In this document: piece by piece, positions 1 through 64,000 of the stretch | Position numbering within the stretch: position 1 is the first letter of the stretch | How the letters are laid out: every line of letters begins with the position of its first letter | Assembly: GCF_001428505.1 (NCBI RefSeq) | Contig: NZ_LMHU01000005.1 | Location: forward strand, 496,001-560,000 | Reading direction: 5' to 3' | Source of the DNA: Terrabacter sp. Root181 | Lineage (GTDB): Bacteria; Actinomycetota; Actinomycetes; Actinomycetales; Dermatophilaceae | Length of the DNA: 64,000 nt | Program-made: the position numbers and the translations under genes | The notes under the pieces: generated by a model | What the model saw: only the letters and a program-made list of their open reading frames with translations | The model's database searches: none | Told to the model about the DNA's origin: nothing

Positions 1-1
1 G

Positions 2-3000
2 GCGGCTGTCAAGACGAGCGGCGCGGTCGTGTCGGCATCCGTCACCGCTGCCGGAGGCGGCTACTCGGGCTTCGCCGCCTCCGTGACGGGAGACGGAACC
101 GGCGCGACGGTCACGCCCTCAGGTGGCGTCGACGCCGTGGCAGTGACGGACGGCGGGACGGGATACACCATGCCCACCGTCCTCTTCGACCTCCCGGACG
201 ACCCGAGCGGCGCGCGGGCGACCGGTCACGTCGAGCAGGCGGACCTCGTCGGCGGCGTGGTCCAGAAGGTCATCGTTGACGACCCGGGCTCCGGTTACTC
301 GGCCGCGCCGGGTCTCAAGATCCTCGACGGGACGCTCTCCGACCCGATAAGCGGGTCGACCCCCGCCACCGCGACCGCGACGCTCAAGCTCGTCGCGCTC
401 GCCGTGGACGTCCCGGGCTCCGGCTACACCGCGGCGACGGTGAGTGTGACGGACCCGACCGGAACCGGCACGGGCGCCACCGGAACCCTGACGACCGACG
501 TCGGTTCGCTCGAGTCGATCACCCTCACGGACGGCGGCAGCGGCTACCTGACCGCCGGGATCAAGAAGTTCCAGGATGTCCTGCCGGTCGCGTGCAACCC
601 GGGCACCACCGGCGCCGGATGCCCCGCCGCCCCCCAGGCGCTGGGCGTGGACGCGGCCATGGGTCCCGCCGACAAGTTCATCCCGCTCGCTGTCCCGGAG
701 GCAAAGACATACAACGGCAAGGTCGCCGACGAGTACGTCATCGGCCTCGTGCAGTACCGGACGAAGTTCTCCTCGGACCTTCCCGCCACCCTCGTGCGCG
801 GTTACGTCCAGCTGTCGACCACCGCGGTGCCCGGCCAGAAGGTGGCCCTCTTCAACGAGCTGCAGAACGGTGACAAGCAGGAGATCTCCGGCTACACCGG
901 CGTCACCGCTCCGCAGTGGCTGGGCCCGATCATCGCGGCGACGAAGGACCGCCCCGTGCGCATCGTCTTCCGCGACCTGCTGCCCACCGGCGCCGACGGC
1001 GACCTCTTCCTGCCCACCGACAGCTCGATGATGGGCTCCGGCATGGGCCCGATGGACATGGCCGCTCCCACCGACGACGCCACCGTGACCGACCAGGTCC
1101 GCAACCCCGAGTGCACCCAGGAGCCCAAGGCTTCAGCGTGCTTCAAGGACAACCGCGCCACCCTGCACCTCCACGGCGGCACGACACCGTGGATCAGCGA
1201 CGGGACGCCCCACCAGTGGATCACCCCCGCCGGTGAGGACAAGTCGTGGCCGCAGGGCGTCAGCGTGCAGAACGTGCCCGACATGCTCGACAACCCGGCG
1301 GACCCCGCGTCCGTGACCTGCAAGGCGACGGACGACGGGTGCTCGACGTTCTACTACACCAACCAGCCGAGCGCGCGGATGATGTTCTACCACGACCACT
1401 CGTGGGGGATCACCCGGCTGAACGTGTATGCCGGTGAGGCTGCCGGCTACACCATCACCGACAACACGGAGAAGGCCCTGGTCAACGCCGGGCTCATCCC
1501 CACGGCCGCCGACACCCTCCCGCTCATCGTCCAGGACCGGACCTTCGTGCCCGGGGACGAGCAGCTCAAGGACTCGGTCGACGCCAACGGCAAGATCACG
1601 GCATACGGCCAGGACCCGACCTGGGACGCCACACGGTGGGGCACCAAGGGCAGCTTCTGGTATCACCACGTGTACATGCCCGCCCAGAACCCGGGTGACG
1701 CCGGTGGCATGAGCAGCTACGGACGCTGGATGTACGGCCCGTGGTTCTGGCCACCAGCCACCGGCACGACGTACGGGCCGATCGCGAACCCGTACTACGA
1801 CCCGTCCTGCAACCTCGACGACCCGTCGACGTGGACGTACCAGACGGACCCGTTCTGCGAGCCGGAGCAGATCCCCGGGACGCCCAACGTCTCGGCCGGG
1901 ATGGAGCAGTTCAACGACACCCCGATCGTCAACGGTGTCGCCTACCCGACCGTGACCCTGCAGCCGAAGACCTATCGGATGCGGATGCTCAACGCCGCGA
2001 ACGACCGGTTCTTCAACTTCCAGTGGTACACGGCCGACCCGGACCCGGCCAACGGCAACGGGCAGAGCGAGGTCAAGCTCAAGGCCGCGGAACTCGCTGC
2101 GGCGCAGACTGACCCGGTCGTGTCGCCGACACCTGAAGGTGCGAACAACGACGCGTACGGCCCCGACTGGGTGCAGATCGCGAGCGAGGGTGGCTTCCTG
2201 CCCGCGCCGGCGGTCATCGACGGCCAGCAGCCGACGACCTGGATCACCGACCCGACGCGCTTCGACGTCGGCAACGTCGACAAGCACTCGCTGCTGCTCG
2301 CTCCGGCGGAGCGCGCCGACGTCGTCGTCGACTTCTCGAAGTTCGCGGGCAAGACCCTGATCCTCTACAACGACGCGCCCGCGGCCTTCCCGGCCCGTGT
2401 CCCGTCGTACGACTACTACACGGGCGGCCCGGACCTCAGTCCCGTAGGAGCACCGACCGTCCTGCCCGGCTACGGGCCCAACACCCGCACCGTCATGCAG
2501 GTGAAGATCGCGGCGGCGACCCCGGCGACGGCCTTCAACGTCACGGCGCTCGCCAACGCCTTCAAGCACCAGGCGAACGGCTCCGGCGTCTTTGAGTCGG
2601 GCCAGCACCCCGTCATCGTCGGGCAGGCGGGCTACAACTCGGCCTACGGCACGAGCTTCGCCGCCAGCAGCAACTGCAACGTCAAGACGGGCAACGTCCA
2701 GAAGTGCGACGGCCTCGTGCGCGTCAACGACACGGGCACGTTCGGCTTCAACACCCTCGCTGCGCCCGCCACGAAGATGACGATGGGACTCGAACCCAAG
2801 GCGATCCACGACGAGATGAACTCGTCGACGTTCGACGAGTACGGACGCATGCAGGCGAATCTCGGCGTCGAGGCGCAGCCGCCGACACCGGGTGCGCAGA
2901 ACGTGACGCTGTACCCGTACACCAACCCCGCGACCGAGCTCATCGATGGCACCAACCTGCCGCCGGCGGACGTCAAGGTCACCCCGATCACCGACGCCAA

Positions 3001-4327
3001 GGACGGGACACAGATCTGGAGGTTCACCCACAACGGCGTGGACACGCACCCGATCCACTTCCACCTCTACGACGTCCAGGTGCTCAACCGGGTCACGTGG
3101 GACAACATCATCATCCCGCCGGACGCGAACGAGCTCGGCTGGAAGGACACCGTCCGGATGAGCCCGCTCGAGGACACCATCGTCGCCCTGCGGCCGGTGG
3201 TCCCACAGGTGCCCTTCGAGGTGCCGAACGCGGTCCGGCCGCTCAACCCGATGATGCCGCTCGGCTCGACCGCGTCCTTCAACAACGTCGACCCGCAGGG
3301 CAACCCGACCGGTGCCATCGTCAACTCGCTCGTCAACTTCGGGTGGGAGTACGTCATCCACTGCCACATCCTCAGTCACGAGGAGATGGACATGATGCGG
3401 CCCGAGTCGCTCGCCCTGCCTCCGAGGAAGGTGACGTGGCCGTCAACCGGCGCGGCAGTGGTCACGGGCAGCGGCAACAACCGTCACGTCACCCTGACCT
3501 GGAACGACAACTCGATCAACGAGACCTCGTTCCTCGTGCAGCGGACCTCTGACGGGACGACGTGGTCCGACGTGGGGACGGTCGCAGCCCCGCTGGACCA
3601 GGCCAACGTGCACCAGACGCGCGCCCTGACGGACTCGACATCGAGCCCGACAGCGGCCTACCTCTACCGCATCGTCGCGCTCAACACCGTCGGCTACGGT
3701 GCCGAGTTCCCGAGCCTCTCGGCGAAGTCGACGTCGGCCACTCTGGGGGTCAATGCGCCCGCGGCGCCGACGAACCTGACCGCCAATCTGCAGTCCGGTC
3801 CGAGGGTCAGTCTCAGCTGGCGTGACAACGCGACGAACGAGTCCGGCTTCGTGGTCGAGAGGGCGATGAACGGAGGGGCGTTCGCCCAGATCGCAACTCC
3901 GCCCGCTCGGGCCAACACGGGCACCGTCACGATGGTCGACAACTCGGTGTCGCTCGGCAACACGTACGACTACCGGGTGAAGGCCGTCAACGTGGCCGGG
4001 ACGTCGGCGCAGTCCAACACGGTGGCGGTTCCCGTGCTCGCCCCCGGGCAACCGGTGATCGCGGCGGGCACGGCGGTGCGCTCCGGATCCAACGAGCGCG
4101 TCACCCTGACGTGGGGCGACGTCCTCAACGAGACGAGCTACGTCGTCCAGTGGAGCACGTCGAGCACCTTCGCGACGGTCTCCGGCCAGTCCGCGGCCCT
4201 GCCCGGCAACGCCACCACGTACACGACGGGCAACATCGCCCGGCAGGCCTGGTTCTTCAGGGTCCGCGCCGTGAACGTCGTGGCGACGACGGACTCGGCA
4301 CCGTTCGCGGTGGCACCGGCGCCGTGA
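2..4327 (+). CDS. Multicopper oxidase with N-terminal Gly-Tyr repeats and C-terminal fibronectin type III domains (5' end cut by window)
   Basis: The frame is open from base 2, so the true start lies before the window. The first ~190 visible codons carry repeats ending in G-S/T-G-Y at roughly 40-50 residue spacing, which look like extracellular beta repeats. The oxidase core has all four copper-ligand motifs: HLHGG (1166-1180), HDHSW (1391-1405), HPIHFHL (3047-3067) and HCHILSHEEMDMM (3359-3397), the last with the Cys of the type 1 site and a possible axial Met. From about 3430 to the end there are three fibronectin III-like repeats, each with an N-E-T/S-x-(F/Y)-x-V-(Q/E) strand. Such enzymes oxidise phenolics or metal ions (Mn, Fe, Cu) using O2. 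With over 1,430 residues it is far longer than CotA-type oxidases (~500), and an extracellular or wall-associated site is inferred. The substrate cannot be read from sequence. Confidence 0.9.
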   Translation, partial: AAVKTSGAVVSASVTAAGGGYSGFAASVTGDGTGATVTPSGGVDAVAVTDGGTGYTMPTVLFDLPDDPSGARATGHVEQADLVGGVVQKVIVDDPGSGYSAAPGLKILDGTLSDPISGSTPATATATLKLVALAVDVPGSGYTAATVSVTDPTGTGTGATGTLTTDVGSLESITLTDGGSGYLTAGIKKFQDVLPVACNPGTTGAGCPAAPQALGVDAAMGPADKFIPLAVPEAKTYNGKVADEYVIGLVQYRTKFSSDLPATLVRGYVQLSTTAVPGQKVALFNELQNGDKQEISGYTGVTAPQWLGPIIAATKDRPVRIVFRDLLPTGADGDLFLPTDSSMMGSGMGPMDMAAPTDDATVTDQVRNPECTQEPKASACFKDNRATLHLHGGTTPWISDGTPHQWITPAGEDKSWPQGVSVQNVPDMLDNPADPASVTCKATDDGCSTFYYTNQPSARMMFYHDHSWGITRLNVYAGEAAGYTITDNTEKALVNAGLIPTAADTLPLIVQDRTFVPGDEQLKDSVDANGKITAYGQDPTWDATRWGTKGSFWYHHVYMPAQNPGDAGGMSSYGRWMYGPWFWPPATGTTYGPIANPYYDPSCNLDDPSTWTYQTDPFCEPEQIPGTPNVSAGMEQFNDTPIVNGVAYPTVTLQPKTYRMRMLNAANDRFFNFQWYTADPDPANGNGQSEVKLKAAELAAAQTDPVVSPTPEGANNDAYGPDWVQIASEGGFLPAPAVIDGQQPTTWITDPTRFDVGNVDKHSLLLAPAERADVVVDFSKFAGKTLILYNDAPAAFPARVPSYDYYTGGPDLSPVGAPTVLPGYGPNTRTVMQVKIAAATPATAFNVTALANAFKHQANGSGVFESGQHPVIVGQAGYNSAYGTSFAASSNCNVKTGNVQKCDGLVRVNDTGTFGFNTLAAPATKMTMGLEPKAIHDEMNSSTFDEYGRMQANLGVEAQPPTPGAQNVTLYPYTNPATELIDGTNLPPADVKVTPITDAKDGTQIWRFTHNGVDTHPIHFHLYDVQVLNRVTWDNIIIPPDANELGWKDTVRMSPLEDTIVALRPVVPQVPFEVPNAVRPLNPMMPLGSTASFNNVDPQGNPTGAIVNSLVNFGWEYVIHCHILSHEEMDMMRPESLALPPRKVTWPSTGAAVVTGSGNNRHVTLTWNDNSINETSFLVQRTSDGTTWSDVGTVAAPLDQANVHQTRALTDSTSSPTAAYLYRIVALNTVGYGAEFPSLSAKSTSATLGVNAPAAPTNLTANLQSGPRVSLSWRDNATNESGFVVERAMNGGAFAQIATPPARANTGTVTMVDNSVSLGNTYDYRVKAVNVAGTSAQSNTVAVPVLAPGQPVIAAGTAVRSGSNERVTLTWGDVLNETSYVVQWSTSSTFATVSGQSAALPGNATTYTTGNIARQAWFFRVRAVNVVATTDSAPFAVAPAP

Positions 4328-4357
4328 CACGGCTCTAGGAGATCACGCACGCACCCA

Positions 4358-4385
4358 GTGAGGGCCCGCGGCCGCGGGCCCTCAC
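4358..4385. terminator. Perfect 28-bp palindrome between convergent genes
   Basis: GTGAGGGCCCGCG and its exact complement face each other with almost no loop. The site lies between the stop of the multicopper oxidase and the stop of the DksA-like gene. It probably ends transcription from both sides, although no T-run follows on either strand. Confidence 0.6.
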
Positions 4386-4415
4386 TGCTGTGCGGGCCCG
4401 CTGCGGACGTGTGGG

Positions 4416-4778
4416 TCAGCTCACGGCGACCGTGCCGGCGTGGGTGATGCACGTGCGAGCCGTGGGCCGCGCGCTCAGCCGCTCGTCGGGGATGGCCACT
4501 CCGCACACCTCGCACTGGCCGTAGCCGCCATCGGTGATGCGTTGCAGCGCGTCGTCGATCTCGGTGAGGTGTCGCTCCGCCTGCTCGATGAGGGCCCCGA
4601 TCTGGGTGCGCTCGTAGGCGATCGTCGAGCCCTCGGGGTCGTGCTCGTCGTCGGCGATGTTGGCCTTCGACGCCTCGACGACGTCGGCGAACTCCCGGCG
4701 CAGCCCGGTGATGCGCTCGACCTCGTTGGCCCGGTCCACCATCAGCTCTGCCGCGCGGGCAGTCGTCTTCGTGCTCAT
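4416..4778 (-). CDS. TraR/DksA-family zinc-finger protein
   Basis: A 120-residue protein with a helical N-terminal two-thirds and a C-terminal zinc finger C-E-V-C ... T-C-I-T-H. The last ligand is therefore His rather than the usual Cys (a C-x2-C / C-x2-H variant). The start chosen encodes MSTKTT and follows GAGGAGGAG about 11 bases upstream. A longer in-frame extension lacks a ribosome site. DksA/TraR proteins enter the RNA polymerase secondary channel and tune transcription, and actinobacterial members of this length are mostly uncharacterised. It is convergent with the multicopper oxidase and divergent from the secreted protein that follows. Confidence 0.85.
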   Translation of the reverse strand: MSTKTTARAAELMVDRANEVERITGLRREFADVVEASKANIADDEHDPEGSTIAYERTQIGALIEQAERHLTEIDDALQRITDGGYGQCEVCGVAIPDERLSARPTARTCITHAGTVAVS

Positions 4779-5067
4779 GTCCCCATGCTCCTCCTCTTCG
4801 GTCGGACCGGCCGGACCGAGTGGTGCACCACACCCGGTCGGGACCGACGGCGCGCTCGGCCCGTTCACTCGGCCCACCCGCGCGACGCCGTCCGTTGTCC
4901 CGATGTCGCGTGGTGGCGACGCGTCCCGCGCCTGACGAGGGTGAGCCGCCCGGTCGCCCCCGCGTCCGCTTCTCTGTGGATGTGGGTCGACCCGGTATCA
5001 GGCCCGCGTCGGGGCCATCAGACACATGAGTGGGCGCCTGCACGGCGCCCGGGAGGGGGAGTCCGCC

Positions 5068-5700
5068 ATGGGTCGCACGCGAGCACACGGCGCGGCATCC
5101 GGTCTCGTCTGGACCATCGGCCTCGCGGCGCTGACGTGGGGAGGCCTCGGGCTCACGGGAGTCCACGGGACCGCTCTCAGCGGCACCGAGCGGGCGGCCG
5201 TGGCTGCCGCTGTCGACACGACGCCGCCGCGCGGGCTCCGTCTCGAGGGCGGCCCGAACGCCGACGGGTGGTATGCCGCACCGGCTCGCTACCGCTGGAC
5301 CGCGCAGGATCCCGACAGCGGGATCGACTGGTGCCAGGGCGGATCCGTCGATCCCGTCGACTCGGCCGTGCCCCTGACCGTCTTCGGGACGTGCGTCAAC
5401 GGGATGGGCCTCTCGGCGTCCTACCTCGGCTTCTCCTACCGCTACGACGGCACTCCGCCGACCCTCGATCCGGTCGCCACCCCAGCGGTCGTGGCGCGTC
5501 ACGGGGTCGTCGTCGCCGTGCCACACGCGACCGACGCGCTCTCGGGCGTCGCCCGCCAGGGCTGCAACGGCGGCCGCGCGCCGAACACCCGCCGGCTCGG
5601 GCCGCACACGGTCACGTGCTTCGTGCGGGACCGCGCCGGCAACCTGGCCACGGCCAGCGTGTCCTACCTCGTCGTCGACCGGCGGCTCCGCCAGAGCTGA
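5068..5700 (+). CDS. Secreted protein with Ig/HYR-like repeats, unknown function
   Basis: A 210-residue protein. The start at 5068 follows GGGAGGGGGAG. Residues ~10-45 form a hydrophobic signal segment ending near an Ala-rich stretch. The mature part has two similar units, each opening D-T/G-T-P-P and containing a D-x-x-S-G-(I/V) turn, as in the beta-sandwich repeats of actinobacterial extracellular proteins. The second unit ends C-F-V-R-D-x-A-G-N, typical of such domains. Four or more Cys suggest disulphides. No enzymatic motif is visible; a surface or secreted structural role is inferred. Confidence 0.75.
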   Translation: MGRTRAHGAASGLVWTIGLAALTWGGLGLTGVHGTALSGTERAAVAAAVDTTPPRGLRLEGGPNADGWYAAPARYRWTAQDPDSGIDWCQGGSVDPVDSAVPLTVFGTCVNGMGLSASYLGFSYRYDGTPPTLDPVATPAVVARHGVVVAVPHATDALSGVARQGCNGGRAPNTRRLGPHTVTCFVRDRAGNLATASVSYLVVDRRLRQS

Positions 5701-5762
5701 GGGAGAGCTGAGCGAGAGCTGAGCGACGGCGGGCGGCACCGGACACCCGGCAGGATGGACCC

Positions 5763-7226
5763 ATGAGCGACCCCAGCGGAGTGGTCTTCCCACTCGACCC
5801 GACGTCCGGACGCCGCAGCACGACCGCCACCGGGCGGGCCGTGGTCGCCGACGCCCTGCGGGAGGTCGATCCCGTCGGCGCGGCCTCCGCCGAGCGCGAG
5901 ACCAACTGGCGGCAGGGCTACCTCCCGCACTTCCGGCGCCTCGTCGAGGCGGGGATCGCGGTCCCGGGCGCCGCGCAGACCATCGCCACGAGCGGGCTCG
6001 GCTCGCTGCACGCGCGGATGCGCTGGGCGACGCCGGACGGTGACCGACTCCTCGAGGACGCCGTCACGCCCGAGGCGAACACGACCCCCTTGGGCTCCGA
6101 GACCGTCCGGGGCGAGGGCGCGCCCGACCGCACCCTCTCGGTGCCGTATGCCGGTGAGCGCCTCTCGGGGGACGCGCTGCGCCGCCGTCTCGACCTCTGG
6201 GTCGACGCGGGGACCATCGAGCCGACGTGCGCCGAGGCGGTCGGCCTCGTCATCGACCACCCGGACTGGCTCGACCTCTCCGACCGCACGGTCGTCGTGC
6301 TCGGCGCGGCCGCCGAGATGGGTCCGCTGCGTTCGCTGCTCCGCTGGGGCGCCGACGTCGCGGCGGTCGACCTCCCGCGAAAGGACTTGTGGGACAAGCT
6401 GATCGGTGACACGCGGCGGCTGGCGGGCTCGATCACGCTGCCGGTGCGTCCCGGTGACGAGCCGCTTGCCGCCCGGGCCGGTGGTGACCTCGTCCACGAC
6501 CTCGCCGCCGTCACCCAGTGGGTCTCGGCCCTGGACGGCCCGCTGGCGATCGGCAACTACGTCTACGCCGACGGTGAGACCAACGTCCGGGTCTCGATGG
6601 CGGTCGACGCCCTGACCCGCCATGTCGTCGACGCGAAGGGACGCGACGACGTCGCGCTCGCCTTCCTCGCCACGCCGACCGACGTCTTCGCCGTGCCGGG
6701 CGCCGCCGTCGAGCGCTCCGTCGACAGCTACGCCCACCGGCGGACGTCCAAGGTGCTGCGGGTGCCCCTGCGCACGGTGAGCGGCGGCCGGCTGCTCCGC
6801 CGCAACTACGTGCCCGGCCAGGACCCCGGCATCAACGACAGCGTCGTGCTCCAGCAGGGACCCAACTACCTGCTCGCCAAGCGTCTCCAGCGGTGGCGCG
6901 CGACGGCATACCGCGCCGACGGCGGCCTCGTGTCGCTCAAGGTCGCGCCGCCCACTCGCACCCGATCGGTCGTCAAGAACCGTGCGCTCGCCGCCGCCTA
7001 CGCCGGCGCGCACCGCTTCGGCATCGAGGTCTTCGAGCCCGGCACGGCCAACACGCTCATGGCCGCCCTCCTCGTCCACGACCTGCGCACCGGCTCGCCG
7101 GCACAGCCGACGGCGTGGCAGGACGAGGCGTATGCCGCCGCGCACGGCGGACTGTGGACCGCCGCCTACGACCCGCGCAGCGCCCTCGGGATCGCCGCCC
7201 TCCTCGGGGTCGCGTCGGCCCGCTGA
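5763..7226 (+). CDS. Conserved actinobacterial protein with a Rossmann-like segment, unknown function
   Basis: A 487-residue soluble protein with no signal or membrane segment. The ATG is 62 bases after the preceding stop. Around residues 175-205 the run V-V-V-L-G-A-A-A-E-M-G-P followed by V-A-A-V-D-L resembles the first beta-alpha-beta unit of a dinucleotide-binding fold: a glycine-containing turn, then an acidic residue ending strand 2. I know of no named family assignment. The frame has strong third-position GC and no competing ORF of similar quality, so it is a real gene, but the role should be left open. Confidence 0.75.
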   Translation: MSDPSGVVFPLDPTSGRRSTTATGRAVVADALREVDPVGAASAERETNWRQGYLPHFRRLVEAGIAVPGAAQTIATSGLGSLHARMRWATPDGDRLLEDAVTPEANTTPLGSETVRGEGAPDRTLSVPYAGERLSGDALRRRLDLWVDAGTIEPTCAEAVGLVIDHPDWLDLSDRTVVVLGAAAEMGPLRSLLRWGADVAAVDLPRKDLWDKLIGDTRRLAGSITLPVRPGDEPLAARAGGDLVHDLAAVTQWVSALDGPLAIGNYVYADGETNVRVSMAVDALTRHVVDAKGRDDVALAFLATPTDVFAVPGAAVERSVDSYAHRRTSKVLRVPLRTVSGGRLLRRNYVPGQDPGINDSVVLQQGPNYLLAKRLQRWRATAYRADGGLVSLKVAPPTRTRSVVKNRALAAAYAGAHRFGIEVFEPGTANTLMAALLVHDLRTGSPAQPTAWQDEAYAAAHGGLWTAAYDPRSALGIAALLGVASAR

Positions 7227-7289
7227 CCACGTGAGGCGGGGTCCGGTCGGGTGAGGCGTTGGTCGCACTCGTGACCGGGGAGTTGGCGC

Positions 7290-8576
7290 ATGTGCCCCGG
7301 AGGCTCGATGCTGTGTCCCATGGGTGAGCGAGTGGCGCAGCAGCCACGCGTGGACGACCGGTCGCCGGAGCGCGGGCTCGGCGGCACCCTCGGCGCGCCC
7401 CGCACCCTCATCCCGGCGCTGCTGGCCGCGATCGCCTACGTCGACCCCGGCAACTTCGGCGTCAACATCACCTCGGGTGCCGAGCACGGCTACGCCCTCG
7501 TGTGGGTCGTCGTCTTCGCTAGCTGCTCGGCCATGGTCATCCAGTACCTCGCCGCCAAGCTCGGCATGGCCTCCGGCAAGAGCCTCGCCGAGCACAGCGC
7601 CGAGCGCTTCCCGGGCGTCGGACGCCTGCTGCTCTGGGCCCAGGCCGAGCTCGTCGTCATCATGACCGACCTCGCCGAGGTCGTCGGCGGCGCCATCGCG
7701 CTCAAGCTCCTCTTCGGCATGCCGCTCATGGCCGGGGCCGTCTGCGTGGCCCTCTTCAGCCTCGTGGTCCTGGCCCTCAAGGTGCGCGGGCGCAGCCACT
7801 TCGACTCCGTCGTGCTCGTGCTGCTCGTCGTCATCATCGGCTCCCTGCTGTGGCAGGTCCTCGTCGCCGACGTCGACCGGGTCGCGCTGCTGCGCTCGAT
7901 CGTGCCCGGCCCGCTCGACTCGTCGGCGGCCCTGCTCGCCGTCGGCATCGTCGGCGCCACGGTGATGCCGCACGCCCTCCACTTCCACTCGGCCGCGTCG
8001 CGCGGACGTGACGACGGCACCGAGGCGAGCCACGTCGAGCGGCTGCGCAGTGGTCGGCGCACCGTGCGCAGCGTCGTCATCGCCATGACGATCGCGGGCG
8101 CCGCCAACATCAGCCTCGTCGTGTTCGCCGCGGCGCTCCCGTCCGAGGCGGGCGCGAGCATCGAGACGGCGTATGCCGCCCTGGCGGCCAACACGGGCCA
8201 GATCGCCGCGACGATGCTGGCCGTCGCCCTCCTCGCGTCGGGGCTCGCCTCGACCCTCGTCGGCGTGCAGACCGGTGACGTCGTCATGCAGGGCTTCGGT
8301 CGGCGACCCATCCCGCCGCTGCTGCGCCGGATGCTCGCCGTGGTGCCCACGCTCGTCATCCTGGGCCTCGGCGTCGAGCCGACCAACGCCCTCGTCTGGA
8401 GCCAGGTCGTCCTCTCGTTCGCGCTGCCGGGGACGCTGATCCCCCTCCTGATCTTCACGCGCGACCGCCGGATCATGGGCGTCCTCGTCAACCACCGCCT
8501 CACCACGGCGGTCGCCGTGCTCATCACCGCCGTCATCGTCGGCCTCTGCGCGTACCTCGTCGCCTCGAGCCTCTGA
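7290..8576 (+). CDS. mntH: Nramp-family divalent metal (Mn2+/Fe2+) transporter
   Basis: A 428-residue integral membrane protein of Nramp size with about 11 transmembrane segments. The TM1 motif D-P-G-N is at residues 52-55. The TM6 motif A-T-V-M-P-H keeps the Ala/Met metal-site pair that favours Mn or Fe, although the usual MPHN reads M-P-H-A. It imports Mn2+/Fe2+ with protons across the cytoplasmic membrane. Three in-frame ATGs compete: 7290 (GGGGAG seven bases upstream), 7308 (GGAGG four bases upstream) and 7320. The conserved domain begins well after all of them. It stands alone, with no visible MntR/DtxR site. Confidence 0.92.
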   Translation: MCPGGSMLCPMGERVAQQPRVDDRSPERGLGGTLGAPRTLIPALLAAIAYVDPGNFGVNITSGAEHGYALVWVVVFASCSAMVIQYLAAKLGMASGKSLAEHSAERFPGVGRLLLWAQAELVVIMTDLAEVVGGAIALKLLFGMPLMAGAVCVALFSLVVLALKVRGRSHFDSVVLVLLVVIIGSLLWQVLVADVDRVALLRSIVPGPLDSSAALLAVGIVGATVMPHALHFHSAASRGRDDGTEASHVERLRSGRRTVRSVVIAMTIAGAANISLVVFAAALPSEAGASIETAYAALAANTGQIAATMLAVALLASGLASTLVGVQTGDVVMQGFGRRPIPPLLRRMLAVVPTLVILGLGVEPTNALVWSQVVLSFALPGTLIPLLIFTRDRRIMGVLVNHRLTTAVAVLITAVIVGLCAYLVASSL

Positions 8577-8579
8577 CCA

Positions 8580-8604
8580 CTGCCCCACCCGTCGAGTGGG
8601 GCAG
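8580..8604 (+). terminator. Hairpin after mntH
   Basis: CTGCCCCAC and GTGGGGCAG pair around a 7-base loop immediately after the mntH stop. There is no T-run. It probably acts as a terminator ahead of the acyl-CoA dehydrogenase operon. Confidence 0.55.
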
Positions 8605-8730
8605 GGTCAGGTGCGCGACGGGGTGTCGCGAGCGGCACCGGACCGGACGGCATACGGCCTCGGGTCGGGCGCACGACCGTGTGGGAGAGTGGCGCTCGAA
8701 CCGCTGCGACGTCGCGTGAGGAAGGTGAGC

Positions 8731-9879
8731 ATGTCGGCCCGTCTCGTCCCTCCGGGTGCCCGCGAGCTGCCCGCGCTGACCGAGCTCCGTCTCGAGGTGC
8801 GCGCCTTCCTCGCCGAGCAGGTCGCCGCCGGCGCGTTCGTGCCGCACGTCGACACGTGGCTGACCCGCTGGGACCGTGACTTCACCCGCGAGCTCGGTCG
8901 GCGCGGCTGGCTCGGCATGGTCATCCCGACGGAGTACGGCGGCCAGGGGCGCACGTATCTCGAGCGGTTCGTCGTCACGGAGGAGCTGCTCGTCGTCGGT
9001 GCACCGGTCGCGGCGCACTGGATCGCCGAGCGCCAGATCGGCCCGTCGCTGCTGCGCTACGGCACCGAGGAGCAGAAGGAGGCGTTCCTGCCCGGGATCA
9101 GCCGGGGCGAGGTGGTCTTCGGCATCGGCATGAGCGAGCCCGACTCGGGGTCCGACCTCGCCAGCGTCCGCACCCGCGCCGAGCGGGTCGACGGCGGCTG
9201 GCGCCTCACCGGCACCAAGGTGTGGACCTCGGGCGCCCACGAGGCCGACGCGTTCTTCGCGCTCGCCCGGTCGGCGCCGATCGACCCGGCCCACCGGCAC
9301 GACGGGCTGAGCCAGTTCATCGTCGACCTCCGCGCGCCGGGTGTCACGATCCGCCCGATCATCTCGATGGGCGGCGACCACCACTTCAACGAGGTCCACC
9401 TCGACGGCGTCCTCATCCCCGACGACCGCGTGCTCGGCGAGATCGGCGACGGCTGGTCGCAGGTGACCTCCGAGCTCGCCCACGAGCGCAGCGGCCCCGA
9501 GCGCGTGCTCTCGACCTTCCAGCTCCTCGCTGCCGCCGCCCAGGCCATGGACGACGGACGCCTTCCCACGGACCCCGGGCTCGGACGCCACGTCGCACGT
9601 CTCGCGGCCCTGCACCACATGTCGTTCGCCGTGTCGACCGCGCTCGAGAACCACGAGGACGCCGACACCGCCGCCGCCGTCGTCAAGGTGCTCGGCACGA
9701 CGGGCGAGGGCGACATCGCCGACTACGTCGACACCCTGACCGCGACCGGCTGGGCCCTCGACGAGGAGCTCGACACGCTCCTGCACGCGGCGATCCTCCA
9801 GCGGCCGGGCTTCACGCTCCGCGGCGGCACCAACGAGATCCTCCGCGGCGTCATCGCCCGCGGGCTGGGGATGCGCTGA
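8731..9879 (+). CDS. Acyl-CoA dehydrogenase, first of a coupled pair
   Basis: A 382-residue flavoenzyme of normal family length. It carries the FAD/acyl-binding signature G-I-G-M-S-E-P-D-S-G-S-D-L near residue 135 and the C-terminal G-G-T-N-E-I-L-R segment that closes acyl-CoA dehydrogenases. It oxidises an acyl-CoA to a 2-enoyl-CoA and passes electrons to ETF. The ATG at 8731 has GAGGAAGG upstream. Its stop overlaps the start of the next gene (TGATG), and that partner is a more divergent paralogue. Such pairs form heterotetramers in actinobacterial sterol and side-chain catabolism (FadE26-FadE27 type); the same here is inference. Confidence 0.92.
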   Translation: MSARLVPPGARELPALTELRLEVRAFLAEQVAAGAFVPHVDTWLTRWDRDFTRELGRRGWLGMVIPTEYGGQGRTYLERFVVTEELLVVGAPVAAHWIAERQIGPSLLRYGTEEQKEAFLPGISRGEVVFGIGMSEPDSGSDLASVRTRAERVDGGWRLTGTKVWTSGAHEADAFFALARSAPIDPAHRHDGLSQFIVDLRAPGVTIRPIISMGGDHHFNEVHLDGVLIPDDRVLGEIGDGWSQVTSELAHERSGPERVLSTFQLLAAAAQAMDDGRLPTDPGLGRHVARLAALHHMSFAVSTALENHEDADTAAAVVKVLGTTGEGDIADYVDTLTATGWALDEELDTLLHAAILQRPGFTLRGGTNEILRGVIARGLGMR

Positions 9880-10961
9880 TGGCCACCGACCCGCGCGAGC
9901 TCGCCGCGCCGACCACCCCCGACCCCGACCTCGTCGCCGTCCTCACCGAGCTCTTCGCCGACTACCGCGCCACGCGCGCCACGCCCACTGCCGTCGTCGA
10001 CCTCGACCGCGGCCTGTGGCGGCGGCTCGAGGGCCTCGGCCTGACCCGCCTCACGGGCAGCGAGTCCGCCGGAGGCAGCGGCGGCGGCTGGGTCGATGCC
10101 GCAGCCCTGCTCGGTCTCGCCGCCGCGGCGGCCGCGCCCGTGCCGCTCGCCGAGCACGACGTGCTCGGCGGCTGGCTCCTCGAGGCGGCCGGCCTTCCCA
10201 ACGACGGCGGACTGCGGACCGTATGCCGTCCCGACCCGTCCGGGGTCGCCCTCAACGTCACGTGGGCGCGCGACGCGAGCAGCATCGTGGCGCTCTGGGA
10301 GGACCGCGACGAGTGGCGGGTCGCGGATGTGGCGATCGACCGGGTCGGCATCGAGGAGCGTCGCAACCTGGCCGGGGAGCCCTGTGACACGGTCGAGTTC
10401 GACCTCGACGACCTCGAGGGTGGCACCGTCGTCGCGCACGCGATCGGCGAGCAGTTCCACCTGCGAGGCGCCCTGGCGCGCTCGGCCCAGGTCGTCGGCG
10501 CCATGGAACGCGTCGTCGAGGTGGTCCTCGAGCACGTCCGCGCCCGCGAGCAGTTCGGCCGACCGATCGGGCGCTTCCAGGCCGTGCAGCACCTCGTGTC
10601 CGACATCGCCTGCGAGACGGCCCTCGCCCGGGCCGCCACCGACGCAGCCGTCGCCCGAGCGGCCGCGTCCGACTGGCGCGACCCCGGGATGCTCTTCGCC
10701 GTCGGTGTCGCGAAGTCGTGCGTCGGGCACGCCGCGTCGGTCGTCGTCCGCGGGTCGCACCAGGCGCTCGGGGCGATCGGCACGACCCTCGAGCACGAGC
10801 TGCACACCCTGACCCGCCCGATCCTCGCCCGGCGCAGCGAGTACGGCTCGCTCCAGGACTGGGACGAGACCCTCACGGCGCTCGCCTCGTCCGCCGGCCA
10901 CGACCGCCTCTGGACCCTCATCACGACCGGCCGCGCCACACCCAGGAGGTCCGACGCATGA
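9879..10961 (+). CDS. Acyl-CoA dehydrogenase, second of a coupled pair
   Basis: A 360-residue protein. The C-terminal half has the family signature R-E-Q-F-G-R-P-I-G-x-F-Q-A-V-Q-H, while the N-terminal half is Ala-rich and poorly conserved. No S-E-P-x-x-G-S-D motif can be seen, so its FAD or substrate site may depend on the partner encoded just upstream. The start at 9879 is inside the upstream stop codon, and its own stop overlaps the crotonase start (ATGA), so three genes form one translationally coupled operon. It probably acts in beta-oxidation of a specialised acyl-CoA. Confidence 0.87.
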   Translation: MATDPRELAAPTTPDPDLVAVLTELFADYRATRATPTAVVDLDRGLWRRLEGLGLTRLTGSESAGGSGGGWVDAAALLGLAAAAAAPVPLAEHDVLGGWLLEAAGLPNDGGLRTVCRPDPSGVALNVTWARDASSIVALWEDRDEWRVADVAIDRVGIEERRNLAGEPCDTVEFDLDDLEGGTVVAHAIGEQFHLRGALARSAQVVGAMERVVEVVLEHVRAREQFGRPIGRFQAVQHLVSDIACETALARAATDAAVARAAASDWRDPGMLFAVGVAKSCVGHAASVVVRGSHQALGAIGTTLEHELHTLTRPILARRSEYGSLQDWDETLTALASSAGHDRLWTLITTGRATPRRSDA

Positions 10962-11695
10962 CCGAGATCCGCTACGACGTGACCGACGGTGTCGCGCTCA
11001 TCACCCTCGACGCCCCCGAGCGGCGCAACGCCCTCTCCGTCGAGATGGCGCGCGAGCTCATCGACGCCGCCCACACGGCCGAGGCCGACGACGAGGTCGG
11101 CGCCGTCGTCGTCACCGGCGGCGCCCACTTCTGCGCGGGAGCCGTCCGCAGCGTCCTCGCCGACACCGGCCGCGACCCCGTCGAGGACGAGGCCTACCGC
11201 AACCTCGAGACCGTCTATGCCGCGTTCACGACGATCGGCTCCATCGCGGTCCCGACCGTCGCCGCCGTGCGCGGGGCCGCCGTGGGCGCCGGGCTCAACC
11301 TGGCACTCGCCACCGACCTGCGCATCGTGTCGCGCACGGCCCGTCTGCTCCCCGGCTTCGCCCAGATCGGCATCCACCCCGGCGGCGGCCACTTCACGCT
11401 GATCAACCGGGTCGCCGGGCGCGAGGCGGCCGCGGCCCTCGGGCTCTTCGGTGACGAGGTCGACGGCGACCGCGCGGTCGCGCTGGGTCTCGCGTGGGCG
11501 GCATACGACGACGGCGACGTGCAGGAGCGCGCGACGGCGCTCGCCGGCCGCGTCGCGAAGGACCCCGCGCTCGCCCGCCGGATGGTCGCGAGCTTCCGCC
11601 GTGAGACGGCCCCCGGGGGCCTTCCCTGGGACGTCGCCGTCGAGCTCGAGCGCTCGCCGCAGATGTGGTCGCTGCGCCGCAAGCACGGGGTGTGA
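10958..11695 (+). CDS. Enoyl-CoA hydratase/isomerase (crotonase) family protein with altered active-site positions
   Basis: A 245-residue protein of normal crotonase length, with GGAGGT upstream of its ATG. The oxyanion-hole loops are recognisable (F-C-A-G-A near residue 67 and R-G-A-A-V-G-A-G-L near 110). Aligned by eye with classic hydratases, the P-E-(V/I) segment that supplies the first catalytic Glu reads G-F-A-Q-I-G-I-H-P-G-G-G here, and the second Glu position appears to be Ala. It may therefore be an isomerase, thioesterase or another crotonase activity rather than a 2-enoyl-CoA hydratase. It ends the dehydrogenase operon. Confidence 0.85.
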   Translation: MTEIRYDVTDGVALITLDAPERRNALSVEMARELIDAAHTAEADDEVGAVVVTGGAHFCAGAVRSVLADTGRDPVEDEAYRNLETVYAAFTTIGSIAVPTVAAVRGAAVGAGLNLALATDLRIVSRTARLLPGFAQIGIHPGGGHFTLINRVAGREAAAALGLFGDEVDGDRAVALGLAWAAYDDGDVQERATALAGRVAKDPALARRMVASFRRETAPGGLPWDVAVELERSPQMWSLRRKHGV

Positions 11696-11789
11696 GGCGC
11701 GCCTCACCACGAATCGGGCATTTCGGCTCGTCGGGGGCCGTGGTGCAAGGATGGGGAAGTTGGCCGTCCCCCACCGCGAAGGAGCACCT

Positions 11790-12989
11790 GTGCTGGCGTC
11801 CTACCGACCTCTCTTCGAGGTACCGGGGGCACGCGTCTTCATCACCGGCGGGCTGATCGCCCGCACGGCGGGCTCGATGTTCGGCGTGTCGGTCGTGGCC
11901 ATGGTCGCGGCGCGCACCGGTTCCTATGAGCTCGCCGGCGCCGTCGTGGCGGCCGGCATGGTCTCCTTGGCGCTCTTCGCCCCGTTCATCGGTCGCCTGG
12001 TCGACCGCTACGGGCAGCGACGTATCGCGATCCCGTTCTTCCTGTGGTCCGGCTTCTGGGCCGTCATGACGATCCTCACGTCCCTGCGCGGCTGGCCGAC
12101 GTGGTTGCTCTTCATCACCTTCCCGCTCTGCGGGGCCATCCCCAACCTCGGCACGATGGCTCGGGCGCGCTGGTCGCACATCTTCGCCCACGACGCCCGG
12201 CACCTGCACTCGGCCATGTCGTTCGAGCAGGTCATGGAGGAGGTCACCTTCGTCATCGGGCCGGTGCTCGCCATCTGGCTCTCGACGACGCTGTTCCCTG
12301 AGGCGGGGTTCGTCTTCGCGACGGCGGCCTACACCGTCGGCGTCCTCGTCTTCATCTCGGCCCGCTCCACCGAGCCTCCGGTCGTGCCGCACCACGAACG
12401 CCCCGACGAGCATGCCTACCGAGTGCCCGGTCTCATCCCGCTCGCCTTCATCATGGTGATGACCGGCGCGATCTTCGGCGTCAACGAGGTCGTGACGCTC
12501 GCCGTCTCGCAGGAGGCGGGCGCCGCGAGCGCCGCCGGCGCCATCCTCGCGTTGTATGCCGTGGGGTCGGCGTCCGCGGGACTCGTCTTCGGACACGTCT
12601 CGCACGGTCGCAACCTCGGCAAGCTGCTCATCGCCGGCACCCTCGGCATGGCGGTCCTCGAGATCCCGGTGCTCTTCGCCGAGAACCTCTGGGCGCTGGC
12701 CGGACTCATGCTGGTCGCCGGCATGGCCACGGCGCCGACGCTCATCACCACGATGAACCTCATCGAGCGGATCACGCCGAAGGCGCAGCTCAACGAGGGC
12801 ATGACCATCGTGCTGACCGGCCTCATCATCGGCATCGCAGCGGGGTCGGCCGTCTCGGGCGCCGTCGTCGACCGGGTCGGCGCGCAGCACGGCTACTGGG
12901 TCGCGATCATCGCGGGCGGCTTCGCCTTCGTCATGGCGCTGGGCACCCGCGCGTTCCTCACCCGCCGCGAGCTGCACAACCTCCGCTGA
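11790..12989 (+). CDS. Major facilitator superfamily transporter
   Basis: A 399-residue protein with 12 predicted membrane helices and the loop 2-3 signature G-R-L-V-D-R-Y-G-Q-R-R. The GTG at 11790 is preferred because AAGGAG lies five bases upstream; an ATG at 11751 is in frame but lacks a good ribosome site. The substrate is unknown; relatives are usually annotated as sugar or drug efflux carriers. It is 94 bases downstream of the acyl-CoA dehydrogenase operon on the same strand and may or may not be co-transcribed. The first 32-bp repeat block follows its stop. Confidence 0.87.
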   Translation: MLASYRPLFEVPGARVFITGGLIARTAGSMFGVSVVAMVAARTGSYELAGAVVAAGMVSLALFAPFIGRLVDRYGQRRIAIPFFLWSGFWAVMTILTSLRGWPTWLLFITFPLCGAIPNLGTMARARWSHIFAHDARHLHSAMSFEQVMEEVTFVIGPVLAIWLSTTLFPEAGFVFATAAYTVGVLVFISARSTEPPVVPHHERPDEHAYRVPGLIPLAFIMVMTGAIFGVNEVVTLAVSQEAGAASAAGAILALYAVGSASAGLVFGHVSHGRNLGKLLIAGTLGMAVLEIPVLFAENLWALAGLMLVAGMATAPTLITTMNLIERITPKAQLNEGMTIVLTGLIIGIAAGSAVSGAVVDRVGAQHGYWVAIIAGGFAFVMALGTRAFLTRRELHNLR

Positions 12990-13023
12990 GCCGGCCCCAC
13001 GGCATACGCCCCCCGCCCAAACC

Positions 13024-13165
13024 CGTCGGAAGGCCACGTGTGGCCGCCCGCGACACGTCGAAAGGCCACGTGTGGCCGCCTGCCCCACGTCGAAAGGCCA
13101 CCTCCCGGGGTCGGGAGGTGGCCTTTCGACTGCCATCAGGGGGCCGTTCGTGGCCTCTCGACGGT
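13024..13165. repeat. Repeat block A (three direct plus two inverted 32-bp-spaced units)
   Basis: The core CGTCGAAAGGCCAC (or one-base variants) begins at 13024, 13056 and 13088, exactly 32 bases apart. Two inverted cores end at 13130 and 13162, again 32 apart. The third direct and first inverted copies form a 19-bp perfect hairpin (13089-13107 with 13112-13130, loop GGGT). The block fills the gap between two convergent transporter genes. Confidence 0.9.
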
Positions 13166-13182
13166 GAGGGGGTGGGGCTGCG

Positions 13183-14925
13183 TCAGTGGCCGGCGGGGGC
13201 CACGACGACGTCCTCGTCCTTCGGAGCCGCCTGACCGGGCTTGGGGCCCAGGTCGATGTTCGGCAGGAAGAGCGTCGCGATGAACGCGAGGACGAGCACC
13301 CCGGCAGCGACGACGAAGACGACCGACATCGCGTCGGAGAAGCCGACGAGGAACGGCTTGGCGAGCGCCGGGTCGAGCTGGTTGATGAACGAGCTGTCCG
13401 ACAGGGCCGAGCCGCCAACGCCCGCACCCGAGCCGCCGGACTGCTGCGCGGCCTGGAGCTGCTCGATGAACGCCTTGTTGGCGGCGGGGTCGCCCCCGGT
13501 CGGGTTGCGCAGAGCCGCCTGGAACTCCGGGGTCGGGGCGATCGCCGCGAACGCCTCGGAGATCTTGGTGCCGGCCTGCGAGAAGAGGATCGACAGGAAG
13601 ACCGCGGTGCCGAGCGTGCCGCCGATCTGGCGGGTGAAGGTCGCGGACGACGTGGCGACGCCCATGTCGCGGCGGTCGACGGCGTTCTGCACGGCGAGGG
13701 TCAGCGGCTGGAAGTTGAAGCCGAGGCCGATGCCGAAGAAGAACATCACGATCATCGTCTTCCAGAGCGGGGTGTCCGCGCCGACGAAGTGGAAGGCGTA
13801 GAGCGACAGGACGAGGATCGCCGCACCCATGATCGGGAAGTGGCGGTAGCGCCCGGTCCGGGAGATCAGCTGACCCGAGACGATCGAACCGGCCATGATC
13901 CCGAGGGTCATCGGGAGCAGCTGGAGGCCGGCCTGGGTCGGCGACGAGCCCTTGACGATCTGCAGGTAGAGCGGGATCGCTGCGAGACCGCCGAACATGC
14001 CCATGCCGATGAAGACCGAGGCGACCGACGACGACGCGACGGTGCGGTTCGTGAAGAGGCGCAGCGGGATGAGCGCCTCCTCACCCATGGACCGCTCGAA
14101 GAGGAAGAAGGCGACGAGACCGGCGAGGCCGATGGCGTAGCAGGTGATGGAGGTCGGCGAGCCCCAGCCCCACGCGCGGCCCTGCTCGGCCACGATGAGC
14201 AGCGGCACGAGGGCGACCGAGAGGCTCAGGGCACCCCAGTAGTCGATGCGGTGGTCGAGGCGCGTGTGCCTCAGGTGCAGCGTGCGCGTCACGACGATGA
14301 GGGCGGCGACGGCGATCGGCACGTTGACGAGGAAGACCCAGCGCCAGCCGGTGACGCCGAGGATCGTCTCCTGGCCGGCGAAGAAGCCGCCGATGACCGG
14401 GCCGAGCACGCTCGAGGTGCCGAAGACGGCGAGGAAGTAGCCCTGGTACTTGGCGCGCTCACGCGGCGCCACGATGTCGCCGATGATGGCGAGGGCCAGC
14501 GAGAAGAGGCCGCCGGCGCCGATGCCCTGGACGGCACGGAAGGCCGCGAGCGACGGGATCGACCACGACAGCGTGCAGAGCATCGAGCCGATCGTGAAGA
14601 TGGTGATCGCGAAGATGAAGAGCTTCTTGCGCCCGTAGATGTCGCCGAGCTTGCCGTACAGCGGCGTCGTGATCGTGGCGGTGATGAGGTATGCCGTCGT
14701 GACCCACGCCTGGCCGGCGAGGTCGTTGAGGTCGTCGGCGATGACGCGCATGGCGCTCGCGACGATCGTCTGGTCGAGCGCGGCGAGGAACATCCCCATC
14801 ATGAGGCCGACGAGGATGGTGACGATCTCCTTGTGGGAGAGCACCGGTCGAGCGTCGGGGCCTGCGCCGGCGGGAGCGTCCGCGGTCGCGTCGACGCGCG
14901 GCGGTTCGGCGGTGGTGTCGGACAT
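13183..14925 (-). CDS. DHA2-family (EmrB/QacA-type) multidrug MFS exporter
   Basis: A 580-residue protein with 14 predicted membrane helices, matching the DHA2 family. Near residue 35 is the antiporter motif segment L-A-A-L-D-Q-T-I-V, followed by the loop signature G-K-L-G-D-I-Y-G-R-K-K. A hydrophilic insert near the C-terminal end (rich in Gly/Ser) lies before the last helix. The start is at 14925 with AGAGGA upstream. It is the second gene after marR with a 1-base gap, so drug or solvent efflux under MarR control is the likely role. Confidence 0.92.
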   Translation of the reverse strand: MSDTTAEPPRVDATADAPAGAGPDARPVLSHKEIVTILVGLMMGMFLAALDQTIVASAMRVIADDLNDLAGQAWVTTAYLITATITTPLYGKLGDIYGRKKLFIFAITIFTIGSMLCTLSWSIPSLAAFRAVQGIGAGGLFSLALAIIGDIVAPRERAKYQGYFLAVFGTSSVLGPVIGGFFAGQETILGVTGWRWVFLVNVPIAVAALIVVTRTLHLRHTRLDHRIDYWGALSLSVALVPLLIVAEQGRAWGWGSPTSITCYAIGLAGLVAFFLFERSMGEEALIPLRLFTNRTVASSSVASVFIGMGMFGGLAAIPLYLQIVKGSSPTQAGLQLLPMTLGIMAGSIVSGQLISRTGRYRHFPIMGAAILVLSLYAFHFVGADTPLWKTMIVMFFFGIGLGFNFQPLTLAVQNAVDRRDMGVATSSATFTRQIGGTLGTAVFLSILFSQAGTKISEAFAAIAPTPEFQAALRNPTGGDPAANKAFIEQLQAAQQSGGSGAGVGGSALSDSSFINQLDPALAKPFLVGFSDAMSVVFVVAAGVLVLAFIATLFLPNIDLGPKPGQAAPKDEDVVVAPAGH

Positions 14926-14926
14926 G

Positions 14927-15439
14927 TCAGTCCTCTTTCTGGGTCTTGGCTCTGGTGGAGTCGAAGGGCATCGGGGGCGGCGCTGCACCCCGGGCCCGGA
15001 GGTTGGCATCGAGCGCGTCGCCGAGCTCGCGCAGGCGGTGGACGAACTCCTCGGTGGCGGGACCGTCCCACTCGGACAGCAGGCCCTGGAACCACGTGGC
15101 GCGGCTGTCCTGGATGCGACCGAGTGACGAACGGCCGTGCTCGGTCAGGGAGACGACCCACGCCCGCCCGTCGCGGGGGTCCGCGCTCTTCTCGAGCAGT
15201 CCCGCCGCGACGAGCGTGCTGACCTGACGGCTGACGGTGGAGACGTCGTTGTGCAGCGCCGTCGCGAGCTCCGAGATGCGCACGGTCCCCTGTCCCGCGA
15301 CGACGAAGAGCACGGGGTATGCCGTGACGTCCACGCCGTCCTCGAGGCGGGGGGCGGTGTGCTTGGCCGCGACGAGGAGCTTCTGGACGCGCAGGAGCCC
15401 GAGGAAGACGTCGTTCGCCTCGTCCTTGCTCACAGCCAT
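14927..15439 (-). CDS. MarR-family transcriptional regulator
   Basis: A 170-residue winged-helix protein. The helix-turn-helix is around residues 55-85 (I-S-E-L-A-T-A-L-H, then S-T-V-S-R-Q-V), and the wing carries D-P-R-D-G-R-A, the MarR signature. The start at 15439 (MAVSKD) has AAGGAG upstream; a start 21 bases earlier lacks one. It is co-transcribed with the efflux pump and probably represses the pair through the palindrome about 25 bases upstream. Confidence 0.92.
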   Translation of the reverse strand: MAVSKDEANDVFLGLLRVQKLLVAAKHTAPRLEDGVDVTAYPVLFVVAGQGTVRISELATALHNDVSTVSRQVSTLVAAGLLEKSADPRDGRAWVVSLTEHGRSSLGRIQDSRATWFQGLLSEWDGPATEEFVHRLRELGDALDANLRARGAAPPPMPFDSTRAKTQKED

Positions 15440-15461
15440 CGCGCGCTCCTTGGTCCCCAAC

Positions 15462-15484
15462 TACTTGCTTGCAGCACGCAAGTA
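15462..15484. promoter_or_regulatory. Likely MarR operator
   Basis: TACTTGC and GCAAGTA form a perfect 7-bp inverted repeat with a 9-base spacer, in a local AT-rich patch just upstream of marR. Size and position fit an autoregulatory MarR site. Confidence 0.65.
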
Positions 15485-15672
15485 TTTGTCCGGCGGTCCG
15501 TCGTTGTCAACTCAACTGTCCAATGTTTGTCCAGCCCTCGGATCCATCTCGCCACGGACGCGGCTCATGTGGTTGTCTGTGGTCTCGCGCCCCGGGGAGG
15601 TGCGAGGATGACTGACGCGCCCAGACCGTCCAGCAGTGTGCGGAGCCGTAGGGCCAGATGTGCAGGAGTGCC

Positions 15673-16422
15673 ATGACGAGCGACGTTCCCGTCGATCCGA
15701 CGATCAACGACGCCTTCCGACAGATGTCGGCCCTGATCTATGCCGGCGCCGACGCCGGATCGATCCACCAGTCGCTCGTCGACGCCGCTCACCGGCTCGT
15801 CGAGGGCTGCGACCGTGCGTCGCTGCTCGTGCGCACGCGTGACCGCTACGTCACGGCTGCCAGCACCGACGACATCGCCCGACGCATCGACCAGATCGAG
15901 CTCGAGATCGGCGAGGGCCCCTGCGTCGACGCCATCGTCTCCGAGGCCTACCAGCACGACGCCGACCTCACCGACGCCAAGACCCCTTGGCCGCGCTTCA
16001 CGGAGCGCATCGTCGCCGAGACCCCCGTGCGTTCGGCCATCGGCTACCGCCTGCTCCTCGAGGGCGACAAGGTCGGCGCCCTCAACCTCTTCTCGGACAC
16101 CCCCGGCGGCCTGACGTCGAAGTCGGCCGACGTCGGCGCGGTCATCGCCTCGTTCGCCTCGGTGGCGCTCATGGCCATCCGGGCTCGCGAGGAGGCAGCG
16201 ACCCTCCGTCAGGGCCTCACGAGCAACCGCGAGATCGGCAAGGCGGTCGGCCTGCTCATGGCCGCGCACCACATCAGCGGCCAGGAGGCCTTCGAGCTGC
16301 TGCGCAGCACGTCGCAGGAGCTCAACATGAAGCTGGCCCAGGTGGCCTCGCAGGTCATCGAGGGCCAGGAGTCGCAGTTCGGGCACGCCGGTGGCGGGGC
16401 GACGGCCGGCTCCCCGGTCTGA
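15673..16422 (+). CDS. GAF and ANTAR domain RNA-binding antiterminator
   Basis: A 249-residue protein. Residues ~10-165 form a GAF sensor domain (E-I-G-E-G-P-C-V-D-A is typical of actinobacterial GAF-ANTAR proteins). Residues ~183-235 form a three-helix ANTAR domain with G-K-A-V-G-L-L-M-A and a Q-E-A-F-E-L-L-R helix. ANTAR proteins bind paired hairpins in nascent RNA and prevent termination. The ATG at 15673 has GGAG upstream. It is convergent with the sigma-factor gene, and the ligand is unknown. Confidence 0.9.
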   Translation: MTSDVPVDPTINDAFRQMSALIYAGADAGSIHQSLVDAAHRLVEGCDRASLLVRTRDRYVTAASTDDIARRIDQIELEIGEGPCVDAIVSEAYQHDADLTDAKTPWPRFTERIVAETPVRSAIGYRLLLEGDKVGALNLFSDTPGGLTSKSADVGAVIASFASVALMAIRAREEAATLRQGLTSNREIGKAVGLLMAAHHISGQEAFELLRSTSQELNMKLAQVASQVIEGQESQFGHAGGGATAGSPV

Positions 16423-16497
16423 CCGAAGTCCTCCGCGTCCGTCAGGCCCTCCGGGTCCGCCAGGCCTTCCGGGCCGGCACTCGCGCGTCGGGAACGA

Positions 16498-16537
16498 CGA
16501 GTGGCCCCGACGCACCTCACGGGCATCGGGACCACTC
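16498..16537. terminator. Hairpin between ANTAR gene and sigma factor
   Basis: GAGTGGCCCCGA and TCGGGACCACTC pair with one mismatch between two convergent genes. It is a likely bidirectional terminator without a T-run. Confidence 0.5.
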
Positions 16538-16554
16538 AGGCAAGCGGCGGTGGG

Positions 16555-17343
16555 TCAGGCCGAGGCCACGCCCTCCGCGGACAGCTGGCGACGCAGCTCG
16601 TCCAGCGTGCGCCGGAGCAGGCGACTGACCTGCATCGCGCTGAGCCCCATGGACTCGGCGATCTCGGCCTGGGTCATGTCGCCCCCGAACCGGAGCTCGA
16701 CGAGCCGCTGGTCGCGGGCCGGCAGGCGCTCGAGCGCGGTGCGCACGACGATGCCCTCGTCGAGCGCCGGGTCGGACCCGGAGTCGCCGCGGGCGTCGAG
16801 CAGGTCGAGGACGGGTCGACCGCCGTCGGCCGTCGTGGCGTCGAGGGAGGCGGGGCGCAGGTTGGTAGCCGCGACCTGGGCCTCCTTGACGGCCTCGAGG
16901 GTGATGTCGAGCTCGTGGGCGAGCTCGCCGGCGTCCGGGTCGTGGCCGAGCCGCTGCTCGAGCCGTGACCGGGTGTCGGTGACGAGCTGACGTCGTTCCT
17001 GCAGCTCGCGGGGCGGCCGGACGAGCCACCCGTGGTCACGGAAGTGACGACGGAGCTCCCCGGTGATGGTGGGTGTGGCGTAGGCGCCGAACTCGGTCGG
17101 CTTGGACAGGTCGAACCGCTTGACGGCCTTGAGCAGCGCGAGGAACGCGACCTGCTCGAGGTCCTCTCGGTCGAGGCCCTTGCCCGAGTAACGATGGGCG
17201 AGAGAACGGGCGAGCGGCATGTGCAGCACGGTCACGGTCTCGAGGGCGGTGGCGCGCTCGGACGCGGAGTCCGACGTGCGCAGGGTATGGATCAGCTCTC
17301 TGGTTCGCGCATCCTTGCGCGGACCCGCGGACGGGTCGGTCAT
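16555..17343 (-). CDS. SigB/SigF-type alternative RNA polymerase sigma factor
   Basis: A 262-residue sigma-70-family protein with regions 2, 3 and 4. Region 2 includes L-E-Q-V-A-F-L-A-L-L-K-A-V-K-R-F-D (residues ~73-89). Region 4 has L-R-F-G-G-D-M-T-Q-A-E-I-A and S-x-M-Q-V-S-R-L-L-R-R (residues ~210-245). No ECF-only architecture and no long region 1.1 is present, which fits the stress/sporulation SigB/F/G group. The start at 17343 has GGAG seven bases upstream. No anti-sigma or anti-anti-sigma gene is next to it, which is unusual for this group. Confidence 0.9.
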   Translation of the reverse strand: MTDPSAGPRKDARTRELIHTLRTSDSASERATALETVTVLHMPLARSLAHRYSGKGLDREDLEQVAFLALLKAVKRFDLSKPTEFGAYATPTITGELRRHFRDHGWLVRPPRELQERRQLVTDTRSRLEQRLGHDPDAGELAHELDITLEAVKEAQVAATNLRPASLDATTADGGRPVLDLLDARGDSGSDPALDEGIVVRTALERLPARDQRLVELRFGGDMTQAEIAESMGLSAMQVSRLLRRTLDELRRQLSAEGVASA

Positions 17344-17486
17344 TTCAAACTCCGATGGATCGGATCCCCGATGCGGCACTGGCTTGACCGACTCCTAGTG
17401 ACGCTAGGCCGTTGGCCACATATACACAAGGTGGACTTCGGCCCCTCAGAGGGGCTCCGAGGTGTATACGCGGGCGCGAGCAGCGC

Positions 17487-18350
17487 TCAGTGGGTGACGA
17501 CCACGAGAGCCTCGAGAACCTTCCGGGCGATCTCCTCGTCACCGGTGACGGTGTAGTGGATCTCGTCGACGCCGCGACGTCCGGCGGCCCTGCGGGTCAG
17601 GGCGTCGGTCGTGAGGTGGATCGACGTGACATCGAGCTGCTCCTCGCCCTCGGGTCGGTCGATGCCGCTGAAAAGCGCTTCCCCGTAAGGCCGCCCGTCG
17701 TTCCCGGTGATGATGCGCACCCCGCCACGGGCAACGACGGGACCGCTGACGTCGAGCACGACGGCGTGTCCGGCGCCGATGCCGGCGACCCGGGACGCGA
17801 TGCGCGGGAGGGCGGCGAGGATGTCGGCGGTGAAGACCGCGGCGCTCGCGGAGTCGAGGTTGCCGGGTCGGTCGAGGGCGGCCCGGAGGTCCTGCTCGTG
17901 CACCCAGGCGTCGACGATCCGGCGGTGCAGGTGGTCGCCGAACGTCGTCTCGGGGCCGAAGAAGCCGCCGATCACGGTGTCGATGTCGGCGTCGGACGCG
18001 CGCAGGTCGGCCACGCGCTGCGGGTGGAACTCGGCCAGCTCGGCCACGACCTCACGGCCGGAGAGGCTGCGTCGGGCCTCGACGTCGACCTCGACGAAGC
18101 GGGCGAAGTCGCTGTGGACATGCGGGTAGTCCGGCACCTCGACCTGGGGGCGTGGCATGCCGGCGAAGGACTTCTCAGCCCCGACGACGTGGGCGATCTG
18201 GTCCTTGACGGTCCAGCCGGGGCACTCGGTCTGGAGCTCGAAGTCCTCGTCTCGGCAGGAGTGCCCGAGGTCGATGATCGACTGCACGGAGTGGTCGAAC
18301 GCGTCGATCAGTCCGTTGCGGTCGTCGGGGGCGGCCGGGTGCATGGGCAT
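17487..18350 (-). CDS. Mycothiol-dependent maleylpyruvate isomerase/DinB-like family protein
   Basis: A 287-residue protein of the actinobacterial TIGR03083-type fold. The N-terminal four-helix metal-binding domain shows E-C-P-G-W-T-V-K-D-Q-I-A-H (residues ~43-55) and D-A-W-V-H-E-Q-D-L-R (~146-155), supplying the metal-binding His/Glu. The C-terminal part is an SCP2-like domain. Family members use mycothiol or bind zinc in thiol-dependent reactions; the substrate here is unknown. It is transcribed away from the CopD-CtaG gene with only 26 bases between starts, so both mRNAs must have extremely short leaders. Confidence 0.8.
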   Translation of the reverse strand: MPMHPAAPDDRNGLIDAFDHSVQSIIDLGHSCRDEDFELQTECPGWTVKDQIAHVVGAEKSFAGMPRPQVEVPDYPHVHSDFARFVEVDVEARRSLSGREVVAELAEFHPQRVADLRASDADIDTVIGGFFGPETTFGDHLHRRIVDAWVHEQDLRAALDRPGNLDSASAAVFTADILAALPRIASRVAGIGAGHAVVLDVSGPVVARGGVRIITGNDGRPYGEALFSGIDRPEGEEQLDVTSIHLTTDALTRRAAGRRGVDEIHYTVTGDEEIARKVLEALVVVTH

Positions 18351-18376
18351 GTCATCAGACTACTTACCCTTGAGGC

Positions 18377-20485
18377 ATGCCAACCCTGCAGCGAGACGGT
18401 CTCGCCGGTCCGCGGACGGGTCCCCGCGTGTGGGCCGAGCGTGGCTCCGGCGTGTTCAGTGCGCTGGTCCTCGCCGCCGTCGTCGTCGTCGCGCTGCTGG
18501 CGAGCGTCGTCGCCGCGCGCTACACCGGTGCGGCCGACCCGCTGCCGGGCGGCCTGTCCGACGCCGGCCCAGTCGTGCGCTGGTCGCTGCCGCTCGTCCG
18601 GGTCGTCCACGACGTCGCCGCCTCCCTCGCGATCGGCTCGCTGCTGCTCGCCGCGACGATGATCCCGGGCCGTACGCGTGCCGAGAGCGCCGCGCCCGAC
18701 GAGCCGCGCCGCGCCGCCGCCTTGCGTGTCGCCACGGCCGCGGCGTTCGTCTGGGCGGTCGCCGGCGCCGTCGGGGTCGTCTTCACGTTCGCCGACGCCG
18801 CGGGCATGCCGCTCAGCGACCCGCTCTTCGGCCAGAACCTCACCGGGTCGATCTGGTCGATCGAGCCGCTCCGGGTGGGGCTCATCAGCACGGTCGTGGC
18901 GTTCGTCGTCGCGTCCGTCGCCGCCGTGGCGCGCTCCCGCGCGGTGGCGCTGGCGCTCACCGTGCTCTCGGCGTTCGCCCTCCTCGTCCTCGGCCTCGCC
19001 GGCCACGCGGGTGGCTCGGCCGACCACGAGACGGCCGTCAACGCGATCGCCGCGCACCTGCTGAGTGCGGCCGTGTGGGTGGGTGGGCTGCTCGCTCTCG
19101 TCGTCCTGCGCCGACCCCTCGGTGACGCGCTCGGCGTCGTCGCCCGCCGCTACTCGAGGGTCGCCCTGTGGTGCTTCGTCACCCTCGGTGTCTCCGGCGT
19201 CATGTCGGCGACCACCCGGCTCGGGTCGTGGTCCGACCTGGCCACGCCGTACGGCGTCCTCGTCCTCGTCAAGGTGCTCGCCTTCGTGGCCCTCGGCGTC
19301 GCCGGTGCGTGGCACCGTCGCATCACGCTCGACCGCATCGACGCGACCGGCGCCACCAGCTCAGGGGCCACCGGCTCCGGCTCGACCGGCGGCCCCCGGG
19401 GCCGGCTCTTCGTCCGTCTCGCGGTCGCCGAGTCGCTCGTCATGGCGCTCGCGTTCGGGGTCGCGACCGCGCTCGCGCGCAGCGAGCCCCCCGTCCCCGA
19501 GACCGTGGCCGACCCGAGCGCTGCGCTCTCGCTGACCGGCTATCCCGTGCCGCCCGCGCCGACCGCGCTGTCGTGGCTCACCGCCTGGCGGGTCGAGTGG
19601 CTCTTCCTCGCCACGGGGCTGCTCGCCATCGGGCTCTACGTCGCCGGTGTCGTCCGTCTCCGCCGCCGGGGGGACGCCTGGCCGGTGCTGCGCACGCTGA
19701 GCTGGGTCGTCGGCTGGCTGCTCTTCGTCTATGCCACCAACGGTGTGCTCGGCATCTACGGCCGGGTCGCCTTCTCGTGGCACATGACCCTGCACATGCT
19801 CGAGGCGATGGTCGTCCCGATCTTCCTCGTCCTCGGTGCGCCGGTGACCCTGGCGCTGCGCACCGTGCGGCCGCGTCGCGACGGCACGCTCGGCCCCCGC
19901 GAGATGCTCCTCGCGCTCGTCCACTCCCGCTTCCTCGCCGTCGTCGGCAACCCCGTCTTCGCGGCCGTGCTCTTCTTCATGAGCCTCGTCGTCTTCTACT
20001 GGACGGGCCTGTTCCAGCTGGCCCTGCAGACGCACACGGGGCACCTGCTCATGACCGCCCACTTCGTCCTCACGGGCTACCTCTTCGCGTGGGTGCTCGT
20101 CGGGGTCGACCCCGGTCCCAAGCGCTGGAGCCCGGCGCTGCGCCTCGTCGTCCTCTTCGCGACGATCTCGTTCCACGCCTTCTTCGGCGTCGCGATGATC
20201 AGCGGCACGACGCTCCTCGGCGGCGACTTCTTCCCGACGGTGGCCATTCCCTGGGTGACCGACGCCCTTGCCGACCAGCGCTACGGCGGCGGCGTCGCGT
20301 GGGCCATCGGCGAGCTGCCGAGCCTCGTGCTCGCGCTCACGGTCGCGATGCAGTGGTTCCGCACCGACAGTGCGGAGTCCGTGCGGCAGGACCGCCGGGC
20401 CGACCGTGACGGCGATGCCGAGCTGAAGGCGTACAACGAGCGGCTGGCCGCGCTCGCGCGGCGCGACGAGGGCTCCCAGCGCTGA
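18377..20485 (+). CDS. CopD-CtaG fusion: copper resistance / cytochrome c oxidase assembly membrane protein
   Basis: A 702-residue polytopic protein with two joined domains. Residues ~25-370 form a CopD-like domain of about eight helices, including the Y-S-R-V-A-L-W-C-F-V-T-L-G-V-S-G helix. Residues ~395-660 form a caa3_CtaG domain with W-H-M-T-L-H-M-L-E and F-Y-W-T-G-L-F-Q-L-A-L-Q-T-H-T-G-H, whose His are possible copper ligands. Such fusions are thought to move copper across the membrane for oxidase assembly. The ATG at 18377 lacks a Shine-Dalgarno and may be leaderless. The gene that follows carries a BlaI/CopY-like operator. Confidence 0.88.
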   Translation: MPTLQRDGLAGPRTGPRVWAERGSGVFSALVLAAVVVVALLASVVAARYTGAADPLPGGLSDAGPVVRWSLPLVRVVHDVAASLAIGSLLLAATMIPGRTRAESAAPDEPRRAAALRVATAAAFVWAVAGAVGVVFTFADAAGMPLSDPLFGQNLTGSIWSIEPLRVGLISTVVAFVVASVAAVARSRAVALALTVLSAFALLVLGLAGHAGGSADHETAVNAIAAHLLSAAVWVGGLLALVVLRRPLGDALGVVARRYSRVALWCFVTLGVSGVMSATTRLGSWSDLATPYGVLVLVKVLAFVALGVAGAWHRRITLDRIDATGATSSGATGSGSTGGPRGRLFVRLAVAESLVMALAFGVATALARSEPPVPETVADPSAALSLTGYPVPPAPTALSWLTAWRVEWLFLATGLLAIGLYVAGVVRLRRRGDAWPVLRTLSWVVGWLLFVYATNGVLGIYGRVAFSWHMTLHMLEAMVVPIFLVLGAPVTLALRTVRPRRDGTLGPREMLLALVHSRFLAVVGNPVFAAVLFFMSLVVFYWTGLFQLALQTHTGHLLMTAHFVLTGYLFAWVLVGVDPGPKRWSPALRLVVLFATISFHAFFGVAMISGTTLLGGDFFPTVAIPWVTDALADQRYGGGVAWAIGELPSLVLALTVAMQWFRTDSAESVRQDRRADRDGDAELKAYNERLAALARRDEGSQR

Positions 20486-20506
20486 CCCGGTGCGTCCGAA
20501 CCCTGC

Positions 20507-20523
20507 TACTACGGGCTGTAGTA
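20507..20523. promoter_or_regulatory. BlaI/CopY-like operator
   Basis: TACTAC-GGGCT-GTAGTA is a perfect 6-bp inverted repeat flanked by C and T. It is close to the TACTAC/GTAGTA operators bound by BlaI/MecI/CopY winged-helix repressors. TAGTAT at its right edge could be the -10 box of the following small gene, so binding would block the polymerase. Confidence 0.55.
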
Positions 20524-20543
20524 TTTGGGTCGGAGGAGGGAAC

Positions 20544-20747
20544 ATGCCGCAGCGAACGTCGAACCCCCGGTGCCCGATCAGGCTCGGTGAGCCGTGCACC
20601 CTGTGCTTCCCGGGGGCGAGCGGACCGCAGGACTGCGGCCTCGTCTACCTCGTCCGGAGCGACCCGGAGCTCCGCGAGGAGCTCGCGGCCCGACGCCGCG
20701 AGCGCCACGCGGCGCAGCTCAGCGCACCGGCTGCTGCAGCTCCGTGA
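20544..20747 (+). CDS. DUF6767-type small Cys-containing protein
   Basis: A 67-residue protein whose first half has R-C-P-I-R, E-P-C-T-L-C-F-P-G-A and Q-D-C-G-L-V-Y-L-V, a pattern I recognise from actinobacterial DUF6767 proteins. Four Cys in a C-x(n)-C-x2-C-x(n)-C arrangement suggest metal (Zn or Cu) binding, which is inference. The ATG follows GGAGGAGGG. It lies just downstream of CopD-CtaG and behind a BlaI/CopY-like operator, which hints at a copper or oxidase link. Its 3' end overlaps the end of the convergent MerR gene by 29 bases. Confidence 0.8.
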   Translation: MPQRTSNPRCPIRLGEPCTLCFPGASGPQDCGLVYLVRSDPELREELAARRRERHAAQLSAPAAAAP

Positions 20748-21525
20748 CCCACGCGTCGGCGTCGTCCGTCGGCGTCTCGAGGTAGACCTCCCGACAGGGG
20801 CCGTATGCCGTGAGCCCCGTCGCGTCGACCTGCGTCGCGAGTGCCTGCCAGGTGTCCCCGATCGTCGCCACGGACCCGCGGTGGATCACCGTGACGGCCT
20901 GCTCGACGGCCGGCAGGTCGGCCACCTCGGCGCCCTCGACGTCGACGGCCTCGAGGGTGGTCGGCACCCCGACACCCCACGTCGTGCCCTCGGTGTCGCC
21001 GTCGTACCAGGCGATCGACGGCGTGCGTGGCGGCACACCGGCCGCCGCGAGGCCCCCGAGGAGCCGGTCGAACGCCGGCCCGATCGTCATCCCCAGCTCG
21101 CTCACGTCGGCGACGCGACCCGTCACCTGCGCCAGCCGGACGCCCGGCAGCTCCTTCTTCACGTACTCCAATTCGGACATCGTGCCCTCCTTCTCGATGG
21201 TTCGGAGTCTCGCCTCGATGGCCTGCAGGCGACCGCGGTCGGCGGCCATCTGGTCCTCGATCTGGGCCCGACGCAGGGTCAGCATCCCGCGCAGCTCCTC
21301 GGCCGAGACCTGGGCGTCGAGGACGGTCCCCACCTGTTCGAGGGTGAGGCCGAGGGCCTTGAGCGCACACAGGCGGTTGAGTCGCGGCAGCTGCGTCGCC
21401 GCGTACCTGCGGTAGCCGGTCAACGGGTCCACGTGGGCCGGGACGAGCAGGCCGAGGGAGTCGTAGTGGCGCAGCATGCGCACCGTCACTCCCGCCAGGC
21501 GGGCGAACTCTCCGATGATCAACAT
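20719..21525 (-). CDS. MerR-family regulator with GyrI-like ligand-binding domain
   Basis: About 268 residues. The N-terminal MerR winged helix is classic: I-G-E-F-A-R-L-A-G-V-T-V-R-M-L-R-H-Y-D, then G-Y-R-R-Y. A dimerising coiled coil follows (residues ~75-115, Q-I-E-D-Q-M-A-A-D). The C-terminal ~150 residues are a GyrI-like effector-binding domain as in BmrR, which binds hydrophobic cations. The start at MLIIGE (21525) matches family starts; an ATG nine bases upstream is possible. No Cys metal ligands are present, so drug or metabolite sensing is more likely than metal sensing. Confidence 0.88.
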   Translation of the reverse strand: MLIIGEFARLAGVTVRMLRHYDSLGLLVPAHVDPLTGYRRYAATQLPRLNRLCALKALGLTLEQVGTVLDAQVSAEELRGMLTLRRAQIEDQMAADRGRLQAIEARLRTIEKEGTMSELEYVKKELPGVRLAQVTGRVADVSELGMTIGPAFDRLLGGLAAAGVPPRTPSIAWYDGDTEGTTWGVGVPTTLEAVDVEGAEVADLPAVEQAVTVIHRGSVATIGDTWQALATQVDATGLTAYGPCREVYLETPTDDADAWVTELQQPVR

Positions 21526-21640
21526 GATGACCATGGTCTACGGCCTGACACGGTGTGAGGGTCAACACCTCGGGTCCCCGGGGTGCCCGCGTGACGGAAC
21601 CGCGGGCCCGGCACCCCCGTGACCGTGTGAGAGTTGGACC

Positions 21641-22447
21641 ATGAAGGTTGCGCTCATCCAGCTGGCCTACGGCGACGGCGAGTCGGTCGCCGACCGCACC
21701 GCCCGCGTCGCGGATCTCGTGCGAGCCCAGGCCGGCCACGACCTCGTCGTCCTCCCCGAGCTGTGGCCGGCCGGTGGCTTCGACTACACCGCGTGGGACG
21801 AGCGGGCCGAGGCCGTCGACGGGCCCGTCGCGCAGGTGCTCGCTGCCGCCGCCCGCGGCGCCCGTGTCACGCTGCACGGGGGCTCGATCGTCGAGCGGGC
21901 CGAGCCCGCCGAGCCCGGCGGCCGAGGGCTCTGGAACACGAGTCTCGTCTTCTCGCCCGACGGCGAGCTCGTCGCGACCTACCGCAAGATCCACCGTTTC
22001 GGCTTCGGCGAGGGTGAGCCGAGCCTGATGGACGCCGGCGAGGACCTCGTCGTCGTCGACGTGCCCGTGGCGGGCGGCGGGGCCGTGCCGGTGGGGCTCT
22101 CCACCTGCTACGACCTGCGCTTCCCCGAGCTCTACCGACGCCTCCTCGACCGCGGCGCCGAGGTCTTCGTCATCCCGGCCGCGTGGCCGCGCAAGCGGGT
22201 CGCCCACTGGACCCTGCTCGGCCAGGCGCGAGCCGTCGAGGACCAGTGCGTCGTGCTCCAGTGCAACACCGCTGGGACCCATGCCCGGCACGAGATGGGC
22301 GGTCACTCGCAGGTCGTCGACGCCACCGGGAAGGTTCTGGCCGCCGCGGGGCTTGACGAGGAGGTGCTGAGCATCGAGATCGACACCGCGGCGACGCCGG
22401 AGTGGCGCCGCACCTTCCCCGTCCTGTCCGACCGGAGGCTCGCGTGA
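21641..22447 (+). CDS. Carbon-nitrogen hydrolase (nitrilase superfamily)
   Basis: A 268-residue amidase of the nitrilase fold with the full catalytic triad. The Glu is in L-P-E-L-W (residue ~39), the Lys in Y-R-K-I-H-R-F (~115) and the nucleophile Cys in S-T-C-Y-D-L-R-F-P-E (~155). The last motif matches the omega-amidase/NIT2 group, so a short omega-amide substrate is plausible but unproven. The ATG is at 21641. Its stop overlaps the GTG of the thioredoxin-NHL gene (GTGA), so the two are translationally coupled. Confidence 0.9.
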   Translation: MKVALIQLAYGDGESVADRTARVADLVRAQAGHDLVVLPELWPAGGFDYTAWDERAEAVDGPVAQVLAAAARGARVTLHGGSIVERAEPAEPGGRGLWNTSLVFSPDGELVATYRKIHRFGFGEGEPSLMDAGEDLVVVDVPVAGGGAVPVGLSTCYDLRFPELYRRLLDRGAEVFVIPAAWPRKRVAHWTLLGQARAVEDQCVVLQCNTAGTHARHEMGGHSQVVDATGKVLAAAGLDEEVLSIEIDTAATPEWRRTFPVLSDRRLA

Positions 22448-24324
22448 GCGCCGGCGTCGACGCCGGCACGCTCCGCTCGCGCGTCAGGGTCAGGGCCCCC
22501 GAGCTCGTGGGCCGCGGCTGGCTCAACACCGGTGGCCGGTCGCTGTCCCTCGCCGACCTGCGCGGGCGCGTCACCGTCCTCGACTTCTGGACCTTCTGCT
22601 GCGTCAACTGCCTCCACGTCCTCGACGAGCTGCGGCCGGTCGAGGCACAGTTCCCCGACGCCCTGACGATCATCGGCGTGCACTCGCCGAAGTTCGAGCA
22701 CGAGGCCGAGGCCGATGCGCTGGCCGCCGCCGTGGAGCGGTATGCCGTCCACCACCCGGTGCTCGACGACCCCGAGCTCGTGACGTGGAAGGCGTACGCG
22801 GCACGGGCGTGGCCCACCCTCGTCGTCCTCGACCCGGAGGGCTACGTCGTCGCGTCGATGTCCGGTGAGGGGCACGGTCCCGGTCTCGCCTCGCTCGTGG
22901 CCGAGCTCATCGAGGAGCACCGGGCCAAGGGCACGCTCCAGCCGGGCGACGACCCCTACGTCCCGCCGCCGGCCCCCGACACCGCGCTCCGCTTCCCCGG
23001 CAAGGCGGTCGCCCTGCCGGACGGCTCGTTCGTCGTCAGCGACACGGCCGACCACCAGGTCGTGCACCTCGAGGACGACCTCGAGACCGAGCGGGCCCGG
23101 TGGGGCGGCGACGGTCAGCTCAACGAGCCGCAAGGCGTCGTCCTCGCGACCACCGACGTGGCCGAGCGGCTGGGCGTCGATCTGCTCGTCGCCGACTCGG
23201 TCAACCATCAGGTCAAGGGAATCCGCTTCTCCGACGGCTCGGTCCACGTCGTCGCCGGCACCGGGTCGCAGCTCCGAGAGCGCACCGGTGGCGGTCCCGC
23301 CCTCGAGCAGCCGCTCTCGACGCCCTGGGACCTCGCGTGGCTCGGCGACCGGCTCCTCATCGCGATGGCCGGCACCCACCAGCTGTGGGCGTGGACGCCG
23401 GGCAGCACCCTCGAGGACGGGCGCGTCGAGGTCGTCGGCGGCACGTCCAACGAGGGTCTCGTCGACGGGCCGGCGACCGAGGCCTGGTTCGCGCAGCCCT
23501 CCGGGCTCGCCACCTCCGCCTCCGGCGACCGCGTGTGGGTGGCCGACTCCGAGACCTCCGCCCTGCGATCAGTGACGACGACGCCCGAGGGGGCCCTCGT
23601 CGTCGAGACCCACGTCGGCACAGGCCTGTTCGACTTCGGTCACCGCGACGGCGATGCCGTCGAGGCGCTGCTCCAGCACCCGCTGGGCGTCACCGAGCTG
23701 CCTGACGGCTCTGTCGCGGTCAGCGACACCTACAACGGCGCGATCCGCCGCTTCGACCCGGCGACCGGCCAGGTGTCGACCCTCGCGCAGGGGCTCGCCG
23801 AGCCGAGCGACGCCGTCGTCGAGCACGACCCCGAGACCGGCGAGGTGCGCCTCGTCGTCGTCGAGTCCGCAGCCCATCGACTGACCCGGGTCGCCCTGCC
23901 CGAGGCCGCCCAGCGCGTCGACGGACCCGCCCACCGCACCCAGCGTCCCGCGACGCCGCTCCCCGCCGGGGAGGTCGCGCTCGAGGTGACGTTCGTGCCG
24001 CCGACCGGGCAGAAGCTCGACCTGCGGTGGGGCGACCCGACGCGTCTCGACGTGTCTGCGACGCCCGACGCCCTCCTCGTCTCGGGAGCCGGTCGCGCCG
24101 AGGGCCTGACGCGGACTCTCGTGCTGCGCGACGGCCTCGGGTCGGGCACGCTGCACATCTCGGTGCAGGCAGCCGCGTGCGACGGCGACCCCGAGACCGG
24201 CGAGGTGCCCGAGCACGCCGCGTGCCACCTCTTCCAGCAGGACTGGGGGATCCCGGTCATCCTCGACCCGACCGCCGATGCCACACTGGCTCTCGACCTG
24301 CGCGGGGTCCAGGCCGGGAACTAG
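22444..24324 (+). CDS. Thioredoxin-like / NHL-repeat protein
   Basis: A 626-residue protein. Residues ~20-165 form a thioredoxin/AhpC-TSA domain whose redox site reads W-T-F-C-C-V-N-C. Residues ~175-480 form an NHL-type beta-propeller with repeated D-S/T-x-N-H/G units. The rest is a beta-rich C-terminal domain with two Cys near the end. The order is the same as in mammalian NHLRC2 and its bacterial relatives, whose role is unclear. There is no signal peptide, so a cytosolic redox role is inferred. The GTG start overlaps the nitrilase stop. Confidence 0.9.
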   Translation: MSAGVDAGTLRSRVRVRAPELVGRGWLNTGGRSLSLADLRGRVTVLDFWTFCCVNCLHVLDELRPVEAQFPDALTIIGVHSPKFEHEAEADALAAAVERYAVHHPVLDDPELVTWKAYAARAWPTLVVLDPEGYVVASMSGEGHGPGLASLVAELIEEHRAKGTLQPGDDPYVPPPAPDTALRFPGKAVALPDGSFVVSDTADHQVVHLEDDLETERARWGGDGQLNEPQGVVLATTDVAERLGVDLLVADSVNHQVKGIRFSDGSVHVVAGTGSQLRERTGGGPALEQPLSTPWDLAWLGDRLLIAMAGTHQLWAWTPGSTLEDGRVEVVGGTSNEGLVDGPATEAWFAQPSGLATSASGDRVWVADSETSALRSVTTTPEGALVVETHVGTGLFDFGHRDGDAVEALLQHPLGVTELPDGSVAVSDTYNGAIRRFDPATGQVSTLAQGLAEPSDAVVEHDPETGEVRLVVVESAAHRLTRVALPEAAQRVDGPAHRTQRPATPLPAGEVALEVTFVPPTGQKLDLRWGDPTRLDVSATPDALLVSGAGRAEGLTRTLVLRDGLGSGTLHISVQAAACDGDPETGEVPEHAACHLFQQDWGIPVILDPTADATLALDLRGVQAGN

Positions 24325-24348
24325 CCGGTTCGACCCGTCCGGCAGGTC

Positions 24349-25260
24349 GTGACGAGACCAGCGGACGACAAGGCGGCACACGTGGCACGGCAGGCATCTG
24401 GTGGCAGCGGACGTTCCGTCCTCTCGGCGGTGTGTGGGCTGCTGGCCATCGTGCTGCTGCCCGTGTCGCTCGTCGGCTTCTGGGCGTCGGTCATGCTGAC
24501 GCGCACCGACGTCTTCGTCGACGAGCTGCGGCCGGTCGTGACCAAGCCCCAGGTCCAGGAGGCCCTCACCGATGGCGTCGTCCAGGGCGTCCTCGGTGCG
24601 GTCCAGCTCCAGCCGGCGATCGAGAAGGCGCTCGAGGCGCCGATCCGGACGCAGGCCGCGGCGCTGGTCGCGAGCCCTCAGGTGACCGCCGCCTGGACCA
24701 CGGGCATCCGGGCGCTCCACACGCAGTTCATCGCCGTCATGGAGGGCCGGGCCGACACGAAGCTCGACGACCAGGGACGCGTCTCCGTGCGCCTGACGAT
24801 CCCCGTCCCGGCCCTGACGTCGACGCTCGAGCAGGCAGGAGTGCCGGACGCGGGGTCGATCGCGCCGGTCGTGACGATCCCCCTCGTCAGGGCCACCGAC
24901 CTTCAGAAGGCGCAGGCGGCATACCGCATCGCCGACGCGTGGGGCCCGTAGGGACCGCTCGTCGTGGGCGCCCTGGCGCTGCTGTCGATCGCCCTCGCCC
25001 GGCGCTGGCGCACCGCGACGACGCTCGTCGCCATCGGCTGGATCGCGACCTCCCTCGCGCTCGCCCTCGTCGTCATGGTGTCGCGCGAGCCGCTCATGCG
25101 CCGCGTCGACCCCGAGGTGGCCCGCACGATCGCCGACGCCGCCTACGGCCTCGCCGCGCGGAACCTCTACTACGAGATCGCGATCGCCGTGGGCGTCGGC
25201 GTGCTCATGCTCGTCGTCTCCGCCGTGACGCTCGCGTTCGGTCGGCGCCGGGCTCGCTGA
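24349..25260 (+). pseudogene. Membrane protein gene interrupted by an in-frame TAG
   Basis: Codons from GTG 24349 run open to TAG at 24949-24951, and the same frame resumes immediately (GGA CCG CTC GTC GTG) to TGA at 25260. Read through, it would be a ~303-residue protein: one N-terminal membrane helix (residues ~22-48), a ~150-residue exported domain, then two or three C-terminal helices. Third-position GC is equally strong on both sides of the TAG, so the downstream part was recently coding. A point mutation, a sequencing error or amber readthrough are all possible. If translation ends at TAG, the C-terminal membrane anchor is lost. Its function is unknown. Confidence 0.75.
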
Positions 25261-25353
25261 CCGAGGCCGGGGCCGGCCTGTGACTCGTCGCGCTCCGGCG
25301 GGTATGTGGCGCCCAGGCACGCGTCCAGGCGTGCCCCCAGCCAAGGAGACCTC

Positions 25354-25647
25354 ATGGGTATCGGACTCGGGATCTTCCTGCTCGTCGTCGGAGCGATCTT
25401 CTGCTTCACCAACATCGACTCCAGCGTCCTCAACATGAGCAGCAGCACGGGCAACACCATCGGCATCATCCTCATGGTCGCCGGCGCCCTCGCCATCATC
25501 CTCGCGCTCGTCCTCAACGCCCAGCGCGCGCGCACGCAGCACACGGTCGTGACCGAGCGCCGTGGAGCGCCCGACGTCGTCGAGCGCCGGGTCGACGGCG
25601 ACGAGGTCGTCGAGCGCCGCGTCGAGCACCGCGACGAGACCATCTAG
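25354..25647 (+). CDS. DUF6458 small membrane protein
   Basis: A 97-residue protein. Two membrane helices (residues ~3-20 and ~33-55) are joined by a short polar loop, and a charged cytoplasmic tail follows with repeats of V-V-E-R-R-V. The opening M-G-I-G-L-G-I-F-L-L-V-V-G-A-I matches the actinobacterial DUF6458 family. AAGGAG lies upstream of the ATG at 25354. The function is not known. Repeat block B starts four bases after its stop codon. Confidence 0.85.
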   Translation: MGIGLGIFLLVVGAIFCFTNIDSSVLNMSSSTGNTIGIILMVAGALAIILALVLNAQRARTQHTVVTERRGAPDVVERRVDGDEVVERRVEHRDETI

Positions 25648-25649
25648 AA

Positions 25650-25728
25650 CCGTCGAAGGGCCACGAACCGGGCCCCCAACCGTCGAAAGGCCACGAACCG
25701 GACTCCGGTTCGTGGCCTTTCGACGGTT
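25650..25728. repeat. Repeat block B with a 51-nt near-perfect palindrome
   Basis: Direct cores CGTCGAAGGGCCAC (25651) and CGTCGAAAGGCCAC (25681) are 30 bases apart. The second forms a 25-bp perfect stem with its inverted partner (25678-25702 with 25704-25728, one-base loop). It lies between two genes on the same strand and could act as a terminator for DUF6458. Confidence 0.88.
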
Positions 25729-25817
25729 GGAGGCGGGGCGCGGGGAGCTGAGCCGCGGACGGCGGCCTGAGCAGGAGAACTCACCTGCCGGGACCGCCGT
25801 TCGTGCTTCGATGAGAC

Positions 25818-27197
25818 GTGAGCCAGACCCGATCCGGCGCGGCGCCCCGCACGGCGGCCGAGATCGATGCCGCGACGCCTGCCGACCGGGACCGCTGGGT
25901 CGACACCCTCCGCGTCGGCTCGCTCCTCGTCGTGGTCCTCGGGCACTGGCTCATGGTCGCGATCACGACGGACGGGCAGATCACCAACGCGCTCGCGGTC
26001 GTGCCGGCCCTCCAGCCGCTGACCTGGCTGCTCCAGGTCATGCCGCTCTTCTTCCTCGTCGGTGGCGTGGCCCACGCGCACACGCTCGAGTCGCTCGAGC
26101 GGCGGCGGCCGCAGCACCGGGGGAGGTATGCCGCGTTCTTCCGGGCGCGCGCCACGCGCCTGCTGAGCCCCACCCTCGCCTTCCTCGCCGTCTGGGTCGC
26201 CCTCGGGGTCGTCGCCGACCTGTCCGGTCTGACGTCGAGGCCCGGCGACGCCGGCCGCATCGCGCGCGACGCGCTCGTGATGGTGCCCCAGCTGCTGTGG
26301 TTCGTCGGGATCTACCTCGGGGCCTGCGCCTTCGCGCCGCTCATGCGTGACCTGCACCGGCGCTGGGGCCTCGGCGTCGTCGTCGTGCTCGTCGCACTGG
26401 CGTGCGCCGTCGACGCCGTGCGGTTCGGCGGCGGACCCGAGCTCGTCGGCAACCTCAACTTCGCGTTCGTCTGGCTGGCCCTGCACCAGCTCGGGTTCGC
26501 CTGGCGTGACGGGCTGCTCACGACCGGCCGCGGGTGGGTGATGGCCGTGTTGGGCTTCGGGGCGATGGGCGTGGCCGTCGCTTTCGGGCCCTACCCCACC
26601 TCGATGGTGGGCCTGCCCGGCGAGTCGGTCTCCAACATGGCGCCGCCCACGGCAGCCCTTCTCGCCCAGGGCATCGGCATGTGCGGACTCGCGGTGGTGC
26701 TGCGGCCGGTCATGGCTCGCGTGCTCGCGCGACCCCGCGCCTGGCGGATGGTCGTCGTGGCCGGCCCGTTCGCCATGACCGCCTTCCTCTGGCACCTCAC
26801 GGCGCTCATGATGGTGCTCCTCGCGATGCGGGCCCTGGGCATCGCCCAGCCGGCTGTCGCGTCGTGGCAGTGGTGGTTGACGCGGCCGATCCTCTTCGCC
26901 GTGCTCGCAGTCGTCACCGCACTTCTCGTCGCGGTGTTCGTGCGCTTCGACCGAGGACGGCGCTCGGTGGACGTGGCGTTCGACGAGCAGCGCGGCTGGG
27001 TCGACCCCGTCGCCGCCGTGTCGGCGGGCGTGCTCTTCCTCGGGATCCTCATGGTGTCGATCGTCGGGGTCGACGTGCTGGGCAACCGGCCCGTCTTCTT
27101 CCTCGTCGGCGACGTCACCCCGATCGTCGGCTTCGCGGTCCTCGCCGCCGGACTGCTCCTGCTGCGCGCGACCCGCCCGCGCCCACCCCGCACCTGA
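25818..27197 (+). CDS. Acyltransferase-3-family membrane protein
   Basis: A 459-residue polytopic protein (about 10-12 helices). It starts with R-W-V-D-T-L-R-V-G-S-L-L-V-V-V-L-G-H-W, the acyltransferase 3 hallmark with the conserved R-x(n)-H. A second helix M-P-L-F-F-L-V-G-G-V-A-H follows. Members transfer acyl groups to sugars, wall polymers or lipids at the membrane. The start is the GTG at 25818, with only a weak ribosome site. No partner glycosyltransferases are near, so the acceptor cannot be guessed. Confidence 0.82.
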   Translation: MSQTRSGAAPRTAAEIDAATPADRDRWVDTLRVGSLLVVVLGHWLMVAITTDGQITNALAVVPALQPLTWLLQVMPLFFLVGGVAHAHTLESLERRRPQHRGRYAAFFRARATRLLSPTLAFLAVWVALGVVADLSGLTSRPGDAGRIARDALVMVPQLLWFVGIYLGACAFAPLMRDLHRRWGLGVVVVLVALACAVDAVRFGGGPELVGNLNFAFVWLALHQLGFAWRDGLLTTGRGWVMAVLGFGAMGVAVAFGPYPTSMVGLPGESVSNMAPPTAALLAQGIGMCGLAVVLRPVMARVLARPRAWRMVVVAGPFAMTAFLWHLTALMMVLLAMRALGIAQPAVASWQWWLTRPILFAVLAVVTALLVAVFVRFDRGRRSVDVAFDEQRGWVDPVAAVSAGVLFLGILMVSIVGVDVLGNRPVFFLVGDVTPIVGFAVLAAGLLLLRATRPRPPRT

Positions 27198-27305
27198 CCC
27201 GCCCCCACCTCCTCGTCGAGTGAGCCCCCCGCCCCACTCGAGTGCGCGCCCCGTCCCACGGAAACTCGATGGCACGCCCTCCGCGCGGCCCCCTACCGTC
27301 GAGCC

Positions 27306-28313
27306 ATGGAGACGACGCTCATCGACGTGCACGACGACGCGGTCTGCGCCCGTGCGTACGACGTCATCATCGCGAGCAAGGGTCACGAGCGGCCGTGGCA
27401 CGAACCGCCCTCGTTGGCCGAGACGCTGGTCGAGTGGCGCCACGTCGACGAGGCCGAGCGCATGGAGATCTGGGGCGCCCACGACGGCGGAGAGCTCGTC
27501 GGGGTGGCGACGCTGTGGCTGCCGCTGACGGACAACACGACGATGACCTGGTTCGACGTCCAGGTCGACCCGGCCCACCGCGGTCGCGGCGCGGGCTCGG
27601 CGCTCGTCGAGCGGCTGGTCGCGAGGGCCCGCGAGGCGGGTCGGGTCACGATGGTCGTCGACTTCCTGGTGCCTCCCGCCTCCGAGGGCCACGGCTACCG
27701 ACGCTTCGCCGAGCGGCACGGCTTCCACCTCAGCAACACCGAGATCATGCGCCACCTCCGGCTGCCCGTCGACGAGGAGCTCCTGGCCCGTCACGGCGAG
27801 CACGCCCGCCCGCGCTGGGAGGGCACCTATCGCCTCGAGACCCACGTCGGGGGAGTGCCCGAGCACCTCCAGGAGTCGCTCTGCGCCGTCATGAACCAGC
27901 TCGCCGTCGACGCGCCCACGGGTGACATCGAGTTCGAGGAGGAGTCGCTGACACCCGTCCGCTACCGCGAGTACCTCGAGGTCGCCAGGGCTCAGGGGCG
28001 CGTACGCCTCACGACCGTGGCGGTCCACGAGGACAGCGGCGACGTCGTGGCCTACACCGACCTCCTGCTGCCCTCGGGGGCGCCGGGCGTCGCCTGGCAG
28101 TGGGGGACCCTGGTCCACCGCGACCATCGGGGACGCCGGCTCGGGATGGCCCTCAAGGTCGAGAACCTCCGACGCCTGCAGGCCGACCACCCCGAGCGGC
28201 GGCGGATCGTGACCGGCAACGACGACACGAACTCGTGGATGGTCTCGATCAACGAGGACCTCGGCTTCCGGATCGTCGAGCTGTGCCCCGCCTACCAGCG
28301 GTCGCTCGCCTGA
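27306..28313 (+). CDS. Tandem GNAT-family acetyltransferase
   Basis: A 335-residue protein with two GNAT domains. The first (residues ~1-155) has the acetyl-CoA loop V-D-P-A-H-R-G-R-G-A-G-S-A-L. The second (~175-330) has V-H-R-D-H-R-G-R-R-L-G-M-A-L and ends N-D-D-T-N-S-W-M-V-S-I-N-E-D-L-G-F. This layout resembles mycothiol-synthase-like and aminoglycoside-modifying tandem GNATs, but nothing fixes the acceptor. It starts at ATG 27306, five bases after CCCTACCGTCGAGCC, without a strong ribosome site. Confidence 0.87.
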   Translation: METTLIDVHDDAVCARAYDVIIASKGHERPWHEPPSLAETLVEWRHVDEAERMEIWGAHDGGELVGVATLWLPLTDNTTMTWFDVQVDPAHRGRGAGSALVERLVARAREAGRVTMVVDFLVPPASEGHGYRRFAERHGFHLSNTEIMRHLRLPVDEELLARHGEHARPRWEGTYRLETHVGGVPEHLQESLCAVMNQLAVDAPTGDIEFEEESLTPVRYREYLEVARAQGRVRLTTVAVHEDSGDVVAYTDLLLPSGAPGVAWQWGTLVHRDHRGRRLGMALKVENLRRLQADHPERRRIVTGNDDTNSWMVSINEDLGFRIVELCPAYQRSLA

Positions 28314-28442
28314 CCGTCACCCGCCGGCCCACCGCCTCGACCCCTGAGTCGGGGCCGGTGGCCGGCGCCCCTCTCGTCGTTGGTGTAGCGCGGGACGAGC
28401 GCGTCGGCTCAGGTCTGCACGCGGGGCAACCATTCAGACGTC

Positions 28443-28455
28443 ACTAACCGGTTAG
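28443..28455. promoter_or_regulatory. TetR-like palindromic operator before the CGNR gene
   Basis: ACTAACCGGTTAG contains the perfect 12-bp palindrome CTAACCGGTTAG. It matches the pattern ACTNACNNGTNAG also found before the fadE and etfD-like genes. It sits just upstream of the frameshifted CGNR gene. Confidence 0.55.
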
Positions 28456-28469
28456 CGACACCGATCTGG

Positions 28470-29142
28470 TTGGCATGCGGACCCGTCGATCGCCTTGATC
28501 GTCTCCTGTACACGTACGACGTCGACGGACGGGAGCTCCCGGTCCGCATCGCGGGCAACCCGACGCTCGAGCTCGTCAACACCCCCGCGGGCTGGTCGGC
28601 CGCCACCGCAGAGCAGGTCGACTACCTCGACGACTACGACGACCTCGTCGTGTGGGCCCGGGAGTGCGGCCTCGTCGACGAGGTGGCCGCCGCTCGCCTC
28701 CGGCGTACCGCCCGACGCGACCGGCTCGCCGCCGGCGCCGTCCTCCGGGAGGCCCGGCGCCTGCGCCGCGACGTCCATGACCTCGCGGTCGGCGTCGGCA
28801 GGCGCACTGCACTGACGCGGGTGTCGACGCTGGCCGTCGAGGCGCGTCAGGCTCAGATGCTCACGGCCACGAGCGATTCCGTCGCCTGGCTCTTCACCCG
28901 CGACGCCGGCGTCCACGAGCCGTTGTATGCCGCCGCGCTGGCTTGCCGCAGCCCTGCTGACCTCCGAGGGCGGCGGGCACGTCTCCGCCGGCCCGGGCGA
29001 CGGGTGCGGGTGGGTCTTCCTCAACCCGTCGGGCCGTCGGCGCTGGTGCATCATGTCGGTCTGCGGCAACCGGGCCAAGGCGCGGGCCTACGCCGAGCGG
29101 CGCCAGCGCACCGGCCCGACCTCCCCGACCGCCCTGCCCTGA
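28470..29142 (+). pseudogene. CGNR zinc-finger regulator, frameshifted
   Basis: The first part (to about 28945) encodes the N-terminal ABATE-like domain beginning Y-T-Y-D-V-D-G and N-P-T-L-E-L-V-N-T. The zinc-finger end lies one frame over from about 28930: C-G-W-V-F-L-N ... R-R-W-C-I-M-S-V-C-G-N-R, the hallmark of CGNR proteins. Joining needs a one-base shift inside GCCGCCGCGCTGGCTTGCCG. No good start codon is present: the expected start position reads CTG at 28506, and the first alternative is TTG at 28470. Both signs suggest a decayed gene, although a single sequencing indel could explain the shift. Intact members are DNA-binding regulators. Confidence 0.75.
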
Positions 29143-29158
29143 GCGACGGCCCCAGCCG

Positions 29159-29227
29159 CAACACACCGAGCAGGTCACAACGCACCCGAATCGGATCCGG
29201 GTGCGTTGTGACCTGCTCGGTGTGTTG
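29159..29227. terminator. 30-bp perfect hairpin between convergent genes
   Basis: 29159-29188 pairs perfectly with 29198-29227 around a 9-base loop (AATCGGATC). It separates the CGNR remnant from the stop of fadE. The stem is much longer than normal intrinsic terminators and no T-run follows on either strand. Confidence 0.7.
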
Positions 29228-29251
29228 CAGTGGAAGCGAAGGGGGTACGCG

Positions 29252-31114
29252 TCAGAACGCGGACTCGGGGACGTCCATGAGGTCGTTGTCGGTGGCCTCG
29301 GCGATGGCGCGCTCGGCCGCGATCTTCGGCAGGACGTTCTTGGCGAAGAACGAGGCCGCCGCGACCTTGCCACGGTAGAAGTCGGCGTCCTTGCCCGAGG
29401 CGCCGCCGTCGAGTGCAGCCTGGGCGACCTCGGCCTGGCGCAGGAGCAGCCAGCCGACGACGAGGTCGCCGGCGGCGAGGAGCAGGCGCGTCGTGTTCTG
29501 GCCGACCTTGTAGAGGTTGGCCGTTTCGCCGCCCGTGCGCGGGTCGCTCTTCATGAGGTCGCCGATCATGTGGCCGACGATGCCCTGGACGTCCTCGAGC
29601 GCCCGGCCGAGCAGCTCGCGCTCGGTGTCGAGCGAGCCACCGAGGTCCTTGGCGAACTCCTGCACCTGGCCGGCGACGTACTGCAGGGCCTGCCCCTTGT
29701 CCCGGACGATCTTGCGGAAGAAGAAGTCGAGGCCCTGGATGGCGGTCGTGCCCTCGTAGAGCGTGTCGATCTTCGCGTCGCGGACGTACTGCTCGATCGG
29801 GTAGTCCTGCAGGAAGCCGGAGCCGCCGTAGGTCTGGAGCGACTCCGTGCCGAGCAGCACCCAGGCGCGCTCCGAGCCGAGCCCCTTGACGAGCGGCAGC
29901 ATGAGGTCGCTGATCCGGTTGGCGACCTCGGCGGCCGAGCCCTTCTCGAGCGGTGCGGCGGGGTTGCCGGCCTGCGCCTGGTTGACGGCGTCCTGCTGGC
30001 TCGCGGTGTAGATGACGAGCGCGCGCAGGCCCTCGGCGTACGCCTTCTGGAGCATGAGCGAGCGTCGGACGTCGGGGTGGTGCGTGATGGTGACGCGCGG
30101 CGCGGCCTTGTCGGTCATCTGCGTCAGGTCGGCGCCCTGGACGCGCTCCTTGGCGTACTCGAGCGCGTTGAGGTAGCCGGTCGAGAGCGTCGCGATCGCC
30201 TTGGTGCCGACGAACATCCGGGCGTTCTCGATGACCTTGAACATCTGCGCGATGCCGTCGTGGACGTCGCCGAGGAGGGTGCCGACGGCCGGCTCGTGCT
30301 CGCCGAAGGTGACCTCGCACGTGGTGCTGACCTTGAGGCCCATCTTGTGCTCGACGTTGGTGACGTGGGCGCCGTTGCGCTCGCCGAGCTCTCCGGTCTC
30401 GAGGTCGACGTGGAACTTGGACACGATGAAGAGGGAGAGGCCCTTGGTGCCCGGGCCGGCGCCCTCGGGGCGGGCGAGGACGAAGTGGACGACGTTGTCG
30501 ACCATGTCGGACTCGGCGGAGGTGATGAAGCGCTTGACGCCGGTGATGTGCCACGTGCCGTCGGGCTGCTGGACGGCCTTGGTGCGGCCCGCACCGACGT
30601 CGGAGCCGGCGTCGGGCTCGGTGAGCACCATCGTCGTGTGCCAGGCCCGGTCGACGACGTGCTTGGCCAGCTTCTTCTGGTCGTCGGTGCCGAGGTGCCA
30701 GAGGAGGTTGGCGAAGGAGTAGCTCGCCGTGAACATGTGGATGGCCGGGTTGGCGCCGCAGACCATCTCGGCGACGGACCAGCGGAGCGAGGCCGGCACG
30801 ACCATGCCGCCGAGCTCGGCGGGAACGTCGAGGTTGCCCCAGTCACCGTCGACGTAGGCCTTGAACGACTTCTTGAACGACTCGGGCATGGTCACCGACT
30901 GGCTCACCGGGTCGTAGACGGGCGGGTTGCGGTCGCTGTCGAGCAGGCTGTCGGCCAGCTCGTGCTCGGCGAGGCGCGAGACCTCCCGGAGGATGTCCTT
31001 CGCCGCGTCGACGTCGACGTCGGCGTAGATCCCCGTGCCCAGGACGTCCTGACGGTTGAAGACCTCGAAGAGGTTGAACTCGAGGTCTCGCACATTGCTC
31101 TTGTAGTGGCCCAT
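29252..31114 (-). CDS. fadE: Large acyl-CoA dehydrogenase (FadE type)
   Basis: A 620-residue flavoenzyme. Besides the normal ~400-residue core it has a ~60-residue N-terminal extension and a C-terminal helical domain, as in the long-chain/AidB-like actinobacterial FadE group. The FAD signature reads [13 protein letters not shown], and the C-terminal core has [16 protein letters not shown]. It oxidises long-chain acyl-CoA in beta-oxidation and reduces ETF. GGAGGG lies seven bases before the chosen ATG at 31114; an upstream in-frame start at 31177 lacks one. Two TetR-like half-palindromes lie ~65-100 bases upstream. Confidence 0.93.
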
Positions 31115-31178
31115 CCGGGGACCCTCCACGTTCTGTCGCTCGTCGTGCGTCCGCACTGTCGTCGGCGGGCGCGCCAAG

Positions 31179-31218
31179 TTACTGGCCGGTCACTTCCATG
31201 ATGCTACTGACGGGTAAC
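31179..31218. promoter_or_regulatory. Tandem TetR-like operator sites before fadE
   Basis: TTACTGGCCGGTCA (31179-31192) and TACTGACGGGTAAC (31205-31218) are similar imperfect palindromes 26 bases apart. The second shares CTACTGACGNGT with the site before the etfD-like gene. Binding by a fatty-acid-responsive TetR regulator is inferred. Confidence 0.55.
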
Positions 31219-31330
31219 GATCGCAAGGGGGAGAGGTCACGGTTGCGCCACGGGCCGGGCCGAGGGCGTATGCCGCCGGGCCGGCGCGCACCGCCGGGAC
31301 CGGGCGACCTGGCATACGGCATCGGACAGC

Positions 31331-31363
31331 AGAAGGGCCCGGTCGCGATGACCGGGCCCTTCT
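31331..31363 (-). terminator. Terminator of the aberrant tRNA-Gly gene
   Basis: AGAAGGGCCCGGTC and GACCGGGCCCTTCT form a 14-bp stem directly after the CCA end of the tRNA on the minus strand. This fits termination of a single-gene tRNA transcript. Confidence 0.7.
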
Positions 31364-31367
31364 CATC

Positions 31368-31441
31368 TGGAGCAGGCGGCACGAATTGCACGTACGTCTT
31401 CCTTCTGGAAGAAGGCTGTTCTGCTACTGAACTACGCCTGC
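31368..31441 (-). tRNA. tRNA-Gly(UCC) with non-canonical D- and T-loops
   Basis: Seventy-four nucleotides including an encoded CCA. The acceptor stem GCAGGCG/CGCCTGC is a perfect 7 bp. The D-arm is GTTC-AGTAGCA-GAAC, the anticodon loop CTTCCAG gives anticodon TCC, and the variable loop has four bases. The T-stem GTACG/CGTGC holds one G-T pair. Three things are wrong for a translating tRNA: the D-loop lacks the GG pair (A at 18), the T-loop reads TGCAATT instead of TTCRANY (G at 55), and pair 27-43 is G-A. The other tRNA-Gly in this window (CCC) is fully canonical. It may be a pseudogene or a dedicated non-ribosomal tRNA. Confidence 0.8.
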
Positions 31442-31656
31442 GAGGCGACGCCAACCGTAGCAACTCCGGGCCGCCGGAGTCCAAACGGACGCGCCGGGAG
31501 CCTCGACCGAGCGCCGAGCGAAGGTCCTCCCAGTGCGGCCCACGGGCTCCGCTCGGTCCGCGCCGTGCCCGGTGGCATGGTGCGCCACACCACCGGGCCG
31601 GCGTCGCTCGAGGTCGCGGGCTGAGCCACGTCCAGCGACCGGGCGTCAGCGGACGC

Positions 31657-32151
31657 TCACGACCCGTCGCGCAGGCGGCGGGCGAAGGCCGACGACCTCG
31701 CCCGGAGCTCCTCGATGCGCCGCTCCACGAGCGCGAGCGGGTCGAGGCCGCCCTCCATGCCGTTCGGCAGGCGCCGGACGTGGGTCGAGCAGCTGAAGTC
31801 GGCGTGCACGAGGGTCCCGAGGCTGTTGCCCTCGCGCCCGGCGGCGCCCGCCCGGCGTGCCACGAAGAGCGTGACGTCGCTCGTCGCGAAGACGTCCTCG
31901 CACCACGCGCACATCGTGCTGGCCTTGCGGGTCCGCTCGGAGGCCCGCAGGAGCAGGCCGACGGGTTCGTCGTCGACGGGGATGACGGCATACGCCCGCT
32001 GCGGGTTGCTGCGGTCGACCCAGCCGAGGTAGTCGAGCGACTCCCAGCGGAGGCCGAGGTCGAGGTCGGCGGGAAGGTTGGCCTGCTTGGCCTCGCGCCG
32101 CGACGCGTTGACGAAGGAGGCGCGAATCTCTTTGTCTGTCAGTGGTTTCAC
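31657..32151 (-). CDS. FBP (FusB/FusC-like) treble-clef zinc-finger protein
   Basis: A 164-residue protein. An N-terminal helical half is followed by a C-terminal zinc-binding domain with M-C-A-W-C-E-D-V-F and, ~30 residues later, F-S-C-S-T-H-V-R, as in the FBP domain family. Staphylococcal FusB/FusC members bind EF-G and rescue it from fusidic acid; actinobacterial members are likely EF-G-binding ribosome-recycling factors, which is inference. The ATG is at 32151. The gene stands alone; no promoter is obvious in the 360 bases upstream. Confidence 0.8.
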   Translation of the reverse strand: MKPLTDKEIRASFVNASRREAKQANLPADLDLGLRWESLDYLGWVDRSNPQRAYAVIPVDDEPVGLLLRASERTRKASTMCAWCEDVFATSDVTLFVARRAGAAGREGNSLGTLVHADFSCSTHVRRLPNGMEGGLDPLALVERRIEELRARSSAFARRLRDGS

Positions 32152-32529
32152 GGTCTGTTCCTGTCAGTCGGGCAGGACCGGATGGCCCGGTCAGCCGGGG
32201 TGGGGGAGGTGGCGCGGGACCGGGACCGCTGAGCAGGCCATGACGGCCACCCACCTCTCCGCGGGCCTCCCCGCTGACGACTGACGTGCCCCGACGGAGC
32301 CGCGTCCATGGTGCGTGGTGGGGGGTGCGCCGGTCCACCCGATAACGGCGCGGGCCACCGCCGAGAGGCGTATGCCGTGGGGTCACGGCGCGCCTCACAG
32401 GCGCCCTGAATGCCCCTGATGTCCGCTTGAATACCTTTTGACTTGTCATTCATTGCCATAATCTGACGTTCCACGCACTTTTCGTGACCTGTCTGTCACC
32501 GTCGATGGATGCTCATCGCCCGGGGTCCT
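32152..32529. other. Non-coding gap before the NlpC/P60 leader
   Basis: No convincing gene is seen. It holds one GTATGCC word with flanks (CCGAGAGGCGTATGCCGTG at 32362) and then an AT-rich stretch containing the likely promoter of the riboswitch-peptidase unit. Confidence 0.6.
32436..32464 (+). promoter_or_regulatory. Probable promoter of the riboswitch and NlpC/P60 unit
   Basis: TTTTGA and TAATCT are separated by 17 bases (an overlapping TTGACT is an alternative -35) in an AT-rich island. A start near 32472 would give a ~240-base leader containing the whole aptamer. Confidence 0.5.
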
Positions 32530-32708
32530 CCCCGAGCGGCCCACCGGACGCCGAGTCCTGTCCACCGGTGGGGCAGCCACGCAATAACGGACAGGAGTGG
32601 GGGACCCACTTTCGGGCCGGTCAGCCGGTCCTTGGGGTGAAGCCGCATCTGCGGCCGGGCATCTTCCGCCCGAACCCGACAGCTCACCTCACAGGCGTGG
32701 GAAGGAAG
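32530..32708 (+). ncRNA. ydaO/yuaA-type c-di-AMP riboswitch
   Basis: The leader contains the conserved blocks of the ydaO aptamer in order: CCGAGTCCTGTCC, GGACAGGAGTGGGGGACCC, GGGCCGGTCAGCC, GGGGTGAAGCCGCATCTGCG, GGGCATCTTCCGCCCGAAC, CCGACAGCTCACCTC and AGGCGTGG. Such riboswitches commonly control wall hydrolases in actinobacteria and turn expression off when c-di-AMP is high. The edges are approximate. Confidence 0.93.
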
Positions 32709-32714
32709 TCCACC

Positions 32715-33266
32715 ATGTCCATTTCTACCCTTGCACGCCGAATTCCCTTGCAGTCCTTGGCGATCACGCCACTACTAGCAGCCGCTCTCCTCGTCGGGAC
32801 CGGAGGCGCACCGACATCGTCGGTCTCGCCCCACGCGGCAACAGGCTCAGCGCAGGGTCCGGTCACCATCAAGGCCAGGTCGGTCGCCTACGTCTCCGCC
32901 TACGCGCGAGCCGTCCGAGGAAGGGCGGCGGTGAAGATCGCCGCCGCACAGCAGGGCGACCCGTACCGGTACGGCGCCGCGGGTCCGTCGGCGTTCGACT
33001 GCTCCGGCCTCGTCTACTACACCTATCGCACGCGCCTCGGTGTCGGTGTGCCGCGCACGGCCAGCGCGCAGCGGCTCGCCAGCGTCCGCATCAGCAAGTC
33101 GAACCTCCAGCAGGGAGACCTGATCTTCTTCCTGTCCGGAGGACGCGTCTACCACGTCGGGATCTACGCCGGCTACGGCAAGGTCTGGCACTCGCCCAAG
33201 CCCGGTCAACGCGTCCAGCTCTCGAGGATCTGGACGACGAGCTGGGTGGCGGGCCGCATGCCCTGA
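32715..33266 (+). CDS. Secreted NlpC/P60-family peptidoglycan endopeptidase
   Basis: A 183-residue C40-family peptidase. The signal peptide covers residues ~1-45. The catalytic domain follows with the nucleophile in F-D-C-S-G-L-V (residue ~98), His in Y-H-V-G-I-Y-A-G (~144), and a third polar residue in V-W-H-S-P. It cleaves peptide stems (D-Glu to diamino acid) in the wall. GGAAGG precedes the ATG at 32715, seven bases past the riboswitch, so c-di-AMP probably controls both transcription and growth-linked wall cutting. It has no LysM or SH3 wall-binding domain. Confidence 0.93.
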   Translation: MSISTLARRIPLQSLAITPLLAAALLVGTGGAPTSSVSPHAATGSAQGPVTIKARSVAYVSAYARAVRGRAAVKIAAAQQGDPYRYGAAGPSAFDCSGLVYYTYRTRLGVGVPRTASAQRLASVRISKSNLQQGDLIFFLSGGRVYHVGIYAGYGKVWHSPKPGQRVQLSRIWTTSWVAGRMP

Positions 33267-33414
33267 CGGCTTCGGTGTCGGCCGTCGCCTGCGGCGTCGG
33301 AGTCGATCCAGACCGGGAACGAGCGTGCCACGTCGCGAACTGCGACCTGTATCACTGGTCCGGTCGTGGACCACTTGTCCGTGCGTCGCCTGACGCAAGG
33401 AACAGGGAGATCCC

Positions 33415-35046
33415 ATGACCATGTCACTACCCGTCTTCGAGCTGGGTCGACCCGAGCTCGACCCCGGCCGCGTCGCAGCTCTCGCAGCCGACCTCTTCGA
33501 GCTCGAGGGTGAGGTCACCGAGGATGGTGAACGACTCTCTGTCTCCGACGAGAACCTGCTCCTCGAGGTGTTCGTCGCCTCGGGGGACCTCTTCGCTGCG
33601 GACCGCGCCCAGCTCTGGAACCCCTCACTGCGGCCCTCGCTGCCGAAGCCCGAGGAGGCCTACGACCGGGCCCGCGAGCTGATCCGGCGTCACGACCTGT
33701 GGCAGACGCAGGGGGACCTGGTCGAACTCGTCGAGCTCGGCGCCGGGGCCACCCATGTCGCCGCCCGAGGGCGTCGACGCGCTCGGGCGGACCGTCGAAG
33801 CCGTCAGCTCGACGTGCAGGCGCGCTTCGTCCTCGGCATCCGCAATCCGGGGGTCGACTCGGAGTCGAAGGTCCTTCCGGTCATCGGAGGTGGCGGGAAG
33901 CTCACCTTCACCTTCGGCGACGGCGGCCGGCTCATCGGCGCCAACGGAGGCTTCCGCCCGATCGGGGAGCCGCACGTCGTCGATGCCCTCGACGTGGACG
34001 AGGCCTTCGCGCGGCTCGGCGCCGACGGCGACCTCGGCGAGGTCAACCGCCGCGGCGCCTACCTCGCCTACTACATGGCTCCCGGCGATGTCGTCCAGGA
34101 GCTGCTCACACCGGTCTGGGTCTTCACGAGCGACTTCGAGGTCGAGCACGCCGGCGGCAAGGGCAGCTCGACCGTGCACGCCCGCCACACCTTCGTCGCG
34201 GCGACCGACCACGGACCGGTCTTCCCCGAGGTCGAGGTGCAGCCCGAGCGATCCGACCGCGCGCCCGCAGGACGGGCACCGCGATCCGAGCGTGCTGCGC
34301 GCGCGCTCAACCCGAGCGAGGCCGGGACGAGCTGGGTCAAGCAGATCGACCAGAGCCAGCCGCTCAACGGGAGCCCGGCGAACGCCCAGGGCTTCGTCGA
34401 CGGGCTCTCGGCCGACGGCTGGCAGACGAACTTCAACTGGGGAGACCTCAACGCGTGGGAGTCCGACTGGCACTCCGACGACGACACGTGGGTCGATGCC
34501 GCCGACTTCGTCTTCTACACCGGCCACGCCAACCAGAACGGCTGGGTGCTCTGCGTGCCCGGCAAGAAGCAGTCGGTGCTCCTGACACCCAGCGCCGTCG
34601 GCGCTGCCCCGGCCTCGCCCGGGGACCTGTACGGCCAGAACGACCTCGAGTGGTTCGCCGTCGCCGCGTGCGGCCCGCTCCAGGACGACGTCATCTCTCC
34701 CGGAGGTGGCGACGTGCTGAGCCGCTGGGACGGCGCCTTCGACGGCCTGCACACGATGCTCGGCTACGGCGCCATCACCTTCGACAACACCGACGAGGGC
34801 CGCAAGCTCGCCCGCTACACGCGGGACGGGATGAGCGTCATCGACGCCTGGTTCAGGACCGCCAGGGAGGTGCAGCCCGCCACGAACAACCGGGGCGCGC
34901 CGGACGGGCCGGACATCTGGGTCGGCGCGATGTGGGTCACCAAGGCCGGCGTCGACCCCTCGAGCGACCACATCTGGGGGCACGGGTCCGTCTCCGCCGA
35001 CCCGGCAGCCCCCTCCCAGCTCGTCTGCATGTGGACGACCTGCTAG
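33415..35046 (+). CDS. Unknown protein with caspase-like His/Cys pair (DUF6345-like C-terminal half)
   Basis: A 543-residue protein without signal peptide; GGGAGATCCC is just upstream of the ATG. The N-terminal half (to residue ~280) is alpha/beta and unrecognised. The C-terminal half contains F-Y-T-G-H-A-N-Q-N-G (His 371) and A-V-A-A-C-G-P-L (Cys 419). The order and ~48-residue spacing match the His/Cys dyads of clan CD cysteine peptidases (caspases, gingipains, C25-like). It also has W-H-S-D-D and H-T-M-L-G-Y-G. I think it resembles the family called DUF6345, but cannot verify. A protease role is inference. Confidence 0.7.
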   Translation: MTMSLPVFELGRPELDPGRVAALAADLFELEGEVTEDGERLSVSDENLLLEVFVASGDLFAADRAQLWNPSLRPSLPKPEEAYDRARELIRRHDLWQTQGDLVELVELGAGATHVAARGRRRARADRRSRQLDVQARFVLGIRNPGVDSESKVLPVIGGGGKLTFTFGDGGRLIGANGGFRPIGEPHVVDALDVDEAFARLGADGDLGEVNRRGAYLAYYMAPGDVVQELLTPVWVFTSDFEVEHAGGKGSSTVHARHTFVAATDHGPVFPEVEVQPERSDRAPAGRAPRSERAARALNPSEAGTSWVKQIDQSQPLNGSPANAQGFVDGLSADGWQTNFNWGDLNAWESDWHSDDDTWVDAADFVFYTGHANQNGWVLCVPGKKQSVLLTPSAVGAAPASPGDLYGQNDLEWFAVAACGPLQDDVISPGGGDVLSRWDGAFDGLHTMLGYGAITFDNTDEGRKLARYTRDGMSVIDAWFRTAREVQPATNNRGAPDGPDIWVGAMWVTKAGVDPSSDHIWGHGSVSADPAAPSQLVCMWTTC

Positions 35047-35060
35047 CCGGAGCGGACGCA

Positions 35061-35095
35061 CGAGGGCCCGGACCGGCACACGGTCGGGGCCCTCG
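35061..35095. terminator. Hairpin between the caspase-like gene and tRNA-Gly
   Basis: CGAGGGCCCGGACC pairs with GGTCGGGGCCCTCG with one mismatch around a short loop. It serves the convergent ends of the upstream gene and the minus-strand tRNA. Confidence 0.55.
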
Positions 35096-35117
35096 CGCTG
35101 CTGCATCCTTCGTGGCG

Positions 35118-35191
35118 TGGAGCGAGCGACGGGAATCGAACCCGCGTATCCAGCTTGGGAAGCTGGCGCTCTACCATTGAGCTACGCTCGC
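35118..35191 (-). tRNA. tRNA-Gly(CCC)
   Basis: Seventy-four nucleotides with encoded CCA. The acceptor is GCGAGCG/CGCTCGC, the D-loop AATGGTA has the normal GG, the anticodon loop is TTCCCAA (CCC), and the T-loop is canonical TTCGATT. It is a fully standard elongator tRNA and a useful contrast to the aberrant tRNA-Gly 3.7 kb away. Confidence 0.97.
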
Positions 35192-35299
35192 ACGGCCGCC
35201 CGGAGGTGCCCCGCGAAGGGTCCGCAAGGCGGCACGCGGCGTCAGTGTAGCCGACACCGCGCCAGTGCCAGGAACGCGACCCCAGGGGCCGAAACCGTC

Positions 35300-35731
35300 A
35301 TGGATCTCGCCAAGCAGACCGCCTTCGTCGACCACGTCCGCGAGCGCGGCGGAGCGAGTGCCCAGGTGGCCGTCACCCTCGAGCAGTTCTTCGAGGGCAA
35401 CGACTGCGAGTGGTGCATCGCACCCAACCGTCCCGAGGACATGCCGCTCGACACGGTGCGCCGGGTGCTCTTCGAGCTGCGCGAGCACCCGGAGGTCCAC
35501 GACGTCCGGGTCGAGCTCGACGTCCTCGAGTTCCAGGACTTCCCCGACGACGAATGGCCCTACGCGAGTGGGGTGGCCGTCGTCACGACCTTGCTGCCGG
35601 AGGAGGTCGACGCGATGACGATCGACGCAGACACCGAGTCGAGCGGTGGTCCGGCCGCGAGTGCCGAGTGGCTCGTCGACGGTCCCGTCGTCCCCCAGGG
35701 CCACCACTACGTCGGCGTGTGGTGGGACTGA
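35300..35731 (+). CDS. Conserved protein of unknown function
   Basis: A 143-residue acidic protein. It has E-G-N-D-C-E-W-C-I-A-P-N (two Cys, residues ~36-39), a middle alpha/beta stretch with R-V-L-F-E-L-R and V-R-V-E-L-D-V-L-E-F, and a C-terminal W-V/G-V-W-W. No family is recognised. Its stop overlaps the ATG of the SMP-30 gene (TGATG), so the two are translationally coupled and may act together. Confidence 0.7.
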   Translation: MDLAKQTAFVDHVRERGGASAQVAVTLEQFFEGNDCEWCIAPNRPEDMPLDTVRRVLFELREHPEVHDVRVELDVLEFQDFPDDEWPYASGVAVVTTLLPEEVDAMTIDADTESSGGPAASAEWLVDGPVVPQGHHYVGVWWD

Positions 35732-36606
35732 TGGCGGCCGCACCCGGTCCCGGCCCCGTCGTCACGGGAGAGCTCGAGCAGGTCACCGCCGCCCTCTGCT
35801 ACCACGGCGAGGGTCCCGTCTGGTCGCCCACGTGGGGCGGCCTGCGCTGGGTCGACCTCCTCGCCGGTGACGTCCTGACCCTGCGTCCCGACGGGTCCGT
35901 CGACCGGATGCACGTCGGCGACGTCGCCGCGTTCGTGCGGCCGCGCACCACGGGCGGGTGGGTCGTCGCGACTGAGCGCGGGCTGGCGCGCGCGGACGAG
36001 CCGGACGGCATACCCACCCCGTGGTTCGACCTCTGGGACGACCCGTCCGTCCGGATGAACGAGGGTGGCGTCGACGGCGAGGGCCGCCTCTGGGCGGGGA
36101 CCATAGGCTACGACCGGGTGCCCGGCAGCGCGCTGCTCTACCGCGTCGACGCGACGGGCCACGTCACGACGCTCCTGCCCGACGTGACCATCTCCAACGG
36201 CATCGACCTCTCGCCCGACGGCCGGCTCGCCTACTACGACGACACCCCGACCGGCCGCACCGACGTCTTCACGGTCATCGACGGCGAGCTCACCGAACGG
36301 CGCCCCTTCGTCACCCACGACGTCGGTCACCCCGACGGGCTCACGGTCGACAGCGCCGGCAACGTCTGGGTCGCCCTCAACGGCGCGGGCCGGGTCCGCT
36401 GCCACTCGCCGGAGGGCGAGATGCTCGCCGAGGTCGTCCTCCCCTTGCGCCTCACGACGGCGTGCACGTTCGGCGGCGACGACCTGCGCGACCTCTACGT
36501 CACGACGTCCCGCGAGAACCTCGACGACCCCGAGCCGCAGGCCGGCGCCGTCTTCCGCGTCCGCGTCGCCGTGCCGGGCCTGCCGGTGCGCGCCTTCGCC
36601 GGTTGA
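35731..36606 (+). CDS. SMP-30/gluconolactonase/LRE-like lactonase
   Basis: A 291-residue six-bladed beta-propeller. The metal-binding residues are visible: Glu in H-G-E-G-P-V-W (residue ~27), Asn in M-N-E-G-G-V-D (~108), Asn in S-N-G-I-D-L-S-P-D (~156) and Asp in G-H-P-D-G-L-T-V-D (~206). It hydrolyses sugar lactones with Ca2+ or Zn2+. It is coupled to the preceding unknown gene. The natural lactone is unknown. Confidence 0.92.
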   Translation: MAAAPGPGPVVTGELEQVTAALCYHGEGPVWSPTWGGLRWVDLLAGDVLTLRPDGSVDRMHVGDVAAFVRPRTTGGWVVATERGLARADEPDGIPTPWFDLWDDPSVRMNEGGVDGEGRLWAGTIGYDRVPGSALLYRVDATGHVTTLLPDVTISNGIDLSPDGRLAYYDDTPTGRTDVFTVIDGELTERRPFVTHDVGHPDGLTVDSAGNVWVALNGAGRVRCHSPEGEMLAEVVLPLRLTTACTFGGDDLRDLYVTTSRENLDDPEPQAGAVFRVRVAVPGLPVRAFAG

Positions 36607-36648
36607 CGGAGCCCCCGAGGGCGTATGCCGTGTGCCCGGGTCCCGCGG

Positions 36649-38214
36649 TCAGCCGGAGTGGGTGACCCCGCCGTCGGGGGAGTAGCCGAAAGACGCGACC
36701 GAGCGGCTCGGCCGCGGCAGCCGGCCGGACGGCATACCTCGCAGGTCGCCGTCCGCGCCGTCGTGCGCCCCGACACCGAGGAGGCTGCGGGTCAGCGCCT
36801 GCGCGTCGGACAGGAGCTCGTCGAGTGCGACGCCGAGGTGGTCGTCCGCCGGGGGCTCGTCGGCGACCGCCGCCGCGAGCACGGCTCGGCGCACGAGCTC
36901 CTTGGCGAAGGATGCCGTCGTGCCCTCGGCCCGGGCGGCCGCCGCCGAGATCGCCTCGGCGCCGAAGAGGTGTCCGCCGTAGAGGCGGAGCAGCTCGCGC
37001 CGTCCCTCGGCGTCCGGCAGCGGGATCTCCGCAGCCAGGTCGACGCGGCCCGGCCGCTGCGACAGGGCGACCTCGAGGTCCTCGACGCGGTTCGTCGTGA
37101 GCACGAAGGCGACGTCCGAGTCCGAGTCGAGCCCGTCGAGGGCGTCGAGCACCTCGAAGAGCAGCGGCGACGCCCCCATCGGCGCGAACGACCGGTCCTC
37201 GGCAACGAGGTCGCAGTCCTCGAGGACGACGATCGCGGGCTGGTGCGCGCGGGCGACCTTCGCGGCGTCGTGGATGAAGCGGAGCGAGCCACCGCTCAGC
37301 AGCACCGCGGTGGTGCCCGGGGTGGCCGAGAGGAGGTAGCGCACCGTGTGGGTCTTGCCGGTGCCGGGCGGGCCGTAGAGCAGGACGCCGCGCTTGAGGT
37401 GCTGGCCGTGCGCGACGAGCCGCTCGCGGTGCTCACCCATCCCGATGACATGGTGCGCCACGCGGTCGAGGACGCCGTCCGGCAGCACGACGGCGGCCGC
37501 GTCGACGGTCGGACGCTCGATGAAGGTGACTCCGGCCATGCCGGGGCCGTAGGGGTCCGAGCCGAACGTCACGACCTGTCCGCGGATGACGCTCCGCTCG
37601 TCCATCAGCTCCTGGACGCGGGCCATGAGCGCGTCGGACACGTCCCGGTCCTGCGCGACGACCTCGATGGTCCCGGACTCGCGCCCGAACTGCCGGTTCA
37701 TGCCCTGCTGCCGGACCGCGACCGGGTGGCCGTCGAAGTGGAAGAGGCGGATCCCGGACGTCACGACCTGCCTCTGGTCGTCCTTGCCGGGGCCGGTCGG
37801 CATCCGGTCGTAGTCGACCTGCCCGACCGACATGCCCGGGCCGTGGAAGCGCTGCACGAGGTCGCCGAGCGACATGTGGTGGCGCGCGTCGCCGGCGATC
37901 CCGATGACCGTGGCGTCCCGGTCGTCGGCCGAGACCTCGGACAGGGCGATGTCCGCGTCGACGAGCCGGTGGGGTGGCACGGGCGCCGAGACGACGGCGA
38001 GCAGGTGCGGCTCGGCGCCCAGGTGCTCCCGGAGGGCCTCGGACAGCCGCTGGCCGCTCTCGTCGGCCGGCAGCGCCTCGAGGATCCGCCGCACGACGGA
38101 GTGGAAGTCGGCGAGCAGGGCGTCGTCGGCGACCGGGGCTTCGCGGGCGAGCAGGGCGTCGGAGGCGAGCGGGGCGTCGGAGGCGCGTCGGGCGCCCGTG
38201 TCCGAGGGGTCCAT
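36649..38214 (-). CDS. AAA-family ATPase (CDC48/FtsH-like)
   Basis: A 521-residue protein. The first ~35 residues are an Ala/Asp-rich repeat-like stretch, and residues ~35-250 form an N-domain of no known family. A single AAA module follows with Walker A G-P-P-G-T-G-K-T (residue ~285), Walker B I-V-V-L-E-D-C-D (~335), sensor T-T-N-R and arginine finger Q-R-P-G-R-V-D. Walker B has E-D-x-D where most AAA proteins have D-E, a pattern seen in other members of this actinobacterial subgroup. A substrate-remodelling role is inferred. It is transcribed divergently from dcd. Confidence 0.87.
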   Translation of the reverse strand: MDPSDTGARRASDAPLASDALLAREAPVADDALLADFHSVVRRILEALPADESGQRLSEALREHLGAEPHLLAVVSAPVPPHRLVDADIALSEVSADDRDATVIGIAGDARHHMSLGDLVQRFHGPGMSVGQVDYDRMPTGPGKDDQRQVVTSGIRLFHFDGHPVAVRQQGMNRQFGRESGTIEVVAQDRDVSDALMARVQELMDERSVIRGQVVTFGSDPYGPGMAGVTFIERPTVDAAAVVLPDGVLDRVAHHVIGMGEHRERLVAHGQHLKRGVLLYGPPGTGKTHTVRYLLSATPGTTAVLLSGGSLRFIHDAAKVARAHQPAIVVLEDCDLVAEDRSFAPMGASPLLFEVLDALDGLDSDSDVAFVLTTNRVEDLEVALSQRPGRVDLAAEIPLPDAEGRRELLRLYGGHLFGAEAISAAAARAEGTTASFAKELVRRAVLAAAVADEPPADDHLGVALDELLSDAQALTRSLLGVGAHDGADGDLRGMPSGRLPRPSRSVASFGYSPDGGVTHSG

Positions 38215-38305
38215 GAAGCGACGATAGGTGCCCCGCGGCGCACGTAGGGCGTCCGCGGGTCAGGAGAGTCCGGGCGAAACCGGTCCGGCGTTATAGCCTC
38301 GTCCC

Positions 38306-38884
38306 GTGCTGCTCTCCGACAAGGACATCCGGGCCGAGATCGCCGCCGAGCGGGTCGTGCTCGACCCGTGGGACCCGCAGATGGTCCAACCGTCGAGCGT
38401 CGACGTCCGGCTGGACAAGTTCTTCCGGCTCTTCGACAACCACAAGTACCCCTACATCGACCCGGCGGCGGAGCAGCCCGACCTGACGCGTCTCGTCGAG
38501 GTCGGCCCGGAGGAGGACCGCTTCGTGCTGCACCCGGGGGAGTTCGTCCTCGGATCGACGCTCGAGACCGTCACGCTGCCCGACGACCTCGCCGCGCGGG
38601 TCGAGGGCAAGAGCTCGCTCGGCCGCCTCGGTCTGCTCACGCACGCGACCGCCGGCTTCGTCGACCCCGGCTTCTCCGGCCACGTCACGCTCGAGCTGTC
38701 CAACGTCGCGACGCTGCCGATCATGCTCTACCCGGGCATGAAGATCGGCCAGCTCTGCTTCTTCCGCCTCAGCTCGCCCGCCGAGAACCCTTACGGCTCA
38801 GCGGCGTACGGCTCGCACTACCAAGGCCAGCGCGGTCCGACCGCGAGCCGGTCGTTCGCCAACTTCCACCGCAGCCAGGTGTGA
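38306..38884 (+). CDS. dcd: dCTP deaminase (probably dUMP-forming)
   Basis: A 192-residue trimeric enzyme of normal length. The conserved [17 protein letters not shown] and [14 protein letters not shown] motifs are present, the last carrying the catalytic Glu. Actinobacterial Dcd usually combines dCTP deaminase and dUTPase activity, giving dUMP for thymidylate. It starts with GTG at 38306 after little leader. Its stop overlaps the GTG of the next hydrolase gene. Confidence 0.95.
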
Positions 38885-39609
38885 GCGCCGAGCCGGCTCC
38901 CGCAGACGAGGTCCCGCTCGCGTCGCTCGTCTGGGACGCGCAGCCCACGGACGCGACCGTCGTCGCCCTCGTCATGCACGGTGGGGCCGTCGACGGGCAC
39001 GAGCCCAACCGGCCGTGGTCGCACAACGTCGCCCGCCTCGTGCCGTTCGCGCGTGCCCTCAAGAAGGTGCCCGGCCCGATGGCCGTCGCCCGGCTCCGTT
39101 TCCGCGTCCGCGGCTGGAACGGCGACGCGATGCCCGTCGAGGACGCCAGGTGGGCGCTTGAACAGGTGCGGGCGGCATACCCCGGCGTCCCGATCGCCCT
39201 CGTCGGTCACTCGATGGGCGGACGGGTCGCGATGTTCGTCGGTGACGATCCCGACGTCCGGCTCGTCGTCGGGCTGGCGCCCTGGGTCGAGCCGGGCGAC
39301 CCCCGCCCCGGCGCCGGCAGGCGCACCGTCCTCGTCCACGGCGACCGTGACGTCATCTGCTCGCTGGCCCGCACTCGCCACGCCGTCGAGCAGATGCAGG
39401 CCGACGGTCTCGACGCGTCCCTGATCCGCGTCGCCCGCGCCGACCACGCCATGCTCGTGCGCGCCCGGCTCTGGACCGCCCTCGTCAGAGAGGTCGTCGA
39501 GGCCAGCTTCGCGCGCGAGCTGGGGGGCACCGGCGAGCCGCGATCCGGACCGATCGGGGCCGTCGTGGCCCGGGTCGTGCACGCCGGGGGCGTCACGGTC
39601 GACATCTGA
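38881..39609 (+). CDS. Alpha/beta hydrolase
   Basis: A 242-residue protein. The nucleophile elbow is G-H-S-M-G-G (residue ~105), the oxyanion stretch M-H-G-G-A-V-D-G-H is near residue 35, and Asp/His candidates lie in V-H-G-D-R-D-V-I and R-A-D-H-A-M-L. It is a soluble serine esterase or dienelactone-hydrolase-like enzyme with unknown substrate. Start and stop overlap with dcd (GTGA) suggests coupled expression. Confidence 0.87.
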
Positions 39610-39660
39610 CCCTCGACGAGGTCCGAGGTGCGGTCGGCGCAGACGGGTACGTTGAGGAGC

Positions 39661-40863
39661 ATGATCCGCTTCGAGGGCGTGACCAAGCGCTATGCCGATG
39701 CGTCCGGCACCGACGGGGGAGCCGGGTCGGTCGCCGTCGACGACCTGACCCTCGAGGCCCCGACCGGCAAGATCACCGTCCTGGTCGGGCCCTCGGGCTG
39801 TGGCAAGACGACGACCCTGCGGATGGTCAACCGGATGATCACGCCGACCTCCGGCACCATCTCCATCAATGGGCGCGACACGGCCTCGCTCGACGTCGCC
39901 GAGCTGCGTCGCGGCATCGGCTACGTCATCCAGCACGCCGGGCTGTTCCCGCACCGCACCGTCCTCGACAACGTCGCCACCGTGCCGCGCCTGCTCGGCA
40001 CCGACAAGCGCACCGCGCGGTCGCGCGCGATGGAGCTCATCGAGCGCGTCGGCCTCGACCCGGCCATGGCGAAGCGCTACCCCGCCCAGCTCTCCGGCGG
40101 CCAGCAGCAGCGCGTCGGCGTGGCCCGGGCGCTTGCGGCAGACCCTCCCGTCATGCTCATGGACGAGCCGTTCTCGGCCGTCGACCCCGTGGTGCGCGAG
40201 CAGCTCCAGAACGAGTTCCTCCGCCTCCAGTCCGACCTCGGCAAGACGATCCTCTTCGTCACCCACGACATCGACGAGGCCGTCAAGCTCGGCGACCAGG
40301 TGGCGGTGCTGCGCGTGGGCGGCGTTCTCGCGCAGCTCGACTCGCCGGCCAAGCTCCTCGCCGACCCCGTCGACGACTTCGTCGCCGGCTTCGTCGGTCG
40401 CGACCGCGGCTACCGCGCCCTCTCCTTCGCCGCGGCTCCCGAGCTCTCGCTCACCGACGAGCCCACGGTGCGTCTCGGGGCCGGTGCCGACGAGGTCCGT
40501 GCGATTGGTACACCCTGGGTGCTGTGCGTCGGCGACGCGGGCGAGCCGCTCGGCTGGGTCCGTGCGGCCGCCGTCGAGTCCGAGGTGACGCGCTCCGTGC
40601 TGCACCGCGGCGGCACCGTGGCCTCGACCACCGGGTCGCTGCGGGCGCTGCTCGACGCGGCCCTGTCCTCGCCCAGCGGACGCGGCGTCGTGGCCGACGC
40701 GGACGGCCGTCTCGTCGGCACCATCCGGGCCGCCGAGGTGATCCCCGCGATCGAGGCCCGGCGCGACGCCGCCTCGTCGGGCGCCGCCGCCCCGTCAGGT
40801 GCTGGCACCGGTGCCACGACCTCGGCCGCCGACCGCCCGGCCGAGGAGGCGACCGCCCGGTGA
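39661..40863 (+). CDS. Osmoprotectant (betaine/choline-type) ABC transporter, ATP-binding subunit
   Basis: A 400-residue protein. The ABC domain has Walker A G-P-S-G-C-G-K-T-T, Q-loop V-I-Q-H, signature L-S-G-G-Q-Q-Q-R-V-G and Walker B V-M-L-M-D-E-P. The C-terminal ~120 residues resemble the CBS region that senses ionic strength in OpuCA/OpuA. GAGGAG precedes the ATG at 39661. It is first of four genes joined by 4-base overlaps (ATP-binding, permease, permease, binding lipoprotein), an OpuC/ProVWX-type importer of quaternary amines. Confidence 0.93.
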   Translation: MIRFEGVTKRYADASGTDGGAGSVAVDDLTLEAPTGKITVLVGPSGCGKTTTLRMVNRMITPTSGTISINGRDTASLDVAELRRGIGYVIQHAGLFPHRTVLDNVATVPRLLGTDKRTARSRAMELIERVGLDPAMAKRYPAQLSGGQQQRVGVARALAADPPVMLMDEPFSAVDPVVREQLQNEFLRLQSDLGKTILFVTHDIDEAVKLGDQVAVLRVGGVLAQLDSPAKLLADPVDDFVAGFVGRDRGYRALSFAAAPELSLTDEPTVRLGAGADEVRAIGTPWVLCVGDAGEPLGWVRAAAVESEVTRSVLHRGGTVASTTGSLRALLDAALSSPSGRGVVADADGRLVGTIRAAEVIPAIEARRDAASSGAAAPSGAGTGATTSAADRPAEEATAR

Positions 40864-41501
40864 CCTGGGCCCTCGACCACATCGGCGACATCATGTTCCG
40901 CGCCGGCCAGCACGCCTGGCTCGCCGGGCTGCCGCTCGTGCTCGGCCTCGTCATCGCCCTGCCGCTCGGCTGGCTCGCCGCGCGCCGGCCCAGGCTGCGC
41001 GCCGTGCTCCTCACGACGACGGGCCTGCTCTACACGATTCCGTCGCTCGCGCTCTTCATCCTCCTGCCACCGCTGCTCGGCACGAAGATCCTCGACCCCG
41101 TCAACGTCATCGTCGCCATGACCGTCTACACCGTCGCGCTGCTGACCCGCACCGTCGCCGACGGCCTCTCCTCGGTCGACGGGTCCACGCGTCAGGCCGC
41201 CATCGCCATGGGCTACGGGTCGTTCGCCCGGTTCCGCGCCGTCGACCTCCCGCTCGCGGTGCCCGTCATCGCGGCCGGCCTGCGCGTCGCGGCGGTGAGC
41301 AACGTCAGCATCGTCAGCGTCGCCTCGCTCATCGGCATCTCGCAGCTCGGCTACTTCCTCACCGACGGCTACGCGCGCTCCTTCCCGACCGAGGTCTGGG
41401 TCGGCATCGTCGCGTGCCTGCTGCTCGCGCTCGTCTTCGACCTCGTCATCCAGGTCGTCTCGCGTTTCCTCACCCCCTGGACGAGGGTGGTGGCCGCATG
41501 A
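40860..41501 (+). CDS. Osmoprotectant ABC transporter permease (first)
   Basis: A 213-residue membrane protein with about five or six helices. The EAA-loop region reads A-A-I-A-M-G-Y-G-S-F-A-R-F-R-A-V-D-L-P-L-A. The GTG start overlaps the ATPase stop (GTGA), and its own stop overlaps the next ATG. It forms a heterodimeric channel with the following permease. Confidence 0.92.
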   Translation: MTWALDHIGDIMFRAGQHAWLAGLPLVLGLVIALPLGWLAARRPRLRAVLLTTTGLLYTIPSLALFILLPPLLGTKILDPVNVIVAMTVYTVALLTRTVADGLSSVDGSTRQAAIAMGYGSFARFRAVDLPLAVPVIAAGLRVAAVSNVSIVSVASLIGISQLGYFLTDGYARSFPTEVWVGIVACLLLALVFDLVIQVVSRFLTPWTRVVAA

Positions 41502-42355
41502 GCTTCTCGGCGATCTGGGGCTGGTTCACCGACCCGGCCAACTGGCAGGGCACCGACGGCGTGCCCAACCGCGTGCTCGAGCACCTGCTCTACACCGGGC
41601 TGACGCTGCTCATCGCGCTCGTCGTCGCTGTGCCGCTCGGCGCCTGGGTGGGCCACTCCGGGCGCCTGCGCTGGCTCGTGACCGGCGCCAACGCCGCCCG
41701 CGCCGTGCCGACCCTCGGCCTGCTCTTCGCCGTGTCGATGTTCGTCGGGCCCCTCATCCAGAGCGACCTCGCCTTCGTCATCCCGAGCATCACCGTCCTC
41801 GTGCTGCTCGCGATCCCACCGCTGCTGTCGGGCACGTATGCCGGCATCGACAGCGTCGAGCCCGCCGCGCGCGACGCGGCCCGCGGGATGGGCATGACGG
41901 GTTGGCAGGTGCTGACCAAGGTCGAGGCGCCGTGTGCGCTGCCGCTCTTCCTCAGCGGCCTGCGCAGCGCCACCCTTCAGGTCATCGCCACCGCCACCAT
42001 CGCGGCCTCCGTCAGCCTCGGAGGTCTCGGCCGCTACCTCATCGACGGGCTCGCCTCGCGCGACTACGTCCAGATGGTCTGCGGGTCGATCCTCGTCGCC
42101 GCCCTCGCGCTCGTCGCCGACGGCCTCCTGGCCCTGCTCGAGAAGAGGGCCGTCTCACCGGGAATCAGCGGGCGGGCCGCGCGTGTTGCCCGTTCACGCG
42201 CACGAAACTCCGATCCCCACCCCGAACCAGACTCCGACGGTGCAGACCGCTCGGACCCCGACCCGCGGCAGGCCGCGCTCGTGGGCTCCGGCAGCACCGG
42301 CCCCGTGCAGGCGACCGCCACCACGGGCACCCCATCCGAAAGGGACCGAACATGA
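41498..42355 (+). CDS. Osmoprotectant ABC transporter permease (second)
   Basis: A 285-residue protein. Residues 1-225 are a permease domain with five or six helices and the EAA loop A-A-R-D-A-A-R-G-M-G-M-T-G-W-Q-V-L-T-K-V-E. The last ~60 residues are a polar, Ser/Asp/Pro-rich tail of low complexity that OpuCD-type permeases usually lack. The stop overlaps the binding-protein ATG. Confidence 0.92.
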   Translation: MSFSAIWGWFTDPANWQGTDGVPNRVLEHLLYTGLTLLIALVVAVPLGAWVGHSGRLRWLVTGANAARAVPTLGLLFAVSMFVGPLIQSDLAFVIPSITVLVLLAIPPLLSGTYAGIDSVEPAARDAARGMGMTGWQVLTKVEAPCALPLFLSGLRSATLQVIATATIAASVSLGGLGRYLIDGLASRDYVQMVCGSILVAALALVADGLLALLEKRAVSPGISGRAARVARSRARNSDPHPEPDSDGADRSDPDPRQAALVGSGSTGPVQATATTGTPSERDRT

Positions 42356-43284
42356 CACGCACGCGCTTCCTGGCCGCGGGCCTGCTCCTCGCCGCCGTCG
42401 TGCCGCTCGCCGCCTGCGGGGGCGGTAGCGACCCGCTCGCCCCGGCCACGAGCGCCGGAGCCGGCTCGACCGGGGGATCGACCGGCGCCGCCGGCTCGGT
42501 CAAGATCGGCTCAGCCGACTTCCCCGAGGCCGCCCTGCTCGGCGAGATCTACGCCCAGGCGCTCGAGGCCAAGGGCATGACGGTCACCCGCCAGTTCAAC
42601 ATCGGCAGCCGCGAGACCTACCTCAAGGCCATCACCGGCGGCGAGGTCGACGTCCTCGCCGAGTACACCGGCTCGCTGCTCAACTTCTACGACAAGAACG
42701 CCAAGGTCACCCAGCCCGACGAGGTCTACTCCGCCCTCCAGAAGGTCGTGCCGCAGGGCCTCACGGTGCTCGACAAGTCCGCGGCCGAGGACAAGAACTC
42801 CCTCGCCGTCACCAAGGACACCGCGAGCCAGTGGTCGCTCAAGGCGATCCCCGACCTCGCCGCGCACCAGGCCGAGCTCACCATCGGCGCCCCGCCGGAG
42901 TTCAAGACCCGCCAGCAGGGCCTCGTCGGCCTCAAGTCGGTCTACAACATCACGCCCAAGGAGTTCCGCCCGCTGCAGAGCCAGGCGACGGTCGAGGCCC
43001 TGAAGAACGGCCAGGTCAAGGCGGCCAACATCTTCAGCACCGACCCGTCGATCTCGGCCAACGGCTTCGTCGTGCTCGACGACCCGGCGAGCCTCTTCGG
43101 CTCCGACAACGTCGTGCCGCTCGTCCGGTCCGAGAAGGCCGACAGCGTCAAGGCCGCCCTCAACGCGGTCTCGGCCAAGCTCGACACGACGTCGCTGGCC
43201 GACATGGTCAAGCAGGTCGTCGTCGACAAGAAGGACACCAACGAGGTCGCCAAGACGTGGCTCGCCAGCGCGGGTCTCGCCTGA
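42352..43284 (+). CDS. Osmoprotectant ABC transporter substrate-binding lipoprotein
   Basis: A 310-residue protein. The lipoprotein signal ends V-P-L-A-A-C (Cys ~22), then a Gly/Ser/Ala linker leads to an OpuAC-type binding domain starting V-K-I-G-S-A-D-F-P-E. Typical features are S-R-E-T-Y and V-D-V-L-A-E-Y-T-G-S-L-L. It captures a quaternary amine such as glycine betaine, choline or carnitine for the two permeases. A strong hairpin follows. Confidence 0.94.
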   Translation: MTRTRFLAAGLLLAAVVPLAACGGGSDPLAPATSAGAGSTGGSTGAAGSVKIGSADFPEAALLGEIYAQALEAKGMTVTRQFNIGSRETYLKAITGGEVDVLAEYTGSLLNFYDKNAKVTQPDEVYSALQKVVPQGLTVLDKSAAEDKNSLAVTKDTASQWSLKAIPDLAAHQAELTIGAPPEFKTRQQGLVGLKSVYNITPKEFRPLQSQATVEALKNGQVKAANIFSTDPSISANGFVVLDDPASLFGSDNVVPLVRSEKADSVKAALNAVSAKLDTTSLADMVKQVVVDKKDTNEVAKTWLASAGLA

Positions 43285-43301
43285 CCCGACCCGTCGTCCG
43301 C

Positions 43302-43336
43302 CCAGAGGCCCCCGCGTCGGACGCGGGGGCCTCTGG
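43302..43336 (+). terminator. Terminator of the osmoprotectant operon
   Basis: A 17-bp perfect stem (43302-43318 with 43320-43336) lies 18 bases after the operon's last stop. It has a one-base loop and no T-run. Confidence 0.7.
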
Positions 43337-43383
43337 CGTGCCCCGGCCGGACTGACTCGGCCGTGGAGGGAATGTAGCACCGT

Positions 43384-43402
43384 CGAGAATGGTTCTCATT
43401 AC
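43384..43402. promoter_or_regulatory. Zur box
   Basis: AGAGAATGGTTCTCATTAC style sequence: the palindrome GAGAA-TGG-TTCTC with AATGGTTCTCATT matches the actinobacterial Zur operator (TGAAAATGATTTTCA type). It is 40 bases before a zinc-independent L33 gene, a classic Zur target. Confidence 0.8.
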
Positions 43403-43442
43403 GGTTGCGGAAACTCGTGACCCCGAGACCGAAGGAGCCCCC

Positions 43443-43610
43443 ATGGCCAAGCGCACCGACCTGCGCCCCGTCGTCACCCTGCGTTCGACCGCCGGCACCG
43501 GCTACGCCTACGTGACGCGCAAGAACCGTCGCAGTAACCCCGACCGCCTGGTGCTGCGCAAGTTCGACCCCGTCGCGCGCGAGCACGTCGACTTCCGCGA
43601 GACCCGCTGA
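43443..43610 (+). CDS. rpmG: 50S ribosomal protein L33, zinc-independent (C-minus) paralogue
   Basis: A 55-residue protein with the L33 signature [18 protein letters not shown]. It lacks the four Cys of the zinc-ribbon form, so it is the C-minus version made under zinc starvation to replace the zinc-bearing L33 and free zinc. GAAGGAG precedes the ATG. A Zur box lies just upstream. Unlike in Streptomyces or mycobacteria, no rpmB2/rpmE2/rpsN2 accompany it. Its 3' end overlaps the nominal tail of the convergent aminopeptidase frame. Confidence 0.95.
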
Positions 43611-44683
43611 CGGCAGCGGACCGTCGCGTGACCGCGACGACTCCAGTGGCCACGTCCGACCTCGGACGTGGCCACTGCCATGTGCCGTATGCCGTCCGGC
43701 GCGGTGCCGGACCGCGCGCCGGGGGGGGGGGGGGGCGGGGGGCCGGCGAAGCGGTCGAGGGCCGCGACGAGGATCCGCTCGCCCTCGCTCCCCGGTCCGT
43801 GCAGGTCGTCCTCGACCACGTGCAGCTCGGCGAGCGGCAGGGCCTGCGCCAGCTCGTGGGCGACCCGCAGGGGAGAGGCGATGTCGAGCCGGCCGCGCAC
43901 GAGCACGGCGGGGACGCCCGCGATCCGGTCGAGGCGGCCCGTGATGGCGTCGTCCGACAGGAAGGCGTGGTGACCGAAGTAGTGCGTGACGAGCCTCGCG
44001 AAGCCCAGCCGGAAGCGCGGGTCCGCGTACCGCGGGCTCGGCCGCACCGGCCCCGAGAGGGTCGCGATGCGGTCCTCCCACGCGCACCAGGCGCGCGCGG
44101 CTGCGTCGGCCACGAGCGGGTCGTCGTCGAGGAGCAGCCGGTTCACGGCCAGCGGCACGTTGGCCCGGTCCGCCTCCGCGGGCAGCGACGCGAGCAGGGC
44201 GTCGAACTCGGCGGGGTAGACCGCGCCCATCGTGTGGGTCAGCCACTCGACCTCGTGGCGGCGCGTGGTGACCACGGCCCACAGCACGAGCGCGCTGACC
44301 CGCTCGGGGTGCTCGACGGCATACGCGAGGGAGAGCGTCGAGCCCCATGACCCGCCCAAGAGGACCCAGGACTCGATGCCGAGGTGCTCACGGAGCCGCT
44401 CGAAGTCGCCGATGAGGTGGCCGGTCGTGTTGTGCTGCAACGCGGCCCGCGTGTCACCGGCGTGCGGTCGGCTTCGGCCGGCGCCGCGCTGGTCGACGAG
44501 CACGACGCGGTAGCGCTCGGGGTCGCAGAACTGCGTCCACCACGGCGAGGCCCCCGACCCCGGACCGCCGTGCACGACGAGGAGCGGCGTCCCGTCGGGC
44601 CGGCCGGACTGCTCCCAGTGCACCTCGTGACCGTCGTCGGTGGGGAGGATGCCGGTCTCGTAGGGCTCGTGAGCGGCATACAC
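43508..44683 (-). CDS. pip: Proline iminopeptidase; C-terminus disturbed by a G15 tract
   Basis: The protein starts [11 protein letters not shown] and has H-G-G-P-G-S-G (oxyanion loop), D-Q-R-G-A-G-R-S and the nucleophile G-G-S-W-G-S, the hallmarks of S33 prolyl aminopeptidases (usual length ~320). It removes N-terminal proline from peptides. The natural end should be shortly after A-L-D-R-F-A-G (about 43745). There the gene meets 15 consecutive C on its strand and then reads on through a hairpin into the rpmG antisense to 43508. The long tail is therefore probably artificial: a tract-length change has shifted the frame, or the stop has been lost. Confidence 0.85.
43644..43677. terminator. 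Hairpin after rpmG
   Basis: CAGTGGCCACGTCCGA and its exact complement pair with a two-base loop between the convergent rpmG and pip genes. Confidence 0.65.
43721..43742. repeat. Homopolymer tract G15-C-G6
   Basis: Fifteen consecutive G at 43721-43735, one C, then six G, at the 3' end of pip. It is the longest homopolymer in the window. Confidence 0.95.
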
Positions 44684-44828
44684 GGCTGTGTCCTCCCGGG
44701 AGTAGGGCTGGTGACTGCCGCGGTCGGGTGTCGGCGGTCGGGTGTCGGCGGCCGGCGGCCGGGGGCCGGGGGCGCGGATCGGCCCCGGCGTCGGACGCCG
44801 GGGCCGGATCAGGATGCCACCGAGGTGG

Positions 44829-45554
44829 TCAGCGTGCGTACGTCCCGACCTGTCGGGCGCGGTCCGTCGCGACGGGTGTGGGCGGAGGGGCTGCCCAGGC
44901 GACGGGCACCGGCTCGGGCGCCAGGGGTGCGAAGGTGGCCACGACGTCGATGCCGTCGCGCAGGAGCTTGACGAGGCGCTCCTCGGGGTCGTCGACGCAG
45001 GCGCGGGCGATGCCGTCCACGGCCAGGGCGACGACCTTGGCGGCGTTCGCCGGGCGGACGGCTGCGGTGTTGAAGCCCATGCGTGCCAGGTGGATTCGTG
45101 CCCACCGCTCCGCCGCCGGCGCGGCGGTGAGGGCGGCCCGTGAGGCCTTGGACAGCTGCCCGGGGGATCGACCGTCCTGCTCGGCGAGGATGCCCTCGGC
45201 GTTGAGGATGGCGAGGGCCATGACGTTCTGCCGCTCCTCAGCGGCGACGGGCAGCGCGGCCCGGGCCGTCGTCAGCACGAGCGCCGTCGTGACCCGCGGG
45301 TCGTCCGGGTTGAGGCCGACGACCTCGGGGATCATCGTGACCAGACGCTGGCGGTGCGTCTCGTCGAGCATGTCGTTGACGCAGCGCGCGAGGGTCGCCA
45401 GCACCGGGTGGGTGCACTCCGGGTGGTCGCTCCAGCGCTCGCCGGCCAGGAACGAGGCCATCTCCATGAAGCACGCGCCCTTGCGCGAGCTGCGGTGGCG
45501 GCCGCGGGACAACACGGGCACGCCGTCGGGCACGAAGGGGGCTCGTCGAGACAT
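44829..45554 (-). CDS. Conserved actinobacterial protein of unknown function
   Basis: A 241-residue mostly helical protein. GAGGAG precedes the ATG at 45554. It has a conserved-looking C-V-N-D-M-L-D-E-T-H-R-Q-R-L core and R-V-T-T-A-L-V-L-T-T-A-R helix, with a Pro/Ala-rich tail. No signal or membrane helix and no recognised domain. It is divergent from the GAF regulator with 165 bases between, so the two could share control. Confidence 0.7.
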   Translation of the reverse strand: MSRRAPFVPDGVPVLSRGRHRSSRKGACFMEMASFLAGERWSDHPECTHPVLATLARCVNDMLDETHRQRLVTMIPEVVGLNPDDPRVTTALVLTTARAALPVAAEERQNVMALAILNAEGILAEQDGRSPGQLSKASRAALTAAPAAERWARIHLARMGFNTAAVRPANAAKVVALAVDGIARACVDDPEERLVKLLRDGIDVVATFAPLAPEPVPVAWAAPPPTPVATDRARQVGTYAR

Positions 45555-45719
45555 CGTCGCTCCTCGGACTTCCATCAAAGATCCTGCGCGGGTTCCTTCA
45601 TGGTGCGCCTGAATCGGCTGCTTGACCACCCCTTCTGTCCAACCTGCCGGGCGCGCTCGACGTTGTGGGATTGCGCGCAGTCCTGTCGCCCTGGGCGGAA
45701 GTGTGTGCACAATCGGCCC

Positions 45720-46955
45720 ATGCCCGTCGACGCGCACCCCGAGTCCGAGAGCAGCGGGGTCCGCGCACACGTCGCCGACTCGTGGCTGCGGTCCGCCGCG
45801 GCCGGCGTCCAGGTCGACACCGTCGACGCGCCGATCACGCTGCCCGCGGACGCGCTGCGCGACCACCGCGAGGCGCACCCCTTGGCGCGCGTCTTCCCGT
45901 TGCTCGACGACGTGCTCGGCCAGGCGGCGCGCGACTGTGACGCCGTCATGGCCGTCTCGGATGCCTCGGGCCAGCTGCTGTGGGTGTGTGGGACGCCGAG
46001 CGTGCTCCGTCGTGCCGAGTCGATCGGCTTCGTCGAGGGCAGCAACTGGGACGAGCGCCTCGCCGGCACCAACGCACCGGGGATGGCCCTGCGCCTCGAC
46101 CAGTCCGTCAACGTCATCGGGGCCGAGCACTTCCGGCACTCCGTCCAGCGCTGGAGCTGCGCGGCGACGACGATCCACGACCCGGCCGACCAGTCCGTCC
46201 TCGGGGTCCTCGACATCACCGGTGGCGACGACATCGTCGTGCCGCAGACCATGGCCATGGTGCGGGCGGCCGCGCGGATGGCCGAGTCCGAGCTGGCGCG
46301 CGAGCTGCTCGTGAGCGGCCGGGGCGCCCAGCCCGAGGGGACCGCGCGCGGGCTCTCGGTGCTCATGGAGTCGCTCGGCCGCAACGACACCCTCCTCACC
46401 GTCGACGACGGCAGGGGCCACCGCCGAACCGTCCGCCTCAGTCCGCGCCACAGCGAGATCCTGCTCCTGCTCGCCTCGGCGCCGCGCGGGCTCTCGGGCG
46501 ACGAGCTCGCCGTCCTGCTCTACGAGGAGGACAGCAGCGCCTCGACGCTCCGGGTCGAGATGGGCCGGCTGCGCAGCCTGCTCGGTGAGGACCTGCTCGC
46601 ATCACGCCCGTACCGGCTCGTCGCCGAGCTCTCCGGGGACTGGCTCGGGGTAGAGGCGCACCTGGCGGCCGGTGACGTCGCGAGCGCGATGCGCGCCTAC
46701 CGCGGGCCGCTCCTGCCGCGGTCGACGGCGCCGGGGGTGGTCCGCCTGCGCGCGAGCGTCGAGGGCGACCTGCGCCGCGCGGTCATCGGGAGCGGTCGGG
46801 CCGACCTCATGTCGGCCTGGACGCGCTCGGCGTCCGGGGCCGACGACTACGAGATGTGGCAGGCGCAGGCGCACGTCCTCGGCCCCGGGTCGGCGCTCAT
46901 GCCGCTCGTCCAGAACCAGATCCACCGCCTCGACCGCGAGCTCGGCCCCGCCTGA
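45720..46955 (+). CDS. GAF-domain transcriptional regulator (AcoR-like, actinobacterial)
   Basis: A 411-residue protein. An N-terminal helix S-W-L-R-S-A-A-A-G-V precedes a GAF domain (residues ~50-190) with G-S-N-W-D-E-R-L-A-G-T-N-A-P-G-M-A, the stretch typical of AcoR-type sensors. The C-terminal half lacks the sigma-54 AAA module and Fis helix; it has a winged-helix-like region (L-S-P-R-H-S-E-I-L-L-L-L, then S-T-L-R-V-E-M-G-R-L-R-S). It lies 270 bases before the aldehyde dehydrogenase gene it probably activates. Confidence 0.85.
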   Translation: MPVDAHPESESSGVRAHVADSWLRSAAAGVQVDTVDAPITLPADALRDHREAHPLARVFPLLDDVLGQAARDCDAVMAVSDASGQLLWVCGTPSVLRRAESIGFVEGSNWDERLAGTNAPGMALRLDQSVNVIGAEHFRHSVQRWSCAATTIHDPADQSVLGVLDITGGDDIVVPQTMAMVRAAARMAESELARELLVSGRGAQPEGTARGLSVLMESLGRNDTLLTVDDGRGHRRTVRLSPRHSEILLLLASAPRGLSGDELAVLLYEEDSSASTLRVEMGRLRSLLGEDLLASRPYRLVAELSGDWLGVEAHLAAGDVASAMRAYRGPLLPRSTAPGVVRLRASVEGDLRRAVIGSGRADLMSAWTRSASGADDYEMWQAQAHVLGPGSALMPLVQNQIHRLDRELGPA

Positions 46956-46967
46956 CCCGCCCGGGTT

Positions 46968-47104
46968 GGTGGCCTCTCGACGGTTGAGACCCGGCCACAG
47001 CTGGCCCCTCGACGTTTCAAGCAACCGTCGAGAGGCCACGTCGCGCCCCGCCTCCCCCGTCGAGAGGCCACGTCGCGCCGCCCCCCACCCGTCGAGGGGC
47101 CACA
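46968..47104. repeat. Repeat block C (two inverted plus three direct units)
   Basis: Inverted cores at 46978 and 47010 and direct cores at 47026, 47058 and 47090 all keep 32-base spacing. The variants read CGTCGAGAGGCCAC and CGTCGAGGGGCCAC. The block fills the gap between the GAF regulator and the aldehyde dehydrogenase promoter region. Confidence 0.88.
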
Positions 47105-47146
47105 AACCGGGCGTATGCCGTGACGTCGCCACCCCGCACACGGCAC

Positions 47147-47167
47147 GCAACGTGGTTGCAACGTTGC
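47147..47167. promoter_or_regulatory. Overlapping GCAAC palindromes before the aldehyde dehydrogenase gene
   Basis: GCAAC-GTG-GTTGC (47147-47159) shares its right end with the perfect palindrome GCAACGTTGC (47158-47167), about 60 bases upstream of the ATG. It is a good candidate for binding by the adjacent GAF regulator. Confidence 0.5.
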
Positions 47168-47228
47168 CCTGCCTACGGTCACGCCAACCCCTGGGAGGGG
47201 CACCACCAAGGATGTTGGGAGATCAACC

Positions 47229-48752
<1,524 letters not shown>

Positions 48753-48766
48753 GCGGGTCGGCCCCC

Positions 48767-49216
48767 GTGGCCCACACGCCCCCAGAGACGGTCGCACCCG
48801 GTGAGCCAACGGCTTCCCCCAGCCGGGTCGACCTCACCGGTGAGGCGGCGGACCTGCTCCGTCGCCTCACCGGGATCCACGGTCCGCTGATGTTCCACCA
48901 GTCGGGTGGCTGCTGCGACGGCAGCTCTCCCATGTGCTTCCCGGCCGGCGACTTCATCACGAGCGAGGCCGACGTGCACCTGGCCGACCTCGCCGTCGAC
49001 GGGGTCGAAGCACCGGTCGGCTTCTGGATGTCGGTGTCGCAGTACGAGTACTGGAAGCACACGCACCTCACCGTCGACGTCGTGAGGGGTCGCGGGAGCG
49101 GCTTCTCCGTCGAGGCGCCCGAGGGCGTGCGGTTCCTCATCCGCTCGCGCCTGCTCACCGCTGAGGAGCTGACCGCCTTCGGCATCACCGCTCGGACCGT
49201 GGGCCGGGTCGGCTGA
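48767..49216 (+). CDS. DUF779 protein, partner of acetaldehyde dehydrogenase
   Basis: A 149-residue protein with the DUF779 core H-Q-S-G-G-C-C-D-G-S-S-P-M-C (residues ~44-57), W-K-H-T-H-L-T-V-D-V and a C-terminal E-G-V-R-F-L-I-R-S-R. The Cys-rich motif could bind metal. DUF779 genes nearly always follow an acetaldehyde dehydrogenase, as here (14 bases after its stop), but the biochemical role is not established. The start is the GTG at 48767 and is uncertain. Confidence 0.88.
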   Translation: MAHTPPETVAPGEPTASPSRVDLTGEAADLLRRLTGIHGPLMFHQSGGCCDGSSPMCFPAGDFITSEADVHLADLAVDGVEAPVGFWMSVSQYEYWKHTHLTVDVVRGRGSGFSVEAPEGVRFLIRSRLLTAEELTAFGITARTVGRVG

Positions 49217-49226
49217 GCCCGACCGG

Positions 49227-49272
49227 ACCGTGGAGGTTCGCACCCCTGTGCGGGGGTGCGAACCTCCACGGT
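49227..49272. terminator. 20-bp hairpin between DUF779 and the binding-protein-like gene
   Basis: 49227-49246 pairs perfectly with 49253-49272 (loop TGTGCG). It sits between convergent genes and is followed by two GTATGCC words (49275 and 49298). Confidence 0.65.
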
Positions 49273-49306
49273 GTCGTATGCCGTCCGCCGCGCCCGTCGT
49301 ATGCCG

Positions 49307-50032
49307 TCAGGCAGGCGGCGCGACCGCGGCGCCCGACTGCCCCGACCGCGCCAAGGCGTCGGCGACGAAGCCGCTCGCCTTCAGCTCCTCGACGAGCTCG
49401 TGCAGGAACGCGACGGTGTCGGCCGCACGCGTCCGCGTCGTGCCGACGGCCTGCTCGATCTGCATGAACGCCTCGTCGACGACCCTCACGTCGTCACGGC
49501 CGGCGGCGAAGGCGGTGACGGGCTCCCGGATGCCGGCACCGACCTCGAGGCCCTCGGCGGCGAAGACGTCGACGCCCTCGTCACCGCGCACGATGCTTGC
49601 GTGCGCCAGCGTGCGGGTGAGGAAGAGGTCGTAGGCCGAGCCGTGCTTGACCCCGACCCGGACGCCGCCGCGGTCGACGTCGGCGACCGACCGCACGGGG
49701 GAGTCGACGGGCACGACGTAGACACCCTCGATGACGACGTAGGGCGCCGTGAAGGCGACCTCAGTCGCCCGGGCCGGGTCGACGGCGAGGAAGCACAGGT
49801 CGGCCTCGCCCGTCGCCATGGCCTCGAACGACCGGCGCGCCGCGTCGAAGCAGACCAGCTCGACGGGCACGCCGAGCCGCTCCCCGACGGCATACGCGAG
49901 GTCGACGGTCACCCCGCTGGGTGCGTCCGGCGTGCCCTGGGCGAGCACGGGGTTGCCGAGGTTGATCGAGGCGCGCAGGACGCCCGTCGGCGCGAGGTCC
50001 TGGGCGATGGCGGGCGTCGGGGTCGCGGTCAC
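49307..50032 (-). CDS. Signal-less periplasmic-binding-like protein (amino-acid type), last gene of a four-gene operon
   Basis: A 241-residue protein with the type II solute-binding fold of SBP_bac_3: G-V-L-R-A-S-I-N-L-G-N, V-D-L-A-Y-A-V-G-E-R-L-G and E-A-D-L-C-F-L-A-V-D-P-A-R. It has no signal peptide or lipobox, and no permease or ATPase genes nearby, so it cannot be a normal ABC transporter component. It starts four bases after the cupredoxin-like gene's stop and belongs to the same operon. A cytosolic ligand sensor or enzyme is possible. Confidence 0.82.
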   Translation of the reverse strand: MTATPTPAIAQDLAPTGVLRASINLGNPVLAQGTPDAPSGVTVDLAYAVGERLGVPVELVCFDAARRSFEAMATGEADLCFLAVDPARATEVAFTAPYVVIEGVYVVPVDSPVRSVADVDRGGVRVGVKHGSAYDLFLTRTLAHASIVRGDEGVDVFAAEGLEVGAGIREPVTAFAAGRDDVRVVDEAFMQIEQAVGTTRTRAADTVAFLHELVEELKASGFVADALARSGQSGAAVAPPA

Positions 50033-50036
50033 CCGG

Positions 50037-50729
50037 TCAGGCTACGGCGTCCTTCCCGCGGGTGGGCTTGCGGTAGAAGGCGATCCCCGGCACGGGCCGC
50101 TCGGCCTCGATGACGGCCGTGTCGGTGACCGAGATGCCGGGACCGGCGACGACGGCGAAGAATACCGTCTGGCCGAGCACGACGTCGACCTCGGGGGGCT
50201 CCGCCTGGCCGTCCTTGACCATGACGAGGACGCCCTGCCGCTGCTGGCTCTGCCAGGCCCGGATGCCCTCGTCCGAGCTCGAGTCCGGCGCCGAGACGCG
50301 CACGACGCCCGTGGCGCCGGAGCCGTGGGCGTCGGCCCACTCGTAGGTCCCGGTGCACGTGAAGGCGTGGGAGTAGCCCGACTCGTTGACGAGGCGGTCG
50401 CTCGAGAAGAAGTCCTTCTCGCCCGAGACGGCGAAGGGTCGGGCGTGCGGGTCGGGGCAGTGCCACATGACCATGTCGCCGGCGTTGACGGTCACCTTCT
50501 CGACGTCCGGCACGAAGGCCTTGCCCTCGGCCCGCACGGTGACGAGCGTCTGGGCCATCTCGCCGCGCTTGGGTGAGTCACCCTCGACGACGACGACGTA
50601 CGGGTGGTCCTGGGCCATGGCGGCGGTGCCGGCGTGGCCGATCGCGTAGGCGTAGGTGCCGGGCTTCATGAACCGCTGCCCGTAGCAGTCGGTCTGCCGC
50701 AGCGCCCTGCTGTCGAAGTGGTCGCTCAT
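50037..50729 (-). CDS. Cupredoxin-like protein with degenerate copper site
   Basis: A 230-residue protein. Residues ~70-150 look like a cupredoxin: V-T-V-N-A-G-D-M-V-M-W-H, then H-A-R-P-F, and G-T-Y-E-W-A-D-A-H-G-S-G-A-T-G-V-V-R-V. The two His ligand positions are kept, but the expected Cys (Y-x-Y-x-C-x-x-H) and Met positions appear as Asp and Ala, so type 1 copper binding is doubtful. A second beta-rich half (residues ~155-230) ends at a Lys/Arg tail. There is no signal peptide. GAGGAGGG precedes the ATG. It is the third gene of the four-gene operon. Confidence 0.7.
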   Translation of the reverse strand: MSDHFDSRALRQTDCYGQRFMKPGTYAYAIGHAGTAAMAQDHPYVVVVEGDSPKRGEMAQTLVTVRAEGKAFVPDVEKVTVNAGDMVMWHCPDPHARPFAVSGEKDFFSSDRLVNESGYSHAFTCTGTYEWADAHGSGATGVVRVSAPDSSSDEGIRAWQSQQRQGVLVMVKDGQAEPPEVDVVLGQTVFFAVVAGPGISVTDTAVIEAERPVPGIAFYRKPTRGKDAVA

Positions 50730-50742
50730 GGTCGTGCCCTCC

Positions 50743-51546
50743 TCAGGCGCTGATGTCGGCGCTGAGGACGAGCTCGTCCTCGGGCGCGTTGTGCTGGACC
50801 TCGGCGCCGATGGCGTCGATGTGGACCGAGACGGCCGGGTCGATCGCCGACGTCGCCGGCAGCACCTCGAACCACTCGGGCTGGTCGTAGATCGGGAAGC
50901 GGGTGCCCGAGATGAACGGCGTGATGATCGGCCCGAGCCAGCCGGTGAGCCCGGCGATCCCGATGGCGGCGGTGACGGCGATGGCGAGACCGGCGAGGAA
51001 CGGGCCGATGAGCGGCACCCAGGCGACGGCCGCCGCGACGGCCAGCCCGATGCCGGCGACGATCGCGGCGGTCCCGGGCCCGAAGGCCAGGCTCGGCACG
51101 CCCTGGACGATGCCCTCGACCTTCCACATACCGCCGACGAGCGCGACGGACAGCCCGAGGTCGACCGTGGCCCGCACGAAGTCACCGAACGACACGGGCA
51201 CCGAGACCGTGGGCCACGTGATGTCGATCCGCGGCGTGCAGACGGTCCCGACGCACGGGATGTCGATGCAGACCTGGGGGATGTGGATCTCGGGGAGGAA
51301 GTCGCCGAGGTCGAGCGACAGCGTGGCGCTCGCACTCCAGTCGAGGCGCAGGTCGGCGATCCGGATGGTGTCCGGCGGGATGAGGTCGACGGAGCCGTTG
51401 CTCAGGGTGCCGCTCACGGAGTAGCTGACCGCGAAGGGCCCGAGGCTGGACGAGCCGCTCGTCGACTGCGGGCCGAGCCCGGCGACGACGGTGTCGAGGA
51501 AGTCGTTGGCCGCGCCCTCGTCGATGGCGGCGATGATCTCGGACAT
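50743..51546 (-). CDS. Unknown protein with beta-rich body and central hydrophobic hairpin
   Basis: A 267-residue protein without signal peptide. Residues 36-150 show alternating polar/hydrophobic beta strands and three Cys at 93, 98 and 103. Residues ~158-204 are strongly hydrophobic and Gly/Ala-rich, enough for two membrane-crossing helices joined by W-V-P-L-I-G-P. The C-terminal part returns to beta strands and ends E-L-V-L-S-A-D-I-S-A. An amphipathic beta body with an inserted hydrophobic hairpin recalls lipid-binding TULIP or pore-forming proteins, but that is speculation. Gaps to its neighbours are 9 and 13 bases. Confidence 0.7.
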   Translation of the reverse strand: MSEIIAAIDEGAANDFLDTVVAGLGPQSTSGSSSLGPFAVSYSVSGTLSNGSVDLIPPDTIRIADLRLDWSASATLSLDLGDFLPEIHIPQVCIDIPCVGTVCTPRIDITWPTVSVPVSFGDFVRATVDLGLSVALVGGMWKVEGIVQGVPSLAFGPGTAAIVAGIGLAVAAAVAWVPLIGPFLAGLAIAVTAAIGIAGLTGWLGPIITPFISGTRFPIYDQPEWFEVLPATSAIDPAVSVHIDAIGAEVQHNAPEDELVLSADISA

Positions 51547-51555
51547 GGAGGTCTC

Positions 51556-52275
51556 CTAGAGGTTGCCGCGCGCGAGCACGCGGTCGATGTCGATGAGCGG
51601 GCCGACCGTCGGGGTCAGGGTGAAGGCGCCGACGCGCAGCGCGGAGACGGGGATGCGGATCGTCGTGAGGACGGCGCGGAGCATCTGGCCGATGAGGCAC
51701 TCGAGCACCGACTCGAGGTCGTCCGGCGAGACGTCGACGAGCTCGACGGCGTCGACGGCGAAGCCGAGGGCCGGCTGCCCGTCGAGCGTCGTCCCGACGA
51801 GGTGCCCCACGGCATACAGCTCGATGGCCGTGCACACGGGGTTCTGCGCCTTGCCCGGCTTGTCGTCCCAGCGCGGGTCGTCCGGCTCGTTCGGGTGGTC
51901 CCCGCCGTGGTCCCCGTGCGGGTCGTGCGGGTCGTCCTTCGGGTCGTGCCGGTCCTTGGGGCAGTCGACGCAGATCTGCACCTTCGTCGACACGCTGAAC
52001 TGCCCCGGCCCGAGCGTGAGCTGGGGCGGCAGCAGCGCGTCCTCGTCGAAGAGGTCGAGGTGGGGCACCGAGAAGCGCACGTGCCACTGGATGCCGCCGG
52101 TGCCCGGGAAGAGGATCGGCGGCATCTGGGTGTCGCCCACGTCGGAGACCGGCACGAAGGCCGGAGACCCGTACGACAGCAGGTGTGGTCTGGCGGTGCA
52201 CAGCGCCGTCACGAGGTCGTTGAGGGCCGTCTCCTCCACGGAGACGAAGACCTCGGAGGTGTCGGTCAGGCTCAT
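51556..52275 (-). CDS. Unknown protein with His/Asp-rich metal-binding-like linker, first gene of a four-gene operon
   Basis: A 239-residue protein without signal peptide. Residues 1-105 and 142-239 look like two beta-rich halves (L-T-L-G-P-G-Q-F-S-V; L-R-V-G-A-F-T-L-T-P). Between them lies a linker (residues ~107-141) made almost only of Asp, His, Pro, Gly and Lys, with D-P-H-D-P-H-G-D-H-G-G-D-H as core. It is preceded by C-V-D-C. The linker could chelate Zn, Ni or Cu. The C-terminal A-V-L-T-T-I-R-I-P and P-L-I-D-I-D-R-V-L resemble the next gene's lipid-binding-like strands. The family is unknown. Confidence 0.7.
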   Translation of the reverse strand: MSLTDTSEVFVSVEETALNDLVTALCTARPHLLSYGSPAFVPVSDVGDTQMPPILFPGTGGIQWHVRFSVPHLDLFDEDALLPPQLTLGPGQFSVSTKVQICVDCPKDRHDPKDDPHDPHGDHGGDHPNEPDDPRWDDKPGKAQNPVCTAIELYAVGHLVGTTLDGQPALGFAVDAVELVDVSPDDLESVLECLIGQMLRAVLTTIRIPVSALRVGAFTLTPTVGPLIDIDRVLARGNL

Positions 52276-52381
52276 GGGTTCCCCCGGTGCTCGGGCCGGC
52301 TGCGGTGCGTCGGCTGCAGGAAGTCAGTGGTGTGCGCGCGACCCGCTGATACACGCCGACGTCGCCGGACGGCATACGCAA

Positions 52382-52413
52382 AAGGCCCCCTCCGCGGGTG
52401 CGGAGAGGGCCTT
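52382..52413. terminator. Hairpin between etfD-like gene and the unknown operon
   Basis: AAGGCCCCCTCCGC pairs with GCGGAGAGGGCCTT with one mismatch, downstream of the EtfD-like stop on the minus strand. It is bracketed by two GTATGCC-type words. Confidence 0.55.
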
Positions 52414-52446
52414 CGACAGCGAGCGGGCGTATGCCGTCCGGCGCGG

Positions 52447-54807
<2,361 letters not shown>

Positions 54808-54817
54808 GCCGGGAGTC

Positions 54818-54833
54818 TACTGACGAGTTAGCA
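54818..54833. promoter_or_regulatory. TetR-like operator before etfD
   Basis: TACTGACGAGTTAGCA fits the palindromic pattern ACTNACNNGTNAG, as does the site before the CGNR gene and, with one mismatch, one before fadE. It lies 11 bases upstream of the start codon, where a repressor would block the polymerase. Confidence 0.6.
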
Positions 54834-54891
54834 AGCGCTTAGCGATTGTGACGGCCGTCGCGGCGTGACGCTCGTCCCCTTCGTCCCCGGC

Positions 54892-54926
54892 CACACGGCA
54901 TACGCCCTCGGGGTGTCGTATGCCGT
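54892..54926. repeat. Inverted pair of GTATGCC-type words
   Basis: CACACGGCATACGCCCTCGG (54892-54911) is followed 5 bases on by TCGTATGCCGTCC. The two face each other and could form a stem CGGCATAC/GTATGCCG. It lies between the divergent etfD-like and cysK genes. Confidence 0.7.
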
Positions 54927-55074
54927 CCGGCAGGCCCCGCAGGACCGCCCGGATCATGGGCGACCCCTTGGCAACAGATAACAACGTGTTGGAATATGCA
55001 TAACGAGAACTCGGTTGTCGCAGACAATCGAGGCGACAGACGTCCCACCGCACCCGGCCGAAAGGGCTCCAGCA

Positions 55075-56004
55075 ATGCCGATCTACGACGACGTGACCAA
55101 GCTGATCGGCAACACGCCGCTCGTGCGCCTCAACAAGGTCACCGACGGCGCGCAGGCGACCGTCGCCGCGAAGCTCGAGTTCTACAACCCCGCCAGCTCG
55201 GTCAAGGACCGCATCGGCGTCGCGATCGTCGACGCGGCCGAGGCGAGCGGTCAGCTCGAGCCCGGCGGCACCATCGTCGAGGCCACCTCGGGCAACACCG
55301 GCATCGCGCTCGCCATGGTCGGCGCGGCCCGCGGCTACAAGGTCGTCCTGACGATGCCCGAGTCGATGAGCAAGGAGCGCCGCGCGCTGCTGCGGGCCTT
55401 CGGCGCCGAGCTCGTCCTCACCGACCCGTCGACCGGCATGAAGGGCGCGGTCGCCAAGGCCGACGAGATCGTCGCCGAGCGCGGCGGCGTGCTCGCCCGC
55501 CAGTTCGCCAACGAGGCCAACCCCGAGATCCACCGCAAGACCACCGCGGAGGAGATCTGGAAGGACACCGACGGCGAGGTCGACATCGTCGTCGCCGGCA
55601 TCGGCACGGGCGGCACCATCACGGGCGTCGGCCAGGTCCTCAAGGCCCGCAAGCCAAGCATCCAGATCATCGCCGTCGAGCCCGAGGAGTCCCCGATCCT
55701 CAACGGCGGCCAGCCCGGTCCGCACAAGATCCAGGGCATCGGCGCCAACTTCGTCCCCGAGATCCTCGACACCGAGGTCTACGACGAGGTCATCGACGTC
55801 AACGCCGAGACCTCCGTGAAGTGGGCCCGCCGTGCCGCGACCGAGGAGGGCCTGCTCGTCGGGTTGTCGTCGGGCGCCGCCATCGCCGCCGCCGTGCAGG
55901 TCGCCCAGCGGCCCGAGAACGCCGGCAAGACGATCGTCGTCATCATCCCCTCGTTCGGCGAGCGCTACCTGTCCACGATCCTCTTCGAGGGCCTCGTCGA
56001 CTGA
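55075..56004 (+). CDS. cysK: Cysteine synthase A (O-acetylserine sulfhydrylase)
   Basis: A 309-residue PLP enzyme of standard length. It has the [10 protein letters not shown] motif with the PLP lysine (residue ~43), substrate loop T-S-G-N-T-G, PLP phosphate loop G-T-G-G-T-I-T-G and [10 protein letters not shown]. It makes cysteine from O-acetylserine and sulfide. The ATG at 55075 (MPIYDD) matches family starts; an in-frame upstream ATG at 55015 adds 20 unconserved residues. It is followed 49 bases later by cysE, its natural partner in the cysteine synthase complex. Confidence 0.96.
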
Positions 56005-56053
56005 CGTCCCTCCGATCGCCCGCCCCACCTGCATCGCCACCAAGGAGTTGTGC

Positions 56054-56803
56054 ATGAGCACCGCACCACAGATCGACCACGGGCCCCGGCCGGCCGAGAC
56101 GCCGCTGACGCTCGTGCGCGGTGACCGCGCGGCCGAGGTGGTCAGGGTGGCCGGGGAGCCGGCGGCGACTGCGTCCTCCCACGCAGCCGCCGTCGTCCCC
56201 GGCGAGCGGTCGTATGCCGGCCCGCTCGGCTTCGCGCGCAAGGTCGCCGAGCGCGCCCGCGAGGACGTCGACGGCGCGATCGAGCGCGACCCCGCGGCCA
56301 ACTCCCGGCTCGAGGTGGTGCTGACGTCGCCAGGCCTGCACGCCATCTGGGCGCACCGCGGACTGCACGAGCTGTGGAAGCGTCCGGGTGGGCGGTTGCC
56401 GGCGCGGGTGCTCGCCACGGTGGCGCGCTCGGTCACGGGCGTCGAGATCCACCCGGCGGCCCGGCTCGGACGGCGGTTCTTCATCGACCACGGCATGGGA
56501 GTCGTCATCGGCGAGACGGCCGAGGTCGGCGACGACGTCATGCTCTACCACGGCGTCACGCTGGGTGGCCGGTCGATGGAGCACGTCAAGCGCCACCCCA
56601 CCGTCGGCAGCCGCGTCACGATCGGCGCCGGCGCCCGTGTGCTCGGCCCGATCCGCATCGGTGACGACGTCCAGATCGGCGCGAACTCCGTCGTGGTCAA
56701 GGACGTCCCGGCCGGTGCGGTCGCGACCGGTATCCCGGCGGTCGTCCGCTTCCCGAAGCGCGACGCCGCCAACCAGTGGCTCGACCCGGCGATGTACATC
56801 TGA
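56054..56803 (+). CDS. cysE: Serine O-acetyltransferase
   Basis: A 249-residue protein. The C-terminal ~170 residues are a left-handed beta-helix acetyltransferase of the short EpsC/CysE type, with [18 protein letters not shown] and the G-G-R motif. The first ~55 residues are low-complexity Ala/Pro/Val and not normally present, so a later start is possible. AAGGAG precedes the annotated ATG. It acetylates serine for CysK. The usual C-terminal Ile that docks into CysK is present (ends M-Y-I). Confidence 0.94.
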
Positions 56804-56937
56804 GCCTCCGGCTCAGCCGTCATGACGCGCACGGTAGGGCGAGGGTCTTCGCCGTGCGGCCAGAGCCGATCGGTGGTCTGCTGACGTCCGACAGGTGTCG
56901 GCGAGCGTGGGCTCGCCCGGACGTCAGGGGAGCTCGG

Positions 56938-57492
56938 ATGCGCAGGTATCTCGTCGCGGCAGCGGTGCTGGCGGTTCTGGTCTGGTCCGTCGTCTCGAGC
57001 GGTGGCCCGCGGCTCGCGGCCGGTGACGGCGACCTCGAGCCGTCGTTCGGCTTCGGTGCGGCCGTGTCGTCCGCCGACGAGACACGGAACGTCTTCGTCA
57101 CGCCGCTGTGCCTGACCGGTGGACGGGGCGCGACCATCAGCGACGTCCGGTTGGTCGAGCCGCACGGTCTGGTCGTCCGGGACTTCGGGCTGCGGGTCTA
57201 CCCGACGGCGGCGCCCGTCACGGTCGACCCCGGGACCGGAGTCCTCGCGTCGGCGGCCTTCGTGCGATCGCCCGTGACGTCTGCCTGCGGCGGGGCCGAC
57301 CCGTCCATGCTCGCGGTGACCCTCCAGGTCATGGGCGCCGAGCGCGGCTGGTCTCGTGGCCTCGTCGTCGCCTACGTCATCGACGGCCGGCCGGAAAGCA
57401 TGGTCATGCCGCACGTCGAACTCGCGATGTGCGTCCAGGAGACGGCCGAGGCGACCTGCCAGCCTCCGGAGCAGGACGATTCGGACGGGTGA
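56938..57492 (+). CDS. Small secreted protein, unknown function
   Basis: A 184-residue protein with a signal peptide (R-R-Y-L-V-A-A-A-V-L-A-V-L-V-W-S-V-V-S). A beta-rich mature part follows with four Cys (likely two disulphides) and an acidic tail. GGGGAG precedes the ATG. No domain is recognised. It is the last gene before tRNA-Ser(UGA). Confidence 0.7.
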   Translation: MRRYLVAAAVLAVLVWSVVSSGGPRLAAGDGDLEPSFGFGAAVSSADETRNVFVTPLCLTGGRGATISDVRLVEPHGLVVRDFGLRVYPTAAPVTVDPGTGVLASAAFVRSPVTSACGGADPSMLAVTLQVMGAERGWSRGLVVAYVIDGRPESMVMPHVELAMCVQETAEATCQPPEQDDSDG

Positions 57493-57522
57493 GCCGGCCG
57501 CGGATAGACTTCCGCGGACACT

Positions 57523-57610
57523 GGAGGGCTCGCATAGTGGCCGAGTGCGGCGGTCTTGAAAACCGCTATGGGTTCATAGCCCATCGTGGGTTCGAATCCC
57601 ACGCCCTCCG
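57523..57610 (+). tRNA. tRNA-Ser(UGA)
   Basis: Eighty-eight nucleotides. The acceptor is GGAGGGC/GCCCTCC, the anticodon loop CTTGAAA gives TGA, the long class II variable arm pairs TATGGG/CCCATC approximately, and the T-loop is TTCGAAT. CCA is not encoded (GCAAAC follows). A second copy of its last 14 bases plus one lies 119 bases downstream. Confidence 0.97.
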
Positions 57611-57730
57611 CAAACTGCTCCGTCGGTGCGGAGCGCCTTCGGATCAGCTGCGGAGGCGTGAGATGAAGGGGAGCGCTGGGCCCAGGCGAGGAACGAGCTC
57701 GGTACCAGCGCGGCGTCCCACGCCCTCCGC
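57597..57730. repeat. Direct repeat of the tRNA-Ser(UGA) 3' end
   Basis: TCCCACGCCCTCCGC occurs at 57597-57611 (end of the tRNA) and again at 57716-57730. A tRNA 3'-end duplication is the usual scar of integration at a tRNA att site, but only ~100 unremarkable bases lie between. Confidence 0.7.
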
Positions 57731-57895
57731 GCTCGCACGCCGGTATCAGCGCTTGGCCATGCCCTCCGCCACGGGTGCATCCAGATCGCGCGGCTGATCG
57801 CGCGCCTGGTGTGGCCGGGACGCACCTGTCGCACGTCCTCCAGCCCGATCTCACGCCCGAACGGCGCCGCGCGCAGCGCCTCGACCCGGATCCGG
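57612..57895. other. Non-coding stretch after tRNA-Ser(UGA)
   Basis: About 280 bases without a supportable gene. It contains the second tRNA-end copy (57716-57730) and a partial third (GCCCTCCGCC near 57763). Minus-strand frames here have poor codon usage. Confidence 0.55.
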
Positions 57896-57898
57896 GCA

Positions 57899-57934
57899 TG
57901 AAAAAAGGGCCTCCGGAGATCCGGAGTCCCTTTT
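57899..57934 (-). terminator. Intrinsic terminator with T6 tract on the minus strand
   Basis: On the minus strand GGGACTCCGGATCTCCGGAGGCCC folds into a GC-rich hairpin followed by TTTTTT. It is one of few terminators here with a real T-run, and it points to a minus-strand transcript that includes the 36-codon ORF just upstream. Confidence 0.75.
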
Positions 57935-57981
57935 GTCTCATGCGCCGGCTCGACGGTGAGCTCGGCGGTGCACGCGCACTC

Positions 57982-58092
57982 TCAGAGCAGGCCGAGCCTC
58001 TCCTCGTAGGTCGTGCTGGAGTTGTACTGACCGACCGGCATGGACGTGGACGGACGGTTCATGGCCGCGAAGAACGACACGATGTACGACAT
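57982..58092 (-). CDS. Unannotated 36-residue small protein
   Basis: An ATG-TGA frame encoding M-S-Y-I-V-S-F-F-A-A-M-N-R-P ... Q-Y-N-S-S-T-T-Y-E-E-R-L-G-L-L. AAGGAAA lies about 12 bases before the ATG, and a T6 terminator lies ~50 bases after the stop on the same strand. Codon third positions are mostly G/C. The N-terminal third is hydrophobic and the rest polar and Ser/Thr-rich. No cysteine. I recognise no family. It could be a regulatory peptide, a leader peptide or a RiPP-like precursor, but no modifying enzymes are nearby. It is divergent from folP2. Confidence 0.5.
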   Translation of the reverse strand: MSYIVSFFAAMNRPSTSMPVGQYNSSTTYEERLGLL

Positions 58093-58281
58093 CTCTGTAT
58101 TCAGTTTCCTTGATGGCAGAACCCTCGCCGACGCGTCGTCGAGAGGGCTCGGTGGTCGATCGTCATTGCGGGACGATCAGGACCGGCAGACCACCCGCGA
58201 CCCGGCCGGGAGCGTGGCCGGGCCGTGGGCGATGTCTGCTCCACAATGGTAACAGTTCCGCAACCATGCCCAGTCCACTCG

Positions 58282-58310
58282 TTGACCTTTGTGGATCCTC
58301 GTGAGATACG
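58282..58310 (+). promoter_or_regulatory. Promoter giving a leaderless folP2-like mRNA
   Basis: TTGACC (58282-58287) and GATACG (58305-58310) are 17 bases apart. A start six to seven bases later coincides with the GTG at 58316, so the mRNA would be leaderless, consistent with no Shine-Dalgarno. Confidence 0.5.
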
Positions 58311-58315
58311 ACAGT

Positions 58316-59299
58316 GTGACCAGAGATTCCGGCTCGGATCCCGCGCCCGACACCGCCGAGATCCTGAGCCGGCTGGCCCCGCTCCAGCTCCCCGAGGCGA
58401 GCCCTCTCGTCCTGCGTGGCCGGCGCTTCGACGCGGCCGCGCCCGCGGTGATGGCGATCGTCAACCGGACCCATGACTCCTTCTTCAGCGGCAACCGGCA
58501 CGCCGACCTCGAGTCCGCCAAGGCTGCCCTCGTCGAGGCCGTCGAGCTCGGCGCCGACCTCGTCGACGTCGGCGGTGTGCGTGCCGGTCAGGAGGGCGAG
58601 GTGGTCGACGCCGACGAGGAGATCCGACGCGTCGTCCCGTTCCTGCAGTGGGCGCGCACCGAGCACCCGGACGTGCTGCTGAGCCTCGACACCTGGCGGT
58701 CGGAGGTCGCCCGTGAGGCGGCCGGTGCCGTCGACCTCGTCAACGACACGTGGGCGGGTCACGACCGGGACCTGGTTAACGTCGCGTCGGACGTCGGCGC
58801 CGGCTACGTCATCTCACATACCGGCGGCCTTCCGCCCCGGACCGATCCGGTCGACGTGACCTATGGTGACGACCCCCTCGACGTCGTGCGCGACGTCGTG
58901 CGCACCCTGGCCGACGGTGCCCGCGCGGCCGAGCAGGCCGGCATACCTCGTGAGCGCATCCTCGTCGACCCGACGCTCGACTTCGGCAAGACCACTGCGC
59001 ACTCGCTCGAGGTGCTGCGGCACACGGCTGACGTCGTTGCCCTGAACTACCCTGTGCTGCAGGCGATGTCGCGCAAGGACTTCGTCGGGGAGACCCTCGA
59101 CCTGCCCGCCGATGAACGCCTCGAGGGGTCGCTCGCAGCCACGGCCGTCGCGGCCTGGCTCGGTGCCACCGTCTTCCGTGCCCATGACGTCCGGGCCACG
59201 CGACGGGTCCTCGACATGGTGGCCACGATCCGCGGCGACCGGCCACCACGGCTCGCGCTCCGTGGCACGCGCCGTGACGGCATGGCGAACGGTTCCTGA
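58316..59299 (+). CDS. folP2: Dihydropteroate-synthase-like protein (FolP2 type)
   Basis: About 327 residues, TIM-barrel DHPS fold with V-M-A-I-V-N-R-T-x-D-S-F-F, L-V-D-V-G-G and S-L-D-T-W-R. The first motif has the N-R-T form of mycobacterial FolP2 rather than N-V-T-P-D-S-F of true FolP1. M. tuberculosis FolP2 lacks DHPS activity in vitro, so a role in folate synthesis should not be assumed. No other folate genes are nearby. The GTG at 58316 was chosen from the promoter position; GTG 58301 and TTG 58289 are alternatives. Confidence 0.85.
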   Translation: MTRDSGSDPAPDTAEILSRLAPLQLPEASPLVLRGRRFDAAAPAVMAIVNRTHDSFFSGNRHADLESAKAALVEAVELGADLVDVGGVRAGQEGEVVDADEEIRRVVPFLQWARTEHPDVLLSLDTWRSEVAREAAGAVDLVNDTWAGHDRDLVNVASDVGAGYVISHTGGLPPRTDPVDVTYGDDPLDVVRDVVRTLADGARAAEQAGIPRERILVDPTLDFGKTTAHSLEVLRHTADVVALNYPVLQAMSRKDFVGETLDLPADERLEGSLAATAVAAWLGATVFRAHDVRATRRVLDMVATIRGDRPPRLALRGTRRDGMANGS

Positions 59300-59527
59300 A
59301 CGGACAAAATACGGTCCGATCCGACGGGCCGACCGGCCGGTATTCTGCTAGGTTCGTCGCGGTTGCAGTTGCAGTTCCTCGCAGTCGAGCAGGTGCCCGT
59401 CATCCGCAACGGTGACGGGTTTCTTTTCGGCTTCGGTGGGTTCGCGCCCGTCGAGTGGAGTCAAAGCGGCAGCTTGGGATGCGCGAGGTGCGTTGTCCCA
59501 CACGCTAAAGAAGGAAGAGTTACCCGT
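59300..59527 (+). other. Long 5' leader of cspA
   Basis: About 225 bases without a convincing gene. TATTCTGCTAGGTT near 59340 may supply a -10 box. Long leaders of csp genes often change structure with temperature; nothing more specific can be seen. Confidence 0.45.
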
Positions 59528-59731
59528 ATGGCACAGGGCACCGTCAAGTGGTTCAACGCTGAAAAGGGCTTTGGCTTCATCGCCCAGGACGGCGGCGGCC
59601 CCGACGTTTTCGTCCACTACTCGGCCATTCAGTCGAACGGTTACCGTTCGCTGGACGAGGCGCAGCGAGTCGAGTTCGAGGTCACGCAGGGTCCCAAGGG
59701 CCCGCAGGCCGACGCAGTTCGCCCGCTCTGA
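59528..59731 (+). CDS. cspA: Cold-shock protein
   Basis: A 67-residue single OB-fold protein with G-T-V-K-W-F-N, RNP1 K-G-F-G-F-I and RNP2 V-F-V-H-Y. It binds single-stranded RNA/DNA and melts secondary structure. GAAGGAAGAG is 10 bases before the ATG. It has a long leader and its own strong terminator, so it is a single-gene unit. Confidence 0.97.
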
Positions 59732-59779
59732 TCACTCGAGATCAACAGCAACGAGCGACACCAACCTCAGTCGTTTGTG

Positions 59780-59812
59780 ACAAAGCCCCCGGCCATCGGC
59801 CGGGGGCTTTGT
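59780..59812. terminator. Bidirectional terminator between cspA and the LCP gene
   Basis: ACAAAGCCCCCGGCC and its exact complement pair around ATC, with short T-rich ends on both strands. It serves two convergent genes. Confidence 0.85.
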
Positions 59813-59840
59813 TGTGTGTCGGTGGTTCTGGTCCCGCGCC

Positions 59841-61373
59841 TCAGCAGGTCTCGTACGAGTCGGTGCTCGACGTGGACGGCGTCTTCGTCTTCGTCGGCGT
59901 GCTGGTCGGGGAGGAGGTCGAGGACGGCTTCGGCGTCGCCTTCGGGGGCGCGATGCCCTTCTGGACCAGCTCGCGGATGAGGTCGTAGTCGGGATCGTTG
60001 GAGTAGACCCCCTGCTTCTGCGTCAGGGCGACGCTCGCGATCTTCGACTTCTGGACGCGCTCGACGAGCTCGACGAAGGCCGGGAGGTTCTGCACCGGGA
60101 TGTCGGTGTAGATGTTGTCCTTGAGGATGCTCGCGACCTCGGGATACTTGGTGACCATCTGAGCCGGGTTGACCTGCTGGACGATCGCCTGGACGACGCA
60201 GCGCTGACGCATCTGGCGGAAGGTGTCGCTGTCGGCGGCGCGGGTGCGGGCGTACCAGAGGGAGTGGTAGCCGTCGAGGTGCTGGCGACCGGGCTCGAAA
60301 TAGCCCTTGACCCCGACGATGCGGCCGTCGGGGGCGTGCTCGCCGCCGATGGTCAGCTTCGTGCCGTAGCCGCTGCGCTTGACGTTGATGTCGAGGCCAC
60401 CCATGGCGTCGATGAGCCGCGAGAAGCCCTTGAGGTCGATGACGACCATCTGGTCGACCTCGAGGCCCGTGATCTCCTGGACGGCGCCGCGCAGCTCGAC
60501 CCGACCGGGCTGGTCGCCGACGGGGTAGGCGCCGGGGTGTGCCTTGGCGTAGTTCTCGGCGTCGACGTAGAGGTTGGTCAGCATGCACTGGCCGGCGCCC
60601 TGGTCGCAGGAGCTGTCAGGGGACCCGAACTTGCCCGAGGGGTAGATGGCGCGCAGCGGGCTCTTCGGTGCGAGCGGCGCGTTGAGCAGGTTGCGGGGCA
60701 TCGAGACGAGGGCGGTGCGGCCGGTCTTGGTGTCGATGCTCGCGAGGATCATCGAGTCGGTGCGGATCCCGATGCGGTCGGCGCCGGCGTCGGAGCCGAG
60801 AAGCAGGATGTTGACGCGCGCCTGGTCGGCCCACGGGTCCTCGCCCTCGGAGACCTGGGCGCCGGCCCCCGGTGTCGTGGGGGTCTTGCCGAAGACCTGC
60901 GCCACGGTGCTCTGCGTGATCGTGGCGTACTCGGCGACCTTGAACGACGAGCCGGCGACGAGGAAGACCATCAGGGTGGTGAACCCGGCGAGCAGACGCG
61001 TGCGGGTGCGGTCGAGCCTCGTGGGGCGGGACTGCACCGCCGTGAGGATGATGGAGCCGCACCAGAGGATGCCGCCGACGACGAAGGCGACGGCGAGGGA
61101 CTGCAGGACGGTCGGGCGCGCGACGATGGACAGCGCGGTGTTCGTCACACCCGTCTTCATCACGTAGTAGGCGCCGACGCTCAGGCTGACGACGGCGAGC
61201 GCGATCAGCAGCCAGCCGAACTTGCGGCTACGGGTCTGGGTCAGGCCTGCTCCGGGGACGACGGTGCCGAGGGCCGTGAGCCCGACGGCGCGACGGAAGC
61301 CTGACTTGAGCTCGCGTCGCAGCGCCTCGCGGGTCGGGGGCGCAGCCGGACCTCGCGCGTTCGGGTAGGTCAT
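59841..61373 (-). CDS. LytR-CpsA-Psr (LCP) family wall-polymer ligase
   Basis: A 510-residue membrane protein. The N-terminal ~150 residues hold about four helices rather than the usual one. The LCP catalytic domain follows (residues ~165-430) with L-L-L-G-S-D-A-G, R-T-D-S-M-I-L and the Arg cluster W-Y-A-R-T-R-A-A-D-S-D-T-F-R-Q-M-R-Q-R. A C-terminal low-complexity Thr/Pro/Ser/Lys tail ends at Cys. LCP enzymes transfer glycopolymers (teichoic acid or arabinogalactan-like) from lipid carriers to peptidoglycan outside the membrane. AGAGGACTCC precedes the ATG. Confidence 0.9.
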   Translation of the reverse strand: MTYPNARGPAAPPTREALRRELKSGFRRAVGLTALGTVVPGAGLTQTRSRKFGWLLIALAVVSLSVGAYYVMKTGVTNTALSIVARPTVLQSLAVAFVVGGILWCGSIILTAVQSRPTRLDRTRTRLLAGFTTLMVFLVAGSSFKVAEYATITQSTVAQVFGKTPTTPGAGAQVSEGEDPWADQARVNILLLGSDAGADRIGIRTDSMILASIDTKTGRTALVSMPRNLLNAPLAPKSPLRAIYPSGKFGSPDSSCDQGAGQCMLTNLYVDAENYAKAHPGAYPVGDQPGRVELRGAVQEITGLEVDQMVVIDLKGFSRLIDAMGGLDINVKRSGYGTKLTIGGEHAPDGRIVGVKGYFEPGRQHLDGYHSLWYARTRAADSDTFRQMRQRCVVQAIVQQVNPAQMVTKYPEVASILKDNIYTDIPVQNLPAFVELVERVQKSKIASVALTQKQGVYSNDPDYDLIRELVQKGIAPPKATPKPSSTSSPTSTPTKTKTPSTSSTDSYETC

Positions 61374-61564
61374 GGAGTCCTCTCTGCATCGGCCCGTGCG
61401 CACGAGCCGATGCACATTGTGCCCTGCCAACCTGATATATGCCGCATCGAGATGGGTAAGGCGCTCGCGGCCGTCCACCCCCGGTTTGGGTCGGGCGCAC
61501 CCGTGCCGGTAGCCTGTGCTCGCCCGTGCATCCGACGCCGCCTCGGCGGCCTCGTCGCGGGCAC

Positions 61565-61654
61565 GGAGGCGTCGCATAGTGGCCTAGTGCGCCCGCCTGC
61601 TAAGCGGGTTGAGGATAAAACCTCTCGCGGGTTCAAATCCCGCCGCCTCCGCCA
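61565..61654 (+). tRNA. tRNA-Ser(GCU)
   Basis: Class II tRNA with encoded CCA. The acceptor is GGAGGCG/CGCCTCC, the anticodon loop CTGCTAA gives GCT, the variable arm is TTGAGGATAAAACCTCTC, and the T-loop is TTCAAAT. Its terminal CCA is already the first part of a 26-bp hairpin. Confidence 0.97.
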
Positions 61655-61794
61655 GCACAAGACAGAAGGACCCCGACACGCTTTTCGTCGGGGTCCTTCT
61701 GTCTTGTGCTGGTCGAACGCGTGGGATTTGGGAGGAGTTCAGGAGTCCCCGAGGGACGAGGGGCCTCGTGAACGACGGCTCCCGCCGCCTCCGC
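61638..61794. repeat. Direct repeat of the tRNA-Ser(GCU) 3' end
   Basis: TCCCGCCGCCTCCGC occurs at 61638-61652 within the tRNA and at 61780-61794, 142 bases apart. This mirrors the arrangement at the other tRNA-Ser. Confidence 0.7.
61652..61712 (+). terminator. 26-bp perfect hairpin starting in the tRNA CCA end
   Basis: 61652-61677 pairs perfectly with 61687-61712 (loop ACGCTTTTC). The first two stem bases are the CC of the tRNA's CCA tail, so 3'-end processing must open or cut next to the stem. Confidence 0.75.
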
Positions 61795-61798
61795 TCCA

Positions 61799-61993
61799 GG
61801 TGGGGGGGCGGCCAGAGGTGGCCTTTCGACGGGTTGGGGGCGGCCAGAGGTGGCCTTTCGACGGGTGGGGGGCGGCCAGAGGTGGCCCTTCGACGGATGG
61901 GGGGCGGCCGGACGTGGCCTTTCGACGGGTGGGGGGCGGCCAGAGGTGGCCTTTCGACGGGTGGGGGGCGGCCGGACGTGGCCTTTCGACGGT
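61799..61993. repeat. Repeat block D: six tandem 32-bp units
   Basis: Six units each ending TTCGAC (or CTTCGAC) at 61830, 61862, 61894, 61926, 61958 and 61990 give exact 32-base spacing. The conserved part is GTGGCCTTTCGACGG; the other half alternates between CGGCCAGAGG (units 1, 2, 3, 5) and CGGCCGGACG (units 4, 6). The array ends at the stop codon of the DUF6328 gene. Confidence 0.93.
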
Positions 61994-62530
61994 TCAGGTG
62001 GGGGAGGAGTGGGTCCCGTCCGTGCTCGCGTCGTCGTCGCGGGTCTCGAGGTTCTGGCGCGCGCTGCCCTTCTTCGACAGCGGCACGCCGACCCACAGCG
62101 CCAGCCCGAGCACGAGCAGCGCCCCGCCGAACCAGAACGCCGCGGTGTGCGACATCAGCACGTCGAGTACGAGCACGACCCCGCCGATGATGCCCAGCCC
62201 CAGCGTGAACAGGCCCACACCCATCAGCCGGTCGGTGTAGGTGACGATGAAGTCCTTGAGCCCGTCTCGGAACAGCGTGCGGTGCAGGGCGACCGGCGCC
62301 GTGAAGACGATGACGCTGACGGCGGCGGCCATCAGCGTCACGACGTAGATGTCGCGCTGGAGGTCCGTGAGGGTCGTGAAGCGCTGCTGGAACGGGATCG
62401 TCAGCAGGAAGGCGAAAAGGATCTGGACGCCCGCCTGGGCGATGCGCAGCTCCTGCAGCTGCTCGCCGAAGTTGCGATCGATCCGTTCGGCCTCGGTCTC
62501 GTCGCGGGTGTACTGGTGTGAGTTGCTCAT
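61994..62530 (-). CDS. DUF6328 membrane protein
   Basis: A 178-residue protein. A polar N-terminal helix (E-T-E-A-E-R-I-D-R-N-F-G-E-Q-L-Q-E-L-R) leads into four membrane helices (residues ~32-160), and an acidic Asp/Ser/Thr tail follows. The helix V-Q-I-L-F-A-F-L-L-T-I-P-F matches the actinobacterial DUF6328 family. The function is unknown. Its stop abuts the tandem repeat array. Confidence 0.85.
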   Translation of the reverse strand: MSNSHQYTRDETEAERIDRNFGEQLQELRIAQAGVQILFAFLLTIPFQQRFTTLTDLQRDIYVVTLMAAAVSVIVFTAPVALHRTLFRDGLKDFIVTYTDRLMGVGLFTLGLGIIGGVVLVLDVLMSHTAAFWFGGALLVLGLALWVGVPLSKKGSARQNLETRDDDASTDGTHSSPT

Positions 62531-62590
62531 GGGCCACCTGTACCCCACGGACGGCACCGAAGGACAGGGGACGTGTGCCGCGTGCCGGGC

Positions 62591-62610
62591 GACACGGCAT
62601 ACGCCCTCGG
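62591..62610. repeat. Copy of the 20-bp GTATGCC-type repeat
   Basis: GACACGGCATACGCCCTCGG differs by one base from the 20-mers at 54892 and (inverted) 36615. It lies in the short gap between DUF6328 and pckG. Confidence 0.75.
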
Positions 62611-62643
62611 TCCCGGGCGGGCACGACGACCCGGCGATGACGG

Positions 62644-62673
62644 AGGGCCCGGCACCGTGAGGTGCCGGGCCCT
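62644..62673 (-). terminator. Terminator of pckG
   Basis: AGGGCCCGGCACC pairs with its exact complement around GTGA, about 50 bases downstream of the pckG stop on the minus strand. Confidence 0.7.
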
Positions 62674-62722
62674 GCATCACGTCGTCCTCCGCCCGCCGGC
62701 CAGCAGGCGGTGGACCGACCTC

Positions 62723-64000
<1,278 letters not shown>

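Follow-up and report, generated by a model that had tools for sequence, protein, structure and literature searches.

Structure and surroundings of the tRNA gene

The window analysed here, a stretch of 64,000 nt from Terrabacter sp. Root181, contains a tRNA-Gly(UCC) gene (Table 1), whose neighbours are an acyl-CoA dehydrogenase gene and a gene for an FBP_C zinc-finger protein. The first-pass annotation of this DNA described a complete tRNA-Gly(UCC) in which CCA is encoded, the acceptor stem is perfect, the T-loop is TGCAATT with G55 and pair 27-43 is broken, and both the sequence and ARAGORN agree with it: the acceptor stem has 7 of 7 pairs, positions 27 and 43 are unpaired, and the T-loop residues are T54, G55, C56, A57 and A58. 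Residues of glycine identity and the discriminator (C35, C36 and U73) are retained together with G1-C72 and C2-G71, U33 is present, pair 51-63 is A-U and pair 49-65 is G-C. What the molecule lacks is G18 and U55 of ordinary decoding tRNA-Gly(UCC), A18 and G55 being found instead. The D-loop had been read as one without GG and its contact with the T-loop as unable to form normally. Both readings stand only partly: A18 does replace G18, but G19 is kept, and since G19/C56 and T54/A58 are preserved and only the 18-55 combination changes (from G-U to A/G), the contact is altered rather than abolished. In a search of the whole genome (12 contigs, 100% complete) with the Rfam model RF00005, which gave 48 matches over the cut-off of 29 bits, the window tRNA scored 49.3 bits, the third lowest value; Rfam scans with default filters, run on the window and on locus L001, gave no match for this tRNA.

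Table 1. Coordinates of the tRNA gene, its characteristic parts and its flanking signals in the window
Feature	Position	Strand	Basis or remark
Aberrant tRNA-Gly(UCC) gene with encoded CCA	31368..31441	(-)	Sequence, ARAGORN, family alignments A1 and A2
D-loop AGTAGCA	31422..31428	(-)	A18 replaces G18, G19 kept
Anticodon UCC	31407..31409	(-)	Flanking pair 32-38 Watson-Crick: C-G in 23 and U-A in 7 of 30 distinct sequences
T-loop TGCAATT	31384..31390	(-)	G55 replaces U55; T54, C56 and A58 kept
Terminator-like hairpin, 14-bp, GC-rich, directly 3' of CCA	31331..31363	(-)	MFE -32.4 kcal/mol, z -6.4
-10-like TACGGT, 12 nt upstream of G1	31454..31459	(-)	Upstream comparison, 15 loci
-35-like TTGGAC, spacer 19 nt	31479..31484	(-)	Upstream comparison, 15 loci

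Promoter-like and terminator-like signals recur among relatives of the gene. The motif TAnnnT was registered 10-13 nt upstream of the tRNA at all 15 loci compared, and TTGGAC at six of them. Twenty of 21 loci, which come from 19 genomes with two represented twice, have a hairpin of -25 to -42 kcal/mol behind the tRNA; the locus of genome G133 is the exception. A consensus scan of the window listed neither a terminator nor a promoter at the tRNA gene, in the former case because the hairpin has no U-run. The same window has a c-di-AMP riboswitch (RF00379, 67.1 bits) at positions 32570-32712, which adjoins a same-strand NlpC/P60 cell-wall hydrolase gene.

A canonical isoacceptor in the same genome

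Whether the aberrant gene is the sole tRNA-Gly(UCC) had been raised as a point to be checked. The genome search revealed a canonical tRNA-Gly(UCC), named so by ARAGORN, at C8:231355-231425 (69.4 bits). This second gene rules out the window tRNA as the sole UCC decoder, and because of its presence the aberrant tRNA need not decode. The other glycine tRNA loci called by ARAGORN in this genome are one Gly(CCC) and two Gly(GCC). Canonical Gly(UCC) was also read in 16 of 16 named carriers of the aberrant form (15 others and Streptomyces sp. P3) and in G726, a genome of the genus designated g160 that is considered below. In the window's genome a single tRNA-Gln(UUG) was detected, which is unusual too (L044, G000:C10:74166-74244; 40.1 bits), and a 60-nt, 33-bit RF00005 match absent from the ARAGORN list (L045, G000:C1:954682-954741) is a truncated or unusual tRNA-like element.

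Covarying stems and fixed loops

Alignment A2 was composed of 30 distinct aberrant sequences, nine from the family and 21 of the Streptomyces type; the copy of Streptomyces sp. P3, in which the anticodon stem is one base shorter, was omitted. In this alignment 98.9% of 660 cells are paired, double changes occur in 10 of 22 pairs, and both-side changes affect all four helices and 32-38. The number of doubly changed cells reached 56 versus 14.7 in shuffled alignments (0 of 500 shuffles were as high) and the covariation score was 0.307 versus 0.172, while further pair types were not above the shuffles (18 versus 19.2; 451 of 500). Both loops are fixed in all 30 sequences (D-loop AGTAGYA, T-loop TGCRATY), A18 and G19 each being present in 30 of 30. 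Conserved across genera with compensatory changes, the window tRNA is more than a product of chance.

A decaying pseudogene might be suspected from the non-standard loops and from the pair 27-43, which is unpaired in seven of the 30 distinct sequences. This supposition is contradicted by the covariation in A2: decay is hardly tenable because the stems covary while the D- and T-loops stay fixed. Relatives, for which random loss of stems was to be checked, have intact and covarying stems instead; neither this check nor that for a canonical isoacceptor refutes the first-pass interpretation. The complete 74 nt are, moreover, identical in seven of the eight carrier genomes of the window's genus, and the TAnnnT motif and the hairpin described above speak against decay as well. 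We therefore ascribe to this explanation only a negligible probability.

In its acceptor stem, discriminator U73, anticodon and length class the aberrant form is the same as canonical actinobacterial tRNA-Gly(UCC), 20 distinct sequences of which were compared. Their loops are different (D-loop ARTGGYA, T-loop TTCRATY), pair 51-63 is G-C in 15, C-G in four and G-U in one of them, C32/A38 is found in 19, and U33 in all. For 39 distinct canonical Gly(UCC/CCC) sequences the same pair is G-C in 34, C-G in four and G-U in one, pair 49-65 is G-U in 36 and G-C in three, and U33 is invariant (39/39). In A2, pair 51-63 is A-U in 26 and G-U in four of the 30 sequences; 49-65 is G-U in 21 and G-C in nine, G49 thus being kept. 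The T-stem of the Streptomyces form becomes regular only with one bulged U, and six of the 19 family carriers have C33. The Watson-Crick pair 32-38 was dropped as a proof of non-decoding, because canonical Gly(CCC) has U32-A38, likewise Watson-Crick, in 19 of 19 cases.

An altered core could also be expected from a regulatory or decoy tRNA, for instance an antagonist of T-boxes or a source of tRNA fragments. Weak T-box-like matches were indeed observed in seven of 13 genomes, including all five of the Streptomyces type, but none of the 13 had a match over the cut-off, and in the window's genome, where a match was absent at E 0.01, a T-box target is unsupported. Since the glycine identity elements are kept, and in the window CCA as well, such a function seems very improbable.

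Occurrence in the family, order and class

Of 149 family genomes searched with blastn, 20 gave matches; 19 of these are aberrant and one (G104, locus L065) has canonical loops. With a covariance model built from nine distinct aberrant sequences, 19 of the 149 genomes scored 97.6-100.6 bits and the next match 73, the distribution being bimodal. Eight of nine genomes in the window's genus carry the aberrant tRNA; the ninth (G148, 74% complete) has neither this tRNA nor FemAB. The search of the order (347 genomes, matches listed to E 1e-16) gave three high scorers, all of them family members, and three more matches at about 72 bits. The locus with canonical loops (L065:1501-1574) is a semi-divergent tRNA-Gly(UCC) with canonical D- and T-loops, G32-C38 and a weak T-stem, situated beside Gly(CCC); its genome, G104, and the atypical carrier G133 are of one genus.

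A pattern scan of named genomes detected 18 stretches: 15 in Intrasporangiaceae, including Terrabacter, Terracoccus, Humibacillus and Intrasporangium, one in Streptomyces sp. P3, and two in unrelated genomes. In the class, 47 of 394 genomes were over the threshold, namely the window's own, 38 of genus g160 and eight others. The aberrant form was read in all 38 g160 genomes and, by a separate search, in a 39th (G726), these 39 being every g160 genome listed with FemAB; the eight others are all canonical. Genus g160 is presumably Streptomyces; its flanks have 73-87% similarity with those of Streptomyces sp. P3 over about 2.4-3.2 kb. From one to three tandem copies are present per g160 genome (three at L210, two at L211 and two at L212), and anticodon-stem changes between the copies keep pairing. 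ARAGORN called the Streptomyces-type copy in only two of 30 loci, while RF00005 does detect the copies tried. A mobile origin was considered and dropped, as the Streptomyces form gave no match when plasmid and phage collections were searched with blastn at E 1e-5.

Two unrelated genomes also possess tRNA-Gly(UCC) with A18/G55, at L118:6962-7033 (an uncultured-bacterium bin) and L122:6893-6964 (Candidatus Yanofskybacteria). In both, D-loop AGTAGCA is combined with T-loop TGCAA, other tRNA genes are near, and the Rfam score is 63-64 bits. Their similarity to the actinobacterial form looks like convergence, and the occurrence of A18/G55 there implies that these changes may be compatible with decoding. 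One can assume, then, that the aberrant tRNA is a divergent working decoder, i.e. an extra or codon-specialised isoacceptor for GGA/GGG, and these two bacteria are in line with that. The canonical UCC tRNA already present in the genome argues against such a role, and so do the pair 51-63, other than G-C in 30 of 30 sequences, the C33 of six family carriers and the bulged U of the Streptomyces T-stem. On the other hand, the stems, the anticodon, G19/C56 and T54/A58 are all intact, U33 is kept in the window copy and in the Streptomyces-type copies, and U32-A38 is shared with canonical Gly(CCC). On balance we consider a decoding function unlikely, though it is the strongest competitor among those weighed.

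Association with Fem enzymes and wall chemistry

The search for FemX-like genes, suggested by the first-pass annotation, was successful in the window's own genome, where two PF02388 proteins are encoded. The fem genes are on contigs other than that of the tRNA, which is thus unlinked to them; FemX has 372 aa and is followed by an alanine racemase-like ORF. PF02388 was registered in 67 of the 149 family genomes, that is in 19 of 19 carriers versus 48 of 130 others. For the FemX orthologue the disproportion is larger (17 of 19 carriers versus 7 of 130 other genomes), with Fisher p of 5.6e-15 by genome and 6.6e-5 by genus; of these 24 FemX, 18 were verified by sequence and the other six were identified only by their entries in the Pfam table. 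The two carriers devoid of the orthologue are G028, an 81% complete genome that does have the second Fem gene, and G133, which has only a remote FemAB (27% identity). FemX was found in the absence of the aberrant tRNA in G063 (99% complete draft), G029 (58% complete) and G033 (81% complete), and in four genomes with divergent FemX of ~60% identity. FemAB is present in each of the 16 named carriers.

The converse does not hold in the class, where 173 of 394 genomes have FemAB but only 40 were seen to carry the aberrant tRNA. Repeated search of 26 FemAB-bearing class genomes devoid of the aberrant tRNA gave matches in 22, which were all read and of which none is aberrant, and no match in four. 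A universal rule connecting FemAB with the tRNA was therefore rejected, and since most of the sampled FemAB-bearing genomes do without it, the aberrant tRNA is no general need of FemX. A FemX tree of 37 rows, built by a quick method, requires few changes of the tRNA label (few gains and losses), so that the support comes from few independent events and the genomes are not independent. In this tree the carriers of the Streptomyces type and those of the Intrasporangiaceae are not grouped together, which is at variance with co-transfer of FemX and the tRNA.

Glycine might also be delivered to a non-wall aminoacyl-tRNA-dependent transferase engaged in natural-product, lipid or protein modification. 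Passages in the literature mention Fem-like enzymes that use Gly-tRNA in Streptomyces natural-product pathways, and G133 has the tRNA without a FemX orthologue. However, the presence of the tRNA in every FemAB-bearing g160 genome drawn and in eight of nine genomes of the window's genus is not patchy as for gene clusters, and the family-level association is with FemX and the second Fem gene. Such a destination is therefore improbable.

The wall of Terrabacter is probably of the LL-Dpm-Gly3 composition. Direct text on it was not found in the open-access literature, and the wall of the window's own organism would be glycine-bearing. The wall check proposed earlier succeeded for one carrier species: Intrasporangium calvum (G015) has the aberrant tRNA, and for its strain 7 KIP the available text describes LL-A2pm, peptidoglycan of the A3gamma type bridged by triglycine, and one more glycine attached to D-Glu (PMC3035309). 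For S. coelicolor, passages of two papers state that normal precursors receive their glycine branch from FemX, and those with D-Ala-D-Lac from VanK (PMC6001138, PMC9739842).

Comparison with known non-translational tRNAs

Non-proteinogenic tRNA-Gly is known from staphylococci (Giannouli et al. 2009, via PMC4052509, PMC9976931). According to passages in these sources, the pairs G49-U65 and G51-C63 are strong for EF-Tu, and the staphylococcal wall tRNAs have A49-U65 and A51-U63 (PMC4052509, PMC9976931) and have lost GG18-19 (PMC4052509); review passages name U73 as a hallmark of bacterial tRNA-Gly. As described there, the staphylococcal and actinobacterial systems have in common an extra glycine isoacceptor beside the canonical one, a disturbed D-loop GG, A-U at 51-63, U73, Fem enzymes in the genome and documented glycine bridges, in our case for I. 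calvum. In the staphylococcal tRNAs, which belong to a different phylum and were compared by description, 18 and 19 are both changed (UU or CU) and 49-65 is A-U, whereas the actinobacterial form keeps G19 and G49 and has A18 with a new G55, C33 in some cases and, in Streptomyces, the bulged U. The parallel drawn in the first-pass annotation therefore extends to one of two D-loop and one of two T-stem changes, and because G19 and G49 are unchanged, the window tRNA was not filed as a member of the staphylococcal type. The pseudo-tRNA tRNAOther of Bacillus cereus, compared by its description in the available text only (PMC3399842), is also non-translational, and its deletion alters the cell wall, but it flanks a genomic island. 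An earlier description of an actinobacterial wall tRNA-Gly was not found in the open-access literature, which leaves out most subscription journals.

A putative glycyl donor for the cell wall

Probably (we estimate about 0.62), the aberrant tRNA is a dedicated ribosome-avoiding glycyl donor for FemX-type wall enzymes, which would work like the staphylococcal non-proteinogenic tRNA-Gly without belonging to it. For this wall role and for avoidance of EF-Tu, both deduced from sequence comparison, speak the spare canonical tRNA, the covariation, the FemX-like genes and the glycine bridges of one carrier. Survival of G19/C56, the many FemAB-bearing class genomes without the tRNA and the A18/G55 of two possible decoders weaken the original claim of a wall donor that is not a decoder. 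The tRNA would be transcribed from its own predicted promoter and charged by GlyRS, with G1-C72, C2-G71, U73, C35 and C36 retained. Its capture by EF-Tu and the ribosome would be weak owing to the changes in pair 51-63 and in the 18-55 contact, and Gly-tRNA would therefore stay available to FemX and to the second FemAB transferase. These two enzymes may add glycine to diaminopimelate of peptidoglycan precursors.

A broader proposal, to which we give somewhat less than an even chance, is that Streptomyces and glycine-bridge Intrasporangiaceae share a conserved, decoding-incompetent tRNA-Gly dedicated to the wall. It may have been invented independently of the staphylococcal solution, as a second case with marks of its own, namely A18/G55, a weak 51-63 pair, a closed anticodon loop and a bulge in the T-stem, and may have largely escaped notice because the Streptomyces form is mostly missed by a widely used gene finder. 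If this is true, Streptomyces, which is tractable and whose FemX has been identified, would have a conserved, separate glycine carrier. The idea would be testable there via one tRNA gene, and genome annotation may fail to record a tRNA gene that is conserved in a genus of major antibiotic producers.
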